IMG/VR virus record: IMGVR_UViG_3300020473_000011
Location: 1-64,000 of that record
Strand: one strand, 5' to 3'
Origin: a virus
Length of the DNA: 64,000 nt
Within the stretch, counting starts at the first letter, position 1. The number at the start of each line of letters is the position of its first letter. The notes beneath the pieces are model-generated. The model was not told where the DNA came from, did no database searches, and saw only the letters and a list, made by a program, of their open reading frames with translations. A program made the translations under genes and the position numbers. Shown here one piece after another: positions 1 through 64,000 of this stretch.

Positions 1-135
1 TACTGACCATTGACCTACTGACCATTGACCTACTGACCATTGACCTACTGACCATTGACCTACTGACCATTGACCTACTGACCATTGACCTACTGACCAT
101 TGACCTACTGACCATTGACCTACTGACCATTGACC
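1..135. repeat. 15-bp tandem repeat array (9 copies)
   Basis: Nine perfect head-to-tail copies of TACTGACCATTGACC start at base 1, so the array is cut by the window edge and may be longer. Each unit holds two direct TGACC words. A partial, inverted-looking word (TATGGTCATTG) follows directly. Perfect identity between copies suggests recent expansion or selection for identity. Arrays like this serve as iterons, partition sites or protein-loading sites on plasmids and phages; which applies here cannot be read from the sequence. Confidence 0.97.
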
Positions 136-420
136 TATGGTCATTGCTCTTCACACGCGCGACGGTTCCCGATATACTTGTATACATGTAGTGCATATCG
201 TCTTCTGACTATATGACCATATTGAGTATGACATGAGTCCCTTCTGAGATTTTGTTTTTGATGCTGAGTAGGCGCACTGTTCTTAATAACAGTGATCGAA
301 AAAAAATTTTTTAGGTATTAAACAACGTTTAATAATAGTAATAGTTAACTACTAAACGGTGAGCATAAGCTGCTTGTTAGTTAACGTTAAACATAGTTTA
401 GTACCAGTGAGGAAGTGATA
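136..420 (+). promoter_or_regulatory. AT-rich regulatory gap upstream of HTH gene
   Basis: This gene-free, AT-rich gap joins the tandem array to the HTH gene at 421. It holds several dyads: ACTAAAC near 352 facing GTTTAGT near 397, TTAACGTTAA near 381, and a run of A and T near 299-313. It looks like the operator region of the adjacent DNA-binding protein, which may regulate itself; that is inference. The ribosome binding site GAGGA at 409-413 fits the ATG at 421. Confidence 0.45.
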
Positions 421-939
421 ATGTCATTGGATATTGATGGTTTGACACTCTCTAATTTCACACTGAGATTAGACCCTACATTTGGCAAGCTAGAATTAGA
501 AGCCACCCCCGAAAATGAAGATACAGGTCTTCTTACCGCAACGTTCGAACTAGACGGCAAGCAATTTGAGTATCAAGAATGGTATTCTGTGGCAAATGCC
601 AAGGTTGAAACAGTAGACACCCTACTAGACGACAATACAGCACCGTCAGCCGTACGCCTATACGAATACTCAAGAACGCTACGCAAGCAAAGACGTAGTA
701 GACGCTTTATCGCTGAGTTAAACAAGCATATCGAATCACAAATCGGTGTCACTGATAAAACCGATAGATTTGAGAAAGCATTAAACGTTATGAAACTTTC
801 ACAAAATGCAGTGTGTAAACACCTCGGTGTGACGCCACAAGGCGTTATTAAGTGGAAGAAGACAGGTAACTTCCCTAACTGGATTTGGTACGCGCTACGT
901 GGCCTAGCTGTCGAATTAGGCCGACCACAACCACAGTAA
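421..939 (+). CDS. HTH DNA-binding protein
   Basis: A 172-residue protein with a C-terminal helix-turn-helix of the Cro/YdaS type: the stretch around residues 125-150 reads LSQNAVCKHLGVTPQGVIKW. The N-terminal ~90 residues match no family I recognise. ATG at 421 is preferred over GTG at 415 because GAGGA at 409-413 is correctly spaced only for the ATG. It is the first gene after the tandem repeats and dyad-rich gap, so it may bind those sites; that is inference. A perfect 12-bp hairpin follows at 963-992. Confidence 0.75.
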   Translation: MSLDIDGLTLSNFTLRLDPTFGKLELEATPENEDTGLLTATFELDGKQFEYQEWYSVANAKVETVDTLLDDNTAPSAVRLYEYSRTLRKQRRSRRFIAELNKHIESQIGVTDKTDRFEKALNVMKLSQNAVCKHLGVTPQGVIKWKKTGNFPNWIWYALRGLAVELGRPQPQ

Positions 940-962
940 ACACCAGCCCGCGAATTGCCACC

Positions 963-992
963 CGAGTACGTGAGCCTGCGCTCACGTACTCG
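963..992. other. Perfect 12-bp stem-loop
   Basis: CGAGTACGTGAG, a 6-base loop, then CTCACGTACTCG form a perfect inverted repeat 24 bases after the HTH gene stop. No T-run follows on either side, so it is not a canonical intrinsic terminator. It could be a factor-dependent terminator, an mRNA stabiliser or an operator. Confidence 0.8.
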
Positions 993-1066
993 AACATAGG
1001 AAAACCAACCCAAACCTGATCGGGATCGGGATCGAAACCCAAACCGCAGCCCTCTAATAATATATG

Positions 1067-1136
1067 TTGCAAAAGTGGCTCTAAGCCACTATAGTAAGCT
1101 CACTAACCGAAACTTGAGATATGTGAGTGCATCGCA
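1067..1136 (+). promoter_or_regulatory. Promoter with palindromic spacer and conserved leader
   Basis: TTGCAA at 1067-1072, a 17-bp spacer and TATAGT at 1090-1095 form a good sigma-70 promoter. Most of the spacer is a dyad, AGTGGCT-CTA-AGCCACT, a likely operator. The leader ACTAACCGAAAC follows the -10 and matches the leader word seen at many promoters here. Confidence 0.7.
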
Positions 1137-3185
1137 ATGGAATTACCTGACTTTAAACGAGCTTACTCCCAGCTAAAGGGCGAAAGACCGACTCAACAAA
1201 TTATCGCAGACATTACAGGCTATGAGCTGAATGCTGTAAAGAACTGGACACGACTAAACCGCAAGGTGCCTGTCCCTGACCCCGCCAAGATTGCCATGGG
1301 CTTGTATATAGAAAAGCTAAAGTCTAGTAAGTCGATGACATTAGCTGTACTTGATGCTGTCGGAACGGGGAAATCCCCTGTAAGCATTGAGGACAGCTGG
1401 GATAAAGGGGAGGCATTCTTCTCTCACCTAAAGAAGCTGCCAATAAACAGCTACGATGGCCGCGACTGCTTCCCGATAGACTCGGCGCAAGAGGTTGTCC
1501 AAAAGCTTGTTGAACTTGACCCCAGTGAGTTTGTCGCGCGTTCGTATGTCACAGCTCTAATGAACAGTGTAATGCCTCACGTGCGGTTCCCTGTCAACAA
1601 GATACTCTATGACAGTGCGTGTGCTGAGTGGCTATCGCATTTCAAGGCACTACACGAACATCAGAAAGAAGTGTGCGGTGATGAGTTGAGTATGTTTATC
1701 AGTAAGGTTACGTCTTACATGAAAGATAAATCTATTGAGGTTCCGACTAATCAAGACATTGTTGCGAAACTGCTGGTAGATGCACTGTATGCGACCGATA
1801 TGCAAATTGATTGGCTGTACGCTTACGAAGGGGAGCCTATGCCTGTGCGTAGGTACTCTAATCAACTCTACCTGTTCCCTTCAATGGATGTACTTGAGCG
1901 TGAGGTGATCTCAGGGAAACTACCCTATGGCGTGCATATCTGCGGTGTAAAGATTCAAGGCCAATTTGGGCGACCTGCCGCAGCTAACATGATTGTATGC
2001 AACACACCTAACAGGGGCTTTGTACTGTCGAATATGAACTTTTCTTTTTCGATGAATGATATGGAGTCGCGGAACGAGGATCGTATGCAGTCGAGCTATT
2101 GGGTGTCACCGACCACACACTACCCTTCTTGGAAAAATGAAGACGACCTACCTTGTGCGGACGATGCGTACCCTTATGCCTTTGGTAACATAGCCTCGCT
2201 GTCGGGTGAACAGGCATTGTGGGCGTATATGACTATGGAGCTTGCTGTCATGCGCTGCCTACAGGTTGAGCCGACTGGCCGCTCGGTGTCACTAAAGCTT
2301 TTAGAGGCTGTAAGTGATGATTCTGTGCGCACGACGCTGCCTGCTGTATGGACTAAGCCGTTTGACCCTACGCTACCGACAATAGCTCAAATGCTGGAAA
2401 CTCTGGAAGGTCACCCTAATTACAAGTGGATGGCAAGCTTGTTTGATGGTCTTTCGGATGAGGTATTACTGCCTGACGTGGAAGCTCTTGGTTTTGATGT
2501 ACGCGCACGCAAAGCTATACCTGAGACCTACGACCACGAGAAAAGCTCTGAAATAAACCGATACGGAAACTCTGCTACACCTGTGTATGGGAGTGTACAA
2601 CCGTTCACGATTAACTTATATCCTAGGCCGACAGGCGTATTCGGGAACGAGGCTGCTGTGAACAAGGCGCTCACCAAGATAGCAACGGAGAACTTTAACA
2701 AGCTATTGGGGGCACTCATGCGAGCCGACTGGCAGGATAATGCCGACGAGATAAATAAATGGTTTGCTGGGGCGCTCAAGCGACGGTTTGATAAAGTCAT
2801 GGCCTTTAGGAAGCGCTATGCCGATACGTGGTTCCTCTTACCACGTAAGCACTTCAAGAGTCTGCACCGTCGGCAGCCAATTAGTGGCATCTACGAGCAG
2901 TATCAACCTGTCAGTCTTGCCGATGGCGATTTGGTAAGTGACCGCTACTGCCCTATATCAATGCCTCGTATTGGCCATTATGATAGTGCGACATCAACAC
3001 ACAAGGGCTTTAAATCTAAGCGTAAGCCTAAGAATGAGTACTATGTTAATCCGATGAATACTCAGGACTTGATGGACATGTTTGACTACAAGCGCTCACA
3101 GCTGCCTAAACCTCTCCGTCACTGGCATAAGACAAAGCTGGGCGGCTGGGGACATCATGACATGACCGCATGGATTTTCGAATAA
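1137..3185 (+). CDS. Large protein of unknown function (682 aa)
   Basis: I do not recognise this 682-residue protein. The first ~60 residues look like a small HTH fold (QQIIADITGYELNAVKNW), as in YdaS-type regulators. The rest is a mixed alpha/beta sequence with scattered Cys and a basic, aromatic-rich C-terminus. There is no signal peptide or membrane segment. It has its own strong promoter at 1067-1095 and is followed 17 bases later by another unknown gene, so the two probably form an operon. A Rep-like or regulatory role would fit an N-terminal HTH on a large protein near a repeat array, but nothing proves it. Confidence 0.85.
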   Translation: MELPDFKRAYSQLKGERPTQQIIADITGYELNAVKNWTRLNRKVPVPDPAKIAMGLYIEKLKSSKSMTLAVLDAVGTGKSPVSIEDSWDKGEAFFSHLKKLPINSYDGRDCFPIDSAQEVVQKLVELDPSEFVARSYVTALMNSVMPHVRFPVNKILYDSACAEWLSHFKALHEHQKEVCGDELSMFISKVTSYMKDKSIEVPTNQDIVAKLLVDALYATDMQIDWLYAYEGEPMPVRRYSNQLYLFPSMDVLEREVISGKLPYGVHICGVKIQGQFGRPAAANMIVCNTPNRGFVLSNMNFSFSMNDMESRNEDRMQSSYWVSPTTHYPSWKNEDDLPCADDAYPYAFGNIASLSGEQALWAYMTMELAVMRCLQVEPTGRSVSLKLLEAVSDDSVRTTLPAVWTKPFDPTLPTIAQMLETLEGHPNYKWMASLFDGLSDEVLLPDVEALGFDVRARKAIPETYDHEKSSEINRYGNSATPVYGSVQPFTINLYPRPTGVFGNEAAVNKALTKIATENFNKLLGALMRADWQDNADEINKWFAGALKRRFDKVMAFRKRYADTWFLLPRKHFKSLHRRQPISGIYEQYQPVSLADGDLVSDRYCPISMPRIGHYDSATSTHKGFKSKRKPKNEYYVNPMNTQDLMDMFDYKRSQLPKPLRHWHKTKLGGWGHHDMTAWIFE

Positions 3186-3202
3186 CTTGGGAGACGCTTC
3201 GT

Positions 3203-3748
3203 ATGACTAAACTAAATGACGTGATAGAGCTAGAAAAGTTGCGCTGTAGCCGATTTTCTATCATAGGTATTTCGCACCTTGGCATTGAAGATAGCTACAG
3301 GCCATCAGAAACCTTGAAGGCTTTTCTAAGGACTGGGCGTGCGAATGTTGCTGCTGTTTTAGGAAAGGAAGACATTCGATTAGATAAAAAGCTCATAGCA
3401 CAGCTAGACGAGCCGAAAGGTTTAGACCTTATGACCTTTAGTAGCTGCCTTGATGACATACGCTGGAAAAGAAGGGGGATCGTACTGCACTTTACGATAC
3501 CGACGTGTACACCCGAAGGCCAAGGAATGATAACTGACCATTCTAAGCCACTCTTTGCCTTTGCGTATGGCGACGACTATGAGACTGCCCTGTATAAAGC
3601 GAAGGGCGTATCGGATGAGGTTGTAGCAGCACAGCTGGCATACCGCCGCGCATTTTTTGTTGATAAATCAAACGTGGTTATGGCTCATGGGGAAGGCCGT
3701 TCTATTCTTAGCAAAATGAAACAGTATTTAACAGGGTCGCGCGTTTAG
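3203..3748 (+). CDS. Hypothetical protein (181 aa)
   Basis: Unknown protein. The ATG at 3203 has a good ribosome binding site (GGGAG just after the preceding stop codon); an in-frame start upstream at 3170 would overlap the previous gene and lacks one. No motif is recognisable. The spacing to the 682-residue gene suggests one transcript. Confidence 0.75.
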   Translation: MTKLNDVIELEKLRCSRFSIIGISHLGIEDSYRPSETLKAFLRTGRANVAAVLGKEDIRLDKKLIAQLDEPKGLDLMTFSSCLDDIRWKRRGIVLHFTIPTCTPEGQGMITDHSKPLFAFAYGDDYETALYKAKGVSDEVVAAQLAYRRAFFVDKSNVVMAHGEGRSILSKMKQYLTGSRV

Positions 3749-3949
3749 CACTCAACTCTGTTTAATCATTAACCACTTGGTGCGTTGTACAAATAAAGTT
3801 TGTACAACGTATTTAAAAACCCTTGTCAATGGTGCAGTTTTCTGAGAAAGTACGGCTCAAATAGGTTGTTGCCTATTCGAGACGTACGACCAAAGGGTTG
3901 TACAATGAGAATTGAGACTAATGATTAGGGCATTGCCCGAGGATTTCAA
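3749..3949 (+). promoter_or_regulatory. HU gene control region: three TTGTACAA sites and long hairpin
   Basis: TTGTACAA occurs at 3785-3792, 3800-3807 and 3898-3905. The first two are arms of a larger inverted repeat, CGTTGTACAAA-N5-TTTGTACAACG. Between them and the third site lies a long imperfect hairpin at 3850-3887 with the core CTCAAATAGG/CCTATTCGAG. The third site lies 45 bases before the HU start. This is the densest cluster of the palindrome in the window, implying tight control of the HU gene. Confidence 0.7.
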
Positions 3950-4228
3950 ATGAATAAAGCTGAATTGATCGCTGCTGTTGCAGACCGTACTGAAACTACT
4001 AAAGCTTCTGCCGAAGCAGCTGTAAACGCTGTATTTGGTGTTATCACTGATGAACTAGCTACAGGTAGCGGTGAAGTTAAAGTAGCAGGTTTCGGTAACT
4101 TCTCTAAAAAGCACAAAGCTGCACGCACTGGCCGTAACCCTCAAACGGGTGAAGCTGTTGAAATCGCAGCGCGTAATGCAGCTGGTTTCTCTGCTGCAAA
4201 AGGTCTTAAAGATTCAATCAACAGCTAA
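3950..4228 (+). CDS. hup: HU-family nucleoid protein
   Basis: A 92-residue HU/IHF-family DNA-bending protein. It opens with the classic MNKAELIAAVA dimerisation helices and has the DNA-binding arm signature GFGNFSKKHKAARTGRNPQTG around residues 46-67. Length and sequence fit bacterial HU closely. As a homodimer it would bend and compact DNA and could assist replication or recombination complexes on this element. It sits alone between a complex promoter and a hairpin at 4288-4313. HU genes are frequent on large phages and plasmids; the exact symbol (hupA or hupB) cannot be assigned. Confidence 0.97.
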   Translation: MNKAELIAAVADRTETTKASAEAAVNAVFGVITDELATGSGEVKVAGFGNFSKKHKAARTGRNPQTGEAVEIAARNAAGFSAAKGLKDSINS

Positions 4229-4287
4229 TCAGCCGTTGACTTTAAGATATAAGGTCAGCGCCCTAGCCTGTCCTTAATGCTAAACAG

Positions 4288-4313
4288 ATTCCGTGGGTTT
4301 CGGCCTACGGAAT
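4288..4313 (+). terminator. Stem-loop after HU gene
   Basis: ATTCCGTGGG, loop TTTCGG, CCTACGGAAT forms a 10-bp stem with a stable loop 60 bases after the HU stop. The downstream tail (TTGTCG) is only weakly T-rich, so termination may be partial. Confidence 0.55.
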
Positions 4314-4336
4314 TTGTCGTATCTGGGGGTCGATAA

Positions 4337-4546
4337 ATGCCTAAATGTAACAATGACCTATGCCCTATCGGCGCTACCTGCGCCAATCTAAGAACCACGC
4401 TTGATGAGAGCGCACTGTACTTCAACCCTGTCAACACAGGGCACGGTTACACCTGTCGAAATTATAAAGCGACGGTGCCCGTTAGGTCACGCCTGAGTAA
4501 CCGCACAAATACCTTAACTAATCAAAATAAAGAATTGAGACTATGA
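4337..4546 (+). CDS. Small Cys-containing protein (69 aa)
   Basis: A small protein with four Cys, three of them clustered in the first 15 residues (CNNDLCPIGATC) and one near residue 40. A metal-binding knuckle is possible but unproven. GGGGG at 4324-4328 is a good ribosome binding site for this start. The stop overlaps the next gene's start by four bases (ATGA), so translation is probably coupled. Confidence 0.7.
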   Translation: MPKCNNDLCPIGATCANLRTTLDESALYFNPVNTGHGYTCRNYKATVPVRSRLSNRTNTLTNQNKELRL

Positions 4547-6018
4547 TGAGTAATAAAAACTACCTACACACGCTAGCTCAACGCATGTCTGAGCTAGCCG
4601 AAAGCCGACAACGGTGGGAAGCCCTTTACGGGATGGAAAATCAGGCAACTGCACTGATTGGGCTAATCGAAGAGCAAAACGGCTGGTTTGACTTCACTAA
4701 CATGTCTGTTGTGAAGCAACAACAAATACCTGATGGCACAGAGGTCATCATGTATGTAGACTCAATGAACACGTGGATGAGTGGCATCGTACGCGGATTT
4801 GTTACGACTGATAACGAAAGCTACGAGACGCACTACATTGTACAAGAAGAAGCTGTCCTAGCTTATGAAGCTGTCACCCCTACCCTGATTGCACCGCGCA
4901 AGATTGAAGACTACGTGGCAGGCTTAGAGGCTATCCTATCTGTAGAAATGCCAGACGTTACTGATTACATTTTCTGGAAGTTACCGCTTGAGTGCCGCTT
5001 AGGTAAAGTTAGTAAAGTTAAACTGGATGAATCTAACGATGTGGCGCGAGTAGACATATACAATGGTGTCACGACTGATACATTCCTTTACAACGTGGCA
5101 GGTGAACCCCTGTTCGTCAGCGACGAGCATCTTAGAGACGAAGGTCTGTATCTGCGCAATACCAAAGAGGCCATGGCTGAGGCTAGGTCACAGATATTTA
5201 AAGCCTTCTATGCACCTAATAGCCAGATAGCCTCGACTGATAAGTTTTCCAGAGTACGCGCTATGCTTTTAGCGATAGAGCGTCGGTCGCCGCCAGAGGG
5301 TGCTCTTGGGCTAAGCCCACAGCAAGTACAGACGGCATTGAGCTATCGAGACCGAAATCCTACGGCTGTTACGGCAATCCCTGATGAAAAAGCGTTAGGC
5401 TTTGTCATTCAAAGCTTTGGCTATTCCAATGCTTACACTAAGCTACGTCACCATAGGTCTCGGTTCCCTTGCGCTTTCGTTGCAAAGGATTCTGAAAGTT
5501 ATATGGTTGTCGATGCGATACCTGTCGGTAACTTTGAAGCCATTGCGTATGAATCACTTATTAATTATTTAGACCGTTGCCTTGCGAAGGCCACCCCCGA
5601 ACAAATTAGCCAAGCTGGCGAAGGCTATACTGAAAACGCTAAAGATGCTGCGTTAGTTACGGCCGTAATGGGGCTGCCTTTGTGCTGCGATGCAGGCGTG
5701 GTCGACCAACTCTTGGAGGTCGACCAAGGGGTCTATCGTTTGCAGCTGTCGAACAAGTCTACAACACTTGTCAACGCACCACTTGTCATTCATTACAACA
5801 GTGAGGGCTTGCCTTTAAACCCAGTACTGGCGAAGCTCACTGAGTTCCACCTTCGAAACCAAACCATGAACCGTGAACAAGTGGCGGTCTTTATTGAAAA
5901 TAAGCTACATCGCATGAGCGCAACCGTCGACAAGACAGCGCGCGATATTGTTACTGCACTCGAAAAAGCAGGCTTATTAAAATTCGATGATAATGGCGAG
6001 GTGGTACATGGCGGCTAA
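4543..6018 (+). CDS. Hypothetical protein (491 aa)
   Basis: A soluble protein of unknown function, translationally coupled to the small Cys protein before it. Tandem ATG codons (4543, 4546) follow the recurrent leader TTGAGACT. Residues ~60-180 look beta-rich; the C-terminal 60 residues (FIENKLHRMSATVDKTARDI) resemble a winged-helix or helical bundle. No catalytic motif is recognisable. The 3' end overlaps the deoxyribosyltransferase-like gene by 11 bases. Confidence 0.8.
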   Translation: MMSNKNYLHTLAQRMSELAESRQRWEALYGMENQATALIGLIEEQNGWFDFTNMSVVKQQQIPDGTEVIMYVDSMNTWMSGIVRGFVTTDNESYETHYIVQEEAVLAYEAVTPTLIAPRKIEDYVAGLEAILSVEMPDVTDYIFWKLPLECRLGKVSKVKLDESNDVARVDIYNGVTTDTFLYNVAGEPLFVSDEHLRDEGLYLRNTKEAMAEARSQIFKAFYAPNSQIASTDKFSRVRAMLLAIERRSPPEGALGLSPQQVQTALSYRDRNPTAVTAIPDEKALGFVIQSFGYSNAYTKLRHHRSRFPCAFVAKDSESYMVVDAIPVGNFEAIAYESLINYLDRCLAKATPEQISQAGEGYTENAKDAALVTAVMGLPLCCDAGVVDQLLEVDQGVYRLQLSNKSTTLVNAPLVIHYNSEGLPLNPVLAKLTEFHLRNQTMNREQVAVFIENKLHRMSATVDKTARDIVTALEKAGLLKFDDNGEVVHGG

Positions 6019-6511
6019 TCTTTTTAAGCCACCTGCACAAACGCCAACAACAGGAAACCCGTCAGTCTTTTTGGCGGGTACCATCGACAATGGCAATAGT
6101 GCTGATTGGCAATCTGAACTTGTGGAGGCGCTAAGGTTATATGACGTCGACTTGTACAACCCGAGGCGTGAAGAATGGGACGCCAGTTGGGAGCAGTCTA
6201 TTCACAATCAAAATTTTAAGGAGCAAGTAACATGGGAACTCGACCACCTAGATAAGTGCGATATTATCTTCATGCACTTTGTTGGTGGAAGCCAATCACC
6301 GATCACGTTACTTGAGCTAGGTCTTTATGCCGAAAAGCGCCCTAAGAACTTGATGGTCGTATGTAGCCCTGATTTCTGGCGTAAGGGTAACGTTGAAGTC
6401 ATTGCGGAGCGCTATGGCATACCGTTGTACTACGATTTCACAAAAGCGACCCGAGCACTCAGGTCTAGGCTCTCGCCGTTGATACATAGTGCGAAAACCA
6501 CTGCACCCTAG
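6008..6511 (+). CDS. Nucleoside 2-deoxyribosyltransferase-like protein
   Basis: A 167-residue protein resembling the nucleoside 2-deoxyribosyltransferase-like superfamily. The start of the fold reads VFLAGTIDNG, followed by DLYNPRREEWDASW, the acidic WELDHLDKCDIIFMHF and SPITLLELGLYAE, where Glu would be the nucleophile in the active family. Such proteins exchange or cleave bases on (deoxy)nucleosides and occur on phages that salvage or modify nucleotides. The ATG at 6008 has GAGGTGG just upstream; an in-frame ATG lies at 5990 (ORF start 5987) but lacks a good ribosome binding site. Its substrate cannot be told from sequence, but dUTPase and dCMP deaminase homologues elsewhere in the window make a nucleotide role coherent. 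Confidence 0.75.
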   Translation: MAANLFKPPAQTPTTGNPSVFLAGTIDNGNSADWQSELVEALRLYDVDLYNPRREEWDASWEQSIHNQNFKEQVTWELDHLDKCDIIFMHFVGGSQSPITLLELGLYAEKRPKNLMVVCSPDFWRKGNVEVIAERYGIPLYYDFTKATRALRSRLSPLIHSAKTTAP

Positions 6512-6532
6512 TGTCTTTTGACTTTACAAAGT

Positions 6533-6585
6533 AGCTGGACAAAGCCTATTATGTGGTTATAACTAACTGTGTAATAGGCTTTTTA
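6533..6585 (+). promoter_or_regulatory. Recombinase promoter inside a 10-bp inverted repeat
   Basis: TGGACA, a 16-bp spacer and TATAAC form a plausible promoter whose -10 sits between perfect arms AAGCCTATTA (6542-6551) and TAATAGGCTT (6572-6581). The GTG start of the recombinase follows five bases after the right arm. The same repeat, with its T-run, could act as a terminator for the gene before it. Either use would throttle recombinase expression. Confidence 0.6.
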
Positions 6586-8454
6586 GTGTCTGACGCTGTC
6601 AACAAATTAGTAGAGTCCCTGTCGCATGCAACCACACAGCATGAACGCAATCTAAGCGTACTGCTCAACATGGTAAGGCATGAACGTATTTTTACAGATA
6701 ACGCACTGGCAAACCTGCTTAACTACGCAGGCACCTCAACGCTAAAAGAACACCAGCAAAAGCTTCGGAAGTACATGAAGAGGTTCGACTACTCAGATAG
6801 TTCGGTTGCCTCGTATTCAAGCCGTCTTAAAAAGCTCGTTGCGTACTATCAAGACCATTGCCTATCTGATGAATTACCGACCCAACTAAGCATTGGGGAA
6901 AAGCTTGGGCATCTTGCACGTAAAGAACTTGGCCACTGCTCTCAGAAAGCGCAGCTAGAACACCTGCATAGCCTTAGTGGCATTCCACTGCCGTCGTTAA
7001 AGCGGTGGCTTACTAAAGGTACGAAACCAACCAAGGCACATCAAGACGCACTGTTTAAGCTGGCTGACCATTTCGATGTCTCACGTAACTACTTAACGAT
7101 AGACCCCGTTGCTATGGCCTCACCAGCTACTACCCGTATCGCAAAAGATTCAGTCAAGGCACTGCCCAAGGTTATTTGGGGTGGTCACTTACAGGGTCAG
7201 CTCGACAAGCTCTTGCTTTTCAAGACTAAGGCGCGAACACCCGCGTTATCACTGGCGTCCTTTAAACTGAATCGACGCGAGGCTCAAACACTCGTAGGTG
7301 GTGCTCGTTGGACAACGAATGCCGATGGTAGTAATGCTTCGGGTCAAAACTTTGAACGGATGCTTGACCGCTATTTTCGCTGGTTGTGCTCTAATTATGG
7401 TCTTGAGGCGGAGCAGCTTGACCTCAGTATGTTGCTGGTGGCCGAGTACCTAGAAGCTTATGTGGATGATTGCCTCGATGGTGAGTTCTACGCCACCTTG
7501 CAGACAACATTAAACTTACTTTCAGGCTTAATTGATCCGTTCCAAGGCTACCTTTGCCGCTACCACGCACCATTAACGGGTTATCCTCTCGGAGACGGGC
7601 AAGAGTCCGAGTACTTCGACCAACTAAGTATATGGCAAGAGCACGCCAGTTATATTAATAGCCAAGTTAAGACATGGTTACGTGATGTTCGCCACTTAAT
7701 GGCCGAGCAGCAACATGACAGTGACGACGCAGGTAAGCGGAATATTGGTTGGCTTCTTGATAGCTTAGATAGCACACTAGACCAAAGTGTTGCCGACGTT
7801 CGTCAACTGTCCGCTGATTTAAGCCAGCATAGCAAGCGCCTGACAGGTATTAATCGTCTTGCGCCAGCCCAAGTCAGCCTTTGGCTTCTTATGAGCTTAG
7901 AAGCGCCCCTGCGTGTCTCTAACTGGTGCGCCTTAAAGTTCTCCGACAAAGACCGTAGCAAAGAGCCAATTCTCTTCCGTGATAGTGGGCGTTGGCGTCT
8001 ACGTGTGCCCCGCAGTTACCTCAAGAACAGGCGTGGTCGTGAAGTTGAGGCAATCGATCAGGTTCTTAGTAACCCTCTGATCGGCGAGCTTATCGAACAG
8101 GTTCTCAATTACCGCAAAGAGCATAAAATAGAGACGGATGCAGTCTTTGTACAGACGCGATCAAGTAAGCATCGTAGCGCAGGCGAAGCCTACCAAAGAA
8201 CAGCATTGGCAAAATCAATACAAACTTGGACGGGACGAGCCGCATTCACGCGCTGGCCTGACCGCGACGTGGGGCGTGGCATCAACCCTCATGGTATGCG
8301 ACATTTTGTAGCGAGTTACGTTCTAGATAAGACAGGTGATTATAGACTCGCGGCTACGAGCCTAATGGATAGCGTGGCTGTGGTCATGAATGTCTATGGT
8401 AAAAATGACCACAGCCTAAATCAGAAGAAGCTCGCGGAGCTTCATCGGGTGTAG
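6586..8454 (+). CDS. Large tyrosine recombinase
   Basis: A 622-residue tyrosine site-specific recombinase with a long, unfamiliar N-terminal half. The catalytic domain is in the last ~180 residues: Arg in APLRVSNW, a likely Lys in SYLKNRRG, HGMRH giving His and Arg near 569-572, and the nucleophile Tyr near 604 in NVYGKND. The usual LGH motif is replaced by LMDS, so one active-site position is divergent. Start choice: GTG at 6586 just after the inverted repeat; upstream codons lie within the promoter. The N-terminal half contains KRWLTKGTKPT, possibly an HTH. It probably mediates integration, resolution or inversion; the partner site is not identifiable. Confidence 0.85.
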   Translation: MSDAVNKLVESLSHATTQHERNLSVLLNMVRHERIFTDNALANLLNYAGTSTLKEHQQKLRKYMKRFDYSDSSVASYSSRLKKLVAYYQDHCLSDELPTQLSIGEKLGHLARKELGHCSQKAQLEHLHSLSGIPLPSLKRWLTKGTKPTKAHQDALFKLADHFDVSRNYLTIDPVAMASPATTRIAKDSVKALPKVIWGGHLQGQLDKLLLFKTKARTPALSLASFKLNRREAQTLVGGARWTTNADGSNASGQNFERMLDRYFRWLCSNYGLEAEQLDLSMLLVAEYLEAYVDDCLDGEFYATLQTTLNLLSGLIDPFQGYLCRYHAPLTGYPLGDGQESEYFDQLSIWQEHASYINSQVKTWLRDVRHLMAEQQHDSDDAGKRNIGWLLDSLDSTLDQSVADVRQLSADLSQHSKRLTGINRLAPAQVSLWLLMSLEAPLRVSNWCALKFSDKDRSKEPILFRDSGRWRLRVPRSYLKNRRGREVEAIDQVLSNPLIGELIEQVLNYRKEHKIETDAVFVQTRSSKHRSAGEAYQRTALAKSIQTWTGRAAFTRWPDRDVGRGINPHGMRHFVASYVLDKTGDYRLAATSLMDSVAVVMNVYGKNDHSLNQKKLAELHRV

Positions 8455-8463
8455 AACTATTCC

Positions 8464-9903
8464 CTAGCTAGACGCTATAGATGACGCCGAGTGAATAACA
8501 TCGTTGATGCCTTTTTGACGTCCTAGTTCATGACCTTCATCAAAGTGCTTATCTAAAATTTTTATAAACGTGAGTACGTCTGGGCTATTTAGCTTGCTTA
8601 ACTGTTGGGTTAATGTCTGGTTCTCGATAACTAAATTTGAATACTCTTGGTGGTATGCAGCAAGGGCTTCAATGTGTACTAATGACGACTTGTAAGTATC
8701 GTCGGCAAGTTTTTCAAAGTTAGTACATGCTTTAGTCTTGTGGACGTCAAGTCGCTTCGCAGTTATAGCTCTATCGGCAGCCTTTGAAACAAGACCCTTT
8801 GAAGTTGAAGGGGTATAGTTTGTGGCCAAGCTTAACTCTAGGCCGTTAAGTACATCAGACGTATGAAGCTTTAGGCTTAGAGCAGCAGTGTTGCGCGCAG
8901 TTCTCCACCATAAGTTAGCTGCCTCTTGAGGACTAGCACCAAGTCTCTCTTTAAAGTCTGCGTCCAGCCGTTCCAAAGTTTTAGAGCTTTGGTCAGCTGC
9001 AAATTTACGAACTTCGCTTCGGCAATTATCAAGAGTATCTAAATCGACCACGCCCATAGCAAACGTAGCTACTTTCGCTATGTTGGCCTTTTGCTTATTT
9101 GATTTGTCTTCGTGTAGTCGTACGTAGTTTGCAAAAAGATAAAGAAGTCGTATTTGGTCAGCACCACCCGCAGATAATAGGCTTTCATCAATGATTTTTG
9201 ACTTTTTAGGGTTGTCACCACTCTTTAGTGTGTAAACGACATCTAAAGCGCGTGTGAATGGCTCACGCCCATGCTTGATAAGCAGTTCAACAAGTGCGCG
9301 TACACAGCGTCGTCTTCCTTTTGCAATTGGACAATGGTCATCCGTTTTTGTATTACCTACCACGTAGTTATAAAAGTTAACAACGGCATAATCATAGGTG
9401 TTATCGGTACCATCAAAAAGCCCGACTAATCGGAGATATTCATAGTGTGGTATAGACGAGGAAGCGAATTTTCTTAACGCTTTCGTGGTGGGGTCACTAC
9501 TTTTGTCTAGCGCTTTAATTCGACTCTTTAAGACATCACGGGCAGCCTTACACTTTGCTTCTACTTCGTCATCAGTCATGGAACTGTCGAGGCATTCTTG
9601 TTCGAGTTTATGCAGTAGTTTTGTGACCACATCAGGGTCACTCTTATAGCTCAGCAGATTCAGAATACCAGACCGTGCACGGCCGTGCGACTTACCATTA
9701 ATATCTACGTGAGGTAGGTATTGCTTAGGGTCAGTAGCATTTATGGTGTAACATAAGTGCCTATTTGATAGACCTCGTAGGTAGTTCTTTACTTCGTCTG
9801 CGGTGGTAGGAAATGCAGTCCCCTCTGCGGCCTTGTGGCCAATAATTTCCATAGTCTCTAAAGTTTTGCTGCTCGCAACTGGAGAGCTTTCGGTAGTAGT
9901 CAT
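8464..9903 (-). CDS. Hypothetical protein (479 aa)
   Basis: An unknown, largely helical soluble protein, convergent with the tyrosine recombinase and only nine bases from it. The ATG has AAGGT upstream at proper spacing. The C-terminal ~80 residues include a likely coiled coil (YSNLVIENQTLTQQLSKL). The leader carries AATTGATAC (9932-9940 on the complement), linking it to the shared promoter class. No enzymatic motif is recognised. Confidence 0.8.
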   Translation of the reverse strand: MTTTESSPVASSKTLETMEIIGHKAAEGTAFPTTADEVKNYLRGLSNRHLCYTINATDPKQYLPHVDINGKSHGRARSGILNLLSYKSDPDVVTKLLHKLEQECLDSSMTDDEVEAKCKAARDVLKSRIKALDKSSDPTTKALRKFASSSIPHYEYLRLVGLFDGTDNTYDYAVVNFYNYVVGNTKTDDHCPIAKGRRRCVRALVELLIKHGREPFTRALDVVYTLKSGDNPKKSKIIDESLLSAGGADQIRLLYLFANYVRLHEDKSNKQKANIAKVATFAMGVVDLDTLDNCRSEVRKFAADQSSKTLERLDADFKERLGASPQEAANLWWRTARNTAALSLKLHTSDVLNGLELSLATNYTPSTSKGLVSKAADRAITAKRLDVHKTKACTNFEKLADDTYKSSLVHIEALAAYHQEYSNLVIENQTLTQQLSKLNSPDVLTFIKILDKHFDEGHELGRQKGINDVIHSASSIASS

Positions 9904-10092
9904 ACAAGTGTACCTTATCTATTTATCATTAGTATCAATTACTAAGCGATTATGTCTTATTACATATTAGATGGCAATAACGAAAAGCACTGTAAGGTAG
10001 TGTTTTAGAGGGAAATATGTTTGTGAGTTTGCCTTTCACTGAAAGGTAGATGGCTCAAAAGGAGGGGGTCTCTAGTTTTGAGCCTAGCTAAC
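9904..10092 (-). promoter_or_regulatory. Promoter gap with leader word and hairpin
   Basis: On the minus strand CATAAT, eight bases and AATTGATAC form the start of the transcript for the 479-residue gene. A 9-bp stem GGCTCAAAA/TTTTGAGCC at 10052-10084 lies just after the deaminase stop and probably ends that transcript, though no clear T-run follows. Confidence 0.55.
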
Positions 10093-10974
10093 CTATTTTC
10101 CGCAGTCAGGGCACTCGTTAAACTTTGGTTGTTTAAGGCGTTGGGCAATGCTTTCTACGTTGCTGATTATAAGGTCTTTCGGAACCTTTGAGAACTTAAT
10201 GCCCATTTTCATTAGTCTAAGCATCGGCTCAGGGTTTACGTGCTCTTCGCAGTAAACGACATGCGCCACGCCCGCATCAATGACAAGCTCAACACACAGC
10301 GTACAAGGGCTTCTCGTCACAAATAAAATTGACCCAACACCCGACTCGTTAGAACGCATTAGCTTTCTAAATAAATTGCGCTCGGCATGGATCACATCAG
10401 GAAGTGATTCACCACTTTCGTCTTCACATTCGTTAGGTGCCTTCGGCTCGGTTCCATTGTACCCGTCGGAAATAATACGATGCAGGTTATTGGGAAGAGC
10501 CTCTACAAGAACAGCGCCTACCTTTAAGTCTTTAGCATAAGACCTGTTAGCTTGTGCATAAGCTTGAGTCATGAACATCACTGTATGGCCATCACTCATT
10601 GGGAATGGGAAGTGGCGCTCATCACTCAGAAGAGCAAGAGAGCTGAGTGGGTCTATCAAGCCGTAACGTACAATAAGGTCTGTGATTTCTTGATGATAGT
10701 CGACAGAGTGGTCGAACGTTAGCTGTTTTTCAGTCTCCGCAGCTTCTTCAAGTGTTGTCTCAAAGATGTTTATGAGCACTTCGTTAAATGCCCCTTTTGC
10801 ATCATTTGCAATGAGGATGCGCTCGCATGGTGGAAGACCACCAAGTCCTATACCACTCTTCTTTAAGTAAACATCAGCAGCGTAGCCCAAATCTTGTCCA
10901 TACTTGCTAAAGAGCACGGCATAGGCTCGATTAATGTCAAAGACTCGTAGTAGATCGTATTTTATCGTGTTCAT
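10093..10974 (-). CDS. dCMP/cytidine deaminase-family protein
   Basis: A 293-residue zinc-dependent deaminase. The C-terminal domain carries HAE (His196, Glu198) and PCTLC (Cys224, Cys227), the zinc and proton-shuttle residues of the cytidine/dCMP deaminase superfamily, nearest to deoxycytidylate deaminase. A ~120-residue N-terminal extension is not recognised, and a CPDC pair near the C-terminus might bind a second metal. dCMP deamination would supply dUMP for thymidylate synthesis, and the dUTPase at 17041-17925 feeds the same pool. It lies 19 bases after the exonuclease gene, probably in one transcript. Confidence 0.85.
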   Translation of the reverse strand: MNTIKYDLLRVFDINRAYAVLFSKYGQDLGYAADVYLKKSGIGLGGLPPCERILIANDAKGAFNEVLINIFETTLEEAAETEKQLTFDHSVDYHQEITDLIVRYGLIDPLSSLALLSDERHFPFPMSDGHTVMFMTQAYAQANRSYAKDLKVGAVLVEALPNNLHRIISDGYNGTEPKAPNECEDESGESLPDVIHAERNLFRKLMRSNESGVGSILFVTRSPCTLCVELVIDAGVAHVVYCEEHVNPEPMLRLMKMGIKFSKVPKDLIISNVESIAQRLKQPKFNECPDCGK

Positions 10975-10993
10975 TCATTTTCTCATCGTAAAG

Positions 10994-11536
10994 TTATGCA
11001 ATGCACTCACCCGCTAATTGGTCTTCCCTACGAACGGCAAGTATGACCTCACGGGTCATAACCGCATCGGCTAAGGCTCGGTGAGCATCACCTTGGAACT
11101 CGATGCCGTACTGCTCGGCCACGTCGGTGAGCTTAGGCCACTTCGGATTAGGGTCAGTTCGCGTTTTCATGTAGTCATGCAGCCACTTCATAGCACAATC
11201 CCACTGCACGCCTTTTAAGCGTAAACCGTAAGCTTCTGCGGACTGTTTCATCATGCGTTTATCAAAAGTATGGTTGTAGGCAACCGCTGTCGTATCGGTC
11301 AAAATTCGTTGTACAATATGGTGGATGTCACCCCACGTGGGCGCATCTTTTACCATTTCTTCGGAGATACCATGCGTCTCAAGGGCGACCTTACTGATTG
11401 GTACACTAGGCTTAACTAGCGTGTCCAGCAGGACTAGACCTGTTTTTCCGTCAACCATGGAAATCTCGCAGACTTGTGAGTTTTTGTAGACACCCGTAGT
11501 CTCGGTGTCTAGCAAAACAATATTGCTAAGATCCAT
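10994..11536 (-). CDS. DnaQ-like 3'-5' exonuclease (DEDDh)
   Basis: A 180-residue DEDDh exonuclease with all five catalytic residues: Asp10 and Glu12 in LLDTETTG, Asp92 in YNHTFDKRM, and His152 and Asp157 in AHRALADA. The length equals a bare exonuclease domain, as in DNA polymerase III epsilon or RNase T-type proteins. It could proofread for the element's replication or trim nucleic acid ends. It is first in the minus-strand unit exonuclease-deaminase. A TTGACG-17-TACCAT promoter (11577-11605) and the AATTGATAC leader drive it. Confidence 0.93.
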   Translation of the reverse strand: MDLSNIVLLDTETTGVYKNSQVCEISMVDGKTGLVLLDTLVKPSVPISKVALETHGISEEMVKDAPTWGDIHHIVQRILTDTTAVAYNHTFDKRMMKQSAEAYGLRLKGVQWDCAMKWLHDYMKTRTDPNPKWPKLTDVAEQYGIEFQGDAHRALADAVMTREVILAVRREDQLAGECIA

Positions 11537-11758
11537 TGTATTCTCGTCTATCTATTCTCGTATCAATTAGGGCTGCATGGTAGCGTTAATTATGTTTTGC
11601 GTCAATCCAAAGTGCCTGTCGAGCAGTGCCTTTCAAATTCGTTGTACAATAAATTTCAAGGAAGGTATTGACCTTTTTAGTAACATGCGACAGACTATCC
11701 GAAACTAACCGAAATCGCTGCAATGCAGTGGAAAATAAAGAGACTGGATGTAGATAGT
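11537..11758. promoter_or_regulatory. Divergent promoter region
   Basis: Minus strand: TTGACG (11600-11605), 17 bp, TACCAT (11577-11582), then leader AATTGATAC (11560-11568). Plus strand: TTGACC (11668-11673), about 19 bp, GACTAT (11693-11698), then ACTAACCGAAAT. A TTGTACAA palindrome sits between them at 11642-11649. A GCTGCATGG word overlaps the minus -10, and GCTGCAATGCAG lies at 11717-11728. One regulator bound centrally could control both directions. Confidence 0.6.
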
Positions 11759-12196
11759 ATGAGTATAGCAACATTACGTACCTACGTAGCTGAGCACACA
11801 ACGTGCGTTGAGGCTGGTACAGGTACAACACCGATAGAGTTCTTTGACGTTAACTATAAGGGCGATGTTGAAGCGGCTGGCTTGCGTCAGCTTGTCGAGT
11901 CGGCGCGCGAGGGAGAGTTCGGGAGCCGCGTTGACCTTTTTGATGGCAAAGAGCACAGCTATATTGAACTTGGTGGCTGGATTGGAAGCCAAGACCTTGC
12001 CCTACGCCTAATGGCGTTAGGTTGTCACTTAAAAATCTGGAAGTTGCTAACACCTTCAAACGTATTACCAGCAGACACTCCCGATGATGTTAAAGAACAG
12101 CTTAGTCGTATGGGCATGATAACAGTCACGTACCTACCAAACGAGGAACAATCTGACGATGGAGAGATTAATGGAAAGCTCAGCACCGAACATTAG
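11759..12196 (+). CDS. Hypothetical protein (145 aa)
   Basis: A small soluble protein of unknown function. I chose ATG at 11759 over the in-frame ATG at 11723 because the latter falls inside the GCTGCAATGCAG regulatory word and has no ribosome binding site; the call is uncertain. It heads a plus-strand cluster of four small genes that overlap or nearly touch. Confidence 0.65.
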   Translation: MSIATLRTYVAEHTTCVEAGTGTTPIEFFDVNYKGDVEAAGLRQLVESAREGEFGSRVDLFDGKEHSYIELGGWIGSQDLALRLMALGCHLKIWKLLTPSNVLPADTPDDVKEQLSRMGMITVTYLPNEEQSDDGEINGKLSTEH

Positions 12197-12536
12197 GCAC
12201 CTACAGCGATTCCAAAGAGACTGCCGTCTACTATGGATTGGTCGCATTGCAGCGCTAGCCGTACTAGCTTTTAACATCATACTTGCGGTTATGTTGGTTT
12301 ATAAGTACTACGCCCTTGGTGACGCAGGTGCGCTGGCAGGACTTTACCCTACCCTTGCGGGTGGTGGTATCGGAATCTTGCTAGTAACACATAAGTTCTG
12401 GGATGCGGGTTGGTTCTCAGTGAACTTTCTTCGTGCAGCAGGCCGTGACTATGAATCACTAGAAAACAATAACACGCTTCGAGTACGCTACCGCAATTTT
12501 AAGCGTGCACGCAAGGCAGCAGCTGAGCTGCTTTAG
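12171..12536 (+). CDS. Small membrane protein, two TM segments
   Basis: A 121-residue protein with two hydrophobic helices, near residues 21-45 and 50-75, separated by a short loop and followed by a basic tail (RVRYRNFKRARKAAAEL). GGAGAG upstream supports ATG at 12171. It overlaps the preceding gene by 26 bases. The role is unknown; the charge pattern suggests a cytoplasmic C-terminus. Confidence 0.7.
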   Translation: MESSAPNIRHLQRFQRDCRLLWIGRIAALAVLAFNIILAVMLVYKYYALGDAGALAGLYPTLAGGGIGILLVTHKFWDAGWFSVNFLRAAGRDYESLENNNTLRVRYRNFKRARKAAAELL

Positions 12537-12538
12537 CG

Positions 12539-12895
12539 ATGGTAATGCGTGAGTGTAACCATTGCGGTCGATGCTGTGCAGCGACGCCCTGTGACCTTGC
12601 CTTGTCCTACGTGGCCAAGGCTGTTGAGGGCGAAGCTTGTCCTGCTCTTGAACGTGAGGGTGAACTCTACTTTTGCGGGCTGTACAGAAAGCCTAGTTTG
12701 TATATTGACACGAGTTGGATTTCCAAATTAGACGACGCCTTGCAGACTAGAGCCTTGCAGAGTTATAGCGCTAAAGTTACCCAGCGCTTTGAGAGTGCCC
12801 TAACAGGAGTGTGCGACTCAGTGTATGGCCAAAGAGAGTACGATGAGCGGATCCCAGTTCATATTATTAATGAGGAAGGCAATAATGAAAAATAA
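12539..12895 (+). CDS. Cys-cluster protein (YkgJ-like CxxCGxCC)
   Basis: A 118-residue protein starting with CNHCGRCCAATPC, the CxxCxxCC metal-binding signature of YkgJ-like zinc/iron-chelating proteins, plus further Cys near residues 34 and 46. The family is thought to bind zinc or an iron-sulfur cluster and its function is poorly defined. It starts three bases after the membrane protein and its end overlaps the next gene, so it belongs to the same operon. Confidence 0.7.
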   Translation: MVMRECNHCGRCCAATPCDLALSYVAKAVEGEACPALEREGELYFCGLYRKPSLYIDTSWISKLDDALQTRALQSYSAKVTQRFESALTGVCDSVYGQREYDERIPVHIINEEGNNEK

Positions 12896-13166
12896 TAGCT
12901 TAACAGTATACTGTGATGTACCAAAGGCTGTAACTAGCCAAAAGATGCTTCATGTAACGCGTAAAGGCCAGCACGCGTTTAGAGTTAGCGCAGGCTTTTG
13001 TTTAGTCGAAGGCGATGTACCTGTCGCTTTGCTTTCAGAAAGTGGCTCACATCAGGCCGTAGATAATCAGCGCGGTAACGCTTATGCACATCGCAAGGCG
13101 CTCCGTTACCGTAAAACTAAAAAGCAAAAATTGGCTAATGAAGAAAAAGGGCTTTTAGCCCTTTAA
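12885..13166 (+). CDS. Small basic hypothetical protein (93 aa)
   Basis: The ATG at 12885 is preceded by GAGGAAGG, while the upstream in-frame start at 12825 is inside the Cys-cluster gene without a clear site. The C-terminus is Lys/Arg-rich (HRKALRYRKTKKQK). Function unknown. The last codons form part of a stem-loop that ends the convergent minus-strand transcript. Confidence 0.65.
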   Translation: MKNNSLTVYCDVPKAVTSQKMLHVTRKGQHAFRVSAGFCLVEGDVPVALLSESGSHQAVDNQRGNAYAHRKALRYRKTKKQKLANEEKGLLAL

Positions 13167-13170
13167 AAAA
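13146..13170 (-). terminator. Intrinsic terminator for minus-strand membrane protein
   Basis: Stem AAAGGGC/GCCCTTT with a short loop; read on the minus strand it is followed by a T-run. It overlaps the 3' end of the plus-strand gene and probably ends both transcripts. Confidence 0.6.
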
Positions 13171-13186
13171 AAACAATCATACACCG

Positions 13187-13483
13187 CTACCAATCATGCT
13201 CAGCGCGCCAATCACAGGTGTCGCACACCTCGTGAGGATTCTCACAGAAACTACAAGGAGGACAGGACGTCGCCATGCAGTAGCAGCGATAACCCTCAGC
13301 CTCGGCCTCATCATAGATAGTACCGTTACAGTCATTCCTATTGCAGGTCTCATCAGCTAAGTACCCAAGAGGCGGCGCTGGTGTTCTAGCTAGTAACAAA
13401 AGCCCAACAGCACCTGCTAGGCACAGTGAAATGAGCACAGCTAAGGCTGCAATAACGAAGATAGTAGTCGGGTCAAAAACCAT
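13187..13483 (-). CDS. Membrane-anchored Cys-rich protein (98 aa)
   Basis: One N-terminal hydrophobic helix (residues ~8-33) followed by a domain with about ten Cys in CxxC-like spacing (CYCMATSCPPCSFCENPHE, then CDTCDW). This is a likely zinc-ribbon or disulfide-rich domain on the membrane surface. GAGGTG with six-base spacing supports ATG at 13483; GTG at 13492 is the less likely start. Function unknown. Confidence 0.7.
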   Translation of the reverse strand: MVFDPTTIFVIAALAVLISLCLAGAVGLLLLARTPAPPLGYLADETCNRNDCNGTIYDEAEAEGYRCYCMATSCPPCSFCENPHEVCDTCDWRAEHDW

Positions 13484-13509
13484 AAAGGTCACCTCAAGAA
13501 CCAGTTAAA

Positions 13510-13535
13510 TAAAAAAGGGCGAGCTAGCTCACCCT
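13510..13535 (-). terminator. Intrinsic terminator
   Basis: Read on the minus strand, GGGTGAGCT/AGCTCGCCC (one mismatch) is followed by six T residues, just after the stop of the 13550-13972 gene. Confidence 0.7.
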
Positions 13536-13549
13536 CGCATCGTAGAGTA

Positions 13550-13972
13550 CTACGCCAAGTCCTCGTCGAACTCGGGCTGGTGCTTCTTTACGGACACCTC
13601 TTCGACGGCTAAAGAAGGGCAGTCTTTCTTACCTGATGGTAGATAGCGCCACCCTGTCACATTGAAGACCTCACCGTCTTTGCTTTTTTCACCGTGGTCA
13701 GTGCCAGTTAGTATATCTTGAAAGCCCTTACCCATCGGGTAGGCATGAACCATAGCGGCGCGTACGCCAAAAGAAGAGTCAACTAGTACGACTTGGCAGT
13801 CTTCTAGGTTACTGCTCTCTTGGCTATGAATACCATGCCACTTATGGTTATCAGATAGGTCTGATAGCACTTCTATAAGATTATCTAGTGACTCGCCTTT
13901 CGAAGGTTTCAGGTCGACCTTATTCTTTTGTTCAGTTACAAACTTTAGTGATGATGTTGCGCGAATTTTCAT
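13550..13972 (-). CDS. Hypothetical protein (140 aa)
   Basis: An unknown, acidic soluble protein without recognised motifs. The ATG follows the recurrent TTGAGAC leader. It is the last gene of a minus-strand run that probably begins with the dUTPase, and it ends at a good terminator. Confidence 0.7.
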   Translation of the reverse strand: MKIRATSSLKFVTEQKNKVDLKPSKGESLDNLIEVLSDLSDNHKWHGIHSQESSNLEDCQVVLVDSSFGVRAAMVHAYPMGKGFQDILTGTDHGEKSKDGEVFNVTGWRYLPSGKKDCPSLAVEEVSVKKHQPEFDEDLA

Positions 13973-13991
13973 TGTCTCAATTAGTCTCTTG

Positions 13992-14879
13992 TTAAGTGTT
14001 CTTTATTTTTTTGTCAGCACAGTGCTTACGGCATCGTTGGCGCTGTTCTATCGCGGTGATACCACATAGGGTCGATACCTTTGCTAGCGTATCAATGGCT
14101 GTGCTGTCGCGGTCACCGATGTGCACCCAACCTTCATTAGTTAGCGTGTATTCGGCGTACGACTCTGAATCTGGCACCGCTACGAGCAATGTACGAGTAG
14201 CAGCTGACGGAGCGCCCTGCTCTTTTTCCAGATCATTGTAAAATGGACTTAGGTAACAGTTACTCACGTTGGTAAGTGCCCATGTGATCGGGTATTTACT
14301 ATCACACTTTGGACTTACTTTTAACTGTGCACTTAGGTCACTAAGGTTGGTCACGCTTTCGAGGATCGCAAGCATACTTACGCCGTACGCATGCCCGAGC
14401 TGAAAGGCTTCATCGAGTGTAATGTCGGTACTACGCTTAATCTCAAGGCTATTTAGACGCGCTTGCGTCAATCCTGTCGTAGAAGCAGCTTTGTACACAG
14501 TCATACACGCATTCTTTCTAAGAGCGATAAGGCGGTCACCTAGATTGTCGATCAACTGTAGCTTTACTGCCGAAAGCATACGCAGGAGCACGTCAACTGA
14601 CTTGTGGTTGTCGAAAAGCATCACGACCCTAGGAGCGTCGTCACAGCCTTCGATTTCTGCCCCTGTCGTTGTGTCACCTACACTAACAGTCCCATTGTTC
14701 TCACGAAACAAGATACCCTTCGCAGGATGGTCGCGAGCCTCGATCAAACCGAGTGTAATATTCCCGCTACCAAAGTGCATCGAGGTTAGGATTGAATGGC
14801 CATCAGGGTGTAACCCAAGCCCATATTCGAAGTTTCCATTGTAATTAAAGCCGTCAGTTTCTTTGTTGTTAGTTTCCAT
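13992..14879 (-). CDS. XRE-like HTH protein (295 aa)
   Basis: An internal HTH of the XRE type lies around residues 118-175 (ALRKNACMTVYKAASTTGLTQARLNSLE, quoted in parts: VYKAASTTGL then TQARLNSLE). It is flanked by an N-terminal ~110-residue domain and a C-terminal ~100-residue domain, neither recognised. An HTH placed centrally is unusual. A TTGTACAA word (14879-14886) abuts the start codon, which may allow direct autoregulation or be chance. It overlaps the next upstream gene by 11 bases. Confidence 0.7.
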   Translation of the reverse strand: METNNKETDGFNYNGNFEYGLGLHPDGHSILTSMHFGSGNITLGLIEARDHPAKGILFRENNGTVSVGDTTTGAEIEGCDDAPRVVMLFDNHKSVDVLLRMLSAVKLQLIDNLGDRLIALRKNACMTVYKAASTTGLTQARLNSLEIKRSTDITLDEAFQLGHAYGVSMLAILESVTNLSDLSAQLKVSPKCDSKYPITWALTNVSNCYLSPFYNDLEKEQGAPSAATRTLLVAVPDSESYAEYTLTNEGWVHIGDRDSTAIDTLAKVSTLCGITAIEQRQRCRKHCADKKIKNT

Positions 14880-15252
14880 TGTACAAGTCTCTATTTATTT
14901 GTGATTCTAGACCCCATGACACGCTGTTAGTTAATGCGGACAGGTGTACCGCTACAGCTTGGCCATTCGGTAGCATATTGTGGGTGTCAAGCATAACGCG
15001 ACGCTTTAGGTCTTCCGTTATGTAAGGCAGTCCATGTAGGCGCTCAACTACTGCCTGATAGCTAACAGGCAGCACCAAGCAGTAACCTTCGTCAAAGTCT
15101 TCCCCTAACTTGGTGAATAAAGCTCGTACGGCTTCCTCAGCGACCTTCCGCTGTTTGGACAAATCTGGAACTAAGCTATATAGCTCGTCAAGGATTTCCG
15201 TAGCAGTTTTTGCAGGTGTATTGCATGTACTGTTTGTGGCTTTATTTAACAT
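14869..15252 (-). CDS. Hypothetical protein (127 aa)
   Basis: ATG at 15252 has AAGGGG upstream and overlaps the HAD gene by only 11 bases. The longer reading up to 15444 would lie inside the HAD gene and is rejected. The protein is helical and of unknown function. It overlaps its downstream neighbour too, so the three genes are probably translationally coupled. Confidence 0.7.
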   Translation of the reverse strand: MLNKATNSTCNTPAKTATEILDELYSLVPDLSKQRKVAEEAVRALFTKLGEDFDEGYCLVLPVSYQAVVERLHGLPYITEDLKRRVMLDTHNMLPNGQAVAVHLSALTNSVSWGLESQINRDLYNGN

Positions 15253-16000
15253 TGGCGGCGACCCCTTTAGGCTGAAAAGCTGGACGAAGGTCACCATTGA
15301 GTAAGCCGAAGATGTGTAACACCTCTTCAAAGTTACGGCGGTTAAACCCAGTTGCTGAGTCAACGTGAACGAAGTTACCCATCTGAGACTCAAGCATGTC
15401 GCAGCAATCGTCGATGATGGCATACTGTTCGATCTGGTCACCATAGAGGTCTAGCCAATCTTGGATATGCTGTCCCCTTATACCTCGACTAGTGTCAGGC
15501 GTCTTCCACGCAATGTTGGGGTCACCTTCGTTTGCGTTACGGTCTCTAAATAGGATGTTACTACCAAGGCCACACGTTTGAAGGATCCGTCGCATGGTCA
15601 AGTAGCTATTACCCAACCGCCATACACTGCTAATCACAAAGCAGATATTGCCACGATTGGTGAGTTCGCGAAGCAAACCGATGGCTGTAGGCTCAACATA
15701 GTGTGCGCCACCATGGGCAATCTCGCTTTCCTGCGTACAGACGACGTCATCCATATCCAAGAAAACAACAAGCTTTCTGTCGTGATAGTTGCTTACTATG
15801 TTATCAAGCTGGTCGAGAACCTGTTGCGCAAGACCCTTTAAATACTCAGGGTCATTCGAAAGATTCATGGCGGCATGACCATCAAGCGTTTGGCCGTCTT
15901 CTAGCTGACGTTCTAGCTCTTGTATCGGGTTAGTGATAGCTTCAAGCCCATCTTTGGCCTTATGGTAAAGCTGGCGTAGTACGTGGTTGCTGCGGATCAT
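15242..16000 (-). CDS. HAD-superfamily phosphatase (SAK-type HAD domain)
   Basis: A 252-residue protein with HAD motifs: nucleophile pair Asp82/Asp84 in VVFLDMDDVV, motif II Ser in VISSVWR (124-127), and motif IV Asp197/Asp198 in AIIDDCCD. The FLDMDD, SSVWR and IIDD pattern matches the HAD domain of Swiss-Army-knife RNA repair proteins, which removes phosphates from nucleic acid ends. The N-terminal ~75 residues are helical and unrecognised. It overlaps the ProQ-like gene by four bases, so the two are coupled, hinting at an RNA-related role. A paralogue lies at 57050-57583. Confidence 0.8.
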   Translation of the reverse strand: MIRSNHVLRQLYHKAKDGLEAITNPIQELERQLEDGQTLDGHAAMNLSNDPEYLKGLAQQVLDQLDNIVSNYHDRKLVVFLDMDDVVCTQESEIAHGGAHYVEPTAIGLLRELTNRGNICFVISSVWRLGNSYLTMRRILQTCGLGSNILFRDRNANEGDPNIAWKTPDTSRGIRGQHIQDWLDLYGDQIEQYAIIDDCCDMLESQMGNFVHVDSATGFNRRNFEEVLHIFGLLNGDLRPAFQPKGVAANVK

Positions 16001-16974
16001 GCGCCGTGCCCCTGCGTAAAAATACGTTTCTTTGGTTTAACGCGAACTTCCACGGTTTTTGTCGGCTTGATTGGGGCTTCACTATTGTCAAGGTTCCTTG
16101 GTCGGAAGCTATCACGCGTATTAGGCGCGAGTCGGCGTCTAGCACCCGCTTTGTTCCCATTATTTTTATTGGTCTTCTTAACAGGATTATTTTTATTAGT
16201 AGCGGGTGCCTTGGCCTTCCCCTCTTCAAGACTGAATAGCGTATGACTACGACTGACTAGTTGGATTCTTCTAGGCTTCTTTTTCCCAGCTGTGACGTGC
16301 CCATCGTTACGCTTTTTGAACGCATTGAAAAGCTCGTCAGGTATGTACGGCGCACCGTACACAGACGGGTGCAGTTCACCCGTACGCTTATTACGAAGGA
16401 TAAGAGCTTTGATAGCTTGCTCATCCTTTGAGAACTTGACGCACAGGTCTACAAATTTGACTTTAAGTTTAGCGCTGATGAGGTCTTCACGTGTAAAGTC
16501 ACCATGGATAAGGCCAAGTACTGTTTCACGTAGTGCCCATTCATGGTAAGACCATGACTGTTTAGCGTCTTTTCGACGAACTAAGCCTGATAGCTGCATT
16601 AAATTATAGATAAAATCTCTACGACTAAGCTTACCTTGTGGCTTTCCGCAGATACCAACACGGTCAGCGTTGACGCCAGCAAGCATACAATTAACGCGGT
16701 AATTTACCGAACGTGCTTCGAAGTGGAGCGTCTGAGCAACAAGCTCTTGCGGGTAGCCTTTCGCAGTGTATATATCAATTAGCTCTTCTCGAATACCAAC
16801 TGCCCACGGGCGGCTGTCCCTACCGAAAAGAAGAGGGAATTGCTCGGTAAGCTCTTTGTTCAGCTGGTCTTGCGCTGCGGTGTAGGCTTCTTTACTTTCA
16901 TACAGAGGTACCATGTCTGGTGATTCATTAGAATAGACATGATCGGGGTAGAATGGCGTTTTTATGTGGTTCAA
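15997..16974 (-). CDS. ProQ/FinO-family RNA chaperone
   Basis: A 325-residue protein with a ProQ/FinO domain at about residues 42-140: FPLLFGRDSRPWAVGIREEL, then the tyrosine-containing ARSVNYRVNCML and the ending DRVGICGKPQGKLS. This matches the family pattern FPxxF..xxPL.xGI and GxxRVxLxGxPxGxVS. The long C-terminal ~100 residues are Lys/Arg/Asn-rich and disordered, as in other ProQ proteins. The family binds structured small RNAs and mRNAs and, on F-type plasmids, controls transfer. Start: TTG at 16974 with GAGGA upstream; ATG at 17013 lies in the dUTPase terminator hairpin and is unlikely. Confidence 0.85.
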   Translation of the reverse strand: MNHIKTPFYPDHVYSNESPDMVPLYESKEAYTAAQDQLNKELTEQFPLLFGRDSRPWAVGIREELIDIYTAKGYPQELVAQTLHFEARSVNYRVNCMLAGVNADRVGICGKPQGKLSRRDFIYNLMQLSGLVRRKDAKQSWSYHEWALRETVLGLIHGDFTREDLISAKLKVKFVDLCVKFSKDEQAIKALILRNKRTGELHPSVYGAPYIPDELFNAFKKRNDGHVTAGKKKPRRIQLVSRSHTLFSLEEGKAKAPATNKNNPVKKTNKNNGNKAGARRRLAPNTRDSFRPRNLDNSEAPIKPTKTVEVRVKPKKRIFTQGHGA

Positions 16975-16996
16975 GGTTTTGTCCTCGCTTTGTTCA

Positions 16997-17023
16997 ATAA
17001 AAGTGACGGGCATAACCCGTCAC
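16997..17023 (-). terminator. Intrinsic terminator after dUTPase gene
   Basis: GTGACGGG, a five-base loop and CCCGTCAC (17003-17023), followed on the minus strand by CTTTTATT. Eight-base perfect stem, good terminator. Confidence 0.8.
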
Positions 17024-17040
17024 AGTGTAACGCTTAGCTA

Positions 17041-17925
17041 TTAAGCGTCAGTGCCATCTACGCCATCTTCACTAAGTAACGAATCAGTACTTTCATCTGT
17101 TCCATCAACACCAGACATGGCCTTTTGTTTTAAAAGCTCATCAGTGCTGCCGAAACCGCCGTCACCACGAACTGTCTCGTCAAGCTCATCGACAACAACA
17201 GGGTCTTTCGTGATGATAAGTGGACGAAGGACTAGCTGTGCAATAGCGTTGCCTAGTAGCATTTCTGGGTTGAACGTCTTTAGGTCTACCCCTACTTTAG
17301 GTGTTACTGCGATTAACAGGTCACCACGATAGGTCTCGTCGATATAACCACAAGCGTTAGCGACCATTAACTCAGTCTTCGAGATTGAGCTGCGGCCAGC
17401 CAAGTCATAGTAGAATCCCACAGGTGGCTTAATAGCAACACCCGTGCCTAACAACCACGTATCATTACGTAATTGCTTATACACGCTAATTGGCGTTAGG
17501 TTTAAACCAACATCCGTTGGGTGTGCACGTGCAGGTACAACAGCATCAGGGTGAAGTAGCTTAACTTTAGGTGCGTCGCCAACCATAAAACAAGGCCAAG
17601 CTTCTGTTGGTAGCGATATAGTACCAGCTGGCATTGTGTTAGGGTCAAGCTCAGCCTGTTCAGCTTGAGCTAGGTGAGCTTCATTAGCCATCTTGATTGA
17701 ATCAATAATGCCGTCAAGCGTGATGCTCTTATCGTTCTGGAAGCGCTCGGTGTCGCGTTGGATAGACTCAAGCATGCCTTGAGTTAGTGCGATTGCTAGT
17801 TCAGGTGTAGCGATGTCTACAGAAAGGATTGCGTCTACAACGCTGTCTAATGTTAGGTCATTAGGCCAAACCACATCTTTTAGGATGTCGGCAAGTGGTG
17901 TGCGAAGTTCATTAGGTAGAGCCAT
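17041..17925 (-). CDS. dut: dUTP diphosphatase (dUTPase)
   Basis: A 294-residue trimeric-type dUTPase. All five motifs are visible: ARAHPTDVGLNL (1), GRSSIS (2), GYIDETYRGDL (3), GNAIAQLVLRP (4) and RGDGGFGSTD (5). A ~115-residue N-terminal extension and a Ser/Asp-rich tail with the doubled word GVDGTD are not part of the standard ~150-residue enzyme. It hydrolyses dUTP to dUMP and pyrophosphate, keeping uracil out of DNA and feeding dTMP synthesis. It has a promoter gap of its own and a strong terminator. Confidence 0.95.
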   Translation of the reverse strand: MALPNELRTPLADILKDVVWPNDLTLDSVVDAILSVDIATPELAIALTQGMLESIQRDTERFQNDKSITLDGIIDSIKMANEAHLAQAEQAELDPNTMPAGTISLPTEAWPCFMVGDAPKVKLLHPDAVVPARAHPTDVGLNLTPISVYKQLRNDTWLLGTGVAIKPPVGFYYDLAGRSSISKTELMVANACGYIDETYRGDLLIAVTPKVGVDLKTFNPEMLLGNAIAQLVLRPLIITKDPVVVDELDETVRGDGGFGSTDELLKQKAMSGVDGTDESTDSLLSEDGVDGTDA

Positions 17926-18311
17926 GAGTATTCTCTCTATTTCATAAGTATCAATTTGGTGGCAGCAGTACTACCGCGTATTATCTTTAGTATCAATTGC
18001 AGCGGTCTAACCGCTGGCAGGCTTCTTCGCGCTATCGAGTGTGACAGCTCAAGCGACTGCGGGGCAGGATATTACGGTCACATGTAACTTATGTAAACCC
18101 TAAAATTGTAATTTTATTGAAAAAACCGCACGTACGCATAAATTGTGTACAACATTGTACAATGCTTGTACCATCTGACTTCACAGCGGATTCGTGATAG
18201 TCTTTCACTTTATGATTGTTGTACAAAACGAAACGCGCAACAAATATTTAACGACCTAATCAGCTGCAATGCAGTATATTAGGTATAGTTTTGAGTATAA
18301 GAAGGTATGCA
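17926..18311. promoter_or_regulatory. Divergent control region with two TTGTACAA sites
   Basis: The gap between the dUTPase and the 18312 gene holds AATTGATAC leaders on the minus strand at 17948-17956 and 17990-17998, implying two dUTPase transcript starts. TTGTACAA lies at 18155-18162 and 18219-18226, with a near-match at 18144, and GCTGCAATGCAG lies at 18263-18274. The core is AT-rich. The gap at about 390 bases is large for this element. Confidence 0.6.
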
Positions 18312-19004
18312 ATGAGAAATTCCAAGACTCAAGTCCATGAGGCCATGGCACTAGTCGAAACTAATAACATAGAGGCCATATTTGACACTAAAACGTCGAC
18401 TCTCTCAGTAAAGTCACCATACAGCCATGACCTTGTTAATGCGCTTGTTGAGTCTGGTTTAGGCTACTACGACGAGAAAGGCCAATCTTGGGTCTTCGCT
18501 TTAGAACAAATGGAAAGCGTTGTACAAACCTATAACGAGCACTATCCAGACCTTGATATGCCCTCGGCATTATTAAAAGGGGCACTAACAGAGGCCGACG
18601 CGACTGAGGTCGATGCTGAGTCTCAAGTGGCCATTGCGGAGATTGAGGGTATGGGCGACAAAGCTGCCTCTGTCTTTGCGCTCGCAGAGTCCTACGCACT
18701 AGCTGTAGGTCGCATTGTCCCAACGTTGGATCTTAATCTTGTTGCCGCTGTAGCACGCGATTTTGGCATCTACCCTATCGGGTGGGAAGACGATGTAACG
18801 AAGCTTAATTCTCTACTTTCAGTTGAGCGCTATACTAAAGACATGGCACAGGAAGATAAAAATAAGGTATTAGCCCTACAACGTTTCCTGAACGCCTTAG
18901 AAGAGGGTAAGTTCCGTGGTGTCTATTCCCGTGATGTACTTAACCACTTGGTCAAGCCTGCGGGTCTTGCTGTAACTAAGAACCTATACAACCCAAATTA
19001 CTAG
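18312..19004 (+). CDS. Hypothetical protein (230 aa)
   Basis: A soluble protein of unknown function. ATG at 18312 follows AAGGT at good spacing; the in-frame start at 18291 lacks one. The promoter region contains two TTGTACAA palindromes. No recognised motif. The TnpB element lies directly downstream. Confidence 0.7.
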   Translation: MRNSKTQVHEAMALVETNNIEAIFDTKTSTLSVKSPYSHDLVNALVESGLGYYDEKGQSWVFALEQMESVVQTYNEHYPDLDMPSALLKGALTEADATEVDAESQVAIAEIEGMGDKAASVFALAESYALAVGRIVPTLDLNLVAAVARDFGIYPIGWEDDVTKLNSLLSVERYTKDMAQEDKNKVLALQRFLNALEEGKFRGVYSRDVLNHLVKPAGLAVTKNLYNPNY

Positions 19005-19019
19005 AGACCTTAAAATTTT

Positions 19020-20610
19020 TGGAGTTATCCACCTTTCTTAGCGCAGGGTGCCCACACCGAGATTAGGTGTGGGTTGAATGCGCAAAATAATTGAAAATTA
19101 TTTTCCTAGGACTGACGCTAAGTCAATGGTGCGTAGGCATTTTCAACGAAAATAAGCCATTGCTTTGTACAATCTTTGTTGGTAAATTGAACTTAATCTA
19201 ACTAGGAATTACTCTTGTGAAAATACTTAAAGCGTTTCGTTACTTATTGGCTCCGACCGACGCCCAAGAAATCTTGTTTTACAAGATGGCGGGCTGTGGT
19301 CGTGTAGTTTATAACGACACGCTTGATTATTTGCTTAACATCATAAAGAAAGACCTAGGTATCACCGACCGAAAGGCATTGTACAAACATCTAAACAGCT
19401 TGGATTACAAAGCGCGTAAAGCGCTGTTTAGTAAGTTACCGCATCATTCGGCCATGAACAAACTGGTTACCGCTTGGAAAAAACTAGAACATCGCGAATG
19501 GCTCTCAGAAGCCTATCGCGATAATTTAGACCAACGCCAACGTGATTTACATAAAGCACTAGAGAAATGGTTGAAAGGCGCAGGGAGCTTCCCGCGCTTT
19601 AGGCAGCGCTCTACAGCCCATCACTCAACAATGCGCTTTGTGAACTTTAACAAATACTGCGCATTGCACGACAGTCGCGTCAAGTTGCCGAATAAGCTTG
19701 GCTTAGTTAAGTTCCGTAACTCACAACCAATCGAAGGCACACCGAAGAGTTGTACCGTTTCGCTTAACGCGTGTGGTCAATGGCACATTTCAATTCTTTG
19801 TGAACTCGAAGTATCTAAACCAATGCCTACGGCTGAGACAGCCGTAGGCATTGATATGGGTATTGCTAAAAACATGACCCTAAGTGACGGCACTGTTTAC
19901 AGTGGCGTCCACAGCTTCAAAGGTATTATGGGCAAGCTGGCCAAGTCGCAACGGAAGTTCGCCCGCCAAGAAAAAGGCTCAAACAACTGGAAGAAGCAAA
20001 AGTTAAAGATAGCTAAGCTTCACCAGAAAGCTGCGAACGCACGCAGAGACTTTCAACAAAAAGCCACGACCGAGATCAGCAAAAACCACGCAATGATAGT
20101 CGTTGAGGATTTGAAAGTTTCTAATATGTCACGCAGTGCAAAAGGTGACGCTGAAAACCACGGTAAAAACGTGAGGCAAAAGGCAGGACTAAACCGCTCT
20201 ATACTCGATCAGGGTTGGGGTGAAATTCGCCGACAGCTTGAATACAAGTCTGAATGGCTTGGCAACGTGTTTCATGCGGTACCACCGCACCACACGAGCC
20301 AGACGTGCCCTGCTTGTCGTCACAAAGCCAAAGAGAACCGATTGACACAAGCTGAGTTCATTTGTGTTGAGTGTGGTTTCAGCGAGAATGCCGACGTCGT
20401 CGGCGCTATCAACGTCTTACATCGCGGCATGGCCTTAGAGGCCAGCGCGAATTAGTTATCAGGGCAGGTCATGCCCGTAGCGCCTGTGAAGTGAATTGGC
20501 ATTGGCCAGTCAGCAACAGGAACCAGTAAACCGAGTGATCAGTTTACACCTAGTAATGGGAATCCTCTTCCTGCGACGGCGTAGCCGCAAAGGGAGGGGA
20601 GGATGTCAAA
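19020..20610 (+). mobile_element. IS200/IS605-type element lacking tnpA
   Basis: A stretch bounded roughly by a left hairpin (CCCACACC/GGTGTGGG, 19051-19073) and a right-end structured RNA finishing at GAGGATGTCAA (about 20609). It encodes tnpB only. There is no Y1 transposase, so mobility would need a TnpA supplied elsewhere. The exact left boundary is not determined. Confidence 0.6.
19217..20455 (+). CDS. tnpB: TnpB RNA-guided endonuclease
   Basis: A 412-residue, apparently intact TnpB. The RuvC-like triad is present: Asp213 in VGIDMGIAK, Glu297 in VVEDLKVSNM and Asp393 in ENADVVGAINVL. The zinc finger is CPAC (364, 367) with CVEC (383, 386). The family is the ancestor of Cas12: it uses an RNA derived from the element's right end to cut DNA beside a short target-adjacent motif. 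GTG start with AGGA upstream. A TTGTACAA palindrome at 19165-19172 lies just before it, as at resident genes, so it may have been drawn into the element's regulon. Confidence 0.95.
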   Translation: MKILKAFRYLLAPTDAQEILFYKMAGCGRVVYNDTLDYLLNIIKKDLGITDRKALYKHLNSLDYKARKALFSKLPHHSAMNKLVTAWKKLEHREWLSEAYRDNLDQRQRDLHKALEKWLKGAGSFPRFRQRSTAHHSTMRFVNFNKYCALHDSRVKLPNKLGLVKFRNSQPIEGTPKSCTVSLNACGQWHISILCELEVSKPMPTAETAVGIDMGIAKNMTLSDGTVYSGVHSFKGIMGKLAKSQRKFARQEKGSNNWKKQKLKIAKLHQKAANARRDFQQKATTEISKNHAMIVVEDLKVSNMSRSAKGDAENHGKNVRQKAGLNRSILDQGWGEIRRQLEYKSEWLGNVFHAVPPHHTSQTCPACRHKAKENRLTQAEFICVECGFSENADVVGAINVLHRGMALEASAN

Positions 20611-20640
20611 CAAACGGTGGATAGAGGTGTGTAAAAGCCG
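20456..20640 (+). ncRNA. Candidate omega-RNA (right-end guide RNA) of TnpB
   Basis: Downstream of tnpB, nested stems lead to the terminal hairpin ATCCTCTTCC...GGGAGGGGAGGAT with apical CGGC-GTA-GCCG, ending in GAGGATGTCAA near 20609. This is the layout of IS605-family right ends. The guide would be the flanking DNA starting near 20610 (ACAAACGGTGGATAGAGG). The 5' end probably lies within or just after tnpB. Confidence 0.65.
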
Positions 20641-20658
20641 TGTTTATAGCGGCTTTTT
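20632..20658. terminator. Bidirectional terminator
   Basis: AAAAGCCG, a loop and CGGCTTTTT between convergent tnpB and the 20670-21341 gene, with A/T tracts both sides. Confidence 0.7.
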
Positions 20659-20669
20659 AACGCTTTAAA

Positions 20670-21341
20670 TTAGGCTAAGCCGATGGATTGTGTACCGCTA
20701 CGCACAAGTGCCATGCACATACTTTTGTAGTCGGGCTTTGAGTGCCAAGCTTGGTACATTTCCATTTCACAGACGAGGGAGTCGAGTGCTTGATCAGCTA
20801 TCTTGTATTGCTTATTAAAAAATTCTGCTAGACGTCGGCGTGTTCTTACGGAGTGCCCGAGAAGTTCTTCTACGTCAAGGCTCTGAAACAACTGGGCACG
20901 CACTAGCTCCATTTGCTTGTGAATCGCCTGCATGTCGCGGTTCCATGATCCACCCTGTTCGCGTTCAGCCCAGTACGCGCTATAAGCTTTCTGTATACCA
21001 GACGCCTTCATAGTATCGTCAAAAGCCTTTAGTTTTGATTTTATATCGGCTTGAATTGCCCACAGTTCGTGGAAGTCGTCAAGTTTGCCTTCGGCATGGG
21101 CTGCTTTTAGCTGCTTTAGGGCAGATCTCGAAAGAGAGAAGCCAACGTACCCCTGCCCCTTACATGGATAACACTGGATCCCTGTTTGTTTTCCGCGAAA
21201 AGTCGCCCCTTCACCGTTACAGCGAGGACACTTGTCACCATGTATGCTGAGTTGTTCTAAGCGCTTTAAGGCTGTTGATTTAGCTTTAGGGTGTTCGTTG
21301 TCAATATCTAGCAACGCACATATTGCTTGTATTGTCTTCAT
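20670..21341 (-). CDS. DnaJ-type zinc-finger protein (223 aa)
   Basis: Residues 38-66 contain CPRCNGEG and CYPCKGQG, one CxxCxGxG pair as in the DnaJ central domain; a full DnaJ has two such pairs and a J domain, both absent here. The remaining ~150 residues are helical with no recognised family. Similar short zinc-finger proteins occur in large phages and may bind nucleic acid or unfolded protein. Leader AATTGATAC at 21354-21362 on the complement marks its transcript start; a TTGTACAA site lies at 21439-21446 between it and the divergent gene. Confidence 0.75.
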   Translation of the reverse strand: MKTIQAICALLDIDNEHPKAKSTALKRLEQLSIHGDKCPRCNGEGATFRGKQTGIQCYPCKGQGYVGFSLSRSALKQLKAAHAEGKLDDFHELWAIQADIKSKLKAFDDTMKASGIQKAYSAYWAEREQGGSWNRDMQAIHKQMELVRAQLFQSLDVEELLGHSVRTRRRLAEFFNKQYKIADQALDSLVCEMEMYQAWHSKPDYKSMCMALVRSGTQSIGLA

Positions 21342-21497
21342 GTAGTTCTCTTCGTATCAATTACTGCGGCACAGGTATAATTAGACCTTGACGCTACTGG
21401 GCAGACCTTATAGGATCTTTCGTACTAAATCAAGACCGTTGTACAATATGCGTAGCGAAAGAAAGGCTACGGCGCAACCTAATACGAGACTAGAAAA
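21342..21497. promoter_or_regulatory. Divergent promoter gap with TTGTACAA
   Basis: Holds the minus-strand leader AATTGATAC (21354-21362) preceded by GTGCCGCAGT, and the palindrome TTGTACAA at 21439-21446. Both flanking genes could respond to the same regulator. Confidence 0.5.
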
Positions 21498-21977
21498 GTG
21501 GCTTTGATAGTAGACCTAGATGGGACTGTTGCCGACAACAGGCATCGCCAACACCTTATACCGCGAGAAAAGACGCAGACGCACCATTGGCACGCCTTTA
21601 ATAATACGTGTGACCTAGATGCGCCTGTGACTGCCGTAATAGACCTGATACATCTTTACATGCAGATGAACCCTGCTAGAGCACTTATCTTCGCGACAAG
21701 CCGTACGGAGACAGCGCGTGATAAAACTGAACGCTTTCTAGCTCAGTATTTTGAGGGTTATGGCTACCAACTACTTATGCGACCCGTTGACGACCACCGC
21801 TCAGCCGTGGACATAAAGGCGGAGTGGCTAGACAACCTTGCCCCTTTAATCACTGACAACTCGGTTTTCTTAGAGGATAACCGTGATGTCCACAACATGG
21901 CCAAGCAGCGCTTCCCAAATGCCAGTCACCTATTGGTGCCTAGCTTCGATTGTGCCTATTTGGCTTTAACAAACTAA
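21498..21977 (+). CDS. PNK-type 3'-phosphatase (HAD)
   Basis: A 159-residue HAD protein resembling the phosphatase domain of T4 polynucleotide kinase: ALIVDLDGTVADNRHR with Asp6 and Asp8, ATSR near residue 65, RPVDDHR.A near 94 and FLEDNRDVH near 125. The kinase domain is absent. It probably removes 3' phosphates from RNA or DNA ends, or from nucleotides. GTG start at 21498, with GAGACTAGAAAA upstream. It is followed by a tiny membrane peptide gene. Confidence 0.8.
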   Translation: MALIVDLDGTVADNRHRQHLIPREKTQTHHWHAFNNTCDLDAPVTAVIDLIHLYMQMNPARALIFATSRTETARDKTERFLAQYFEGYGYQLLMRPVDDHRSAVDIKAEWLDNLAPLITDNSVFLEDNRDVHNMAKQRFPNASHLLVPSFDCAYLALTN

Positions 21978-21992
21978 CCAAGGAATGACACC

Positions 21993-22106
21993 ATGACCAA
22001 CAATCTAAATCGACGTAGCACCGACTTTCGGAAGACGCCTACTTACGCCTTAAAGATGACTCTCACCTTAATGGTTGTGGCGGGTCTTTTTTACGTTGCC
22101 TTATAG
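21993..22106 (+). CDS. 37-residue single-pass membrane peptide
   Basis: ATG at 21993 preceded by AAGGA. The peptide has a basic, polar N-terminus (NNLNRRSTDFRK) and a C-terminal hydrophobic helix (LTLMVVAGLFYVAL), the layout of a tail-anchored micro-protein. It is 15 bases after the phosphatase stop, so it is probably cotranscribed. Function unknown; it could be a toxin-like or membrane-associated regulator. Confidence 0.6.
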   Translation: MTNNLNRRSTDFRKTPTYALKMTLTLMVVAGLFYVAL

Positions 22107-22248
22107 AAGTTGCAGCGCAACAAGTTTGCCGATTACGGCCATACGTCTCCATAAAAATTCCCTTCCAAAGGAAGTTAAATTGGCGTAAGTTAAAGATAGC
22201 ACCGCTATGATATTCGGTGCGTAACTACTCAAATACAAGAGGTACTGT

Positions 22249-22602
22249 ATGCAAATTACTGTAGCTGGCCATCATATTGAGGTCACCGAGAACTTACACA
22301 GTCACGTTGTAAGCAAATTGCAAAAGATTAGCTCACACTTCCCTGAGATCATGTCGGTAGACGTGACGTTAACACTGGACAATGGCAAAGACAGCGTCGT
22401 GGAAATGCACACTGTTTACCATGGGAAGACAGCGTCGGTGAAAGTCGATAACGACGACATGTACCATGCGATTACGCAAGGCCGTGACAAGCTCCAACGC
22501 ATCCTTTCTGATATTAAGAGTTCTGAGAAAGCGTTACGAAAAGACAAGTCAGTCGCTCATCAGGAGCCAGCACTAGACGGCGACGCCGAAGACCTCGAAT
22601 AA
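22249..22602 (+). CDS. hpf: Ribosome hibernation promoting factor (HPF/RaiA family)
   Basis: A 117-residue short-form HPF. It starts QITVAGHHIEVTENLHSHV, has the FPEIMSVDVTL strand and ends its domain with DDMYHAITQGRDKLQRIL, the conserved MY.AID...DKL.RQ region that sits in the 30S mRNA/tRNA channel. The C-terminus is a short acidic tail, not the long-HPF dimerisation domain. The known function is to inactivate or dimerise 70S ribosomes in stationary phase. On a mobile element it could protect or redirect host ribosomes; that is inference. It has its own promoter gap and a terminator. Confidence 0.9.
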   Translation: MQITVAGHHIEVTENLHSHVVSKLQKISSHFPEIMSVDVTLTLDNGKDSVVEMHTVYHGKTASVKVDNDDMYHAITQGRDKLQRILSDIKSSEKALRKDKSVAHQEPALDGDAEDLE

Positions 22603-22611
22603 GCCTACCTA

Positions 22612-22637
22612 CAACGCTTTGCTTCGGTGAAGCGTTG
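22612..22637 (+). terminator. Stem-loop after hpf
   Basis: CAACGCTT, a 10-base loop and AAGCGTTG, followed by CCCAACGATTTTTA. A plausible terminator. Confidence 0.6.
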
Positions 22638-22639
22638 CC

Positions 22640-22738
22640 CAACGATTTTTAATCAAAACGCTTGCATTGCAGTAATATTCTGTTATCGTGTTACACGAGA
22701 CGTTTATACAAACGCTTAACTAACCGATGGATAGAATT
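22640..22738 (+). promoter_or_regulatory. Promoter with GCTTGCATTGCAG and ACTAACCGAT leader
   Basis: Contains the upstream dyad GCTTGCATTGCAG (22660-22672), a TTATAC -10 near 22709, then ACTAACCGATG at 22720-22730. Lacks a TTGTACAA core, so it shows the two other elements can occur without it. Confidence 0.5.
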
Positions 22739-24787
22739 ATGAACAACCCTAAAACTGATACGAGCGTGATAGTCACAGATACACATGATCACGTCGAAAT
22801 AGAAGGCAATGCCCCCGAGATAGCGCTAGGACAGTGGTATTGGGTTAAGGGCGAAAAGAGCCGCTATGAGAAAGAAAATGTCTACGTTGAGCGTGAGCCA
22901 GCACCCGAGGGGTACTTAGACCTGTGCTGTGTCACTGAAATTGGTAGTAACTTCGTTGAGCTGAGCCAGCCCCGCGAAGATAACGGCCGAAGCTACGTAC
23001 GAATTTTGTTGAAGGATGTACCTGAGCAGTGCCAGCTTTGTGACGACCCTGCGTCGGTCATATCAGGTATTATCGGTCGGTATCAGCAGCTCTCAGGTCA
23101 GACTATGGCTGAGATACAACAACTAACAGCAAGGTTGGGGCTATCAGCAACGCCTGCTATTGGGTCTTCATCGTCAGGAACAGCTCTACGAGTAGTCGAT
23201 GCAGCTACAAACGTTGACCTTTATAAGACAGAGTTAATTAAGGCCAAGGAAGAGACCTTGCCTGCGCTGTTTGAAGAAGTAAAAGGTTTAAGCTCCAAAG
23301 TCTCAAAGTGGTTGTCCGCTGAGTCTTTAGCATTAGAAGCACAGCTGGGAGTACTCAAAGCGTCGTTTGACCAGATAGAAGGCCGCATTTTCAACGTGTC
23401 GCTTTATGCAGGTCTTAATGAGGACACTGTAAAGGTACAAGACGGCGACCCAGCCCCAGCAGACACAAAGCTTCATGTAATGCAGCGTAAGCTGTTCATG
23501 GATGAAGAATGCCTGATGAATTACAAGGCGGGTGGTATGTCGTTTGAGAACATAGAGGCTTTTGACGAGTGGCTGACAGAGTCTGATAACCTTGAACGTT
23601 GCTTACCCTTCGAGCGTTGTATAGTCGCCTTTCAGGTGCGTCGTAAGCAGAAAGTATACGACAGCGACGGTGATTTTCTCTCAGCTTACATAAATACAAG
23701 GCGTATGGCAGCTGACAAGCTGACGTTTCTTTACATTAGAAACGGCGAGCGCGTATATAGACTAGGCACAGATCTTGAGTTCGATGACATGTTATTCCCG
23801 TCGGGGGACGTCACATTTAATGAACCGCAAATGGTTAAGATGTTCATTGACCGCGTTGATAGCTTAATTCCCGTACGCGAATGGGAAGCCATGAAGGCTG
23901 AATCTGATAAAGCAGAGGCTCTTTATAAACAGTGGGAAGCCGATAACCCAGAAGAGGAATGGCGTAAGATTGAAGGTAATGAGACGCGCCCGTACTCGTG
24001 GGGCAACCCCTACGGCAATCTATGTAGCCGCCATAGGGACGTGAATGACTATCAGCTTGTTAATGAAGACCACCTCTACTTTGACAGTGTGAAAAAGCAC
24101 GTTGATGACCGCATAGAAAAGTACAACCGCATTGTATTGATCATACAAGGATTACTCGACCGTAGTGAGGTGCTGCATCCACACCCGCCTGTTAAGTTAC
24201 ATGACCCTCGTGACTTTGAAGCTACTATAAAGCTTATTTACGATGCTGAGCATGTGTTAACGTTTGGGGAAGCACCTAGTTTTGAAGCTTATCGTGCAAG
24301 GTGTAACTTAGAAATCAGTCATGAGTCAGTCTTCGTAGGTCAAGAAGAAGTGTGGTTTGCTAACGAGTGCGAAAAAGAGAACGAGAGGCGTGACCGTAGT
24401 TATTACAGAGACCATATAGGGTCAACTAACTACTGGCGTCCTTCACACCTTGAAGTGGGCATGGGTCATGTAGCGAAAGCTGAAAGAATCCAACCAAAAG
24501 CCCGTAAAGCTGTGTTCTCATGGTTAAAAGAGCGCACCGACGCCTATCAATACGATGACTCAGATATGAACCGCTTTTTACGCCGCACATTTACGGTTTC
24601 ATTCGATAAGCTACTGAACGTGAGCGCCTACAAGAAGGGAGACTACAAACAGTTCTTCAAAGACCCGCGTACACGACATGACTACTTAAAATGGGCACCT
24701 TACCTACTTGCAGCTGAGGACTACGTGAACGGTGTAGCCGAGGCGAAAGAACCTAATACTTTTGGTAAGGAAATCAATTCGTGGTAG
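22739..24787 (+). CDS. Large unknown protein (682 aa)
   Basis: An unrecognised, acidic 682-residue protein. ATG at 22739 is chosen because the in-frame ATG at 22727 lies in the leader word. Residues ~150-230 are helical and perhaps coiled. The C-terminal third is rich in Arg, Trp and Tyr. There is no membrane segment. Its stop overlaps the methyltransferase-like gene, so the two are coupled. Confidence 0.8.
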   Translation: MNNPKTDTSVIVTDTHDHVEIEGNAPEIALGQWYWVKGEKSRYEKENVYVEREPAPEGYLDLCCVTEIGSNFVELSQPREDNGRSYVRILLKDVPEQCQLCDDPASVISGIIGRYQQLSGQTMAEIQQLTARLGLSATPAIGSSSSGTALRVVDAATNVDLYKTELIKAKEETLPALFEEVKGLSSKVSKWLSAESLALEAQLGVLKASFDQIEGRIFNVSLYAGLNEDTVKVQDGDPAPADTKLHVMQRKLFMDEECLMNYKAGGMSFENIEAFDEWLTESDNLERCLPFERCIVAFQVRRKQKVYDSDGDFLSAYINTRRMAADKLTFLYIRNGERVYRLGTDLEFDDMLFPSGDVTFNEPQMVKMFIDRVDSLIPVREWEAMKAESDKAEALYKQWEADNPEEEWRKIEGNETRPYSWGNPYGNLCSRHRDVNDYQLVNEDHLYFDSVKKHVDDRIEKYNRIVLIIQGLLDRSEVLHPHPPVKLHDPRDFEATIKLIYDAEHVLTFGEAPSFEAYRARCNLEISHESVFVGQEEVWFANECEKENERRDRSYYRDHIGSTNYWRPSHLEVGMGHVAKAERIQPKARKAVFSWLKERTDAYQYDDSDMNRFLRRTFTVSFDKLLNVSAYKKGDYKQFFKDPRTRHDYLKWAPYLLAAEDYVNGVAEAKEPNTFGKEINSW

Positions 24788-25542
24788 TACCAAAAGAGCC
24801 AACGGCAATTGACCAGTTGAATGAGGCTGTAGAGTTTGCCCTAGACCATTCTCGTATCATGGGGTCGATCAGCGCCCCTGATACGGAAAGTGCGCCCCTT
24901 ATTGAACGAGTCCGTGAGTTTGTCTACGCACTCGACGCAGGTGAAGTGCCTGATAAGTACCCTTTAAAGACTCACTATATAATGGATAGGATTGACCCTA
25001 TCCAGTTCCACTTATCTTTCACGCTTAAAGGCATACTGAACAGTTATGGTATGTGGGCGATTGTTGATAAGGAATGGACGAAAGTACTGGCAGACCACAT
25101 TGGTAAGAGGCACGCGCTGGAAATTATGGCAGGCAGCGGGTGGCTTACCAAGGCGCTGAGGGGTCACGGTGTTTCAATGTCATCTACAGACGACCAAAGC
25201 TGGAAACATGTCCATCAGCTCGCTAAAGGCGACGGCACCGTTGAGGCAATAACAAATTTGGATGCGTTAGAGGCTGTTCATGCGTTTCCACACGCTGAGA
25301 TCCTAATTGTATCGTGGCCACCTTATAACGAAACGTTCATCGTAGATGTTTGTGACGCATGGGGCAGCGACCGTCCAATTATTTTTATCGGAGAAGGCAG
25401 CGGTGGTTGCACAGCTTGTAATGAGTTCTTCACTCATTATGATGGCCAAAGACTAGACGTTGACATGCCACGGCATCAGGGGATCCACGACTATGTCTAC
25501 TGCGGTTATTGGCGTCGTACAAAAGACGTACAAAAGGAGTAA
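24781..25542 (+). CDS. SAM-dependent methyltransferase-like protein
   Basis: A 253-residue Rossmann-like protein. Motif I is ALEIMAGSGWLTKAL (around residue 110), with an acidic TDDQSW after strand 2 and SWPPYNETF (around residue 180), a [S/D]PPY-like motif IV found in methyltransferases acting on exocyclic amines. The substrate is not clear; similar proteins in phages and eukaryotic-virus-like elements are uncharacterised. GTG start with AAGGA upstream, overlapping the previous stop. Ends at a strong terminator. Confidence 0.65.
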   Translation: MVVPKEPTAIDQLNEAVEFALDHSRIMGSISAPDTESAPLIERVREFVYALDAGEVPDKYPLKTHYIMDRIDPIQFHLSFTLKGILNSYGMWAIVDKEWTKVLADHIGKRHALEIMAGSGWLTKALRGHGVSMSSTDDQSWKHVHQLAKGDGTVEAITNLDALEAVHAFPHAEILIVSWPPYNETFIVDVCDAWGSDRPIIFIGEGSGGCTACNEFFTHYDGQRLDVDMPRHQGIHDYVYCGYWRRTKDVQKE

Positions 25543-25543
25543 T

Positions 25544-25572
25544 AAGGTATTAGGTCGTCTAATACCTTTTGA
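25544..25572 (+). terminator. Intrinsic terminator
   Basis: AAGGTATTA, a seven-base loop and TAATACCTT, followed by TTGATT. Nine-base perfect stem. Confidence 0.8.
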
Positions 25573-25714
25573 TTAAACTTAAAATTAAAACTAATAATTA
25601 ACTATACAACGGCCAATCGGTTTGATATTTTGAAAACAGTTGCAGCACAGGGAGTAGCACAGGATATGTGTTTGCATACGCAATGAATTTTAGTATTTGG
25701 AAATAGAAAATATA
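25573..25714 (+). promoter_or_regulatory. Short AT-rich promoter gap
   Basis: Contains GTTGCAGCACAG (25639-25650), a member of the GCTGC/GCAGC dyad family. No clear TTGTACAA core. Confidence 0.35.
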
Positions 25715-26173
25715 ATGTTTGAAATATTGAACACAGGGATGAGACGCGTCATTTTCTTTAGTATCTTGACGGTGAGCTTAGTCGCTCTTGATGTCACTAG
25801 CTTTTTAGTTAACTTAGGGTACAGTGCGTCTTTTTCGTTGGGTTTAGTGTCACTTGCCCTAGTGACTACCCTAATCCCTCTGGCAGTTTTAGTTTATGGG
25901 CAAACGCCTAAAGCTCAAGTAGACCGACTTCTCTATAGCGTTTTAAAAGCGGCCTCTGAGCGTGAAGCGCAATCGGTTACTTTTGTTTTAAATGACGTTG
26001 ACCGTAGTTTATACATAGACATCGACAATTGGGTCGTAGTTAAGCCATGCAAGTACAAGCTTACTGCTCAATTAGCGAAGATTTTAAAATCACGTGCAGA
26101 TACTGTCCCGTATCAGATGAACGATGGCAGATCCTACGCATACTTTCTGACACCCGCAGCGGCTGCCGCGTGA
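25715..26173 (+). CDS. Two-TM membrane protein (152 aa)
   Basis: Two hydrophobic helices in the first ~70 residues (IFFSILTVSLVALDV and SLGLVSLALVTTLIPLAVLV) are followed by an ~80-residue soluble domain. ATG at 25715 is preferred over TTG at 25697. It converges on the next membrane protein, with a bidirectional terminator between them. Function unknown. Confidence 0.7.
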   Translation: MFEILNTGMRRVIFFSILTVSLVALDVTSFLVNLGYSASFSLGLVSLALVTTLIPLAVLVYGQTPKAQVDRLLYSVLKAASEREAQSVTFVLNDVDRSLYIDIDNWVVVKPCKYKLTAQLAKILKSRADTVPYQMNDGRSYAYFLTPAAAAA

Positions 26174-26186
26174 AGACATACCAATA

Positions 26187-26216
26187 AAAAGGCTGACAAA
26201 ATGTCAGCCTTTTTGT
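26187..26216. terminator. Bidirectional terminator
   Basis: AAAAAGGCTGACA-AAA-TGTCAGCCTTTTT, a long perfect stem with A and T tracts on each side between convergent genes. Confidence 0.92.
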
Positions 26217-26227
26217 TAAGGTTTGCA

Positions 26228-27478
26228 CTAAAGTACTAGATTTACACTGTAACCTTTGTTGTTCAGCAGTGTTGCTAGGTACGTACAACGCTTTCTAAAG
26301 TTTAGCTCGCTCATCCCAAGTTGAGCGGCGAGTGTCGCCTTAGAAACGCCTTTTGACACGCCATATAAAAGGTCTTGGTCGGGCTTACCCAAGGATTCAA
26401 TAAGCTTCATTGGAACTTCCGTCTTACCCAAGGACATCATACGCTTATCATTTCGGGCGTCGTCGGCTTTTTGCTTACGACCTTCTATCGAATCTCGTCT
26501 TGAGGGTGTTTTATTAAGGACTGCATTCATATCGCTTATAGATGGCGTACGAGTACTAGCTTGCTGGACAATTGCAGTAGGCACCGCCACGGGGTCTTTG
26601 CTTGTCTCTTCGCTACTAGCGCTCAGGCTTTCAGCGCTGTCCTTGGTTGCTGCCATACCACCACTGTCATTCACGTCGTCAAATTGCTGTTCTGGGCTTT
26701 GAGGGGCGCTGTCAGCCTCTTTTTCAGTAGTTAGCGACCTTTCATGCTCTAAAGCTAGCTCGTGCTCTCTAGACTCTTTTAGGCTCGTTTTTCGTCGTAT
26801 TTGGTATTGCTGGATAGCATGGTTTGTCGCAAGTGTTAGTATTACGGCCATTGGGTCGAACACAATGATTAATGCGAAGATGAAGAATTTAACTGCGTCT
26901 TGCACCCCTACCCCAAACATTTCAGCAACATAAATAATTGGACCTACATGGGCGTCCGCTTCCATTTTTTGCTTTTGCAACGCGTTCATAGTTGCTTGCA
27001 GGTCGCGCCTTTTCTGCTCAAGGTCTGACACTTCGGCGGCATAGTCAGCTTTAAGCTCCATTCTTTTTGTGATGTACTGCGGTGGTACGTCAGCAATCGT
27101 CTTATTGATCTGCTCTAAACGCTCGTCAACCTGCATGACTTCCTTTTGCTTAACCTCAATGGTGTACGTCACCTCTTGTAACTTTTGTGTGGACTCGCCG
27201 TACCCTTGAGATAAAAAACCAAAGATCCCAAGGCTGGTGATCAGCATGAGTACAAAGATGGCACTTATCAGGTACGTCTTCATGAGTATGCCTGTTGTCT
27301 TCCAAGTACGATAGACAAAACTTGCGGCAACCAGCTTTCCGAGTTCGAGCGACGAACCCATAACAACAACTGGCCAGTATGCCGCCGAGAACATTGCAGC
27401 TAAACCGATCACCGAGAAGTAAGCGGCGCTACTTGCTATCGCGAATGATGCGATAATTAAGACTAATATTAATCCCAT
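26228..27478 (-). CDS. Membrane protein with coiled coil and C-terminal HTH
   Basis: A 416-residue protein. The N-terminus has about three membrane helices containing the word SLELGKLVAASFVYR. A ~80-residue charged coiled coil follows (EVKQKEVMQVDERLEQINK), then another helix (FFIFALIIVFDPMAVILTL). A Ser/Glu-rich linker leads to a C-terminal HTH-like segment (SKATLAAQLGMSELNFRKR). I recall similar ELGKLVAASFVYR membrane proteins from large marine phages. ATG at 27478 has GGAG upstream; TTG at 27505 is less likely. It may tether DNA or a protein complex to the membrane; that is inference. Confidence 0.75.
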   Translation of the reverse strand: MGLILVLIIASFAIASSAAYFSVIGLAAMFSAAYWPVVVMGSSLELGKLVAASFVYRTWKTTGILMKTYLISAIFVLMLITSLGIFGFLSQGYGESTQKLQEVTYTIEVKQKEVMQVDERLEQINKTIADVPPQYITKRMELKADYAAEVSDLEQKRRDLQATMNALQKQKMEADAHVGPIIYVAEMFGVGVQDAVKFFIFALIIVFDPMAVILTLATNHAIQQYQIRRKTSLKESREHELALEHERSLTTEKEADSAPQSPEQQFDDVNDSGGMAATKDSAESLSASSEETSKDPVAVPTAIVQQASTRTPSISDMNAVLNKTPSRRDSIEGRKQKADDARNDKRMMSLGKTEVPMKLIESLGKPDQDLLYGVSKGVSKATLAAQLGMSELNFRKRCTYLATLLNNKGYSVNLVL

Positions 27479-27542
27479 GGGGTCTCCAATAATTTCAGTA
27501 TTCAAACGTTCGGCTTAGGTGCTAACTAAGCCCACAACGAAA

Positions 27543-27929
27543 TCAGACAAAGTCAGGTATCTTGCGCTTTATCCCACCTGACGGCTGCTTTGGTGTGATC
27601 CCTTTAACGGTTACATCACACGCTTTCTCAAACTCAAAGTTTTCTAGTTCCGTTCCTAGCTCTTCCTGAGACAGTACGATTGTATTGACCCGACGATAAG
27701 CATCCCGATAGCTTATCCCTGTCTCGTCCTCGACTTTGACCAGTACATCTTTTACGGCCTTATGTAAATCAAGCTGGGTTGATTCCTGTTTATAGCCCAC
27801 AGGGAACAAGAAATAGATGGTTGCGTCAGTACGTAGCCACTCGATTAGCTCATGGAGTTTTGGGAACCCTTTAACTATTGTGAAAAGCTTGTTGAGTTCC
27901 TTAATGTGGTAGTGCTTGTGGTCGGTCAT
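27543..27929 (-). CDS. Hypothetical protein (128 aa)
   Basis: An acidic, soluble unknown. Two in-frame ATGs (27941, 27929) are close; the second is preferred because GGGTAG lies before it. It sits just downstream of the 250-residue gene with near-overlap, so the two are coupled and probably feed into the membrane-HTH gene. Confidence 0.65.
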   Translation of the reverse strand: MTDHKHYHIKELNKLFTIVKGFPKLHELIEWLRTDATIYFLFPVGYKQESTQLDLHKAVKDVLVKVEDETGISYRDAYRRVNTIVLSQEELGTELENFEFEKACDVTVKGITPKQPSGGIKRKIPDFV

Positions 27930-27933
27930 ATCG

Positions 27934-28686
27934 CTACCCATTTAGCTTTGATAAAGCGCTGTCTAAGCGAGTTAGCTGGTCGCTTATGACTTCGCGCTCG
28001 GTCTCTAATGCTTCACGTATAATGCCCTTAGCTCGGCTTAGCCATGAGCGCTTATCACGCGATAGGCAGACTGCGAAGCACTCGTAGTGGTACCCATCTT
28101 CTGGGTTTTGTGGATTTCGTCGGCGGTAGTAAATTGAGTTCAGTGTAACAACGTTTGGAAGCTCTTCACCATTAACAAGTTGCTGGTACTCATTATGGGC
28201 GTGCATCGCATCAAGAAGGTCTTGCGGCCAAAGAACGGCGCTATTCTGTTCAAAGGGTTTAAGCTCGCCCTTACGATTAACAATGAATATGGCACTATGT
28301 AGGTCGACATCTTCTATATACTCACCTGCCCCTGAATTATCAAAGGCAACCTTAATCACTGATACCTGTTTAAAAATGTCTGATAGTGCGTACAAGCTAG
28401 TGGGTTGTACATCAGTAAAGCAAGGCTCACCATAGCTGCCCACGTAGCCAATGTGGTCAAGCATTGGCTCACCTTTTTCATTCTTACCACTTGTTAGTAC
28501 AACGACTTTAGCTTGTTTACGTTCAAGTGTTAAAGAGGCTTGCTCTAGAAGGACACCTTTTGGATTAAGGATCGGCTCACCTTTAGTTAGTTGTACAGTG
28601 ATCGGTCTTGAACGGGCAAAAACGCCGTCACCGCGTTGGTCTAAATCAACGCTGTAAAGTTCGAAGCCATATTGATTGGCTGACAT
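27934..28686 (-). CDS. Hypothetical protein (250 aa)
   Basis: Unknown soluble protein. ATG at 28686 has TGGAGTAA upstream; the in-frame start at 28719 is weaker. Its C-terminal 40 residues form a likely coiled coil (EREVISDQLTRLDSALSKL). It is the first gene of a three-gene minus-strand unit running away from the origin-like gap. Confidence 0.7.
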   Translation of the reverse strand: MSANQYGFELYSVDLDQRGDGVFARSRPITVQLTKGEPILNPKGVLLEQASLTLERKQAKVVVLTSGKNEKGEPMLDHIGYVGSYGEPCFTDVQPTSLYALSDIFKQVSVIKVAFDNSGAGEYIEDVDLHSAIFIVNRKGELKPFEQNSAVLWPQDLLDAMHAHNEYQQLVNGEELPNVVTLNSIYYRRRNPQNPEDGYHYECFAVCLSRDKRSWLSRAKGIIREALETEREVISDQLTRLDSALSKLNG

Positions 28687-28719
28687 AGTGTTACTCCACG
28701 TTATAGCACTGACGGGCAC

Positions 28720-29206
28720 TACAGCCCAGTCGGTCTCGTCTCAGTTATTATCATTGTAGCATCAAGCGTTGTACAACAAAAAGTAAAACCCCAAAGCTGA
28801 GCGTGGTGCTCGTAGTTCAACGAGGGCTAACACTTTAGTGTGGTGCAGACTTGTACAACATAAATTTAACAAGAATCTACAGGTCTGATCTTGACCCAAG
28901 GTCACGATCATTACTACCCAGAATGATCCGATCAGATCCTGCCTGACCCGAGGTCACAGAGTGCACGCACTTTTCATTTGCAGATTATGTCGGTTGTTTT
29001 GTATTCAATGAAGGCTTGTCAGCAGGTGCGATCAACCTAGCTATTCACTGAGGTCGTAGTGCTCTGAAATAGCAGCAATTAAAGTATTTGAAGTGGGACT
29101 AACTCTATAAATTATTTTTTACGGGAATTTAGTTGAAACGTCAATCCCAATTCGCAAAAGAGTTGATCTTAAACGGCCTAGTTAAGTTTCAAAACTAGTC
29201 GTAATA
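28720..29206. other. Origin-like non-coding region with paired dyads
   Basis: A gap of ~490 bases between divergent units. It carries two copies of TGACCCRAGGTCA (28892-28904 and 28944-28956), each a TGACC/GGTCA dyad, spaced 52 bp apart. Around them are several GATC words, two TTGTACAA palindromes (28769-28776, 28851-28858) and an AT-rich stretch at about 29085-29160. The TGACC half-site also appears in the 15-bp array at the left edge. Proximity to a primase-type replication gene suggests a replication origin or partition site. Confidence 0.45.
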
Positions 29207-29389
29207 ATGAGCATTAGGTATCTAAATAGACGATGGAATGCGGCCTCTAGGCGTGGTGTTAAAAGTGGAATAACAAGTGGTACGTCAACTAAGTTTAAGC
29301 CTGTTTCGTCAACCACATTAACAACTAAAACCAAAAGTAGAACACAAAGTGCCAACAGAGTAAAAACCTCTGAAACCCGCGTAAATTAA
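29207..29389 (+). CDS. Small basic Ser/Thr-rich protein (60 aa), uncertain
   Basis: A 60-residue ORF, rich in Arg, Lys, Ser and Thr (SSTTLTTKTKSRTQSANR), ending 83 bases before the replication gene. No convincing ribosome binding site is present. It may be real, a leader peptide or chance. Confidence 0.4.
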   Translation: MSIRYLNRRWNAASRRGVKSGITSGTSTKFKPVSSTTLTTKTKSRTQSANRVKTSETRVN

Positions 29390-29472
29390 GGCTTGCAGCC
29401 GTTTTTAAACCGTTTATTTTTAGCATTATAAAGAGCCAGAAAGGCTCTGTAATACTAAAGGGAACGGTAGAC

Positions 29473-31119
29473 TTGACCTTACAAGCAGGCGCACATCTTT
29501 ATCACAAAATGCCACCTACGGCATTCGACGACGATTGGGGGATCGGTCATGAGCCAGCCCTCCGATGGTTTTGTCGTGCGTGCGCAACAAGGCAAGAGCT
29601 GACTGACCATCAAGCTTGTGGAAACCCTACCTATGACCCTCGGCGTGAAACTGTCACGCGGTCAAGCTATATGCTAGATGTAAACTCAGGTGAGTTTAAC
29701 TCTAAGACGAATGGCGTTTACTTCACACCAAACTTATTTTATCGCTGGCGTAATCAGCGCCATTTAAACGGATTTACGTCACACTGGCTTGAGATCGACA
29801 CCAATGGGCATAAAGCTCTAACAGAGTCCGAGGCAAATAAAGTATTACAAGAAGTCACAGAGGTCTTGTGGCGCGCAGACTTACCAGCTGCTACCAGTAT
29901 CGTTACGACGGGGTCAGGGGGAGTTCACCTCTATTGGATGTATGATGAGCCTCAAATGACGCGCTCAGTAAAACACAGAGAAAAGCTCTTAGAAAGGTGG
30001 CGAGAGATCAGCCGTTGCATATCCGCACGATTCGAAGAAAAGAGAAAAGAGCTTGGCTACAGTGGTTGGTCAGTCGACTTTGCAGCATCGCATAACCCCT
30101 CGGGTAACATGCGGCTACCGAGTTCTCTGCATCATAAGACATGGCGCGAAGTCGAATATTATCGCGGTGGTAAAAAGATAGCGCCACAAGCTTTAGTGAG
30201 CCATCTGGGCTTTAAATGGAAATACCCTTGTAGTGATGACTACGTGGTGACTGTTCCGCGTGACCCGAGGCCACAGAAAAACATAAGCCTGCAACCTCTT
30301 GTTGTCCGAAATGCGGTAGAACCCTCAAAAGAAAAGGTCGCAGGTGTAGCTCAAGGCTTTGACAGTGGTGGCCAACAGTACTGGATGAAAGGGCTGTTAC
30401 GCCAGTGGGCTGACTTTTTAGCTATGACGCGACCAGACCTAAAGGGACAACGCGACTTAACGGCTTTCCATATCTACAATATGGCTAATCGTGTGATGGG
30501 GGCGAGTGATGCGTGGAAATACGTAGAGCAGCTTAACAAGAAATACATTGGCCTAACAGATAATGAGCTAAAAGGCTATCTAAGTACGGCGGCGTCAAAC
30601 GTCTACTACTATGGCATGTCACGCTTGGTGCACATACTTGGTACAGAGTTAGGACTTCCGCTTGATTTTAGCTACAGTAAGAAACAGGCCAAACTGGGCG
30701 AAAAAGAAGTAGGCCGTCGTCAAGTTCGGTCTGGGCGAACAAGTGCCCGAAAGAAGAGCCAGCGGTCTTTTGACAGGCTCGTAGAAGACATTCATGCCTA
30801 TGTCGAAAAGCACAAGGTAACGCCAACACAAATAAAGCTATCAAAGAAGCTTAGGGCGTCTGTTTTTAAGGCGTCTAGACTTACACGCGCTACGTTCTAC
30901 AGGCACCTACCTAATGCCCTGCAAGCCGTGATGCAAAAGGTTCAGGTAACACTGGCCGACTTAAAATTATTGGCAGAAAATTCCAGTCTCATTCGGTCTC
31001 CCCTCTCCTATAACGCCGTAGGCGATGGGTTTGGATTTTTAGATCTTGGATCATTTATTCGATTGGATCGTGGTGAGTATGCTTATAAAGTTTTCAATAT
31101 TCTAGAGCCACCTGATTAG
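29473..31119 (+). CDS. Primase-type replication protein (AEP-like)
   Basis: A 548-residue protein with features of archaeo-eukaryotic primase-like Rep proteins. An N-terminal Cys/His cluster (WFCRACATRQELTDHQAC) could be a zinc finger. The catalytic-like stretch SHWLEIDTNGH is followed ~60 residues later by VTTGSGGVHLYWMYDEP, echoing the acidic and GSGxH motifs of the family. GYSGWSVDFAASHNPSGNMRLP gives a third acidic patch. The C-terminus has an HTH-like stretch (KVTPTQIKLSKKLRASVFKASRLT, quoted in two parts: KVTPTQIKLSKKL, then RASVFKASRLT). TTG start with AAGGGAAC upstream. Its place beside the repeat-bearing gap supports a replication initiator. Confidence 0.7.
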   Translation: MTLQAGAHLYHKMPPTAFDDDWGIGHEPALRWFCRACATRQELTDHQACGNPTYDPRRETVTRSSYMLDVNSGEFNSKTNGVYFTPNLFYRWRNQRHLNGFTSHWLEIDTNGHKALTESEANKVLQEVTEVLWRADLPAATSIVTTGSGGVHLYWMYDEPQMTRSVKHREKLLERWREISRCISARFEEKRKELGYSGWSVDFAASHNPSGNMRLPSSLHHKTWREVEYYRGGKKIAPQALVSHLGFKWKYPCSDDYVVTVPRDPRPQKNISLQPLVVRNAVEPSKEKVAGVAQGFDSGGQQYWMKGLLRQWADFLAMTRPDLKGQRDLTAFHIYNMANRVMGASDAWKYVEQLNKKYIGLTDNELKGYLSTAASNVYYYGMSRLVHILGTELGLPLDFSYSKKQAKLGEKEVGRRQVRSGRTSARKKSQRSFDRLVEDIHAYVEKHKVTPTQIKLSKKLRASVFKASRLTRATFYRHLPNALQAVMQKVQVTLADLKLLAENSSLIRSPLSYNAVGDGFGFLDLGSFIRLDRGEYAYKVFNILEPPD

Positions 31120-31337
31120 ATTGAGATTATGGAATGTCGTTTTCAGATAGACCTATTTTCTAATCAATTAGATTAAAAAATACTTTACAGATAAAACTCT
31201 CCCCGTTATATTGTACAACGAATTTGTAATCTATTGCGCCACAAGGGTTTTGGAGATATACTAGCGGTATCTTTGTGGGATTAGAAAACTTCTAATTGTT
31301 AACTAGTTTGTCACTCATGGTGGCAGAGGATCTGAGA
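31120..31337 (+). promoter_or_regulatory. Leader with TTGTACAA and stem-loops
   Basis: TTGTACAA at 31211-31218, a stem CCACAAG/CTTTGTGG spanning about 31240-31279, and ATTAGAA-AAC-TTCTAAT near 31281-31297. The leader is probably structured and controls the methyltransferase gene. Confidence 0.45.
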
Positions 31338-32876
31338 ATGACCAGACGACAGAAAAGAGATTTTTCAAACGCTCTTGGTATGAGTGATACAACTCAACCT
31401 ACTAATGAAAGTGCAAGTAAATCACGTCGAAGAAAACGTAGAGACTACTCACAAGTAACTAGTGATGGAAAATCAACAAGTAAGCTTTCGGGCACCCTAT
31501 CACTTAGCAAGGGTGGCTCTGTCGTGGACATTGCAGACCGTGCCGCCGAAACAAAACGTAAACAGTCTAAATTGTCACCCGCCGAAGCTCGTGCTTTAAA
31601 ATTAAAAGAAGCTGAGCGTCATACGAGTGAGCGTCGCGAGAACTTTGAACTACTAGACCCTAAGCGCTACGTGACAGCCGACAACAATATCTGGATTGGC
31701 AAAGAGGACTGGGCTGACCTCAAAAAGCGATATAACAACAGCGATGAACGCTCGCGTTTAATCCGTCTTCTTGAAGGTATCGTCATTGACCATAAGATGT
31801 CATTACCTACACGTGAAGTTTCACGTGATGCAGCATGGGAAAGCTTTTTGGAGCTAAAGCGCGCAGACTCAGCGCCGTTTATGGCAGGTGCACGTACGGA
31901 CTCACGCTTTACGTATAAGCAGCCTTTAGGTATGCTGACGGTTCTTGCTAATAACGTTGGCAACTTCACAGGTGATTACTTTTATCAGGACATCCGTTGG
32001 ACATGCCGTGGAAGTTTCGCTGATTCACCAGCTGAAAGCTGGAAGGACAGAAAGGCGCTTCGCTCAATATTTCACCGACTGATCGATGATGAGGCCGATA
32101 TGGTCTCGCGTGATACGTTACGAAAGTTCATGGGCGTACGTCAGTACATACCGACACCAGACCGCCCGTTTGTAGCTAAGGCACTGCTTGATTACTTCAA
32201 GCCTGATTCTGTACTTGATTTGAGTGTGGGCTGGGGTTCGCGCTTGCTCGGTTTTGAGGCTGCTGAGCATCCAACGGAATACCATGGAATCGACCCTGAT
32301 CAACGTATCGTAGAGGCAAGTAGAAAGCTTGATAAATTCTGCCGTCAAACTCGAAAGAACGTGAATATCTATAAGGAAGCTGCCGAAGATTTCGCATACG
32401 AGATCATAGACCCTGTTGACATGATCATGTTTGCACCGCCTCCATATAACAATGAGCGTTATTCTAAAGACGATACGCAGGCTTATATACGCTACCCAAC
32501 TGTCGACGAGTTTCTAGATAACTTCCTGAAAACGACGCTTGTTAAGGCTTGGGAAAGCTTAAAGGTCGGTGGTACGCTGGTTGTTGAACTAGGCGACTTG
32601 AAAGCGCCTAAGTTTGATGACTTCGGTGGACGTACTGGTGGACGCTATAGACTAGTAGAGCCTTTAATGAGCATTATTAAGAGAGAACTGGACGGCGCTG
32701 AGTACATGGGAACTATCGGGTCAGGTATTGCAAGTAACAAGCCTTCAAGCAAGCTCGACACAACTCTTCGAGGTGACCCGATCTGGGTTTTCAAAAAGAA
32801 AGGCTCGCAACGTGTGGCGTCTATTCTCTTTGGTAACAAGATGGCATCGGAAGTTTACTCAAATTTGAACCCATAG
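31338..32876 (+). CDS. DNA/RNA methyltransferase-like protein with disordered N-terminus
   Basis: A 512-residue protein. The first ~100 residues are Ser/Lys/Arg-rich and low complexity (SKSRRRKRRDYS). A Rossmann methyltransferase domain follows: VLDLSVGWGSRLLGFEAAE (motif I), YHGIDPDQRIVEA (motif II) and MIMFAPPPYNNERYS, a [D/N/S]PPY-like motif IV typical of N6-adenine/N4-cytosine enzymes. Related 'GWGxRLLG' methyltransferases occur in large phages and giant viruses. ATG at 31338 has GAGG upstream. It may modify the element's DNA; no cognate nuclease is adjacent. Confidence 0.7.
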   Translation: MTRRQKRDFSNALGMSDTTQPTNESASKSRRRKRRDYSQVTSDGKSTSKLSGTLSLSKGGSVVDIADRAAETKRKQSKLSPAEARALKLKEAERHTSERRENFELLDPKRYVTADNNIWIGKEDWADLKKRYNNSDERSRLIRLLEGIVIDHKMSLPTREVSRDAAWESFLELKRADSAPFMAGARTDSRFTYKQPLGMLTVLANNVGNFTGDYFYQDIRWTCRGSFADSPAESWKDRKALRSIFHRLIDDEADMVSRDTLRKFMGVRQYIPTPDRPFVAKALLDYFKPDSVLDLSVGWGSRLLGFEAAEHPTEYHGIDPDQRIVEASRKLDKFCRQTRKNVNIYKEAAEDFAYEIIDPVDMIMFAPPPYNNERYSKDDTQAYIRYPTVDEFLDNFLKTTLVKAWESLKVGGTLVVELGDLKAPKFDDFGGRTGGRYRLVEPLMSIIKRELDGAEYMGTIGSGIASNKPSSKLDTTLRGDPIWVFKKKGSQRVASILFGNKMASEVYSNLNP

Positions 32877-32911
32877 CGCTAGAATCTACTGGGTATCACT
32901 ATTAGTTTAAT

Positions 32912-32936
32912 AAGGGCGTGAAAGCGCCCTTTTTTA
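32912..32936 (+). terminator. Intrinsic terminator
   Basis: AGGGCG-TGAAAG-CGCCCT followed by six T residues, 35 bases after the methyltransferase stop. Confidence 0.92.
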
Positions 32937-32964
32937 CGTGCGCTGTACAGCAAATCGCGCCCAC

Positions 32965-33049
32965 TTGTACAATAAACTCACCTAAACAGCTGCACTGCAA
33001 CCACTTATAGAAAATAATCGTTGTACAACGATATTGTTATTGCTATACT
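32965..33049 (+). promoter_or_regulatory. TTGTACAA-class promoter
   Basis: TTGTACAA at 32965-32972, dyad GCTGCACTGCAAC at 32989-33002, then palindrome ATCGTTGTACAACGAT (core 33021-33028). TTGTAC at 33021-33026 is the -35, with a 17-bp spacer and TATACT at 33044-33049. Leader AACCGATTGAGACT follows. Confidence 0.85.
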
Positions 33050-33085
33050 CAATGCGTACTAAGAAAAACCGATTGAGACTATGTG

Positions 33086-33340
33086 ATGACCACCCTTACG
33101 ACCGATGAATTGTTAGCCCGTTTTAGAATCCAACCAGCGCCTATTAAGAATGACGAAGGTGATGCAATAACACTAGCCGAGTTCCTAGCTGAACAAGCCC
33201 TAAAGAAAGAGCTTGCCCGTGAGGAAATGAAACGCCGTGTTAAGGCTGCTCGTGCTGCAAAAGCTCCCGTGCGTGCCCGTGTAGCTTTCATTAAAGCTAG
33301 GCTACAAATTGCTGAAATGCGTAAACAAAAGGCTGCATAA
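33086..33340 (+). CDS. Small Ala/Arg-rich helical protein (84 aa)
   Basis: A charged, almost fully helical protein (KRRVKAARAAKAPVRARVAF). ATG at 33086 follows GTG at 33083; both are preceded by GAGACTATGT. Function unknown; the basic face could bind nucleic acid. It lies under a TTGTACAA-class promoter and leads into the next gene five bases later. Confidence 0.7.
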   Translation: MTTLTTDELLARFRIQPAPIKNDEGDAITLAEFLAEQALKKELAREEMKRRVKAARAAKAPVRARVAFIKARLQIAEMRKQKAA

Positions 33341-33345
33341 TTCTA

Positions 33346-33933
33346 ATGTCCGATACTCAATCTAACGATTATTTAAGTACCCCTGTTAGCTGGCCATTGC
33401 TCTACCGCATGGTCAGTGTCTTTGAGCAGCATAAAGCCCGCATCATTATTGATAGGCCACGGGAGCTAAATGCCAGCGGTCGTGAGATAACGAACTCCCG
33501 CAGCTACCGTCGTTCAGGTGGTCGTACGACATACAAAGCAACCATGTTACCAGATGACATCTACCGAGCTTGGAACTACTTCACCTGTAATGCGAAGAAA
33601 ATAAACCAGTTCCTTTACCGCAATGGTGCTGTAAATGCTGCGAAAGCCGTATTTGTATTTATGAATGTTAAGCTCAATTCGAAGGATCGTGCTGCCCGCG
33701 CGCGTGCTAAGCGTGAGAGTCTTTTTAAGGGACGTTACTATGGCTCTTTCGTAACGGAGATCATCACTAAAACTCTTGAGTCTAAGTTGGGATCCCGATT
33801 CGATGTGCTTATTGAGCACACGCCAGATCGCTATCTATTCGAGGTTATTGGCCACGCGAGTGCACGCGCGGTAATGCACGACCTGAAAGAACCGCTAGCG
33901 CTCAAGACACTAGCAGTGCAGTTTATCAAGTAA
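33346..33933 (+). CDS. Hypothetical basic protein (195 aa)
   Basis: An unrecognised protein with high Arg/Lys content (RAARARAKRESLFKGRYYG) and no membrane segment. It is cotranscribed with the 84-residue gene and ends convergent to the CYTH gene with two bases between the stops. Confidence 0.75.
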   Translation: MSDTQSNDYLSTPVSWPLLYRMVSVFEQHKARIIIDRPRELNASGREITNSRSYRRSGGRTTYKATMLPDDIYRAWNYFTCNAKKINQFLYRNGAVNAAKAVFVFMNVKLNSKDRAARARAKRESLFKGRYYGSFVTEIITKTLESKLGSRFDVLIEHTPDRYLFEVIGHASARAVMHDLKEPLALKTLAVQFIK

Positions 33934-33935
33934 CC

Positions 33936-34604
33936 TTAGTTGCAGTCGGCGCAGCCCCAGTTGTTAAACGGATTCTCGACTAGCTCCGCATTGTAATAAC
34001 GGCGGTCTTGTGTCACCTTTTTGGTAAGGCCGTCAATTAATGGGAAGTCAGTGTCTTCCGTCTCGATTTCAGCAAGGCATAAGCCTTCATTTTTGTCTAA
34101 GAAAATATCAATTTCCCACAGGTAGCCCGAGTACTCAAACAAGTGACGGACTTTACTAATCCGTGCTGTAAGCGTCTCGTATATGGCCTCAGCGGACGTG
34201 ATTGGTATTGATGTTTCGTATTCTCTTCGGCTCGCGCCTGCTATGCGTTCTTTAAAGCAGAAGATTGCCTCAGCTTCGTCGATAATACGAATGCGAAGTG
34301 CCCACGAGGATGAGTCTACTTTGAAAAGTGCTTGTTCCTGACAGACCAAATCAACGCCGTCACAGGCCATCATTTCTTTGACATCTTTGGGGTCAATTGG
34401 GAAGGCAGTACTTGATGTATTTATACGACTCTTAACGAGTACAAAGCCCTGACCGTTCTTGTCTAACCCAAGCAGGACATCCCAGTCAGACTGCTCATTG
34501 ATGTAGGCTTGGCTTAATGTGTGACGCTCTTTGCAGTGCTCGCGGTACTTTTCATTGAATATGTTTACATCCATTACAAATTTTTCTTCGGTCTCTATGG
34601 CCAT
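33936..34604 (-). CDS. CYTH-domain triphosphatase-like protein
   Basis: A 222-residue CYTH protein. It starts with ExExK (IETEEKFVM) and continues with the tunnel pattern: ALRIRII, FKERIAGASRREYE, KVRHLFEYSGYLWEIDIF, LCLAEIETED and TQDRRYYNAEL. These match the class IV adenylate cyclase / inorganic triphosphatase family (YgiF-like N-domain). Members hydrolyse triphosphate, thiamine triphosphate or make cAMP; the substrate here is unknown. The CADC tail is unusual. On a mobile element it could process RNA 5' triphosphates or alarmones; inference only. Confidence 0.85.
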   Translation of the reverse strand: MAIETEEKFVMDVNIFNEKYREHCKERHTLSQAYINEQSDWDVLLGLDKNGQGFVLVKSRINTSSTAFPIDPKDVKEMMACDGVDLVCQEQALFKVDSSSWALRIRIIDEAEAIFCFKERIAGASRREYETSIPITSAEAIYETLTARISKVRHLFEYSGYLWEIDIFLDKNEGLCLAEIETEDTDFPLIDGLTKKVTQDRRYYNAELVENPFNNWGCADCN

Positions 34605-34822
34605 TAGTCACCCTCGTCTGGTAGTACTTAATATCTGTGTATCTTGGTTTCCTAGCGACTATGCACCAATGAGGTTGCCTTAGCAATAGGTATGCTGTGC
34701 AGGCTGACCTGCATATCTTTTCAAAAGTGCTGCACCGTAAGGCTTTACATTAAATATCGTTGTACAATGATGTGCTTTGTTGTTATAGTAGGCTCACTAA
34801 CCGATACAAATGAGACCCGATA
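34605..34822 (+). promoter_or_regulatory. TTGTACAA-class promoter
   Basis: GCTGCACCGTAA (34729-34740), CTTTACATTAAA, TTGTACAA at 34760-34767, an 18-bp spacer counted from TTGTAC, TATAGT at 34784-34789, then leader CACTAACCGATAC. All three shared elements are present in order. Confidence 0.85.
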
Positions 34823-35125
34823 ATGACCCAAGCTAAAAATACCAACTTTATATGGAAGCCTGCTCGAATCTTTACGCAGTTGCCAACCGAAGGCTTTGTA
34901 CACGTCATCTTGTCAGACGACAAAACCGAGTTATGCTGTGATGTGGTCGAGCTTGACGAAAAGCGTGGTGAACTTGAGGTACTAATGTTTGCTGCCGTTG
35001 ACGCGGCCTACCAAGCCGAGTTCTTACAAGGTCAGCACCGTGCAATTGATGACGAATACCGCTTTACAGTGCAGCTGCTAAAAGAAATCGAAGACGACGA
35101 AAAAGCGGCAGCAAAAAAGGCTTAA
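34823..35125 (+). CDS. Hypothetical protein (100 aa)
   Basis: A small acidic protein with a beta-rich N-terminus and a Glu/Lys/Ala tail. Single gene under a complete TTGTACAA-class promoter. Function unknown. Confidence 0.75.
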   Translation: MTQAKNTNFIWKPARIFTQLPTEGFVHVILSDDKTELCCDVVELDEKRGELEVLMFAAVDAAYQAEFLQGQHRAIDDEYRFTVQLLKEIEDDEKAAAKKA

Positions 35126-35203
35126 TTGGTTTATACTCTCGTTCAAATTGATGACTAAGCCCGCGCGAAGAACGCAGGTGTAGAAAAAATAATTGGAGTA
35201 CCC
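35126..35203 (+). promoter_or_regulatory. Promoter with AAATTGATGAC leader
   Basis: TTATACT near 35132 is followed seven bases later by AAATTGATGACTAAG, a variant of the shared leader on the plus strand. Confidence 0.4.
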
Positions 35204-36094
35204 ATGCAAATTGATAACTTTGGAAGTTCGTGTGAGCTTTTCGAGCATTATGCTTTATTAGCTGGTGATAGCAGTCTTGATGTAGAAGCTATGGCCAGAC
35301 AACATGCACACATGGTGGGCTTTCAAAGCCTTGAAGAGTATGTCACATATCTCGATAGCGCTGAGAATCAAGTACCTCAATTGACTTTTGCTTTTGCTGG
35401 CCGAGAAATCGCAGACATTACTGTGGAGCTTACAAATGTAAAGGGCGACATAACACGAGATCCACATTCGTTTGACGTTGACCTTAATGAGGCTGTTAGC
35501 TTCTGTTTAACCTCATCACGCTGGGGCGGCACTAAGCTAGCCTTTAAGACGCTTGATGTAGTCCAAGCGCTGATACCATACCTGAGTGACGCACACTACG
35601 AGTTACACCCTCAGCTACTGGCCGACCGCGAAAAGTGGACGGGCGCAGCCCTGTTCTTCGATGCAAGCTTTAAAAATGTTATCGCTGAGCACAACTCACC
35701 TAATTTTGCTTTCACGGTCACTCATTGGTTAGGAAGTAGTGCCGACTTGGCCTTCCCTGAAAGTACAAACCCAGTACAACAAATGGTTGACTTCTCAGAC
35801 CAACTACTAGGTAATGCAGCTGCTCATGCCCTTGAGGTTATGATGGGCTACCTGCGCAATAACGATCAGGTGAAGATCCATACAGCAGACGACTTGCGCC
35901 GTGAACTGATGGCTAGTCTAACTGATAGTAATATACAGCGAATTGCAGTATCGACTATTTCGGGTTTATACCTGAGCTTCTTATCAGTACCTATGACCGA
36001 TGATGAAGCCGAGGCTATGGTACAAACGGCTCTGAAAGAAGAAAAACCAAAACTAAGCTTAGTACATTCGTCGGACAGTACGGTTCGTCATTAA
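35204..36094 (+). CDS. Hypothetical protein (296 aa)
   Basis: A soluble, acidic protein with no recognised domain. Good ribosome binding site TTGGAG. A stem AGGGCAT/ATGCCCT follows at about 36106-36123, before the small basic gene. Confidence 0.75.
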   Translation: MQIDNFGSSCELFEHYALLAGDSSLDVEAMARQHAHMVGFQSLEEYVTYLDSAENQVPQLTFAFAGREIADITVELTNVKGDITRDPHSFDVDLNEAVSFCLTSSRWGGTKLAFKTLDVVQALIPYLSDAHYELHPQLLADREKWTGAALFFDASFKNVIAEHNSPNFAFTVTHWLGSSADLAFPESTNPVQQMVDFSDQLLGNAAAHALEVMMGYLRNNDQVKIHTADDLRRELMASLTDSNIQRIAVSTISGLYLSFLSVPMTDDEAEAMVQTALKEEKPKLSLVHSSDSTVRH

Positions 36095-36141
36095 TCAACG
36101 CAAAGGGCATCATGTTATGCCCTAACTAAAAGAAGGCATCT

Positions 36142-36312
36142 ATGACAACAATCTCAAAGCGTTTGAACAGCCGACGTCAGCGCATGCTCGGAATAAGCCA
36201 ACGTCGCAACAGAAGGCAGCAACTAGCCGCTAAGCGTGGTAAGCGTCAGTCACTACAACGCTATCGTGCATTCGAGGCTCGCGCTCATCAAGAAGCTTTA
36301 AGCGCTCAGTAA
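36142..36312 (+). CDS. Arg-rich micro-protein (56 aa)
   Basis: Starts at ATG 36142 after AGAAGGCATCT. Its sequence is dominated by Arg and Gln (SRRQRMLGISQRRNRRQQ), over a quarter Arg, resembling ribosomal-protein-like or nucleic-acid-binding peptides. It is not in the main ORF set but has a good ribosome binding site. Its stop overlaps the convergent gene at 36306 by seven bases. Confidence 0.6.
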   Translation: MTTISKRLNSRRQRMLGISQRRNRRQQLAAKRGKRQSLQRYRAFEARAHQEALSAQ

Positions 36313-36692
36313 AGCCCCCTGAGTATTTCATCGGCGGACTGGTCACGCTTTAAAAGTATGGCATGCGCTCGGTCACGTAACTCAGTCCATTCGGTCAAGT
36401 CGGAATAAGCACAAGTTGTACGTAGCACTGTCACAAGCGCTAAATCTGAGAGCCTAGCCTCATCGACTGAGCTTAGGATAAGTGCAAGTACTTCTTTTGC
36501 GGCTGGACTTGCCTGCACAAGAGGTGTTGCACTGAAAGATGGCAGCACCAAGCCTGCAACGTCTCTCAAAGCCTCCATAAGCGGTCTAATATCTTTTGCT
36601 GACTTAATATCAGCGCCTCTCTTGTAATAGTCATCTAGCACAGCTGCAACAGTATCGTACGCTGCGGAAACCATCACGGCATTATCTTTCAT
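36306..36692 (-). CDS. Hypothetical protein (128 aa)
   Basis: A helical unknown with AGGAA before its ATG. It follows the two Ser/Cys-tail peptide genes on the same strand but is separated from them by a strong terminator, so it is probably transcribed separately. Confidence 0.7.
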   Translation of the reverse strand: MKDNAVMVSAAYDTVAAVLDDYYKRGADIKSAKDIRPLMEALRDVAGLVLPSFSATPLVQASPAAKEVLALILSSVDEARLSDLALVTVLRTTCAYSDLTEWTELRDRAHAILLKRDQSADEILRGLY

Positions 36693-36704
36693 AAGACGTT
36701 CCTA

Positions 36705-36730
36705 TAAAAAAGGCTACCCATTGGTAGCCT
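36705..36730 (-). terminator. Intrinsic terminator after Ser/Cys peptide genes
   Basis: On the minus strand AGGCTACC-AATG-GGTAGCCT followed by TTTTTT. It closes the three-gene unit 36756-37615. Confidence 0.92.
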
Positions 36731-36755
36731 AAAGTATTAACTTTTGGTCAGCAGT

Positions 36756-36935
36756 TTAGCACGAGCTGCTACAAGAGCTTGAGCTGCATGAACTACATGA
36801 GCTGCATGAACTGCACGAGCTACAGCTGCCACCGCCACCACCTGAGCCGCCGCGACGCTTACGTTTGTTTGACATGTTTAGAGCTGCTTTGTAGGTAAAG
36901 CGCTTGTGCCTTGTACATTTACTTAATTGACGCAT
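36756..36935 (-). CDS. Gly/Ser/Cys-tailed micro-protein B (59 aa)
   Basis: A basic head of ~30 residues (RQLSKCTRHKRFTYKAALNMSNKRKRRGG in two parts: RQLSKCTRHKRF, then YKAALNMSNKRKRRGG) joins a tail of GSGGGGG followed by repeated SCSSC units ending SSSC. ATG at 36935 has AAAGGGGAG upstream; a longer in-frame reading to 37022 runs through the sister gene in another frame and is rejected. It shares YKxxLNMS, an RRGG junction and the tail with the sister peptide at 36955-37098. The tail is reminiscent of heterocycle-forming peptide precursors, but no modifying enzyme is adjacent. Confidence 0.75.
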   Translation of the reverse strand: MRQLSKCTRHKRFTYKAALNMSNKRKRRGGSGGGGGSCSSCSSCSSCSSCSSSSCSSSC

Positions 36936-36954
36936 AGTATGACTCCCCTTTTTC

Positions 36955-37098
36955 TTAACACGAACTACTGCAAGAGCTACAAGAACTACAGCTACTGCCA
37001 CCACCGCCACTTGAGCCACCACGGCGTCGGCGTGACATATTTAGCGTACCCTTGTAGGCACTTCGATGGTTTTTAAGGTGTGTCTTTAAAGTCTTCAT
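36955..37098 (-). CDS. Gly/Ser/Cys-tailed micro-protein A (47 aa)
   Basis: Starts at ATG 37098 after GAGGG. The head KTLKTHLKNHRSAYKGTLNMS and RRRRGG leads to SSGGGGSSCSSCSSCSSSC. It is a clear paralogue of peptide B downstream: same length of head, YKxxLNMS, Arg-run, GG, Gly-run and SCSSC repeats, with fewer repeats. It lies 13 bases after the WHxxL-family gene. This is too short for standard gene callers. Confidence 0.7.
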   Translation of the reverse strand: MKTLKTHLKNHRSAYKGTLNMSRRRRGGSSGGGGSSCSSCSSCSSSC

Positions 37099-37111
37099 AG
37101 AGTGAACCCTC

Positions 37112-37615
37112 TTAGTTTAGCACTTTGTGCAATTTAAGCTGCTCCCACATGTCGCTAGTATCGACTAGCAACTCGTCAGGCAGTAATGAATCCATAGCGA
37201 AAAGTAGTGGTAGCTCGTCGGAACCGCAGGGTATTTCTTCACGTTGCGCGCAAAGGTAAAAGGTGCGAAGCGTCATGACTTCCATCGGCTCAGTTTGGGT
37301 ACCTGTGGAAGTCTTGAACTGCGCTTCTATCTCAGGTACGTGATCAACAAAGCGGCCTACTACGTTAAACAACTCGCGATAGTCTTTCGAGAATAAGAGG
37401 TACGCATGCCATAGCTCATCAACCAACTTTGATGGCATGCCGCATGGCTTTTGCGATTCAAGGCTGACAATGAAGTAGTCGATCAGGGCTTGGCCGCACA
37501 TTTCGACGTCTTGTTCGGTCAGCTCAACACTGAACTTAGTTTCAGCCTCTTTCTTGAAGCGTGCCAGTACATAGGGTGGAACTGTATGACCTTCTAAATA
37601 GCTCAGGTTCATCAT
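37112..37615 (-). CDS. WHxxL/DUF1399-like protein (167 aa)
   Basis: Core motif MPSKLVDELWHAYLLFSKDY, GRFVDHVPE, then ELPLLFAMDSLLP. From memory this matches a bacterial family related to glycine-rich-domain proteins (pattern PSxxVDxxWHxxxLxTxxY, GRFxHHxP, LPLLFALD). In many members the polypeptide ends in a Cys/Gly/Ser-rich tail. Here the protein stops without a tail, and two separate tail-like peptides follow directly in the same transcript. Function of the family is unknown. The start is ATG 37615 or 37612 with weak GAGAAAT upstream. Confidence 0.65.
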   Translation of the reverse strand: MMNLSYLEGHTVPPYVLARFKKEAETKFSVELTEQDVEMCGQALIDYFIVSLESQKPCGMPSKLVDELWHAYLLFSKDYRELFNVVGRFVDHVPEIEAQFKTSTGTQTEPMEVMTLRTFYLCAQREEIPCGSDELPLLFAMDSLLPDELLVDTSDMWEQLKLHKVLN

Positions 37616-37676
37616 GTTATTTCTCAGTCTCGTTTATGTACTCATCCTACCAACGCACCATTGGCTTTGCAACTTG

Positions 37677-37706
37677 TTGCTAAAATCCCCGACCTAGCTG
37701 TATAAT
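37677..37706 (+). promoter_or_regulatory. Sigma-70 promoter
   Basis: TTGCTA, an 18-bp spacer and TATAAT (37701-37706), followed by a leader with CACTGCAACACTAAGAGAACCGAGATA before the ATG (quoted in parts: CACTGCAACA, AACCGAGATA). Confidence 0.7.
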
Positions 37707-37763
37707 TACGTCAAAGGCGCGACTGCCCTATTCCACTGCAACACTAAGAGAACCGAGATAATT

Positions 37764-38288
37764 ATGAATTATCGAGTAAATACGGATTCTGCGCGCCCTC
37801 AGCCCTTTCCACCCCATGGTAGGATTTCTGTAGAGGTTCACGGTACCAATAATGACCTAATCCATGTCAAATGCTTCGGCGCTTTCAATAAAGAAACAAT
37901 GCTAGCCTTAGTCGACATACAACAGCGCTATCGTGATTTATTGTGCCCCAAACGCTACGTGATCGTAGAGTTCATAGACACATGTTTAGCGCTGCCTGAG
38001 TTTTTTGCTGAGGCCACACGTCATCATAAAGAATTGGTTTCCCGTGGCCAGTCCTCAAAGGCCGTTGCTTATGTTATGCGCAAAGGTATCGAGGGTAAGT
38101 CCATGATGAAAGGCTTTTACTTGGGGGTCTATAAAGACGCTGGGATCCCAGTAGTCGTTACTGAGACCGTAGACGAAGCCCGCCAGTGGCTTAAAGAAAA
38201 AGGGCTGGGATCAGCCCAAACTAATGAGAATTGGAGCACACTCGCGGAATCGAACCGCGCTCATGCTGCTTTGCAGGCAGCCACCTAA
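37764..38288 (+). CDS. SpoIIAA/STAS-like protein (174 aa)
   Basis: A soluble alpha/beta protein whose core (HVKCFGAFNKETMLALVDIQ, KRYVIVEFIDTCLALPEF, SKAVAYVMRKGIEG, FYLGVYKDAGIPVVVTETVDEARQWL) resembles SpoIIAA-like STAS folds; the match is weak and from memory. Its last ~19 codons run antisense across the tRNA-Cys gene (38232-38306), so the C-terminal tail may be accidental extension. Good promoter upstream. Confidence 0.65.
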   Translation: MNYRVNTDSARPQPFPPHGRISVEVHGTNNDLIHVKCFGAFNKETMLALVDIQQRYRDLLCPKRYVIVEFIDTCLALPEFFAEATRHHKELVSRGQSSKAVAYVMRKGIEGKSMMKGFYLGVYKDAGIPVVVTETVDEARQWLKEKGLGSAQTNENWSTLAESNRAHAALQAAT

Positions 38289-38306
38289 CCACTCAGACAA
38301 GTGTGC
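38232..38306 (-). tRNA. tRNA-Cys (GCA)
   Basis: Cloverleaf with acceptor GCACACT/AGTGTGC, anticodon loop CTGCAAA, TTCGATT T-loop and an encoded CCA. First of six minus-strand tRNA genes. Its 3' half overlaps the end of the plus-strand 37764-38288 gene. Confidence 0.95.
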
Positions 38307-38325
38307 GTTGTACAATGAATTAAGT

Positions 38326-38401
38326 TGGCAGGGGCTATAGGACTTGAACCTACAACCTTCGGAGTTGGAAACCGCTGCTCTCCCAATTGAGCTAAGCCCC
38401 T
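38326..38401 (-). tRNA. tRNA-Trp (CCA)
   Basis: Acceptor AGGGGCT/AGCCCCT, anticodon loop TTCCAAC, CCA encoded. Close to the enterobacterial tRNA-Trp in sequence layout. A TTGTACAA word (38308-38315) lies between it and tRNA-Cys. Confidence 0.95.
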
Positions 38402-38412
38402 GCAATGAAAAG

Positions 38413-38496
38413 TGGTACGGGTAGCGAGGATCGAACTCGCAAGGACATACCGACAGAATTTAAACCTGCTGCGTTTACCAGTTTCGCCATACCCGT
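38413..38496 (-). tRNA. tRNA-Leu (TAA)
   Basis: Type II tRNA with a long variable arm, acceptor ACGGGTA/TACCCGT, anticodon loop TTTAAAT, CCA encoded. Confidence 0.95.
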
Positions 38497-38502
38497 ATTG
38501 TT

Positions 38503-38590
38503 TGGTGGATAGCCTTGGACTCGAACCAAGAAGCCCTTTAAGGGAGCGGGGTTACAGCCCGCGACGCTACCAATTACGCTCTAACTATCC
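38503..38590 (-). tRNA. tRNA-Tyr (GTA), copy 1
   Basis: Type II tRNA, anticodon stem GCGGG/CCCGC with loop CTGTAAC, acceptor GGATAGT/GCTATCC, CCA encoded. Its D-arm and anticodon arm are nearly identical to the second Tyr gene. Confidence 0.92.
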
Positions 38591-38599
38591 AATAATGTT

Positions 38600-38677
38600 T
38601 GGTGGACACTGGCCAGATTCGAACTGCCGACACTCGGAACTTCAACCCGATGCTCTAACCAACTGAGCTAAGTGTCC
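38600..38677 (-). tRNA. tRNA-Phe (GAA)
   Basis: Acceptor GGACACT/AGTGTCC, anticodon loop TTGAAGT, T-loop TTCGAAT, CCA encoded. Confidence 0.95.
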
Positions 38678-38687
38678 ACACTAAAAG

Positions 38688-38776
38688 TGGTGGATGAGGT
38701 AAGACTCGAACTTACAAAACCCTAAAGGGCAACGGGGTTACAGCCCGCGACGCTACCAATTACGTGTTACTCATCC
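38688..38776 (-). tRNA. tRNA-Tyr (GTA), copy 2
   Basis: Same D-arm and anticodon arm as copy 1, but a different acceptor (GGATGAG/CTCATCC), variable arm and T stem. CCA encoded. Two GTA tRNAs in one short cluster suggest duplication with later divergence or recombination between tRNA genes. Confidence 0.92.
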
Positions 38777-38790
38777 AAAAAATCTTTGTA

Positions 38791-39009
38791 CTACTCTACG
38801 TTGAGGCGTTCACCGTTCGGTAGTACAAGGGATAGCTCCACATGCCCACCAAGTGCCTCGACGTAAGCTGCCAGTTTAGTCACAGACAACTGTTTAATTT
38901 CCTTGCCTTCAAGTTTGCTGACACTTGAATCGCTAACCCGCATTTGAGCGGCAATGACCTCTTGCTTTACTTTTAGCTCTTTTCTGAGGTCTTTTAGATT
39001 AGGTTGCAT
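38791..39009 (-). CDS. XRE-family HTH regulator (antitoxin-like, 72 aa)
   Basis: A compact HTH protein: LRKELKVKQEVIAAQMRVSDSSVSKLEGK gives the XRE fold (quoted in parts: VKQEVIAAQMRVSDS, VSKLEGK), and the C-terminus (LAAYVEALGGHVELSLVLPNGERL) matches HigA-type antitoxins. No toxin gene is adjacent: tRNA genes lie downstream and a terminator upstream. AGGAA precedes the ATG. Confidence 0.8.
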   Translation of the reverse strand: MQPNLKDLRKELKVKQEVIAAQMRVSDSSVSKLEGKEIKQLSVTKLAAYVEALGGHVELSLVLPNGERLNVE

Positions 39010-39036
39010 TTTGGTGTTCCTACTATGCGTAGGGCA

Positions 39037-39073
39037 TTAAAAAAGCCCAGTGATAAATCAGCTGGGCTTTTTT
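39037..39073. terminator. Bidirectional intrinsic terminator
   Basis: AAAAAAGCCCAG and CTGGGCTTTTTT flank a short loop. On the minus strand it lies 28 bases upstream of the HTH gene, so it ends whatever is transcribed from further right. Confidence 0.92.
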
Positions 39074-39175
39074 GACTAACGTCACATGGTCTGTTCCGAC
39101 CTGCCCAGAAGCTACCGCCCCCGAGCCTAGTTTCTCGGGGAACTATCTAAATAAATAACACCAAAAATATAACGC
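39037..39175 (-). ncRNA. Candidate structured small RNA with terminator
   Basis: Read on the minus strand, this holds a CCCCGAG/CTCGGGG hairpin (39119-39141), a second pairing GGTC...GACC, then the strong terminator at 39037-39073. There is no ORF. This is the layout of a trans-acting small RNA or an attenuator leader of the HTH gene. I could not match it to 4.5S, 6S, tmRNA or RNase P. Confidence 0.35.
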
Positions 39176-39315
39176 TACGTTAGCCATGTCTTTCAACCTT
39201 AAAAAAAGTAAATTCGTGTAGCTCTCAATGAGCTGATATGACAACTATAGCGTGACCCCTGAAAATTGCCAAACACTTTAGCTTTCCAAAATAGAAAGTT
39301 TTGGAAATTAAGAAC

Positions 39316-39553
39316 TTGACGCGGGTTTGTCGCGACGTGTAATATGCTGCGTAACACGGGGGATTCCCTTGAAACCCATGTGTGCCCAAGGGCTTTTATA
39401 AGTCCTCGCTGCTAGCAGGTACCCACACAGCGGTACTGCCAAACTATGACGCTTTAATGTGACTAGACCAAATTCTTAAAACCCTGTATTTAACGCGGGT
39501 GACTTTTGGAACGCTAGCGAAGTCTATATCCGCGTGAAGATATAGAGGTTTCG
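39316..39553 (+). promoter_or_regulatory. Strong promoter and ~200-nt structured leader
   Basis: TTGACG, 18 bp, TAATAT (39340-39345) is one of the best promoters in the window. The transcript would carry a ~200-nt leader with pairings CCCTTG/CAAGGG, ACAC.GGG/CCC.GTGT and CTATATC/GATATAG before the 39554 ATG. A riboswitch-like or attenuating role is possible. AGAGG near 39544 precedes the start. Confidence 0.5.
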
Positions 39554-39979
39554 ATGTCGAATAGACAGGCTTCAACAAGTGTATTTTTAGAAGAGAATGT
39601 ATTACAAACAATAGTAGATGAGCGTCTTAACGCAAAACCCGAATTAGTTACAGCTTACAACTGCTTAGTAACTCTTCATCGTGATGTACACCGTATTGGG
39701 GACATTGTACAACCAGTGTCGCCACAACACAGTAGCATTATAGAAGAAGGGAACGCTGGGCTTGAACAAGCCGTCGACTTTTTCATTGAGGGCATCATAA
39801 CTAGAGACTTTCTCGATATTGTACAATTGACGTACGACAGTAATCGCTTGCACGAAACATACAATCACGTAGAACGAATTTTAATCAGTACGCTCGACGC
39901 GCGCTGTGTTGATGTGCAGGAGTTTAAACAAACACATGGAAAAGCATCCACTAAAAGTGCTATTCGATGTCATGGGTGA
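39554..39979 (+). CDS. Hypothetical protein (141 aa)
   Basis: An acidic helical protein of unknown function preceded by a long leader. Two TTGTACAA words lie inside its coding region (near 39707 and 39823), which is odd for an otherwise intergenic motif. Overlaps the next gene by 44 bases. Confidence 0.65.
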   Translation: MSNRQASTSVFLEENVLQTIVDERLNAKPELVTAYNCLVTLHRDVHRIGDIVQPVSPQHSSIIEEGNAGLEQAVDFFIEGIITRDFLDIVQLTYDSNRLHETYNHVERILISTLDARCVDVQEFKQTHGKASTKSAIRCHG

Positions 39980-41129
39980 GCGTAGATTTGATGCGCTGCC
40001 GAGTGACCAGCAAGCAGAGAAAATCCAGCTACATGATAGAGTCAATGTCACTGCATCATTGGCTAAGGTTAGCAATTCGGAGTACCCGAAAGACTTACAG
40101 TTCCTGCGCAAGCAGCAACTAGTAAAGGCCGAGAGCCTTCGAGAGCTGAACGCTATCGCGAACTCATTACGCTACCTCATGCAAGAACGGGCGGGCTACC
40201 GCTCGTCTAAGCTTGGCCAGTACCGTGACATAGCTTCTGTACTCTGTGGATTTAGCAATTACAAGGCTGCCTTTAAACAATTCAATGGCAGCCTCGATAA
40301 TTCGTCGTTGATCCCTACCCTATTACTACAGCAACCCGTTGTGGTCATAGACTACAATGGCCGCCTGTCGGCCTCGTACAATGACGAGTCAGAAGCTATA
40401 TACGTTTATAAAAATAACTTATATGTTCTTAGCCCCGTAGCTGCAAAAGATAGCTACACCGTCGACTTACAGTGGACGGACACCGAAGTTGTTCAACTTA
40501 GTTGTATCACCGCAGGAAGCGCTGATAACGACCGTTCTCATTACATAGAGGTCGTTTTACGTGAAGGTGATGCCCTAGGTCACATCGTCGCTGATAACTC
40601 AAAAACACAAGCCTATTTAATCCGAGATCTAGTCTACTTATACGATGGCCAAGACCTAACGCTAAGTCAGCGCGAGGTCGACTATGACTATGCACTAAGG
40701 CACAGGTTATTTTCATTGATAAATGGTACTACCGAAGAGCGCTACCATATATTTTTTAAGAGTGACGGTCATAGTGTGGTTTATTGTACAGACAGCGACG
40801 CACAATTGCGGGTTATGCCTAGGGAAGAGCTGATGCGATTACTAGAGCACCCTGCAACGATGTATTGCGGGAGAGGTGACCTAGCACGTCGAGACGGCTA
40901 CGAGCTTAAAGGTACCCCATCGCCTTACGGCCAACCCTCATCAAACATTATTCTATTGATGGAGGATGTTGACCCCGACTTTGAGGATAAACGTCATATA
41001 GTTATATATGATGCTATAGGCAGCGACCCTATAGCGCTTAGCTACATGTTTATTGAGGATTCTCTGTACCAGTCTGAGTTCGCTGATAATAGCCGTTATT
41101 CATATTTCGAAGATACAGGTCAGTCTTAG
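39936..41129 (+). CDS. Hypothetical protein (397 aa)
   Basis: A mostly beta-rich soluble protein, unknown. The ATG at 39936 has AGGAG 13 bases upstream, a long spacing, so the exact start is uncertain. It overlaps the 141-residue gene, implying coupled translation. No domain is recognised. Confidence 0.7.
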   Translation: MEKHPLKVLFDVMGERRFDALPSDQQAEKIQLHDRVNVTASLAKVSNSEYPKDLQFLRKQQLVKAESLRELNAIANSLRYLMQERAGYRSSKLGQYRDIASVLCGFSNYKAAFKQFNGSLDNSSLIPTLLLQQPVVVIDYNGRLSASYNDESEAIYVYKNNLYVLSPVAAKDSYTVDLQWTDTEVVQLSCITAGSADNDRSHYIEVVLREGDALGHIVADNSKTQAYLIRDLVYLYDGQDLTLSQREVDYDYALRHRLFSLINGTTEERYHIFFKSDGHSVVYCTDSDAQLRVMPREELMRLLEHPATMYCGRGDLARRDGYELKGTPSPYGQPSSNIILLMEDVDPDFEDKRHIVIYDAIGSDPIALSYMFIEDSLYQSEFADNSRYSYFEDTGQS

Positions 41130-41194
41130 TTGCTACGCAAAGCAGGTGCGCGCTATGATGTGCGCACCAATTGACCTAAATGAGACTTAGACGA

Positions 41195-41422
41195 ATGCAA
41201 GAAACACAAAAGATGACGGTGGCAGATTTCCTATTCAGGGGCATAGACCCATGCCTCGACGGGAACTGTGTGATCAAAGCCCCAACAGGGGGTATGGTCA
41301 CCAATGGCGGATGCCGTTGTATAACTAACTTACCCAGAGGCCAACTGAATTTAATTGCAAATCGGTTGCGTGTCATAAAGGATGCTCAGGTAGACATCCC
41401 TGTTTTCAAGCGTAAGGGCTAG
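41195..41422 (+). CDS. Small Cys-containing protein (75 aa)
   Basis: Contains DPCLDGNCVIKAPTGG and GGCRCITN, four Cys that may bind metal. ATG at 41195 lies after the TGAGAC leader; ATG at 41180 is part of the leader. A stem GGTGCGC/GCGCACC precedes it near 41149-41168. Confidence 0.6.
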   Translation: MQETQKMTVADFLFRGIDPCLDGNCVIKAPTGGMVTNGGCRCITNLPRGQLNLIANRLRVIKDAQVDIPVFKRKG

Positions 41423-41453
41423 TAGATTTGGACTAATCACCTGTGCCGCAGCA

Positions 41454-41502
41454 TATTTCATTAAAAAAAATCATTGTACAATGATTTTTAACCTGATAAA
41501 GT
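41454..41502 (+). promoter_or_regulatory. TTGTACAA-class promoter
   Basis: TGCCGCAGC dyad half, TTTCATTAAA, then ATCATTGTACAATGAT (core 41474-41481). TTGTAC is the -35, 17-bp spacer, TAAAGT (41497-41502), leader CTAACCGATAC at 41511-41521. Confidence 0.85.
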
Positions 41503-41545
41503 ACACGCAACTAACCGATACACCGTTTTGATTAAGGACGTGACT

Positions 41546-42271
41546 ATGTCAGCCATTGATACCGTAGCAGACCGCAAGGCCAAAGAAACAGCTCGCCTTT
41601 TAACCTCTTATGATGCGTTTTTCGCATTGATGGGCGAGCTGGGCTTCGAGAATATTACGAGCCAACCAGAGTATGATGAGACTGATTATCATGATGCTAC
41701 GCGACGTAACATTGAAACGCGTACTAAGAAAGGCCGTGAATTTACATTTAAGGATCCAAAGTCTGAACTTCACGTACGTTTTAGCGTGGCTGCGCCTGAC
41801 CGCCTAGACTATTATAACGACACACATAAGCTGACAGTATTGATCCGTCCTGACAGTTTTAATTGGTCATGTAAAGACTTCCCGTATAAGCCGTATGCAA
41901 AGCCAGAAACTCTTCGTAGAAACATTAATACAGTAACTAAGGCTGCAATCGAGCACGCACGTGATATGAGCAGTAAAGACCGTTTTTATGACATGAACAT
42001 AAGCGACGCGCTTTCAAAGCTTGACGGCCTATTTGGGGGCGAGGCTAAACTCCAAGGGTCGAAGGGTTGCTGTGACATCGGCATTAACTATAAGCTTCAC
42101 GCGATACGCATTGACCTGCATGACTTTGTTTCAAAGGGATTAGACAAGACTACAGTGCTTGAGCGTATTGGACGCCACCATGACCACCGTAATTATGTAC
42201 TGACCTTATCACAATGGAAGCAGCATGTTGACCTGCTAGCTTCATTCAACGCGACTAACCTAAAGGGGTAA
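41546..42271 (+). CDS. Unknown protein, paralogue 1 (241 aa)
   Basis: A soluble protein with a clear diverged sister at 42815-43495. Shared features: an N-terminal F..LM..LG.E helix, a middle strand KLTVLIRPDS, a spacer ETLRRNINTVTKAA, RFYDMNISDAL, a LxGxxAE/AK word, an INYKLHAIRIDLH strand and the C-terminal TLSQWKQHVDLLAS. Function unknown. AAGGA precedes ATG 41546. Confidence 0.75.
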   Translation: MSAIDTVADRKAKETARLLTSYDAFFALMGELGFENITSQPEYDETDYHDATRRNIETRTKKGREFTFKDPKSELHVRFSVAAPDRLDYYNDTHKLTVLIRPDSFNWSCKDFPYKPYAKPETLRRNINTVTKAAIEHARDMSSKDRFYDMNISDALSKLDGLFGGEAKLQGSKGCCDIGINYKLHAIRIDLHDFVSKGLDKTTVLERIGRHHDHRNYVLTLSQWKQHVDLLASFNATNLKG

Positions 42272-42278
42272 TAAAAAA

Positions 42279-42704
42279 ATGACGACAGTAAGACAAAAAG
42301 AACTTGGGGTGCTCGGTGGGATTGCCATTTTTTCGCTGGGGATGTTTCTAGGGCACTACTTAACCCAGAGTGCGGGAGAACCCGCAAGTCAGCCTGATAT
42401 AACAACACTAGCGCCTGATAGGTTGTCAAAAGCTCCACCACGTACTGAGGTGTTTCTCAATGACGATGGTATTGAGTGCATAAGAGACACACTCACGGGG
42501 GCACTCTCGTGTAACTTCGTAAAATACGAGGAAGCCATTAAGGCTTGCGAGGAAGAACAGCTAGCCAAGAACACGTTTGTCGGTGATGGGGGTAAAGAAA
42601 TCACCTTCCCTCTACTTGAAGGCGAGTGTGAGGCTAAGGTTAAAATAGAGGCAGTAGAAGCCCATAGACTAGCGGAAGAACGTGCTCGGATAGTATGGCA
42701 CTAG
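42279..42704 (+). CDS. Single-TM anchored protein (141 aa)
   Basis: An N-terminal hydrophobic helix (GVLGGIAIFSLGMFLGHYL, residues 9-28) followed by an acidic domain with four Cys. It lies seven bases after paralogue 1 and is probably cotranscribed. The topology suggests a periplasmic domain. Confidence 0.7.
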   Translation: MTTVRQKELGVLGGIAIFSLGMFLGHYLTQSAGEPASQPDITTLAPDRLSKAPPRTEVFLNDDGIECIRDTLTGALSCNFVKYEEAIKACEEEQLAKNTFVGDGGKEITFPLLEGECEAKVKIEAVEAHRLAEERARIVWH

Positions 42705-42710
42705 CTAAAA

Positions 42711-42773
42711 GCACTGCACCGCAGCACTTTACATTAAAAAATCATTGTACAACGATTTTGGCTGTGCTACATT
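42711..42773 (+). promoter_or_regulatory. TTGTACAA-class promoter
   Basis: GCACTGCACCGCAGC (42711-42725), CTTTACATTAAA, core TTGTACAA (42745-42752), 17 bp, TACATT (42768-42773), then TTACCGATAC at 42791-42801. One of the cleanest examples. Confidence 0.85.
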
Positions 42774-42814
42774 ACGTACATAGAATATTTCTTACCGATA
42801 CTAAAGAGACCGAT

Positions 42815-43495
42815 ATGTACGTTAACAAACAACTTGAGACACAACTAAAGCACTTTGACGATTTCACTCAGCTAATGAAAGACATGGGCATGGAGTGCGC
42901 ACGTTCGGCAGTGGATTCGGTAGATGAAGTATTTTCACAACTACGTAAAGCTATTGTCACTAAAAAGGACGGCGATGTTCGTTACGCGGACTTTAAACAC
43001 CCTAATGCAGAGGTGTGGCTACAAATCGAGGCTGAGACACCTCTTTACAGCATTGACCCAACTAAGGTTCGCATCCTTGTATCAACGTCGCAATACAGCC
43101 ATGGTACGCGTGAGAACCCATTCCGCCCACTAGGTAAAGTATCAACACTCAAAAAACGTATTGATGACCTAGTGGAAAGTCTTTCAAAGGATGCCGAACG
43201 CGAAGCACGCGCCCAGCGTTTCATGGACGTAAATACAAGCATCGCAGAGAATATGGCGCTGGACTTAACAGGCGAAAAGGCCGAGGTTCGCGAGGAAAAG
43301 GGCTATCAAAGCATCACGCTAAACTATCGAGCTGTTAGCGTAAAGGTTGGCTTGTCTATGTTCCTTAATGAGGGCGATGCAACTAAAGTGTCTTTATCAT
43401 TGGGCTTTAATTCAAAGACTACGCATAAGACGCTAACGCTAAAAGAATGGGTACGTACAGTGGATCAATTCTACGCAATGGGATTACTGGGATAA
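42815..43495 (+). CDS. Unknown protein, paralogue 2 (226 aa)
   Basis: The sister of the 41546 gene: FTQLMKDMGME, KVRILVSTSQ, LKKRIDDLVES, RFMDVNTSIAE, LTGEKAEV, LNYRAVSVKVGL and LKEWVRTVDQF align in the same order. It has its own TTGTACAA-class promoter. The ATG at 42815 is preceded by GAGACCGAT. Function unknown. Confidence 0.75.
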   Translation: MYVNKQLETQLKHFDDFTQLMKDMGMECARSAVDSVDEVFSQLRKAIVTKKDGDVRYADFKHPNAEVWLQIEAETPLYSIDPTKVRILVSTSQYSHGTRENPFRPLGKVSTLKKRIDDLVESLSKDAEREARAQRFMDVNTSIAENMALDLTGEKAEVREEKGYQSITLNYRAVSVKVGLSMFLNEGDATKVSLSLGFNSKTTHKTLTLKEWVRTVDQFYAMGLLG

Positions 43496-43576
43496 TGCGT
43501 ACGCCAACGAACTGAGGCATACCTAGGTGCAAGCTGCCCACTGCGCCTCTATAGAAAGCACCGACCAGCTAGTGAA

Positions 43577-43927
43577 TTACTGCCTAATCGGTGCCTTGGT
43601 TGCAGATTTTAAAGTACCTCTAAGGTGCGAAACGAGCCTGCTGACATTGGTCATATCGTCTGATTGTGCAGGTTCAGCGACCCTAAGTTCAGGTTTTGTT
43701 ACCCTATCGAACATGGTCTTTTCGGCCTTCTCCCCTTTTACACTATAAAGCCTAATTCTGTAGTCGTCAGGATTTAACATCATATCAACTTCATCAACAA
43801 CCGTGGCTAAACGCCACATACCGTTACGGTATCGTTCTAACTGATGACCACCTTTTAGCTTATCGTTCAAGAAAATAGCACGACGCGTCTCTGATGATAG
43901 GCACTGCTTTAAAATATCTAAACCCAT
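43577..43927 (-). CDS. Hypothetical protein (116 aa)
   Basis: ATG at 43927 has GAGGAAG six bases upstream; the longer reading to 43963 is less likely. The protein is basic, with no recognised motif. It is isolated on the minus strand between plus-strand units. Confidence 0.65.
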   Translation of the reverse strand: MGLDILKQCLSSETRRAIFLNDKLKGGHQLERYRNGMWRLATVVDEVDMMLNPDDYRIRLYSVKGEKAEKTMFDRVTKPELRVAEPAQSDDMTNVSRLVSHLRGTLKSATKAPIRQ

Positions 43928-44328
43928 GGTGTCTTCCTCTGATCTTACTACACGGCACACCATTGGCCGCTAACGGGTGGGCATTATTCATGTCATTGAA
44001 AGTATTGGCAATGGCGTGATTACCCAATATGGCGTGAGATATATCTCACGTGATGTAGGTCTTTAGCGTAGGAAAAGGCATACTAGAGTGCTAAGTGATT
44101 GCTTACAAAGCAATAACTATTCAGCTCGTATTCAGTTGCAGCGCAGAAGTTTTTATCAATTAAATCGTTGTACAATAAATTGATAGCTGTTATATTACCC
44201 TCGAACTGACCGATAAACACAAACGTGGTTAAAGAAAGAGACCCTGAGCGAGCTGTGCAACTACATAGGCTGCGTAGAGTGTCAAGCTTAACGACCACGT
44301 GGTAATAGAGACTAACTAGGAAATACCC
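43928..44328 (+). promoter_or_regulatory. Gap with 18-bp palindrome, TTGTACAA promoter and structured leader
   Basis: A ~400-base gap. It holds the perfect palindrome CGTGAGATATATCTCACG (44033-44050), dyad GTTGCAGCGCAG (44135-44146), core TTGTACAA (44168-44175) with TATATT at 44191-44196, and leader GACCGATA. The 130-base leader contains ACGTGGT (44223) facing ACCACGT (near 44296). AGGAAA precedes the ATG. Confidence 0.75.
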
Positions 44329-44727
44329 ATGGATAAAAAGCCAAAACATATTGTAGCTGAGCACGGTGTAGGCACCGTATTTTTAGCGGTACCTACGGGC
44401 AACCGCGTTAAGCGTGGTAGCTGCCCGTTTAGTCAAGCTGTAGAGCTTAAAGTTATAAAGGCTGCACGGGTAAATGCAGAGTTTGAGATATTTAACTCCA
44501 ATACAAAAAGCCACTACACTGAAAAGCTTAAACTTCATTCGTTCCACCTCAGTAACGTATTTGATGGCGCAAATGGCGGCTATACGCTTTATCCAAGTCA
44601 TGCTGCGATGAACGATGCCTACCGCGTCAATGAGGCTGATAAGGCTATCCGTGACTGGTCACGCTTAGATGACGAAACCAAATTAAAGGTCGCAGACATA
44701 CTAGAGATAGCCAGCCTAGAAGCGTAA
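44329..44727 (+). CDS. Hypothetical protein (132 aa)
   Basis: A small soluble unknown. It is the only gene served by the elaborate 43.9-44.3 kb control region, so its level is probably tightly managed. Confidence 0.75.
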   Translation: MDKKPKHIVAEHGVGTVFLAVPTGNRVKRGSCPFSQAVELKVIKAARVNAEFEIFNSNTKSHYTEKLKLHSFHLSNVFDGANGGYTLYPSHAAMNDAYRVNEADKAIRDWSRLDDETKLKVADILEIASLEA

Positions 44728-44805
44728 GAGCTGCGAGCACTTATTTAAGACTTAGCCGCTAGTGCAGCGAACTCGCGGCCTTGTGAGTCTTAAAACTTGA
44801 AAAGC

Positions 44806-44878
44806 GTTACCCCGCAGCACTTTACATTGATAATTTTTATCAAAAAGTGTTGTACAATGATTTTTTGACTGCTATAGT
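44806..44878 (+). promoter_or_regulatory. TTGTACAA-class promoter of the 45-49 kb operon
   Basis: GTTACCCCGCAGC, CTTTACATTGAT, core TTGTACAA (44850-44857), 17 bp, TATAGT (44873-44878), then CAACTAACCAATT. Drives the large operon from 44919. Confidence 0.85.
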
Positions 44879-44918
44879 CTGACCCAACTAACCAATTAAT
44901 AAAAATGAGACTTGACCG

Positions 44919-46523
44919 ATGAACTTATCAACTGCTCAAATACTTAAAAACGCATTAAAACTAGATGCCGTAGATAAATCGGATCTAGACTTGGCGCTTA
45001 TACGCCAACACATCCACGACCTAGATGAGGTCAGTGCCGAGATCTCAAAGCGCATTAGCCGCCCTAATGCAGGTTTTGCTTTCCTGAGACTAAAACCCGT
45101 TAGCTTTGAACCTCAAAAGCTTTATGGTCAGAATGTGAAGTCTGATAATGCACTTGAGCTTGCGGCATGCTCAGCTATGCTAAATGATGCGGGTAAGTGG
45201 GTGCCAAACGAAAATGACATCCTCTTCACGACGCTTATCACCGAGCGCGGTATAAGTGACCTGATTTTCAATGTACAGAGCTGTAAAGTTGAGCCAACAC
45301 AGATCACGTCTCTTGACGGCGTGCCAGTTGCTACGCCAACTGCAACGTATTCACATGCTGAGCAGTACGGTGGCCATTTCTATGAGACCATTGACCTAGC
45401 ACGCCAAGCTATCGCCACCGCCAAGCGCGAAGCGGAACGCCTACAAGATACAGGTGTTAAACTTAATAAGACGGAAAAAGAAGAACTCGCTGAGGCACAG
45501 TGGCAACTTGACCGTTATGCTAGAAGTGACCTTGACTTCTGTATCGAGATCGACTCAGAGCAGGCCGAGAAGGACGTTCATCATCTAAAAATGGAGGTGT
45601 TGTCTTCAATCACGTCACATATAACGAAGGTCGCCGAGCCGTTAAGACTCGTCGATAAGTCAAGCATGCAGACAATTGAGTCTACGCCAGAAAAAGTCTT
45701 CCGTACGCGTATTCGTGATGTTCTCAAGCTGGGTGATGTGGCGATATTAATCAGGCGCTACGCCCCACACTATGAGCCGAGTGACAAGGCTAATGCCTAC
45801 CGTAGAGGTGAGGATCAAAAGGATATACTGCACCTCGCAAATCGCTACGAGAATAAGCACATCTTAGAGACGTACCGAAACTGTGAGCTAGGTAAGGGCA
45901 GCCTTTCAATGACACGTCCATCAACGCGAGGCATGACACTCTTCGGTGACGCTCGTAGTGTTCAGCACTACTACACGCTTTCACTCCAATTCTCAGCTGA
46001 GAGAGTGCGCAGCTTTGGCGAAGTAGAGACGCAAAAAGCGCTAGATTTGATGCAGTTCAGTATGACCGACTTTCAAGTCATGGAACTCGTGCGCGGGTCA
46101 CTTGCAGGTGATTGGGTCAATGCTACGCTGTCTTACTATGGGCAACGTAGCGTACATTTCTCTAAAGATACCGAGACGGATCAGGCGCACGATGTGGTTA
46201 AAGTTGACGTGCCCGACCTACCTGACAGCTCAAGACAGTTGGCGGCCTTGGTTGACGAGCTAGGTAGCCTACTAGCGAGTAAATCACAAGCGAAAGCAAC
46301 GCGCGAGGCCATCTTAGCAGCGGTAGAAAAGATTGAGACTCTTCTTGACCGTGAAGTTAGCGAACGTGATGAGCTGTATAAGGAAACGCGTGATACGATG
46401 CTTCGTAAGTATCAGGATAGTGCATTGCCTCAAATGGAGCGCGTACTTGAACGCGTAGGCCAGTTGCACCCAGAATTAAAAGCAACACTGCATAAGCGTT
46501 TAACCGACAAAATAGGTGACTAA
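44919..46523 (+). CDS. Unknown protein (534 aa), first gene of operon
   Basis: An acidic soluble protein with a likely coiled coil near residues 160-200 (AIATAKREAERLQDTGVKLN) and another at the C-terminus (ILAAVEKIETLLDREVSERD). No recognised domain. It heads an operon of eight genes joined by 1-4 base stop/start overlaps or short gaps. Confidence 0.8.
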   Translation: MNLSTAQILKNALKLDAVDKSDLDLALIRQHIHDLDEVSAEISKRISRPNAGFAFLRLKPVSFEPQKLYGQNVKSDNALELAACSAMLNDAGKWVPNENDILFTTLITERGISDLIFNVQSCKVEPTQITSLDGVPVATPTATYSHAEQYGGHFYETIDLARQAIATAKREAERLQDTGVKLNKTEKEELAEAQWQLDRYARSDLDFCIEIDSEQAEKDVHHLKMEVLSSITSHITKVAEPLRLVDKSSMQTIESTPEKVFRTRIRDVLKLGDVAILIRRYAPHYEPSDKANAYRRGEDQKDILHLANRYENKHILETYRNCELGKGSLSMTRPSTRGMTLFGDARSVQHYYTLSLQFSAERVRSFGEVETQKALDLMQFSMTDFQVMELVRGSLAGDWVNATLSYYGQRSVHFSKDTETDQAHDVVKVDVPDLPDSSRQLAALVDELGSLLASKSQAKATREAILAAVEKIETLLDREVSERDELYKETRDTMLRKYQDSALPQMERVLERVGQLHPELKATLHKRLTDKIGD

Positions 46524-46762
46524 TGGCTAAGATGCCCGACAAAAATAAGGACTGCTTACAGGGTGTAGTTGCTTTAAAAAGTTCGATGGTCAATAAGGCT
46601 GGTGAGTACTTCCCTGCGGGTCAGCTTATGGTTATTACTGCGCGAAGCAAGAAAGAGGGCAAAGTTAGTCTGCGCCCGCTTCGCGGTAACATCATCATTG
46701 ACGAAGACAGTGTAGAGTACCTTGGCACTAAGTCAGAACTGGAACTTGGAGACAAGCAGTGA
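46523..46762 (+). CDS. Hypothetical protein (79 aa)
   Basis: Overlaps the previous stop by one base (TAATG) and the next start by four. Small, beta-rich; unknown function. Confidence 0.7.
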   Translation: MAKMPDKNKDCLQGVVALKSSMVNKAGEYFPAGQLMVITARSKKEGKVSLRPLRGNIIIDEDSVEYLGTKSELELGDKQ

Positions 46763-47040
46763 GTTCATCAGCAGGTAAACTGCCAACAATCAACGACTCA
46801 CAAAGAGACGAAGTGCGAGCTTTATCGCGTAGATTAAGCGAATTTGTGAGCGCCCACGCTGATGCACTAAGCCCTAGCCTTGTGGCGACCCTTAGCACGT
46901 CAGCCTCAAAGCTTAACGATTTAGTACAGACCCGTGAAGAAGAACATGCCTTAAAGCTTATACTTCTGAACGTGGATAACGACAACTTGTCGGACGCAGA
47001 ATTTCGTCAGTTCATACGAAATAGCTGGAAGCCTAATTGA
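46759..47040 (+). CDS. Hypothetical protein (93 aa)
   Basis: GTG start in a GTGA overlap, with GGAGAC upstream. A helical protein of unknown function. Confidence 0.7.
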   Translation: MSSSAGKLPTINDSQRDEVRALSRRLSEFVSAHADALSPSLVATLSTSASKLNDLVQTREEEHALKLILLNVDNDNLSDAEFRQFIRNSWKPN

Positions 47041-47104
47041 TCTTCTCTTAGGCTTTTTGCCGTGATACACTGCGGCGCAATTGAACAATGATGAGACACT
47101 GACA

Positions 47105-47470
47105 ATGACTGATTACATGACGTCGGAAACTGCGACGCTTGTGATGCTCATTACCATCTTTGCTATCGGCCTTTACTCAATGATGAAATGGTTGTACAAA
47201 GCATCTGGTATATGGGTAACTAGCTTCCTATCGCGATACTTGCGTGGCATTTACTGGGTTAAAAGCCCCAAGGGCTTTATGCGCTTTAAAACACCTCAAA
47301 CAGCTCAAGAGTACGATAAGCTGCTAGATGTGATCCACCAGTTAGACTTAAAGCTTGTACGTGAAGGTATACTGCATGGTACGGCTAAAGCAATGCACAC
47401 CGATTTAGAGCACATGCTTGAGAGAGCGCCATTTGAGTACCGTAACGGTAAAGTGGTGGCCATCGCATGA
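47105..47470 (+). CDS. Single-TM membrane protein (121 aa)
   Basis: A hydrophobic helix near residues 8-27 (LVMLITIFAIGLYSMMKWLY) and a soluble C-terminal part. ATG at 47105 follows the GATGAGAC leader; an upstream TTG at 47081 is unlikely. Confidence 0.7.
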   Translation: MTDYMTSETATLVMLITIFAIGLYSMMKWLYKASGIWVTSFLSRYLRGIYWVKSPKGFMRFKTPQTAQEYDKLLDVIHQLDLKLVREGILHGTAKAMHTDLEHMLERAPFEYRNGKVVAIA

Positions 47471-47751
47471 GACTAACACCCGATGAAGAAGCACTAATTC
47501 TAAAAAGACGCGCTGAGGAAGCTCGTGTACAGAAGCGTGAGCGCTTCTATGGTGAAGTGGTACGAATCACTGCCCTATGGCATGAATGGTCTTTAGAGAA
47601 CGGTGAGGGGCTGACATTCAGCACATTCGTAAACCAGTTCGAGGCACCTGAGCACATCAACACAGAGTTCGAGGGACACTTAAAGGCTATCTATGAGGCC
47701 GTCCGTGATGTGCTGAATAAAGCGGCGGCACACGCCCACCAAATTAACTAA
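47467..47751 (+). CDS. Hypothetical protein (94 aa)
   Basis: ATGA overlap with the gene before. Charged, helical N-terminus (EEALILKRRAEEARVQKRER). Unknown. Confidence 0.7.
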   Translation: MRLTPDEEALILKRRAEEARVQKRERFYGEVVRITALWHEWSLENGEGLTFSTFVNQFEAPEHINTEFEGHLKAIYEAVRDVLNKAAAHAHQIN

Positions 47752-47770
47752 CCGATACTGAGGAAATAAT

Positions 47771-48436
47771 ATGATCAAATACGCAACGGGTTCCGATGGC
47801 GCTAAGTACTGGCGTCCAATCTACATAGGCTTTATCAAGAATGATTACTTACGCCGTACGCTGTGCGTACTAGCCACACCCTTCGTCTTTTTAATGGCGT
47901 CGTTTGCAAACGCTTTTGTCTTAATCTGCCATGTCATGGTCATATTAGTTGCGGGCTTGTTTAGATCTTTTTGGAACCCGCTAAGGTCACTGCTACGTTT
48001 TGACGAAATCTGGAAAGCGCCACGTCATAAAAACTCAGAGATATTTAACCAAGTTGCTTATGATGCGCGTAATCGACGCATTAAGCTACCTGACCAAGAA
48101 AGCTGTGTTGCAGCTGTCGTAGAAGCTCATGCGCGCCTACGCGACCTCGGCTGGCAAGATGCCTATAACGCCCCGAATGATGGCACACCTTTTCAAGCGT
48201 ACGTGTCGGGCTACGTAGATATTTGTGAGTATGTAACGTATGAAGGTGACTTCCCGACAGGACGCTTTATTCGCCATTTAGATGAGCAATATGGCGGTGA
48301 CCATCAAAAGCACGAGATTAAGCCGCTTCTTATTCGCCCTATACCTGAAAAAGAGCGTGAGAGTGACCCTTTTATCAATGCGGTCATGGCCTACGCACTA
48401 CACAAACAGGCTAAGCACGTGCGTGACCAAAAATGA
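47771..48436 (+). CDS. Membrane protein with ~140-aa soluble domain (221 aa)
   Basis: One or two hydrophobic helices near residues 30-65 (LCVLATPFVFLMASFANAFV, LICHVMVILVAGLF) are followed by a basic, soluble C-terminal domain. The leader AACTAACCGATAC at 47746-47758 lies just upstream, so an internal promoter is likely. GAGGAAATA precedes the ATG. Confidence 0.75.
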   Translation: MIKYATGSDGAKYWRPIYIGFIKNDYLRRTLCVLATPFVFLMASFANAFVLICHVMVILVAGLFRSFWNPLRSLLRFDEIWKAPRHKNSEIFNQVAYDARNRRIKLPDQESCVAAVVEAHARLRDLGWQDAYNAPNDGTPFQAYVSGYVDICEYVTYEGDFPTGRFIRHLDEQYGGDHQKHEIKPLLIRPIPEKERESDPFINAVMAYALHKQAKHVRDQK

Positions 48437-48699
48437 GATTAAGTGATAAGCAGCCACCCTCTCGGCTTATGCACGCTGCCATACAGCTTTACCACAAGCT
48501 TGAAGAGGCCGAGCTTGAGACCTTTATGTCAGCAATAGGCTCAGACAGTCCAGACACTATAAAGCCTAACCCGTATAAACTACCCGCTACAAAAGTTTGG
48601 TACTGGGGGATTAACCGTTGGGGGATCCACTTCTCATACGCTGAGTACGATGCACGAGAAGATGCCGAAAAGAAACGAAAACAGGAACAGAAACAATGA
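48433..48699 (+). CDS. Hypothetical protein (88 aa)
   Basis: ATGA overlap with both neighbours. Aromatic-rich middle (VWYWGINRWGIHFSY) and Lys/Glu tail. Unknown. Confidence 0.7.
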   Translation: MRLSDKQPPSRLMHAAIQLYHKLEEAELETFMSAIGSDSPDTIKPNPYKLPATKVWYWGINRWGIHFSYAEYDAREDAEKKRKQEQKQ

Positions 48700-49013
48700 T
48701 AGATTTAGATGCACTCTTTCCGTATGCGAGGTTCGATTATATCGACGATGGAACTCTAAAGGTAAGAACTAAAATCCGAGTACTGCTAGATAGTTCGGGA
48801 GACCCCTCAGCGTTTGCAAGTGAGCTGGCGGATGTTACGGCTTTGTTTGGCGTAGAGCTTGAGAGCTTCAAGATGTCGCATAGTGTGGAGTTTAGCTATG
48901 AGTTGTCTTACACGGTCGAAGAGCTATGCGAGACAATCGCGATTATCGCATGGCTTAGCCGTCATGGCCGAAAGCACTTCAATACCTTTTCATTCTTGGA
49001 GGTGCCAGCTTAA
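48696..49013 (+). CDS. Hypothetical protein (105 aa)
   Basis: Starts in an ATGA overlap and ends just before a strong terminator. Acidic, soluble, unknown. Confidence 0.7.
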   Translation: MIDLDALFPYARFDYIDDGTLKVRTKIRVLLDSSGDPSAFASELADVTALFGVELESFKMSHSVEFSYELSYTVEELCETIAIIAWLSRHGRKHFNTFSFLEVPA

Positions 49014-49030
49014 CTGGCTGTACATGAACT

Positions 49031-49056
49031 AAAGCCTGCGTCCTGCGGGCTTTTTT
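49031..49056 (+). terminator. Intrinsic terminator
   Basis: AGCCTGC/GCGGGCT stem followed by six T residues. Confidence 0.85.
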
Positions 49057-49068
49057 AGCGGAGTAATA

Positions 49069-49698
49069 ATGGGGTTATTTAACAAGAAAAGGCACATTGT
49101 TTACGAGCAGCTATTGGTGCTGCCCGCCCACGCACAGTGCCCGAAAGCGTTTAAGTTTGATATTGATGTCGACGTCACGAGTCACAGTAAGGACAAGCTA
49201 GGTCGTCAATTCTCACCATTCTTATTAGGGGACGTCTACGTCGAGTCAGGTCTTTGGGCGCACTGTGTTGAAAACGCGTGGCAATTTTCTAAGGTTTATT
49301 CTGAGCATACAGACTTAAATGGCGACCCAACGCCTGCTTGGTACTCTTGGCGCGAGGCAGGGCTTGAGAGAGACCACCCTGTGCATGCGCCTATGGGGCG
49401 TGGCGCAAAGCATCTGTACTGGTACCATAAAGGTAAGAAGCTGAATGCACGTGAAGCACGAGAGCAGCTGTTTAAGCCATGGTACATGGAACTCGCGATG
49501 AACACTGATGCGTGGGATTGGTTAACTTCGGAGTATCTACAAGGTAAGCGTATTTTGATGCGCGACTTTAAGGCTATCGACCACGTGGCGGAGCAACGAA
49601 CCTTCACGGAATGCCTTGCCGAGCCGACAATACCTCTTTGCCATGGTTACCTACTTGGCGAGGCACTAGAGTCCTTAAATGAAAAAGCCCGCAACTAG
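49069..49698 (+). CDS. DUF6939-like protein (209 aa)
   Basis: A protein with the pattern FSPFLLGDVY, VENAWQFSKVYSEH, PTPAWYSWREAGL, APMGRGAKHLYWY, AREAREQLFKPWY and MRDFKAIDHV. From memory this matches a conserved uncharacterised bacterial/phage family (DUF6939; SPFxLGP, ENxWQxSKVY, PxGKGxxPxY). The WQFSKVY stretch loosely recalls NADAR-type ADP-ribose N-glycosidases, but that is speculative. Own ribosome binding site GGAG; flanked by terminators on both sides. Confidence 0.7.
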   Translation: MGLFNKKRHIVYEQLLVLPAHAQCPKAFKFDIDVDVTSHSKDKLGRQFSPFLLGDVYVESGLWAHCVENAWQFSKVYSEHTDLNGDPTPAWYSWREAGLERDHPVHAPMGRGAKHLYWYHKGKKLNAREAREQLFKPWYMELAMNTDAWDWLTSEYLQGKRILMRDFKAIDHVAEQRTFTECLAEPTIPLCHGYLLGEALESLNEKARN

Positions 49699-49708
49699 CG
49701 GGCTTTTT
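49682..49708. terminator. Bidirectional terminator
   Basis: AAAAAGCCCGC-AACTA-GCGGGCTTTTT at the end of the DUF6939-like gene, facing the convergent 49722-50108 gene. Confidence 0.92.
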
Positions 49709-49721
49709 AAAGAGAAGATCC

Positions 49722-50108
49722 TTACGAATGTTTATTAAGCTTTTTAAACTTCTCTAGAGCATCCGCCACGTCTTGCTCAATATCATCACTAAAATTTGTT
49801 TTGTTGTCTAAGTTTAGTTGAGCAACAATAGAATGCTGAACGTTAATACGCTCTTGGTTATCTAGAACGGCAAACGTGTCGTCTTGGTCAGGTTGCTCGG
49901 CCTCTAATTCTTCTATGGTCGCATAGTTTTCTCTCGAAAGCTCAGTGACGTCATCTTCGGTTAATGTAGGTTTAGCATTGTTTGGCGCGTTCAGCGCGTC
50001 CTGTACAAGTTCAGCGGTTTCTTGGTCGCGTATGCCAAAGGCGTGAGCATTGGCGATCACTTCGTTACGGTCTGTTACTTCTTTATGGGCTGTTTGTGCC
50101 ATAGACAC
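49722..50108 (-). CDS. Acidic hypothetical protein (128 aa)
   Basis: An Asp/Glu/Asn-rich soluble protein, unknown. Terminator-bounded on its 3' side and a separate unit from the genes to its right. Confidence 0.7.
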   Translation of the reverse strand: MSMAQTAHKEVTDRNEVIANAHAFGIRDQETAELVQDALNAPNNAKPTLTEDDVTELSRENYATIEELEAEQPDQDDTFAVLDNQERINVQHSIVAQLNLDNKTNFSDDIEQDVADALEKFKKLNKHS

Positions 50109-50185
50109 CTCATATTTTTGATAGCTTTGGATAGTGTTTCTTTAGGTATTCACGTAAGACATTGGGGCTTTTATTTTAATTAAAA

Positions 50186-50216
50186 CCCTTTAATCGTTTT
50201 TAATTCGACTAAAGGG
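50186..50216 (-). terminator. Probable terminator
   Basis: On the minus strand CCCTTTAGTCG...CGATTAAAGGG (one G-T pair) followed by TTTTAATTAAAA. Confidence 0.65.
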
Positions 50217-50235
50217 CTTGGTTACGTAACGTAGA

Positions 50236-50727
50236 TTAATTTTTACCTTGGTTCGGCCAGTCATTGAGCGGCGCTAGAAGGTTTAGAAGTAACTCTAGAT
50301 CCTCGCGAGCGCGTAAGTCAGGAATAGAGCTAGCGAACTGCGTGTCCCAGCCGCTGTAGCTGGTCTTGTATAGAAAGTACTGGTGTCCATATTCACTGTG
50401 CTTCGAATAGCGAACATAGGCACCCTCACCCGTAACATGAGTCCAGTTCTTCGGAGCATCTGGGTTCTTAACAATAGACTCAAGCCAAGCAAGTTTTTTG
50501 ACTACATCGGATAAGTCACTAACAGCCTTAGCTTTAACAGTGATATAGAAACCGTCGGCTGTCATTTCGATGCTGTCGGCCACTGGGTGTACAGGGTCGA
50601 ACTCAGGAAACCTTTCCAAGTAGAGTGCTAAAGCTTTTACCCAGTTGCATTCGCTGGTGCCAAGCGTGCAGTGAGGGACAAACTGGCGCACCACCTGATA
50701 GAGTGGTGCTGAACTAATTACCGTCAT
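50236..50727 (-). CDS. Hypothetical protein (163 aa)
   Basis: Unknown soluble protein. Overlaps the preceding gene by 14 bases, so it is part of a three-gene minus-strand unit. Confidence 0.75.
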   Translation of the reverse strand: MTVISSAPLYQVVRQFVPHCTLGTSECNWVKALALYLERFPEFDPVHPVADSIEMTADGFYITVKAKAVSDLSDVVKKLAWLESIVKNPDAPKNWTHVTGEGAYVRYSKHSEYGHQYFLYKTSYSGWDTQFASSIPDLRAREDLELLLNLLAPLNDWPNQGKN

Positions 50728-51838
50728 GATGTAACCCTAAGAATGCAGGTGCTGCTTTAAGTTCAGACAGCGGTCTATCGTGTCTTTCATTCGGGCGTGC
50801 CCCCGAGGCAAAGAACCCCTCTAAGTCGGTCATTAGATTGTGCAGTCGTTCATGGATAGAAACCAGCAAGTTCCAATCGTCAGCACTGTACGGGATCGTA
50901 TAATACGTATATTCCTTATCGGTAATACATGTGCTGCTTTTAGGATTAGCGGCAGCCCGCTGTTTGCGCGTCTTTATATCTAGTGCCATTGCATTTGGGT
51001 GGAGTGTCCCATCGTCTTCCATGAGATAGACTGTATCTTCGATCAGGGCACCCTGATACAACTCAAAGCTAGCTGTTTGGTACCTTACCAATCGTTGGAA
51101 TACATCACGGCTAGAAGCTGAGCTAACCCCTGTCAAAAGCTTATAACCGTCGGCATTACCTTCCCGATGCTTGATGCCGACGCAGATCACACGTTCGCCG
51201 TTCGCCGCGTTTAAGAAATGACGACGGTAGACGTGCTTGGTCACAGTGAATGGACTGTCTACGCCAGTGCTGCCCTTTAGTACGACGTCAGTAAGCTCTT
51301 TGTAGGTGTCTGCCGTGAAGAATCCGTGAGCGCGCCCGTCTTTGTCACTCATCACTCTAAAGTTAGGCAGCTTCGTCATTTTAAGTGCCTGCGGAGAGAA
51401 CTCTGTAAAAAACTCACTATCTAAGGGCGCTAAAAACTCATGCACGTTCGTATCATAGAAGATAGGCACCTTGTGGTACGTCTGAACATTGTCAGTGTAA
51501 CCGTAGCGCTCAATAATCCACGAGGGGTAAAGACTGGACAACTTCGCGTGCTTAATTAGCTTTAGCTGTGTAAAGTCTGATGCCTTCGGAAAATGCAGAA
51601 CCATGCCGTCAACTTTGTCATCGAACTGAACACTGCTATGCCCGAAAAAGTTACCCATGGTTGTTGTGTAGCTAGATGACCCTGTTCCGTAGCCAGATAA
51701 GGCGAGGTGTGCTTTTATCTCTTGGGTAGGTGACGAGCACAAGGGTGGGCACCGATACGTACGGTTGTCCGCTGGGTCATAGCTATCGTCATGGAGCTGC
51801 AACACGTCTTCGTATCGCAGCGTCTTTTTATTACTCAT
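50714..51838 (-). CDS. Hypothetical protein (374 aa)
   Basis: Unknown soluble protein with several Cys and many aromatic residues. Overlaps both neighbours by 8-14 bases. Confidence 0.75.
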   Translation of the reverse strand: MSNKKTLRYEDVLQLHDDSYDPADNRTYRCPPLCSSPTQEIKAHLALSGYGTGSSSYTTTMGNFFGHSSVQFDDKVDGMVLHFPKASDFTQLKLIKHAKLSSLYPSWIIERYGYTDNVQTYHKVPIFYDTNVHEFLAPLDSEFFTEFSPQALKMTKLPNFRVMSDKDGRAHGFFTADTYKELTDVVLKGSTGVDSPFTVTKHVYRRHFLNAANGERVICVGIKHREGNADGYKLLTGVSSASSRDVFQRLVRYQTASFELYQGALIEDTVYLMEDDGTLHPNAMALDIKTRKQRAAANPKSSTCITDKEYTYYTIPYSADDWNLLVSIHERLHNLMTDLEGFFASGARPNERHDRPLSELKAAPAFLGLHHDGN

Positions 51839-52550
51839 TATTTACTCGTTGTTGGTTGTTAAGGTAAGCAGCAGCCTGCTTCCATTGTTCGTTGGTTACA
51901 TAAGGGTCTCGTTGCTTACAGGCTGCGAGCGTCTTTTGCGTGATCGTACGACGTAAGCCCTTATTGTTACTTAGCTGGACATCAGTGTATTGACTTCGTA
52001 CCTTGCGGGCTACGATAAACAGCGCCTGCGCCAACTCTTCGATAGACTTAGTGCTCGTATTTTCTTTTGCGTGACGTAGGTCATCTTCGCGCTTATTAAT
52101 ACGCCATTTAATTTCGGTGAAGGTGTCCGCGTTTGACCCACCGACCATTTGGTAGCGCTCTTTGATAACGTTACAGGCTTTGTGGTCGCCACGTGTAACC
52201 GCCATGTTGAACTCGTGAAGTTCATCCTTAGACTCTTGGAGCGCAGCCTCAGCCTTACCAATATGATCAAGACTGCCTACCTCACCTGCCGCATAGACTT
52301 TAAGGTCTTCACTCATGAACAGCTGTGAGCCATCAAGAAACTCGAATACGTTCACACTCGTTGTCTTATTGGCAATACGGTACAGTCGCACAGGACGATG
52401 TGGTGCATCGAGTGTTACCGTGCTTTGGTCACAGCCAATAGAGCCACTTAGCAGCTTATCAGCAAATGATGGGTGAGCAGGTAGCTTAAAGGTATAGCCT
52501 AATTCAATGGCATCCATTACAGCATGTGCATGTGTAGGTGATTGTGACAT
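51831..52550 (-). CDS. Hypothetical protein (239 aa)
   Basis: ATG at 52550 has AAGGAAG upstream; the longer reading to 52706 would swallow the promoter and is rejected. Helical middle region (KAEAALQESKDELHEFNMAV). First gene of the unit under a TTGTACAA-class promoter. Confidence 0.75.
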   Translation of the reverse strand: MSQSPTHAHAVMDAIELGYTFKLPAHPSFADKLLSGSIGCDQSTVTLDAPHRPVRLYRIANKTTSVNVFEFLDGSQLFMSEDLKVYAAGEVGSLDHIGKAEAALQESKDELHEFNMAVTRGDHKACNVIKERYQMVGGSNADTFTEIKWRINKREDDLRHAKENTSTKSIEELAQALFIVARKVRSQYTDVQLSNNKGLRRTITQKTLAACKQRDPYVTNEQWKQAAAYLNNQQRVNNE

Positions 52551-52594
52551 GTCGGTCTTCCTTTCGATAAATTGTGGTATCACTTTCTGAGGCC

Positions 52595-52624
52595 AATATA
52601 GCGCAGCCACTGCTAGTTGTACAA
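52595..52624 (-). promoter_or_regulatory. TTGTACAA-class promoter (minus)
   Basis: On the minus strand TTGTAC, 18 bp containing GGCTGCGC, TATATT (52595-52600). Leader GATACC follows. A second TTGTACAA lies at 52706-52713. Confidence 0.75.
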
Positions 52625-52718
52625 CACTTTTTTGAGTGAAAGTCGCTGTATTGTAAGGGATTTTGAAAGTATGCACCATTGGGTTCTTGGTATGCCCAGA
52701 CTTCATTGTACAAAGAAA

Positions 52719-52748
52719 AAAACCGCCAAGATGATCGGCGGTTTTGGT
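52719..52748. terminator. Intrinsic terminator
   Basis: AAAACCGCC...GGCGGTTTT stem with A and T tracts on the two sides. It may close a small RNA read from the right. Confidence 0.8.
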
Positions 52749-52749
52749 C

Positions 52750-52930
52750 GTTCTATATAGAGTTTCATGAAAACAAACTGTCTCCCGACAGTGGGGCAGC
52801 TACACAGTCACTGGTTCTTGCCGACGGGCAATACCTAACACCGCGTCCCAGTGGTTGTGTAGCCTAGTGACTAACCCAGTTCATGGCCAGCTCGAAAGCC
52901 ATTAACCCAGTTAGTCCCATTCTTTTTTAT
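52750..52930. ncRNA. Candidate structured non-coding RNA
   Basis: A gene-free stretch with three strong stem-loops: ACTGTC/GACAGT near 52780; a long stem GCTACACA..CTGG with CCAG..TGTGTAGC spanning about 52798-52865; and nested GACTAAC[ATGGC/GCCAT]GTTAGTC (52869-52917), followed on the plus strand by ATTCTTTTTTA. Dense nested pairing without an ORF suggests a functional RNA. Strand is unresolved because terminators exist at both ends. Confidence 0.45.
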
Positions 52931-52938
52931 AGACGTCG

Positions 52939-53403
52939 CTAAGCTTGAGTCTTGCGCAGCGCGTCAAGCTCTGCACGAACCTCATCGGCAGACTTATTCT
53001 CTAGCTCTCGCTGCTCGATGCGGTCTAGCTGTGCCATTAGTTCCTTTTCTTTCGCGCGTAGTTCAGCCTCTGCTCTTGCAGCGTCATCTTCTGCAATACG
53101 CGACTCGATAATGCCCTTAACAATATCGAATGCAAGCTGAGTCTTCACGTTGACTTTATTGCGCTTAACAAAACTTAGTTCACCTGCTTCTTTGATTTCG
53201 CGGTCTAGCTTAATTGCGATCTCATCAAGGTAAGCCTCGTCATTCTTATCTTTACGGCGGAATGTAAGAGGCATTTCGTAAAGGTCTTCGATTGAGAAGC
53301 GCCCGCCTACATTTTGAGATACAAAGCGTAACTTGATGCGAAGACCCGCAACAATTTTTTCTTCTAGGGACATCTTTGCTAATTTGTCTGATGTTAATTG
53401 CAT
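52939..53403 (-). CDS. Coiled-coil hypothetical protein (154 aa)
   Basis: The first 70 residues look like a folded domain; residues 95-154 form a strong Ala/Glu/Arg coiled coil (ELRAKEKELMAQLDRIEQRE). AAGGAT precedes the ATG. It lies 14 bases after the 677-residue gene, so probably the same transcript. Function unknown. Confidence 0.75.
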   Translation of the reverse strand: MQLTSDKLAKMSLEEKIVAGLRIKLRFVSQNVGGRFSIEDLYEMPLTFRRKDKNDEAYLDEIAIKLDREIKEAGELSFVKRNKVNVKTQLAFDIVKGIIESRIAEDDAARAEAELRAKEKELMAQLDRIEQRELENKSADEVRAELDALRKTQA

Positions 53404-53417
53404 GGTACTTATCCTTC

Positions 53418-55451
53418 TTAGAATGTAACTTTAACTACGCGGTTAAATGAACCGCTAACTTTAACTAGTAACGCGTTGCGCTGCGTTGATGAAAAACCAA
53501 GACCGCTTAGCTGGTCATCTGTAGGGTCGGCCTTCAACTTAGAACCGAGTGCTTCAAATACCTTGCGGTGTTTGTTCAGTTCAGGTGCTAAGTTTTCGTT
53601 GTAGAATCCACGGATCTTGTCAGGTGACTGGCAGCCCTCTAGCATGAAGAAGAAGTGCTTATTACCAGTCTCTTCACCGTCCCAGTGGTTCGGTGAGTTC
53701 ATTACCATTGATACTTTTGACCATTGATGTGTGTTAACACCCCACTCTTGGCGTGAAGCCTCTGACCCTTTGATTGAGCTGATGATCTTGACGCCCTCAC
53801 TGTGCGAGTAGTCGAACTCAAGCACTATGATACTGCGGCCGTTTTGTAGTGCGTCTTTGTGTTCAAACTTAATGGTATTCCCGAAGTACTCAAATTCTAA
53901 AACAAAGCCAAAATCAATACGTTCACGTTGACGGAAGTTCTTCACCCGTACGCGATGGCGACCCTCTTGCATACGTGAACGGTCGGCATAGGCAATGTTT
54001 TCAACGGGTGTGCGTGAGTCGACACCCGTCGCGTTCATATCAATATCAAGGAACCCACCTGTGCGATAGCTTTTCTTGGAAGTAAAGTCGATCACATTAC
54101 CGTCAGGCTCTTCCATGCTAAGGTCTAAGTCGTCGCCATTGAACCATGCTAGAGAACTACGCACGTCCGCGTTGACATTACCGCCTGCGGCCTTAACCAA
54201 CTGGGTAATAGAAGCGTCGGCCAACTCGCCATTATAGCTCCAAGAGAAGTTGTTAGGCCACTTCAACATATTAGGCGCATCAGGGTACACAGGCGCAACA
54301 AGGCTGACCAGATTCGGCACATGTCGGTTTTCCATCATGACTTCAAGACTAGTGGCCTTTGGTAGCACATCTGCTACGAAGTCCTCAATGCTAATCTCTT
54401 CGACCTTATCGAACTTTTGCTTATTGTTGGCCTTTGTAGGCGCGAGAAGGTCAAGCGCATTACCCTTCATTTTCTTTTGAGCATCACGGTCGGCGAAGAG
54501 CACGTTATTCACTGTGATGTCTTCTAACCGAGCTGGGCGGCGGTAAAGCGAGTCTTCGAAGCCAAGCTGTATGATGGTCTCATTCGCTTCATCGATCTGC
54601 TTTTGTGTGATAAGGGCAGTTGGGCGCTTATAGTTCTCAGGCGCAACCTTCGCTTCATAAGATTTTACGGCATCTTCTAGGTCGCTGCCTTCGGAAAGGT
54701 CTGATAAGAGCGTCCCCATAGAAGTGTTGCGAAAACGGCCACTGTTACCAAGTTCTACAGACTTTTCCCAGAAAAACAGTTGTTCTTTTAGTGGGTCATC
54801 TAGTTTTTCTATGCGAGCGAACTCAGTTTTAACCTTAACGAGCGTGTCAACGATATGCTTGAACTCTTCACCGCGATACAAGGATCCCTGTGCAATTAGG
54901 TCACTTACTAACTCACACGAATAAAGGTCTACCTCACGTACGGAGCGCTCTAGTACCATTTTGTTAGCACGGGTGTCTGAAAGGTATGAGCCAGCCTCGG
55001 CATTTACAAACTTGTTAGGTAGGTCAAAATAGAAGTGTTCCCACTTCTTCTGTTCACCATTGGCCATAGGCTCAAAGTTGTGAGAAGTGCCCACGCGGGT
55101 TTCCCAGTGACGATACACATTCTGGATAGAGTCGCTATGTTGGCGTACGAAAAGGGAAAGTGCGTCAGCTACGGCCTGACGGAAGTCACTAAGCTCAATA
55201 TCCCACACTGTAACTAGTTTGCCATCAATGATAGCAATAACATTACCAATATTTCGGATGAAGTTGCGGCAGCAAGCGCAATCGTGTTCAGTACGTTCGC
55301 GATAAAGAGGGTTGGTGCCTTTAGGGAAGCTTGAAAGATATTCGTTGTACAACTCGTCTTTATTTAACTCGACGGTGTATAGCTCAGTGCTGTTTTCGGT
55401 CATATACGCTAACTGCGCATTAACAGCGTCACGCATGGCATTAAAGCTCAT
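53418..55451 (-). CDS. Large protein with Cys cluster (677 aa)
   Basis: An unrecognised 677-residue protein. The N-terminal HDCACCRNFIRNIGNVIAI contains CxCC, likely metal-binding; I recall this motif in uncharacterised actinophage and plasmid proteins. Residues ~385-420 read LVSLVAPVYPDAPNMLKWP and FSWSYNGELADAS, and the C-terminus has a beta-rich domain (FVLEFEYFGNTIKFEHKD). A leader AACCGATAC (complement of 55473-55481) and GGAGAG precede the ATG. Function unknown. Confidence 0.75.
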   Translation of the reverse strand: MSFNAMRDAVNAQLAYMTENSTELYTVELNKDELYNEYLSSFPKGTNPLYRERTEHDCACCRNFIRNIGNVIAIIDGKLVTVWDIELSDFRQAVADALSLFVRQHSDSIQNVYRHWETRVGTSHNFEPMANGEQKKWEHFYFDLPNKFVNAEAGSYLSDTRANKMVLERSVREVDLYSCELVSDLIAQGSLYRGEEFKHIVDTLVKVKTEFARIEKLDDPLKEQLFFWEKSVELGNSGRFRNTSMGTLLSDLSEGSDLEDAVKSYEAKVAPENYKRPTALITQKQIDEANETIIQLGFEDSLYRRPARLEDITVNNVLFADRDAQKKMKGNALDLLAPTKANNKQKFDKVEEISIEDFVADVLPKATSLEVMMENRHVPNLVSLVAPVYPDAPNMLKWPNNFSWSYNGELADASITQLVKAAGGNVNADVRSSLAWFNGDDLDLSMEEPDGNVIDFTSKKSYRTGGFLDIDMNATGVDSRTPVENIAYADRSRMQEGRHRVRVKNFRQRERIDFGFVLEFEYFGNTIKFEHKDALQNGRSIIVLEFDYSHSEGVKIISSIKGSEASRQEWGVNTHQWSKVSMVMNSPNHWDGEETGNKHFFFMLEGCQSPDKIRGFYNENLAPELNKHRKVFEALGSKLKADPTDDQLSGLGFSSTQRNALLVKVSGSFNRVVKVTF

Positions 55452-55591
55452 GGAACTCTCCTGTGTATCATAGTATCGGTTAGTTTTGACTTGTTATCTT
55501 CTAAGCCAAAATTCGTTTATAAAATAAATCGACGCGAACTATGTCACATAAGTTACTACGCTGCAAGCGTTTTGAGCTGAAAAACTTTTAG
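55452..55591 (-). promoter_or_regulatory. Promoter gap of 677-aa gene
   Basis: On the minus strand GCTTGCAGCG, AT-rich DNA with TATAAA, then ACTAACCGATAC. There is no TTGTACAA core. Confidence 0.45.
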
Positions 55592-56401
55592 TTAAGGTGC
55601 GGCCTTAACTTTTACGTTTTTGATGACCGTTTGGCGGATCCCTTTGTATTCGTCGTGTTTTTTGATTACAAAATCAAGTGTAACTTGGTTACCCTTCGCA
55701 AGCTCACCACCAAGGTCTGAGCTGCCCATATATTTAAGAAGCTCACCCGAGCGCGTGACAAACAGGATGACGTTCGTCCAACCGAAGTGGCCGTTAAAGC
55801 CATATTTGTCGGCCACCGTAGCTGTAATGCGACGAAGCTTATCACCCTCTTCACCGAAAAACTCACCGTTACCATCTTTGTTAAGCTGAGCAACCTTTAA
55901 TTTCTCAGGGAAATGTTCGCGTAGGTACTCTGCGAGTTGGCCAGCTGTTGACTGAGGCTCTTCTTTGCCCTTTTTAAGCCAAAACTCGAACCAGCCTTGG
56001 TCATTCTTAGCAACACACTCCTTGATAGGCGCGCCCTTATCCTTACCGAAAGGGTATAGCCCTTTCGCTAGATAAGAGTTTTGCTCGGCGCTACGAGCTT
56101 CTACGCGTTGCACGCGTGTTTCGTTGTAAGCTTTAATGCGCTTTGCTTCGTTCTCAAGGCGTCGACGCTCATTCTCCGTAAGGGTGTGCTTAGGCTCTGA
56201 GATCAAATGACCCAGCTTGGTGACTATCTCAACGGCGCGTACATGGCATGTTGATAATGCACGTACATATACATCGCGTAAAAGTATCTTCTCAGACTTC
56301 TCACCGAAGTTGTTCGTTAAAACGACAGTTTCTTCAAACTGATGGCGTAACGAATAGCGTGAGCCTTTTGCGCCAGTAGTTAAGTAATAACATGAGTACA
56401 T
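55592..56401 (-). CDS. Hypothetical protein with OB-like C-terminus (269 aa)
   Basis: The N-terminal half is helical and charged. The C-terminal ~100 residues (RITATVADKYGF, GWTNVILFVTRSGELL, QVTLDFVIKKHDEYKGIRQT) match a motif, VxLxxTVKxHxEYxGxxQT, that I recall in phage and plasmid proteins with an OB-like, probably nucleic-acid-related domain. It lies upstream of the 677-residue gene; in other elements the two motifs co-occur, from memory. Confidence 0.7.
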   Translation of the reverse strand: MYSCYYLTTGAKGSRYSLRHQFEETVVLTNNFGEKSEKILLRDVYVRALSTCHVRAVEIVTKLGHLISEPKHTLTENERRRLENEAKRIKAYNETRVQRVEARSAEQNSYLAKGLYPFGKDKGAPIKECVAKNDQGWFEFWLKKGKEEPQSTAGQLAEYLREHFPEKLKVAQLNKDGNGEFFGEEGDKLRRITATVADKYGFNGHFGWTNVILFVTRSGELLKYMGSSDLGGELAKGNQVTLDFVIKKHDEYKGIRQTVIKNVKVKAAP

Positions 56402-56679
56402 TGTCGTTTCCTTCTCTTCGGTTCGTTTAAGTATTCATTGTAAACGGCTGCATTGCAAGCGTTTACGTTTGATAGTGCTACTATAGCAGGTTGAATGTGA
56501 AACGCAACATCGTTGTACAATGATTTTCAAAAAAGTGAAGCTAATTCATTAGATTCAATGAATGGTTGTGCCGCAAGGGACACTCTGGTAATTTACGTCG
56601 GCCATAAAAGGCTGCACCCCAATGGTGTGAGCCGCATAACTGAGACGCTGACAACTGACACTAACGTGGAGACATCACT
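56402..56679. promoter_or_regulatory. Divergent control gap
   Basis: Holds dyad GGCTGCATTGCAAGC (56446-56460), CTATAG near 56481, and ATCGTTGTACAATGAT (core 56513-56520). On the minus strand the core is 29 bp from TATAGT, so here it acts away from the -35. The plus-strand gene has GGAGA before its ATG. Confidence 0.6.
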
Positions 56680-57057
56680 ATGAGAACTGAACGGGCTTAC
56701 CTCACAGCATCCAACAACCGCTGGGTCTTCTTACTGCTAATCTTTATCGTGGTAATACCGCTTTTGTACAACATTATCATGCCAATTGATAGAGAAGAGC
56801 CTGTGGCTACAAATGGCTCGACAATAGCGACAACAAGCACACTTAGCCTTAAAGACATCACGAAGAACATGAGCTTTGTATGCTTAAACGATTATGTCTA
56901 CATGCACCCGAAGGGCTACCCACGAGCTTTAGAGCCTGTCCTAATTAATGGCAATGACATAAGTACAGGTGCAAGGCTTATCCCATGCGATGACTATGAA
57001 CTTGTGTACAATGCTGTTCTGAGTGTTGAGGATGCCATGGGGAAGGGCAATGAATAA
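56680..57057 (+). CDS. Single-TM anchored protein (125 aa)
   Basis: N-terminal hydrophobic helix (VFLLLIFIVVIPLLYNIIM, residues 16-34), then a ~90-residue soluble domain with two Cys. Overlaps the HAD gene by eight bases. Probably periplasmic domain; function unknown. Confidence 0.7.
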   Translation: MRTERAYLTASNNRWVFLLLIFIVVIPLLYNIIMPIDREEPVATNGSTIATTSTLSLKDITKNMSFVCLNDYVYMHPKGYPRALEPVLINGNDISTGARLIPCDDYELVYNAVLSVEDAMGKGNE

Positions 57058-57583
57058 CGGTACTTCTGAAAGCACTGTGAGCTTGCTTTTTCTAGACATT
57101 GACGGCGTTCTACGCGGGCTTCACACTAAGGCTTCGCCGTACAAGCGTGCGGCTATCGAACGCATGGGCATTCACGATGCGAGAACTCAGCTCGAACTAA
57201 CACTGTTAGACTGGTACTTGGTACAGCAACTTTGTGCTTTCGTGACGGCTAACAATATCAAGGTTGTCGTGACCTCTACTTGGCGTGAGGGCTGGGAATC
57301 CGAGCACTTTACCGAGCTGTTTAGGTTATGTGGTGCGGAGCTTGCCAACGACTGCATCATAGGATGCACACCCCTCATGGACGAGATAAGCGAAACGAGT
57401 AAACGGGGTCATGAGATCAAGGCATACCTAGATGACACCCAAAGGAAGCGCAACTATGCAATCTTAGATGATCAAGGGGTTAAGGCATTCTTGCCTGAGC
57501 AATACGAACGCTTAGTCAGCACGTGCCCCTATAAGGGGTTGCTCGCATCGGACTTGGACAAGGTACTAGGCCATTTTGCCTAG
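57050..57583 (+). CDS. HAD phosphatase (SAK-type), second copy
   Basis: A 177-residue HAD protein: SLLFLDIDGVLRG (motif I Asp pair), VVVTSTWREGW (motif II) and YAILDDQGVKAFL (motif IV Asp pair). The pattern LDIDGVL, TSTWR and DDQG is that of the HAD domain of Swiss-Army-knife RNA repair proteins. It is a shorter relative of the 15242-16000 gene. ATG at 57050 has GGGAAGG upstream. Likely acts on nucleic-acid or nucleotide phosphates. Confidence 0.85.
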   Translation: MNNGTSESTVSLLFLDIDGVLRGLHTKASPYKRAAIERMGIHDARTQLELTLLDWYLVQQLCAFVTANNIKVVVTSTWREGWESEHFTELFRLCGAELANDCIIGCTPLMDEISETSKRGHEIKAYLDDTQRKRNYAILDDQGVKAFLPEQYERLVSTCPYKGLLASDLDKVLGHFA

Positions 57584-58068
57584 TGAATCCCGCCATTCAT
57601 ACCGATGAGGCATTTGTCTTCTATAATGCCGTCACAGAGTAAAATGGCACTACATAGGTTTGAACTAGGCATGCGCTCAAAAACCATAATAACGGCACGT
57701 TTTTCAGAGGTGATGAGAAACCTCGTAAGGGTGTCGAACCGACGCTTTAGGGCTGTACGTTGCTGTGGGGTTGGCGGTATGCGGTAGTCTCTCACAAAGC
57801 GACCCTCAAAAAAGACCTCATGCTTACGCTTTAGCTTATTGGCCTCAATAACGTGGGTAGAGCACATTTTTAGAATGTTCTTTATGTCAGAGACATTTAA
57901 AATCGTGAGGTCGTCACCGCAGTACTGCGTAATGATAGCCTCGACAAGCTCGGAGTTGATGCACACATAGCCGCCTTTTGAAGCTGTTACCATCTGGCCT
58001 CTTTCCATGGCGACGTCATAATCCATCAAGTATTTAAGCACAGATTTTGAGACTTGAACTTCAATCAT
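57580..58068 (-). CDS. Hypothetical protein (162 aa)
   Basis: ATG at 58068 follows AGGTGGA; GTG at 58083 is possible. Convergent with the HAD gene, overlapping by four bases. Unknown. Confidence 0.65.
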   Translation of the reverse strand: MIEVQVSKSVLKYLMDYDVAMERGQMVTASKGGYVCINSELVEAIITQYCGDDLTILNVSDIKNILKMCSTHVIEANKLKRKHEVFFEGRFVRDYRIPPTPQQRTALKRRFDTLTRFLITSEKRAVIMVFERMPSSNLCSAILLCDGIIEDKCLIGMNGGIH

Positions 58069-58300
58069 TGCACAATCTTCCACCTAAATTCGCTAAACCC
58101 TCGTAAATATTGTACAACAATAGTACGAAACGGCCTATGGCGCAAGCATTTTGGCACCTAATATACAGTACTTTGATCAGTGTTTGTCTTAAACTGACCC
58201 AACGAACTAATGGTGCTGCTTCGAATATTTCGATTATTGACTTCGCTGCTATTTCAACTATTATTCCGCCCTACATTTATAGAGTAGACGGTTAATTGAT
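58069..58300 (+). promoter_or_regulatory. Gap with TTGTACAA upstream of antitoxin-like gene
   Basis: TTGTACAA at 58110-58117 and AT-rich DNA. A 61-codon plus-strand reading here looks like chance. I see no other structure. Confidence 0.4.
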
Positions 58301-58753
58301 ATGGTGGATTGTAAAAGACTAAATGGTGCAGAAGATCAACAGCTTGCTGCCTTTGCACGCAAGCAGCTTGGTGAGGTACTTTCCACAGGCGAGCAAGATT
58401 ACAGGGTTCGTATTTACGATGCAGGCGGCAATGCCCATGAGCTTTGTCTCCCGACGGTGGCCTTAGAACTTTTTTCGGATGCCCTCGCTATCATGGCAAA
58501 AGGCGACGCCGTCGCGCTGGGTCAGGTTGGGGCTGAGTTGACTACACAGGAAGCTGCCGACCTTTTGGGTATGTCTCGGCCAACGTTCATTAAACTTCTT
58601 GATGCGGATGCACTACCCCACACTAGAAAAGGGAATCGTCGCAAGGTGTCTATCGAAGACGTCTTGGCTTATAAGAAAAAGAATGCAGACGGCCGCCTTG
58701 ACGCATTAGGTCAGCTTAGTAGTCTAGACCAAGAGCTAGGATTAGGCTACTAG
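58301..58753 (+). CDS. Antitoxin-like HTH protein (excisionase fold)
   Basis: A 150-residue protein whose C-terminal half carries an excisionase-type HTH: ELTTQEAADLLGMSRPTFIKLLD and then LPHTRKGNRRKVSIEDVLAYKK (quoted in parts: ELTTQEAADLLGMSRPTFIK, RKGNRRKVSIEDVL). The N-terminal ~75 residues match antitoxins paired with PIN-domain toxins in bacteria. No toxin follows: the next gene is on the other strand. It is an orphan antitoxin, possibly protecting the element or acting as regulator. Confidence 0.75.
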   Translation: MVDCKRLNGAEDQQLAAFARKQLGEVLSTGEQDYRVRIYDAGGNAHELCLPTVALELFSDALAIMAKGDAVALGQVGAELTTQEAADLLGMSRPTFIKLLDADALPHTRKGNRRKVSIEDVLAYKKKNADGRLDALGQLSSLDQELGLGY

Positions 58754-58762
58754 CTGCTTGAG

Positions 58763-58783
58763 AGCCAGCGCACGGCTGGCTTC
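58763..58783. terminator. Stem-loop between convergent genes
   Basis: AGCCAGC-GCAC-GGCTGGCT, a strong stem in the 36-base gap. Confidence 0.6.
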
Positions 58784-58789
58784 GTACAT

Positions 58790-59635
58790 TCAGCTGTTGG
58801 CCACAACTTTCTTTGCAGCGGTGACAAGCCAATCATAATGGTCGGTGCCTACAGGAACTGCATCAGCTGAGCTACCCGATTGCACCTTATCGTAGAAGGC
58901 CAAGGCTTCTTTTAGCTCATCAATATCACCACGTTTTTGCGTAAACTCCCCCGTCTCTGTATTAAAGCGGATCTGATGCTTACTGAGGGCACGAGCCGCA
59001 TCAGTATAGCAGGCTGCATAGCATTCGCTTTCCGACGTATCGCGGTCGTAATGCTCTGGGTCGACACCTGTCGCCTCTGACAGCGTAGAAACCATTTGGT
59101 CGAGACAGTCACGATAATAGTCGGCCTCGTCAGTCGGGTTGGACAGGTGGTTTATGACCTTTAGCTCAGCGTCTATGGCTTCTTGGCCTTTAGGCACGCA
59201 ACAGCCATCATGGTGAACAATACACTGGTCTGAAAGCGCATCTTGTGTCGCCCCGCAGAAATCGCAACAGCGCCAGCCACCAACTAGCGTTGTATAAGGC
59301 ACGCTATCTACGGTTGGCTCATCGACTGACCCAAAGGTAAGGCCATGGGCTTTCATTTGGTTTAGGATGTCTAATGATTGCTTTAAAAGAGCTACAGTGT
59401 CTTCACAGCAAAAAGAGACAACCCGTTCCTTTGCAGCTTCTGCATCAGCGAAAGAACCTATGTGCTCCGTCCCAATAGTGGCCTGCCAAGAACAATCGCC
59501 TTTGCCTGAGACATAGAAGACTCGTGCCTTCATACCTAATACGGGTATATCTGCTGAATAGCTGGGAAGGTCAGCCTTCGTCTCTGTTTGCGCCCAATTT
59601 AAGATTAAGCCCGAGGCTGTGTTAATGCTTGTCAT
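58790..59635 (-). CDS. Cys-rich hypothetical protein (281 aa)
   Basis: Residues ~122-148 contain CCDFCGATQ and CIVHHDGCC, a probable zinc site. The rest is acidic and unrecognised. First of four closely packed small minus-strand genes in reverse order, with the unit's 5' end near 60609. Confidence 0.7.
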   Translation of the reverse strand: MTSINTASGLILNWAQTETKADLPSYSADIPVLGMKARVFYVSGKGDCSWQATIGTEHIGSFADAEAAKERVVSFCCEDTVALLKQSLDILNQMKAHGLTFGSVDEPTVDSVPYTTLVGGWRCCDFCGATQDALSDQCIVHHDGCCVPKGQEAIDAELKVINHLSNPTDEADYYRDCLDQMVSTLSEATGVDPEHYDRDTSESECYAACYTDAARALSKHQIRFNTETGEFTQKRGDIDELKEALAFYDKVQSGSSADAVPVGTDHYDWLVTAAKKVVANS

Positions 59636-59636
59636 A

Positions 59637-60068
59637 TTAGTCCTCGCCCAATGGGCAGTTTATGTGTTTGTTACCGTATAGGATCGCGACACCACAACCG
59701 CAGCGTTTTACGTGACTGCCCACGGTCATACTTTCTAGCTGTACTGTGCTACGCGGACGACTAGGCGCGCGGTACCTTTCTTCCAAGTGTTGCCCACCCT
59801 GTTTTAGCAGCTCAATGTCATCTAAGCTCGATAGTCTGCGTCGTGTCTCGAAAGCTGAGTTAGTAAGATTCTGTTCTGAAATGGCTTTACATGAAGGCTC
59901 TACATGGGTTTGGCCATGGAAACCGTGCTGTGTTGCAGCGCTTAGGAAGCTCTGAGTCTTCGCTATCGCGCCCGAAAAGTCATACTTAGTAAAAGGCTGA
60001 TCCGTATGACGGTTCACGGCCTCAAGTAACACCCCATGAGGGATGGGAAGACCTAGACTAATCATCAT
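59637..60068 (-). CDS. Hypothetical protein with C-terminal CxC (143 aa)
   Basis: Start at ATG 60068 or 60065, after AAGGCG and overlapping the gene before by 11 bases. C-terminus HVKRCGCGVAILYGNKHINC may bind metal. Unknown. Confidence 0.65.
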   Translation of the reverse strand: MMISLGLPIPHGVLLEAVNRHTDQPFTKYDFSGAIAKTQSFLSAATQHGFHGQTHVEPSCKAISEQNLTNSAFETRRRLSSLDDIELLKQGGQHLEERYRAPSRPRSTVQLESMTVGSHVKRCGCGVAILYGNKHINCPLGED

Positions 60069-60273
60069 CTTTCGCCTTAATCCAGTTGTACTCATTAGGC
60101 GGGTATGCCTCAAGGGCTTCAAGCAAAGTTCGCTTATTTTCGTCCCATATACCGCTCGGCCAGAATTGGAAGAGTGTCACTAGTCCATCTTTATCACGCC
60201 ATGCGTAACAATCGAATACGATGTCAGTCTTAGCGGTGCTCGGTAGCTTGTCATTGTTGGCCACGCCTGTCAT
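60058..60273 (-). CDS. Hypothetical protein (71 aa)
   Basis: A small acidic protein, sandwiched with tight overlaps between two others of the same unit. Unknown. Confidence 0.65.
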   Translation of the reverse strand: MTGVANNDKLPSTAKTDIVFDCYAWRDKDGLVTLFQFWPSGIWDENKRTLLEALEAYPPNEYNWIKAKDDD

Positions 60274-60609
60274 TTATTCTTTGCCTCTCGTAGTTTCTTT
60301 GCATTTTAATTCGGTTTTAGCAGTGCCATCATGCGTAGACTCATCACTTAGCTTTTCTAGGATGTCCCACTCGCTTTCAAAGACAGAGGCCAAGCCCGAT
60401 TCGTGCCAAATACGATAGCCCCGAAATGAGACTTTGCCCCTAAATACGCGCTCGACACAGCCTTTGCAGTTGAAGCGGGTCACATTCTTGTCCCCATGAG
60501 GCTCTACCGTATCGATCTGTGCACGCTTACCGTTACGCATCAGATAGATTCCAACGCTGTCGATAATCACGGGCTTTGTGTTCATAGGCGTAATTGCACT
60601 ATCATTCAT
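60274..60609 (-). CDS. Hypothetical protein (111 aa)
   Basis: ATG at 60609 follows AAGGAAAT. Contains FNCKGCVERVF, a possible CxxC pair. First gene of the four-gene unit, immediately abutting the next. Unknown. Confidence 0.65.
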   Translation of the reverse strand: MNDSAITPMNTKPVIIDSVGIYLMRNGKRAQIDTVEPHGDKNVTRFNCKGCVERVFRGKVSFRGYRIWHESGLASVFESEWDILEKLSDESTHDGTAKTELKCKETTRGKE

Positions 60610-60690
60610 GGTATCTATTTCCTTTTGGCTTGTTAGCTTGTTAGGCACAAAGGCCGTATAAATCTAGATAAGCTACTGCGTACCAGCGCA

Positions 60691-61710
60691 TTATACAAAC
60701 TCTACGGCGGATTGTAAGTCTTTGAACCCACGGTCGTCATAGCGGCGCGTCGTATCAACATTGGAATGGCCAAGTAGCTTAGCCACCTCAAAAATGTCAC
60801 GGCCATTAAGAAGTAATCTAGTCGCAAAGTAATGACGAAGAGCATGCGGGTGCAGCCCCGTTACATTGTCGGCCTCGCCAGCTTTACGGATAACGTTGTA
60901 GACCCCAGTCGTTGATAGTCCATTGTCTAAAACTTTATCGACGATGTTTACCTTGCGGAATAAAGGGGCTGACCGCTTTTTATTGTTCGTTGTAAGCACG
61001 ACCCGTGCCCAGTCCATTAGGGCTTTATGTAGCTCGCTATTCATAGGAACGTCACGAAGCTTCGCTCCCTTACCCAATACACTGATAAACGACTCTTTAT
61101 GACCACTCTTAGAAAAACGGATGTCTTGTAGGCGCAGGTTGGCCACTTCTTCGCGGCGTAGGCCAGCATGTGACATGCACATGAAAATCGCGCGGTTTCT
61201 CACGCTGATGTTTTTAAGGGTGCCAATACTACCGATAACTTGATTAACAGTAGCCGCAGGAAGCGCCCCTAAGTCGCGCTCAGACGTTAAGTTGCTAAGA
61301 TTGTCTAGTTGCCCTTCTAACCACGTTAAATCGACCTCATCGTTGCTAGCGTTCGATTTAGCCTGCTTCTTTGCATTACTCTTAACGGATTTGATGGCAT
61401 GCTTAATCTTTTCGTAGGCTGTCTCGGTAAGCTTGTCTGAGATAAGTGCCCAGTTAAGTGTTTTTCGAACGATAGTTAGAACAGTGTTTATATAGCTTGT
61501 AGACTTACCCTCTTCGACTAGTGCAGTTCTCAGGTCTGAGTATTCTTGGATGGTCAACGCGTGCCACTCGAAACTAAGGACAGACTCATTATTGTCAGCC
61601 TTTGCTGCGTGAGGTGTGCGCTTTAGCGCAGCGCGTAAGTTCTTTACTACAGCGCCCTTTGAAGCGTCTGAGGTAAGGCTCGCGAGATATAGGTCAATAT
61701 AAGCTTGCAT
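60691..61710 (-). CDS. Tyrosine recombinase/integrase
   Basis: A 339-residue XerC/D-like integrase with a complete active site: Arg185 in SHAGLRREEV, Lys214 in VLGKGAKLRD, His289 and Arg292 in HPHALRHYFATRLL, His315 in LLGHSNVDTT and Tyr324 in RRYDD. The N-terminal ~150 residues form the core-binding domain. It could integrate the element, resolve multimers or catalyse local rearrangement. ATG at 61710 follows TTGAGACCGACT. The promoter (61774-61802) has TTGATC-17-TATAGT, with the TTGTACAA palindrome in its spacer. Confidence 0.95.
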   Translation of the reverse strand: MQAYIDLYLASLTSDASKGAVVKNLRAALKRTPHAAKADNNESVLSFEWHALTIQEYSDLRTALVEEGKSTSYINTVLTIVRKTLNWALISDKLTETAYEKIKHAIKSVKSNAKKQAKSNASNDEVDLTWLEGQLDNLSNLTSERDLGALPAATVNQVIGSIGTLKNISVRNRAIFMCMSHAGLRREEVANLRLQDIRFSKSGHKESFISVLGKGAKLRDVPMNSELHKALMDWARVVLTTNNKKRSAPLFRKVNIVDKVLDNGLSTTGVYNVIRKAGEADNVTGLHPHALRHYFATRLLLNGRDIFEVAKLLGHSNVDTTRRYDDRGFKDLQSAVEFV

Positions 61711-61805
61711 AGTCGGTCTCAACTTATCAGTGTATCGGTTCTATTCCGCTGCATGGCAGCGGTTTATGACGATACTATAAGCTATCATTGTACAATGATC
61801 AAGAC
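61711..61805 (-). promoter_or_regulatory. Integrase promoter with spacer operator
   Basis: On the minus strand TTGATC (61797-61802), spacer containing ATCATTGTACAATGAT, TATAGT (61774-61779), then CCGCTGC-CAT-GCAGCGG (about 61746-61762), then AACCGATAC (61732-61740). The operator is between -35 and -10, a classic repression geometry. Confidence 0.85.
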
Positions 61806-62120
61806 CTATTTACGAATTAGTGTACAACTCTCAACCTTGCAGCTAATAACATATTCTTCATGGAAGTCGAACTCAACCTCGCGCAGGAAGTCTTCTTGGT
61901 CAAGGTGTGAGTCAACTTCGGCAATTAGATAGATCTCACCTTGACCGTCATTGCTGTGCACATCAACGTCGTATAGGTCAGCGTCACTAAGGTGAGGCGG
62001 CGTTGTACCCTTCTCATATAGCTCTAGTTCATCTTGCAGCACTGAAACAACGCGGTCAGGGCACATTACTTCTAGGCGTGTTGCTAGCTTTAGCAGCACG
62101 CGAAAACGATTGTTATTCAT
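61806..62120 (-). CDS. Hypothetical protein (104 aa)
   Basis: An acidic beta-rich protein, unknown. AGAGAGACT precedes its ATG. Its 3' end abuts the integrase promoter. Confidence 0.7.
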   Translation of the reverse strand: MNNNRFRVLLKLATRLEVMCPDRVVSVLQDELELYEKGTTPPHLSDADLYDVDVHSNDGQGEIYLIAEVDSHLDQEDFLREVEFDFHEEYVISCKVESCTLIRK

Positions 62121-62146
62121 CAGTAGTCTCTCTTATTTTAAAATTC

Positions 62147-62392
62147 TTATTTTTCTTCAACCCAAGGGTGCGTTACGCCATACTCAACTGACATTTTCTG
62201 TTTAAATACAGTATCAGGCTTCGCCAAGGCAATTTCATTCTCTTCAAAGCGGTCATCGCGTACAGAGAAGTACTTGTCGAATAATCGTTTTGGAATGCGC
62301 ATTGCGGCCATGGCTTTAGGCTTGCTTGTTGCTGCCACCATGAAATTATTCACGCCGTCTTTGCTTCCATAGAATACTTTTAGCTTTGCCAT
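62147..62392 (-). CDS. Small hypothetical protein (81 aa)
   Basis: ATG at 62392 (AKLKVFYGSKDGVNNF) is chosen over a longer reading that would cross the promoter. Basic, soluble, unknown. Confidence 0.7.
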   Translation of the reverse strand: MAKLKVFYGSKDGVNNFMVAATSKPKAMAAMRIPKRLFDKYFSVRDDRFEENEIALAKPDTVFKQKMSVEYGVTHPWVEEK

Positions 62393-62453
62393 GAGGCTGT
62401 TCCCTTTAGTTGGTATTGTCTGTAAAAGGCTGCGGGGCAACCGACTTGGCACA

Positions 62454-62482
62454 AATTTATAGAATCGTTGTACAACCGTCAA
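62454..62482 (-). promoter_or_regulatory. Promoter with TTGTACAA in spacer
   Basis: On the minus strand TTGACG (62477-62482), 17-bp spacer beginning GTTGTACAACGAT, TAAATT (62454-62459). GGCTGCGGGGCAACC lies downstream near 62427-62441. Confidence 0.75.
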
Positions 62483-62509
62483 GTTTTATTTATGTTTTAA
62501 ATGAAAGTA

Positions 62510-62570
62510 GCTGCGCCGCAACGCTTTTCATTCAAAAAGTGTTGTACAACGATGTGAGTGATGCTATAGT
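62510..62570 (+). promoter_or_regulatory. TTGTACAA-class promoter
   Basis: GCTGCGCCGCAAC (62510-62522), CTTTTCATTCAA, core TTGTACAA (62542-62549), 17 bp, TATAGT (62565-62570), then CACTAACTAATTTGAGA. Confidence 0.88.
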
Positions 62571-62609
62571 CAGCCCTATTGAAAGCACTAACTAATTTGA
62601 GATCCCGAT

Positions 62610-63668
62610 ATGGACACAAGTACGCCTGAATTAAACATTGTTGATAAGATCGTAAAAAGCGCAATTTTGACACACTTTTCTACGAACCCATCACGTGCCC
62701 ATGTACTCAGCCACGTGCTACTTACGACAGGTAACTGTTACGAGTGGGTTAAGGATGCAGATGGTCTTTATGTACTAGAGTCTCCATTCGACGATGCTGA
62801 TGGCACAACGACGCGCATCGAACCAGAAGAACATGAAGAACTCGATGGGGCATTCAAGCTCCTTGCACGCTTCAAGGACAGCAACGCGAGTATTACATTT
62901 CGTAATATGATCACTGAGTGGATTTCTGACAATATCGACGTCTACTGTACGCGACGTTTCCAAGCTGAGCTAGGTGCAGACCTCAGCCCAACACGGGCTT
63001 ATACTAACTTTATGCCTGACTCGGCTGCGATCTCCACGATGCCTAACGTAGAAGAGATACACCCAGTTTGGGTGGCCGCCATAGAAGAGCTTATCTCTAA
63101 CCAGTTTGACCTTATCTGGGCGGGCGGTCTACCGAGAGGAAGCCGTGAGGCACTTGAACACGTAAGACAGTACGACCCTGCCTACGCACAGCTATACCTC
63201 GCGCTCATGAACGCACGCGAAAAGATAGAAGCTGCTAAGCCTGTGAAGAATAACCCGTATACGCAGAAGTTAGTAGAAAAGCGTGAGAAGCGTCTAGCAG
63301 AGAATTATGCACAACTGACTGCGAAGGCTGAGAACGCAGAATGGGAAGCGCCGAGCTTCGAAGAGTTTGTGAAAATAAGCGCAACCGACTTTAAGAAAGG
63401 GAACATCATTATCCATGAAGAACTAGTCTCTTTTGTGACTGGTCGTCAGGAAGATATGCACCGATTCTTCCCAAACGGTAAGCCTAACGCTGACTTTGAG
63501 CGCCAAGCTATGGCCGTCATTGAATCTTGCACAGCATTCACCAGATACCCACAGGCATCTACCCTAGTCTATGACATAAAGCGTGAGCTTGGTATACGCA
63601 CAGCCTGTGAACCTTTGATTGAGGTCTACGTCAATGACGTATTACCTATGCTTTTCTCAGCCTCTTAA
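62610..63668 (+). CDS. Hypothetical protein (352 aa)
   Basis: An acidic soluble protein of unknown function with a helical middle section (NPYTQKLVEKREKRLAENYA). ATG at 62610 follows GAGATCCCGAT. Under a full TTGTACAA-class promoter and probably cotranscribed with the next gene. Confidence 0.78.
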   Translation: MDTSTPELNIVDKIVKSAILTHFSTNPSRAHVLSHVLLTTGNCYEWVKDADGLYVLESPFDDADGTTTRIEPEEHEELDGAFKLLARFKDSNASITFRNMITEWISDNIDVYCTRRFQAELGADLSPTRAYTNFMPDSAAISTMPNVEEIHPVWVAAIEELISNQFDLIWAGGLPRGSREALEHVRQYDPAYAQLYLALMNAREKIEAAKPVKNNPYTQKLVEKREKRLAENYAQLTAKAENAEWEAPSFEEFVKISATDFKKGNIIIHEELVSFVTGRQEDMHRFFPNGKPNADFERQAMAVIESCTAFTRYPQASTLVYDIKRELGIRTACEPLIEVYVNDVLPMLFSAS

Positions 63669-63700
63669 AACCAATTAGAACTATTAGAAGGAAACTTAAA

Positions 63701-63955
63701 ATGACCGTAAGAAACGTAACACAGTACTTGATCGAAGCCTTCAAAAACAACGGCGTTGAGACTATCCAACCGAATGCAAGCGTGCGGTTTGTTACATCAC
63801 TTATTGATGAGCTACCGCGAAGCTGGCATGGGCTTGGGCGTGATGACCTAGTAAAGAAAATACGTGTAACCTGCGAGTTGGGTGCGAGTGGCGGCAAGCT
63901 TAAACGCCGCAGAGTTAAAGATGTTAAGGGCTACGTCTACGACATCTTAGTGTAA
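63701..63955 (+). CDS. Hypothetical basic protein (84 aa)
   Basis: AGAAGGAAAC precedes the ATG. C-terminus Lys/Arg-rich (GGKLKRRRVKDVKGYVYDIL). Unknown; complete within the window. Confidence 0.72.
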   Translation: MTVRNVTQYLIEAFKNNGVETIQPNASVRFVTSLIDELPRSWHGLGRDDLVKKIRVTCELGASGGKLKRRRVKDVKGYVYDILV

Positions 63956-64000
63956 CCTAAACCTGCTGAAATAACCTGCGGCGTAGATATTTTCGAATAA

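Follow-up and report, generated by a model that had tools for sequence, protein, structure and literature searches.

A phage-encoded WHxxL protein and two separate Ser/Gly/Cys-rich peptides as a candidate split protein

A minus-strand operon in a viral contig encodes a WHxxL-family protein without a tail and, directly behind it, two paralogous Ser/Gly/Cys-rich peptides that resemble the tail carried by its relatives on the same chain. The arrangement is real and unusual; its function is a guess. Our preferred reading, to which we give a probability of about 0.45, is that the operon represents a split WHxxL and Ser/Gly/Cys-tail protein, in which the peptides would act in trans with the domain and their thiol-rich arms would bind metal or make thiol contacts. 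Members of the bacterial WHxxL-tail family occur in many Pseudomonadota and Actinomycetota genomes, have no Pfam or NCBIfam model, and had no function that could be found in the searches made. A natural split offers a direct route to the function of the tail, because addition, removal, or mutation of the tail then concerns only a separate peptide.

Layout and coding character of the operon

The window analyzed here is a stretch of 64,000 nucleotides, bases 1–64000 of a 281,557-bp virus record that resembles the contig of a jumbo phage and is otherwise unclassified; the minus-strand unit under study lies at 37615–36756. Its first gene (37112..37615, −) encodes an acidic protein of 167 aa (pI 4.6) that contains the motifs MPSKLVDELWH, GRFVDHVP, and LPLLFAMD. 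This is followed by an ORF for a 47-aa peptide (36955..37098, −; pI 10.6) with a basic head, YKGTLNMS, RRRRGG, a Gly run, (SSC)n, and four Cys, and then by an ORF for a 59-aa peptide (36756..36935, −; pI 9.9) with a basic head, YKAALNMS, KRKRRGG, a Gly run, (SSC)n, and eight Cys in total. CxxC spacing occurs among the cysteines of both peptides. Each peptide gene has an ATG start and its own Shine-Dalgarno-like element, read from the sequence as GAGGG for peptide 1 (37107..37111, −) and AGGGGAG for peptide 2 (36943..36949, −). Because a predicted intrinsic terminator, the stem-loop AGGCTACC-AATG-GGTAGCCT followed by TTTTTA (36711..36730, −), comes 3′ of peptide 2, we treat the three genes as one unit. 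The sequence-only reading from which this analysis started had described the same unit, with the three WHxxL motifs and the paralogous 47- and 59-aa peptides, and every detail that we checked was accurate.

The peptides have YKxxLNMS, an Arg run with RRGG, a Gly run, and SCSSC repeats in common and are 68% identical across aligned positions. This is not chance: the entire contig has 2,549 six-frame ORFs of 30 aa or more, and just these two contain a window with 20 of 20 S/G/C residues; the runner-up reaches 18, with a simple GSGSGS repeat. From Y15 to the end, synonymous divergence between the two is saturated (pS 0.87) and nonsynonymous divergence is low (pN 0.15), and at three of the 11 Ser positions common to both peptides the codon has switched between AGY and TCN, a combination that argues for selection at the protein level and against a recent DNA repeat. 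By these substitution patterns, peptides 1 and 2 read as old paralogues that are genuinely coding. Residues 1–14 show little conservation (pN 0.56) and appear to be free to vary. Within the tail-coding DNA there is a short imperfect 9/18-base array, which suggests that the Ser/Gly/Cys tail probably expanded by unit duplication and was later retained by selection.

The WHxxL family in bacteria and phages

Nothing in Pfam, PHROGs, or NCBIfam matched the 167-aa ORF, and single-query scans with the protein found nothing; relatives came up only with alignments. An alignment-based scan of bacterial genomes yielded 204 relatives, of which 80 were kept, and the best of these are proteobacterial proteins that align over residues 4–145 at about 26–38% identity. 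The core in common with them extends along the whole phage protein at 26–37% identity (MPSxxVDxxWH, G(R)FLHH.P, LPLLFxxD; in the phage protein, MPSxxVDxxWH, G-x-x-x-x-H-x-P, and LPxLFxxD), and M60, P61, S62, V65, D66, W69, H70, G87, H92, P136, F139, and D142 are invariant in 28 sequences including that of the phage. The typical proteobacterial order is membrane helix, WHxxL core, LPLLFAxD, and Ser/Gly/Asp/Cys tail. An N-terminal TM-like segment is present in 38 of 44 complete proteobacterial-type homologues, and 35 of the 44 have an S/G/C/D-rich end (last 40 residues at least half S/G/C/D, with at least two Cys). Together with two other phage contigs, these proteins confirm the earlier statement that relatives carry a Cys/Gly/Ser tail on the same chain.

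The proteobacterial WHxxL-tail proteins (L009–L064), which likewise matched no Pfam or NCBIfam family, thus combine a membrane helix with a fused, disordered tail, whereas the phage protein has neither and is accompanied by two separate tail peptides. No N-terminal membrane helix is seen in the phage protein (maximum 15-residue hydropathy 1.15), and its chain ends ...DMWEQLKLHKVLN without a C-terminal Ser/Gly/Cys tail, the tail-like sequence being found in the separate ORFs. Compared with these relatives, the phage protein has lost both helix and tail. Bacterial tails are often Asp-rich with a GGD end, and the phage peptides are Arg/Lys-rich; the actinobacterial branch of the family has CxxCHxGC-type ends and the alphaproteobacterial branch CxxC...SCTVH ends. 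A maximum-likelihood tree places the phage protein on a long branch inside the proteobacterial group, near the protein of phage contig L120 and a Campylobacteraceae sequence, although its exact position is unsure because the branches are long.

Proteobacterial WHxxL genes have no conserved neighborhood; their neighbors vary and are unrelated housekeeping genes. Several alphaproteobacterial genes with the CxxC...SCTVH end precede a glycosyltransferase gene (L001:120-4483, in tandem; L044:3740-7478; L050; L060), and in L001 and L044 an ABC transporter also follows. It is possible that these loci are an unrecognized RiPP-like type with a large folded leader. In Streptomyces (L052 and L056), WHxxL genes with CxxCHxGC ends precede a SAM methyltransferase gene, and kin of the actinobacterial genes occur in IMG/VR contigs L005–L008 and as gp33 of Streptomyces phage Kromp.

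An AlphaFold2 model of the phage WHxxL protein is confident (pLDDT 88, pTM 0.84) and all-helical. It had no fold match in the PDB, and its best match among viral predicted structures, at a modest TM, was a Harvfovirus GRDP-like protein (Foldseek probability 1.00, E 6.5e-3, TMq 0.49), followed by other giant-virus proteins. The model of a bacterial homologue, L010, retrieved the Harvfovirus GRDP-like protein again, also at a modest TM (Foldseek probability 1.00, E 3.6e-3, TMq 0.44), as well as a Terrestrivirus protein; beyond LPLLFALD this model has an ordered hairpin and then a disordered tail with pLDDT of about 42–45. GRDP-like proteins (PF07173) include plant AtGRDP1/2 and giant-virus homologues, and the predicted WHxxL fold has a suggestive similarity to the models of the Harvfovirus and Orpheovirus proteins. 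Plant AtGRDP2 likewise combines the conserved DUF1399 domain with a Gly-rich end (PMC4299439), although this protein of 787 aa has an RNP-1 motif and no split tail, unlike the phage operon. The PF07173 model did not match the phage protein at E≤1 and gave no significant match to its relatives (best E 0.076, in one of 28 members). Because the sequence profile does not recognize WHxxL proteins, we leave the family outside GRDP-like membership, and on the strength of the structure models we consider a distant relationship to GRDP-like (DUF1399) proteins probable.

WHxxL domains with Ser/Cys tails are recurrent in phages. A degenerate-DNA search identified the IMG/VR phage contig L120, which encodes a WHxxL protein with a fused Ser/His/Gly/Cys tail and, by eye, GIY-YIG-type, DNA-ligase-like, and YqeY-like ORFs. 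Querying by tblastn with a bacterial member of the family led to gene_95 (BBK09209.1) of the cultured Klebsiella phage 05F01 (Stephanstirmvirinae), in which the WHxxL domain is followed by the tail ...SCSSCSTSSCSSSSC... and the C-terminus is NHHTHSCSSCSTSSCSSSSCSSSSCSSSSCSS; of the fused tails, this one is nearest in kind to the two separate peptides. What both phages have in common with the phage studied here is a phage-encoded WHxxL domain and a Ser/Cys-rich tail, but in both the tail is fused to the domain, and neither has small tail peptides in an operon. That three unrelated phage contigs, including that of a cultured Klebsiella phage, encode the domain together with a Ser/Cys tail suggests repeated exploitation by phages, and 05F01 provides a workable test system. 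In both other phages a YqeY-like gene lies near the fused WHxxL-tail gene (L146:2947-3807; L120:7053-7814), immediately downstream in 05F01 and, by eye, about 2.5 kb off in L120.

The earlier claim that the tail is split and duplicated into stand-alone peptides proved to be real, and this form was found at this locus only, among searches limited by low-complexity filters. A viral scan with a peptide profile returned 599 pattern stretches, none of which was confirmed, with low-complexity masking that could have led to a miss, and a viral scan with the degenerate pattern YKxxLNMS...GGG returned only three copies of one unrelated gene. Split peptides were absent from 27 phages sharing a 677-aa marker gene and from the flanks of 80 bacterial WHxxL loci, and 33 WHxxL genomes or records gave low-complexity matches only. 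Conserved co-occurrence in other genomes, by which the sequence-only reading would have had its proposal judged, therefore holds for the fused form and not for the split one. Searches of IMG/VR with a neighboring gene of the operon revealed no close sister phage, and for the 677-aa protein no full-length identity to a relative exceeded about 48%. The peptide heads have no detectable relatives. The idea that they derive from the C-terminal hairpin of the bacterial proteins, now detached (with YKxxLNMS resembling GFxYxLNC), is unsupported, as the heads did not outscore shuffles: against a profile of 40-odd bacterial segments, shuffled sequences equaled or exceeded the real score in 2740 of 5000 trials for peptide 1 and 615 of 5000 for peptide 2.

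Supply of the tail in trans and competing explanations

A tail that is fused to a domain in relatives and separate in one genome is a classical hint that the separate parts have a joint function, and here the fused form is a strong hint that the peptides belong with the WHxxL protein. Under the split-protein reading, the 167-aa acidic GRDP-like domain would be soluble, because its membrane helix has been lost, and the tail would have been relocated onto two duplicated, strongly basic, separately translated peptides. We infer that the protein and the peptides interact physically, with the peptides docking on the domain in trans, possibly by opposite charge (pI 4.6 for the domain vs. 10.6 and 9.9 for the peptides) or by the conserved Tyr-Lys-x-x-Leu-Asn-Met-Ser. 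The flexible, thiol-rich arms may then bind metal by clustered Cys in the manner of metallothionein-like thiol peptides, as their CxxC spacing would allow, or form thiol contacts in the infected cell; such metal or thiol chemistry is our leading guess from composition. Having two peptides would supply extra copies and two arm lengths. It is a long shot that the tail goes further and serves during infection as an exchangeable, separately dosed peptide cofactor, with its Ser/Cys arms cross-linked or metallated, possibly by the radical SAM enzyme that the phage itself encodes. A surface-coating role, which had been suggested earlier, seems unlikely, given that the WHxxL protein of the window has no signal or TM segment and that the WHxxL homologues of 05F01 and L120 lie among metabolic or early-type genes.

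The peptides might instead be independent small phage proteins, for example with a host-takeover or inhibitory role, that have nothing but their operon in common with the WHxxL gene and whose likeness to the tails is low-complexity convergence. Ser/Gly/Cys low complexity is easily made by expansion of a 9-base unit, the imperfect 9/18-base array is present, and the heads are without detectable relatives; we nevertheless think this unlikely, as 281 kb contain no other ORFs of this kind, the two follow immediately on a gene whose product lacks the tail borne by its family, and similar fused tails occur on other phage WHxxL proteins. We hold it equally doubtful that the peptides are nucleic-acid-binding proteins, with Arg-rich, RGG-like heads, Ser/Cys arms that drive condensation or clustering, and the WHxxL protein as scaffold or regulator. 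Heads with a pI of about 10 and RRRRGG or KRKRRGG make an RNA-binding or condensate role possible, but searches with the peptides gave no above-threshold match to a known nucleic-acid-binding family, and the fused phage and bacterial relatives show no equally Arg-rich head ahead of the tail. Neither peptide starts in frame with the preceding gene, and the spacers are short, which could also indicate a fused gene that was split by assembly error or is joined by programmed frameshifting. This is hardly credible, as a single-base error cannot yield two paralogous ORFs each with a Shine-Dalgarno element, an ATG, and a basic head, and saturation at silent sites implies long separate evolution of the peptides.

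The peptides also have the leader-plus-Cys-core look of RiPP precursors such as sactipeptides and thiazolyl peptides, which are small, with a basic N-terminal part and a Cys/Ser-rich C-terminal part. The basic head would then be a leader or recognition element, the SCSSC arm a core modified on Ser/Cys by a phage radical SAM or host enzyme, and the WHxxL protein a precursor-binding partner. The contig does encode one radical SAM protein (G000:108142-108513(−), PF04055 E 2.8e-11), whose N-terminal part gives a match, far under the cut-off, to the subtilosin maturase AlbA (3e-8) and whose Cys-rich C-terminus contains CSQCNDC, and the glycosyltransferase, ABC transporter, and methyltransferase genes that follow some alphaproteobacterial and Streptomyces WHxxL genes with Cys-rich ends fit the same idea. 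However, the radical SAM gene is unlinked, about 70 kb from the operon; phage LR756500, with a similar radical SAM protein, has no WHxxL; and the proteobacterial relatives adjoin unrelated housekeeping genes. Unlike RiPP precursors, the phage peptides have no linked modification enzyme, peptidase, or exporter, with no modification enzyme within or beside the operon, and their match to thiopep_precurs is weak (E 0.077, below cut-off). We consider a RiPP-like system improbable. The proposal that RRGG is a cleavage site is unsupported: no Peptidase_C39, YcaO, or MNIO (PF05114) gene occurs anywhere in the 281-kb contig, and the heads are basic and not of the double-glycine leader type. PF03412, the C39-type peptidase/exporter that goes with double-glycine leaders, was not detected in the contig while controls were, and a host peptidase is possible. 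The radical SAM protein itself (also L133:3758-4597(−)) has just two relatives, both distant, among 50,697 phage records.

Other features of the contig

Just upstream of the operon lie six tRNA genes (Tyr, Phe, Tyr, Leu, Trp, Cys; 38232–38776, −), including two tRNA-Tyr genes with an identical anticodon, and a 174-aa plus-strand ORF between tRNAs and operon overlaps the end of this cluster. The 677-aa protein of the window (53421–55451, −) belongs to PHROG 1735, the function of which is not known, and is about 50% identical to many myophage proteins (502 records from phages of Salmonella, Klebsiella, Dickeya, Vibrio, and others) in a contig that is otherwise orphan. By eye, the product of the ORF at 19217–20452 (+) resembles a TnpB/OrfB-type transposon protein (MKILKAFRYLLAPTDAQEILFYKMAGCGRVVYN...).

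In the rest of the same contig (L132–L140), 12 of 282 otherwise different proteins have the N-terminal motif [ST]R[AI]xx[IVL][LI], examples being MSRATQILERV, MTSRASKILETH, and MTRADQILARF. Shuffled sequences gave an expectation of 0.3 (maximum 2 in 200 shuffles), and 63 kaa of protein interior contained three occurrences. This motif might be a common N-terminal signal, for sorting, packaging, or as a propeptide, in an orphan jumbo phage; its carriers include L132:3664-4305, L134:8328-8696, L137:17406-17780, L137:17773-18603, L138:17419-17952, and L140:3242-3901.
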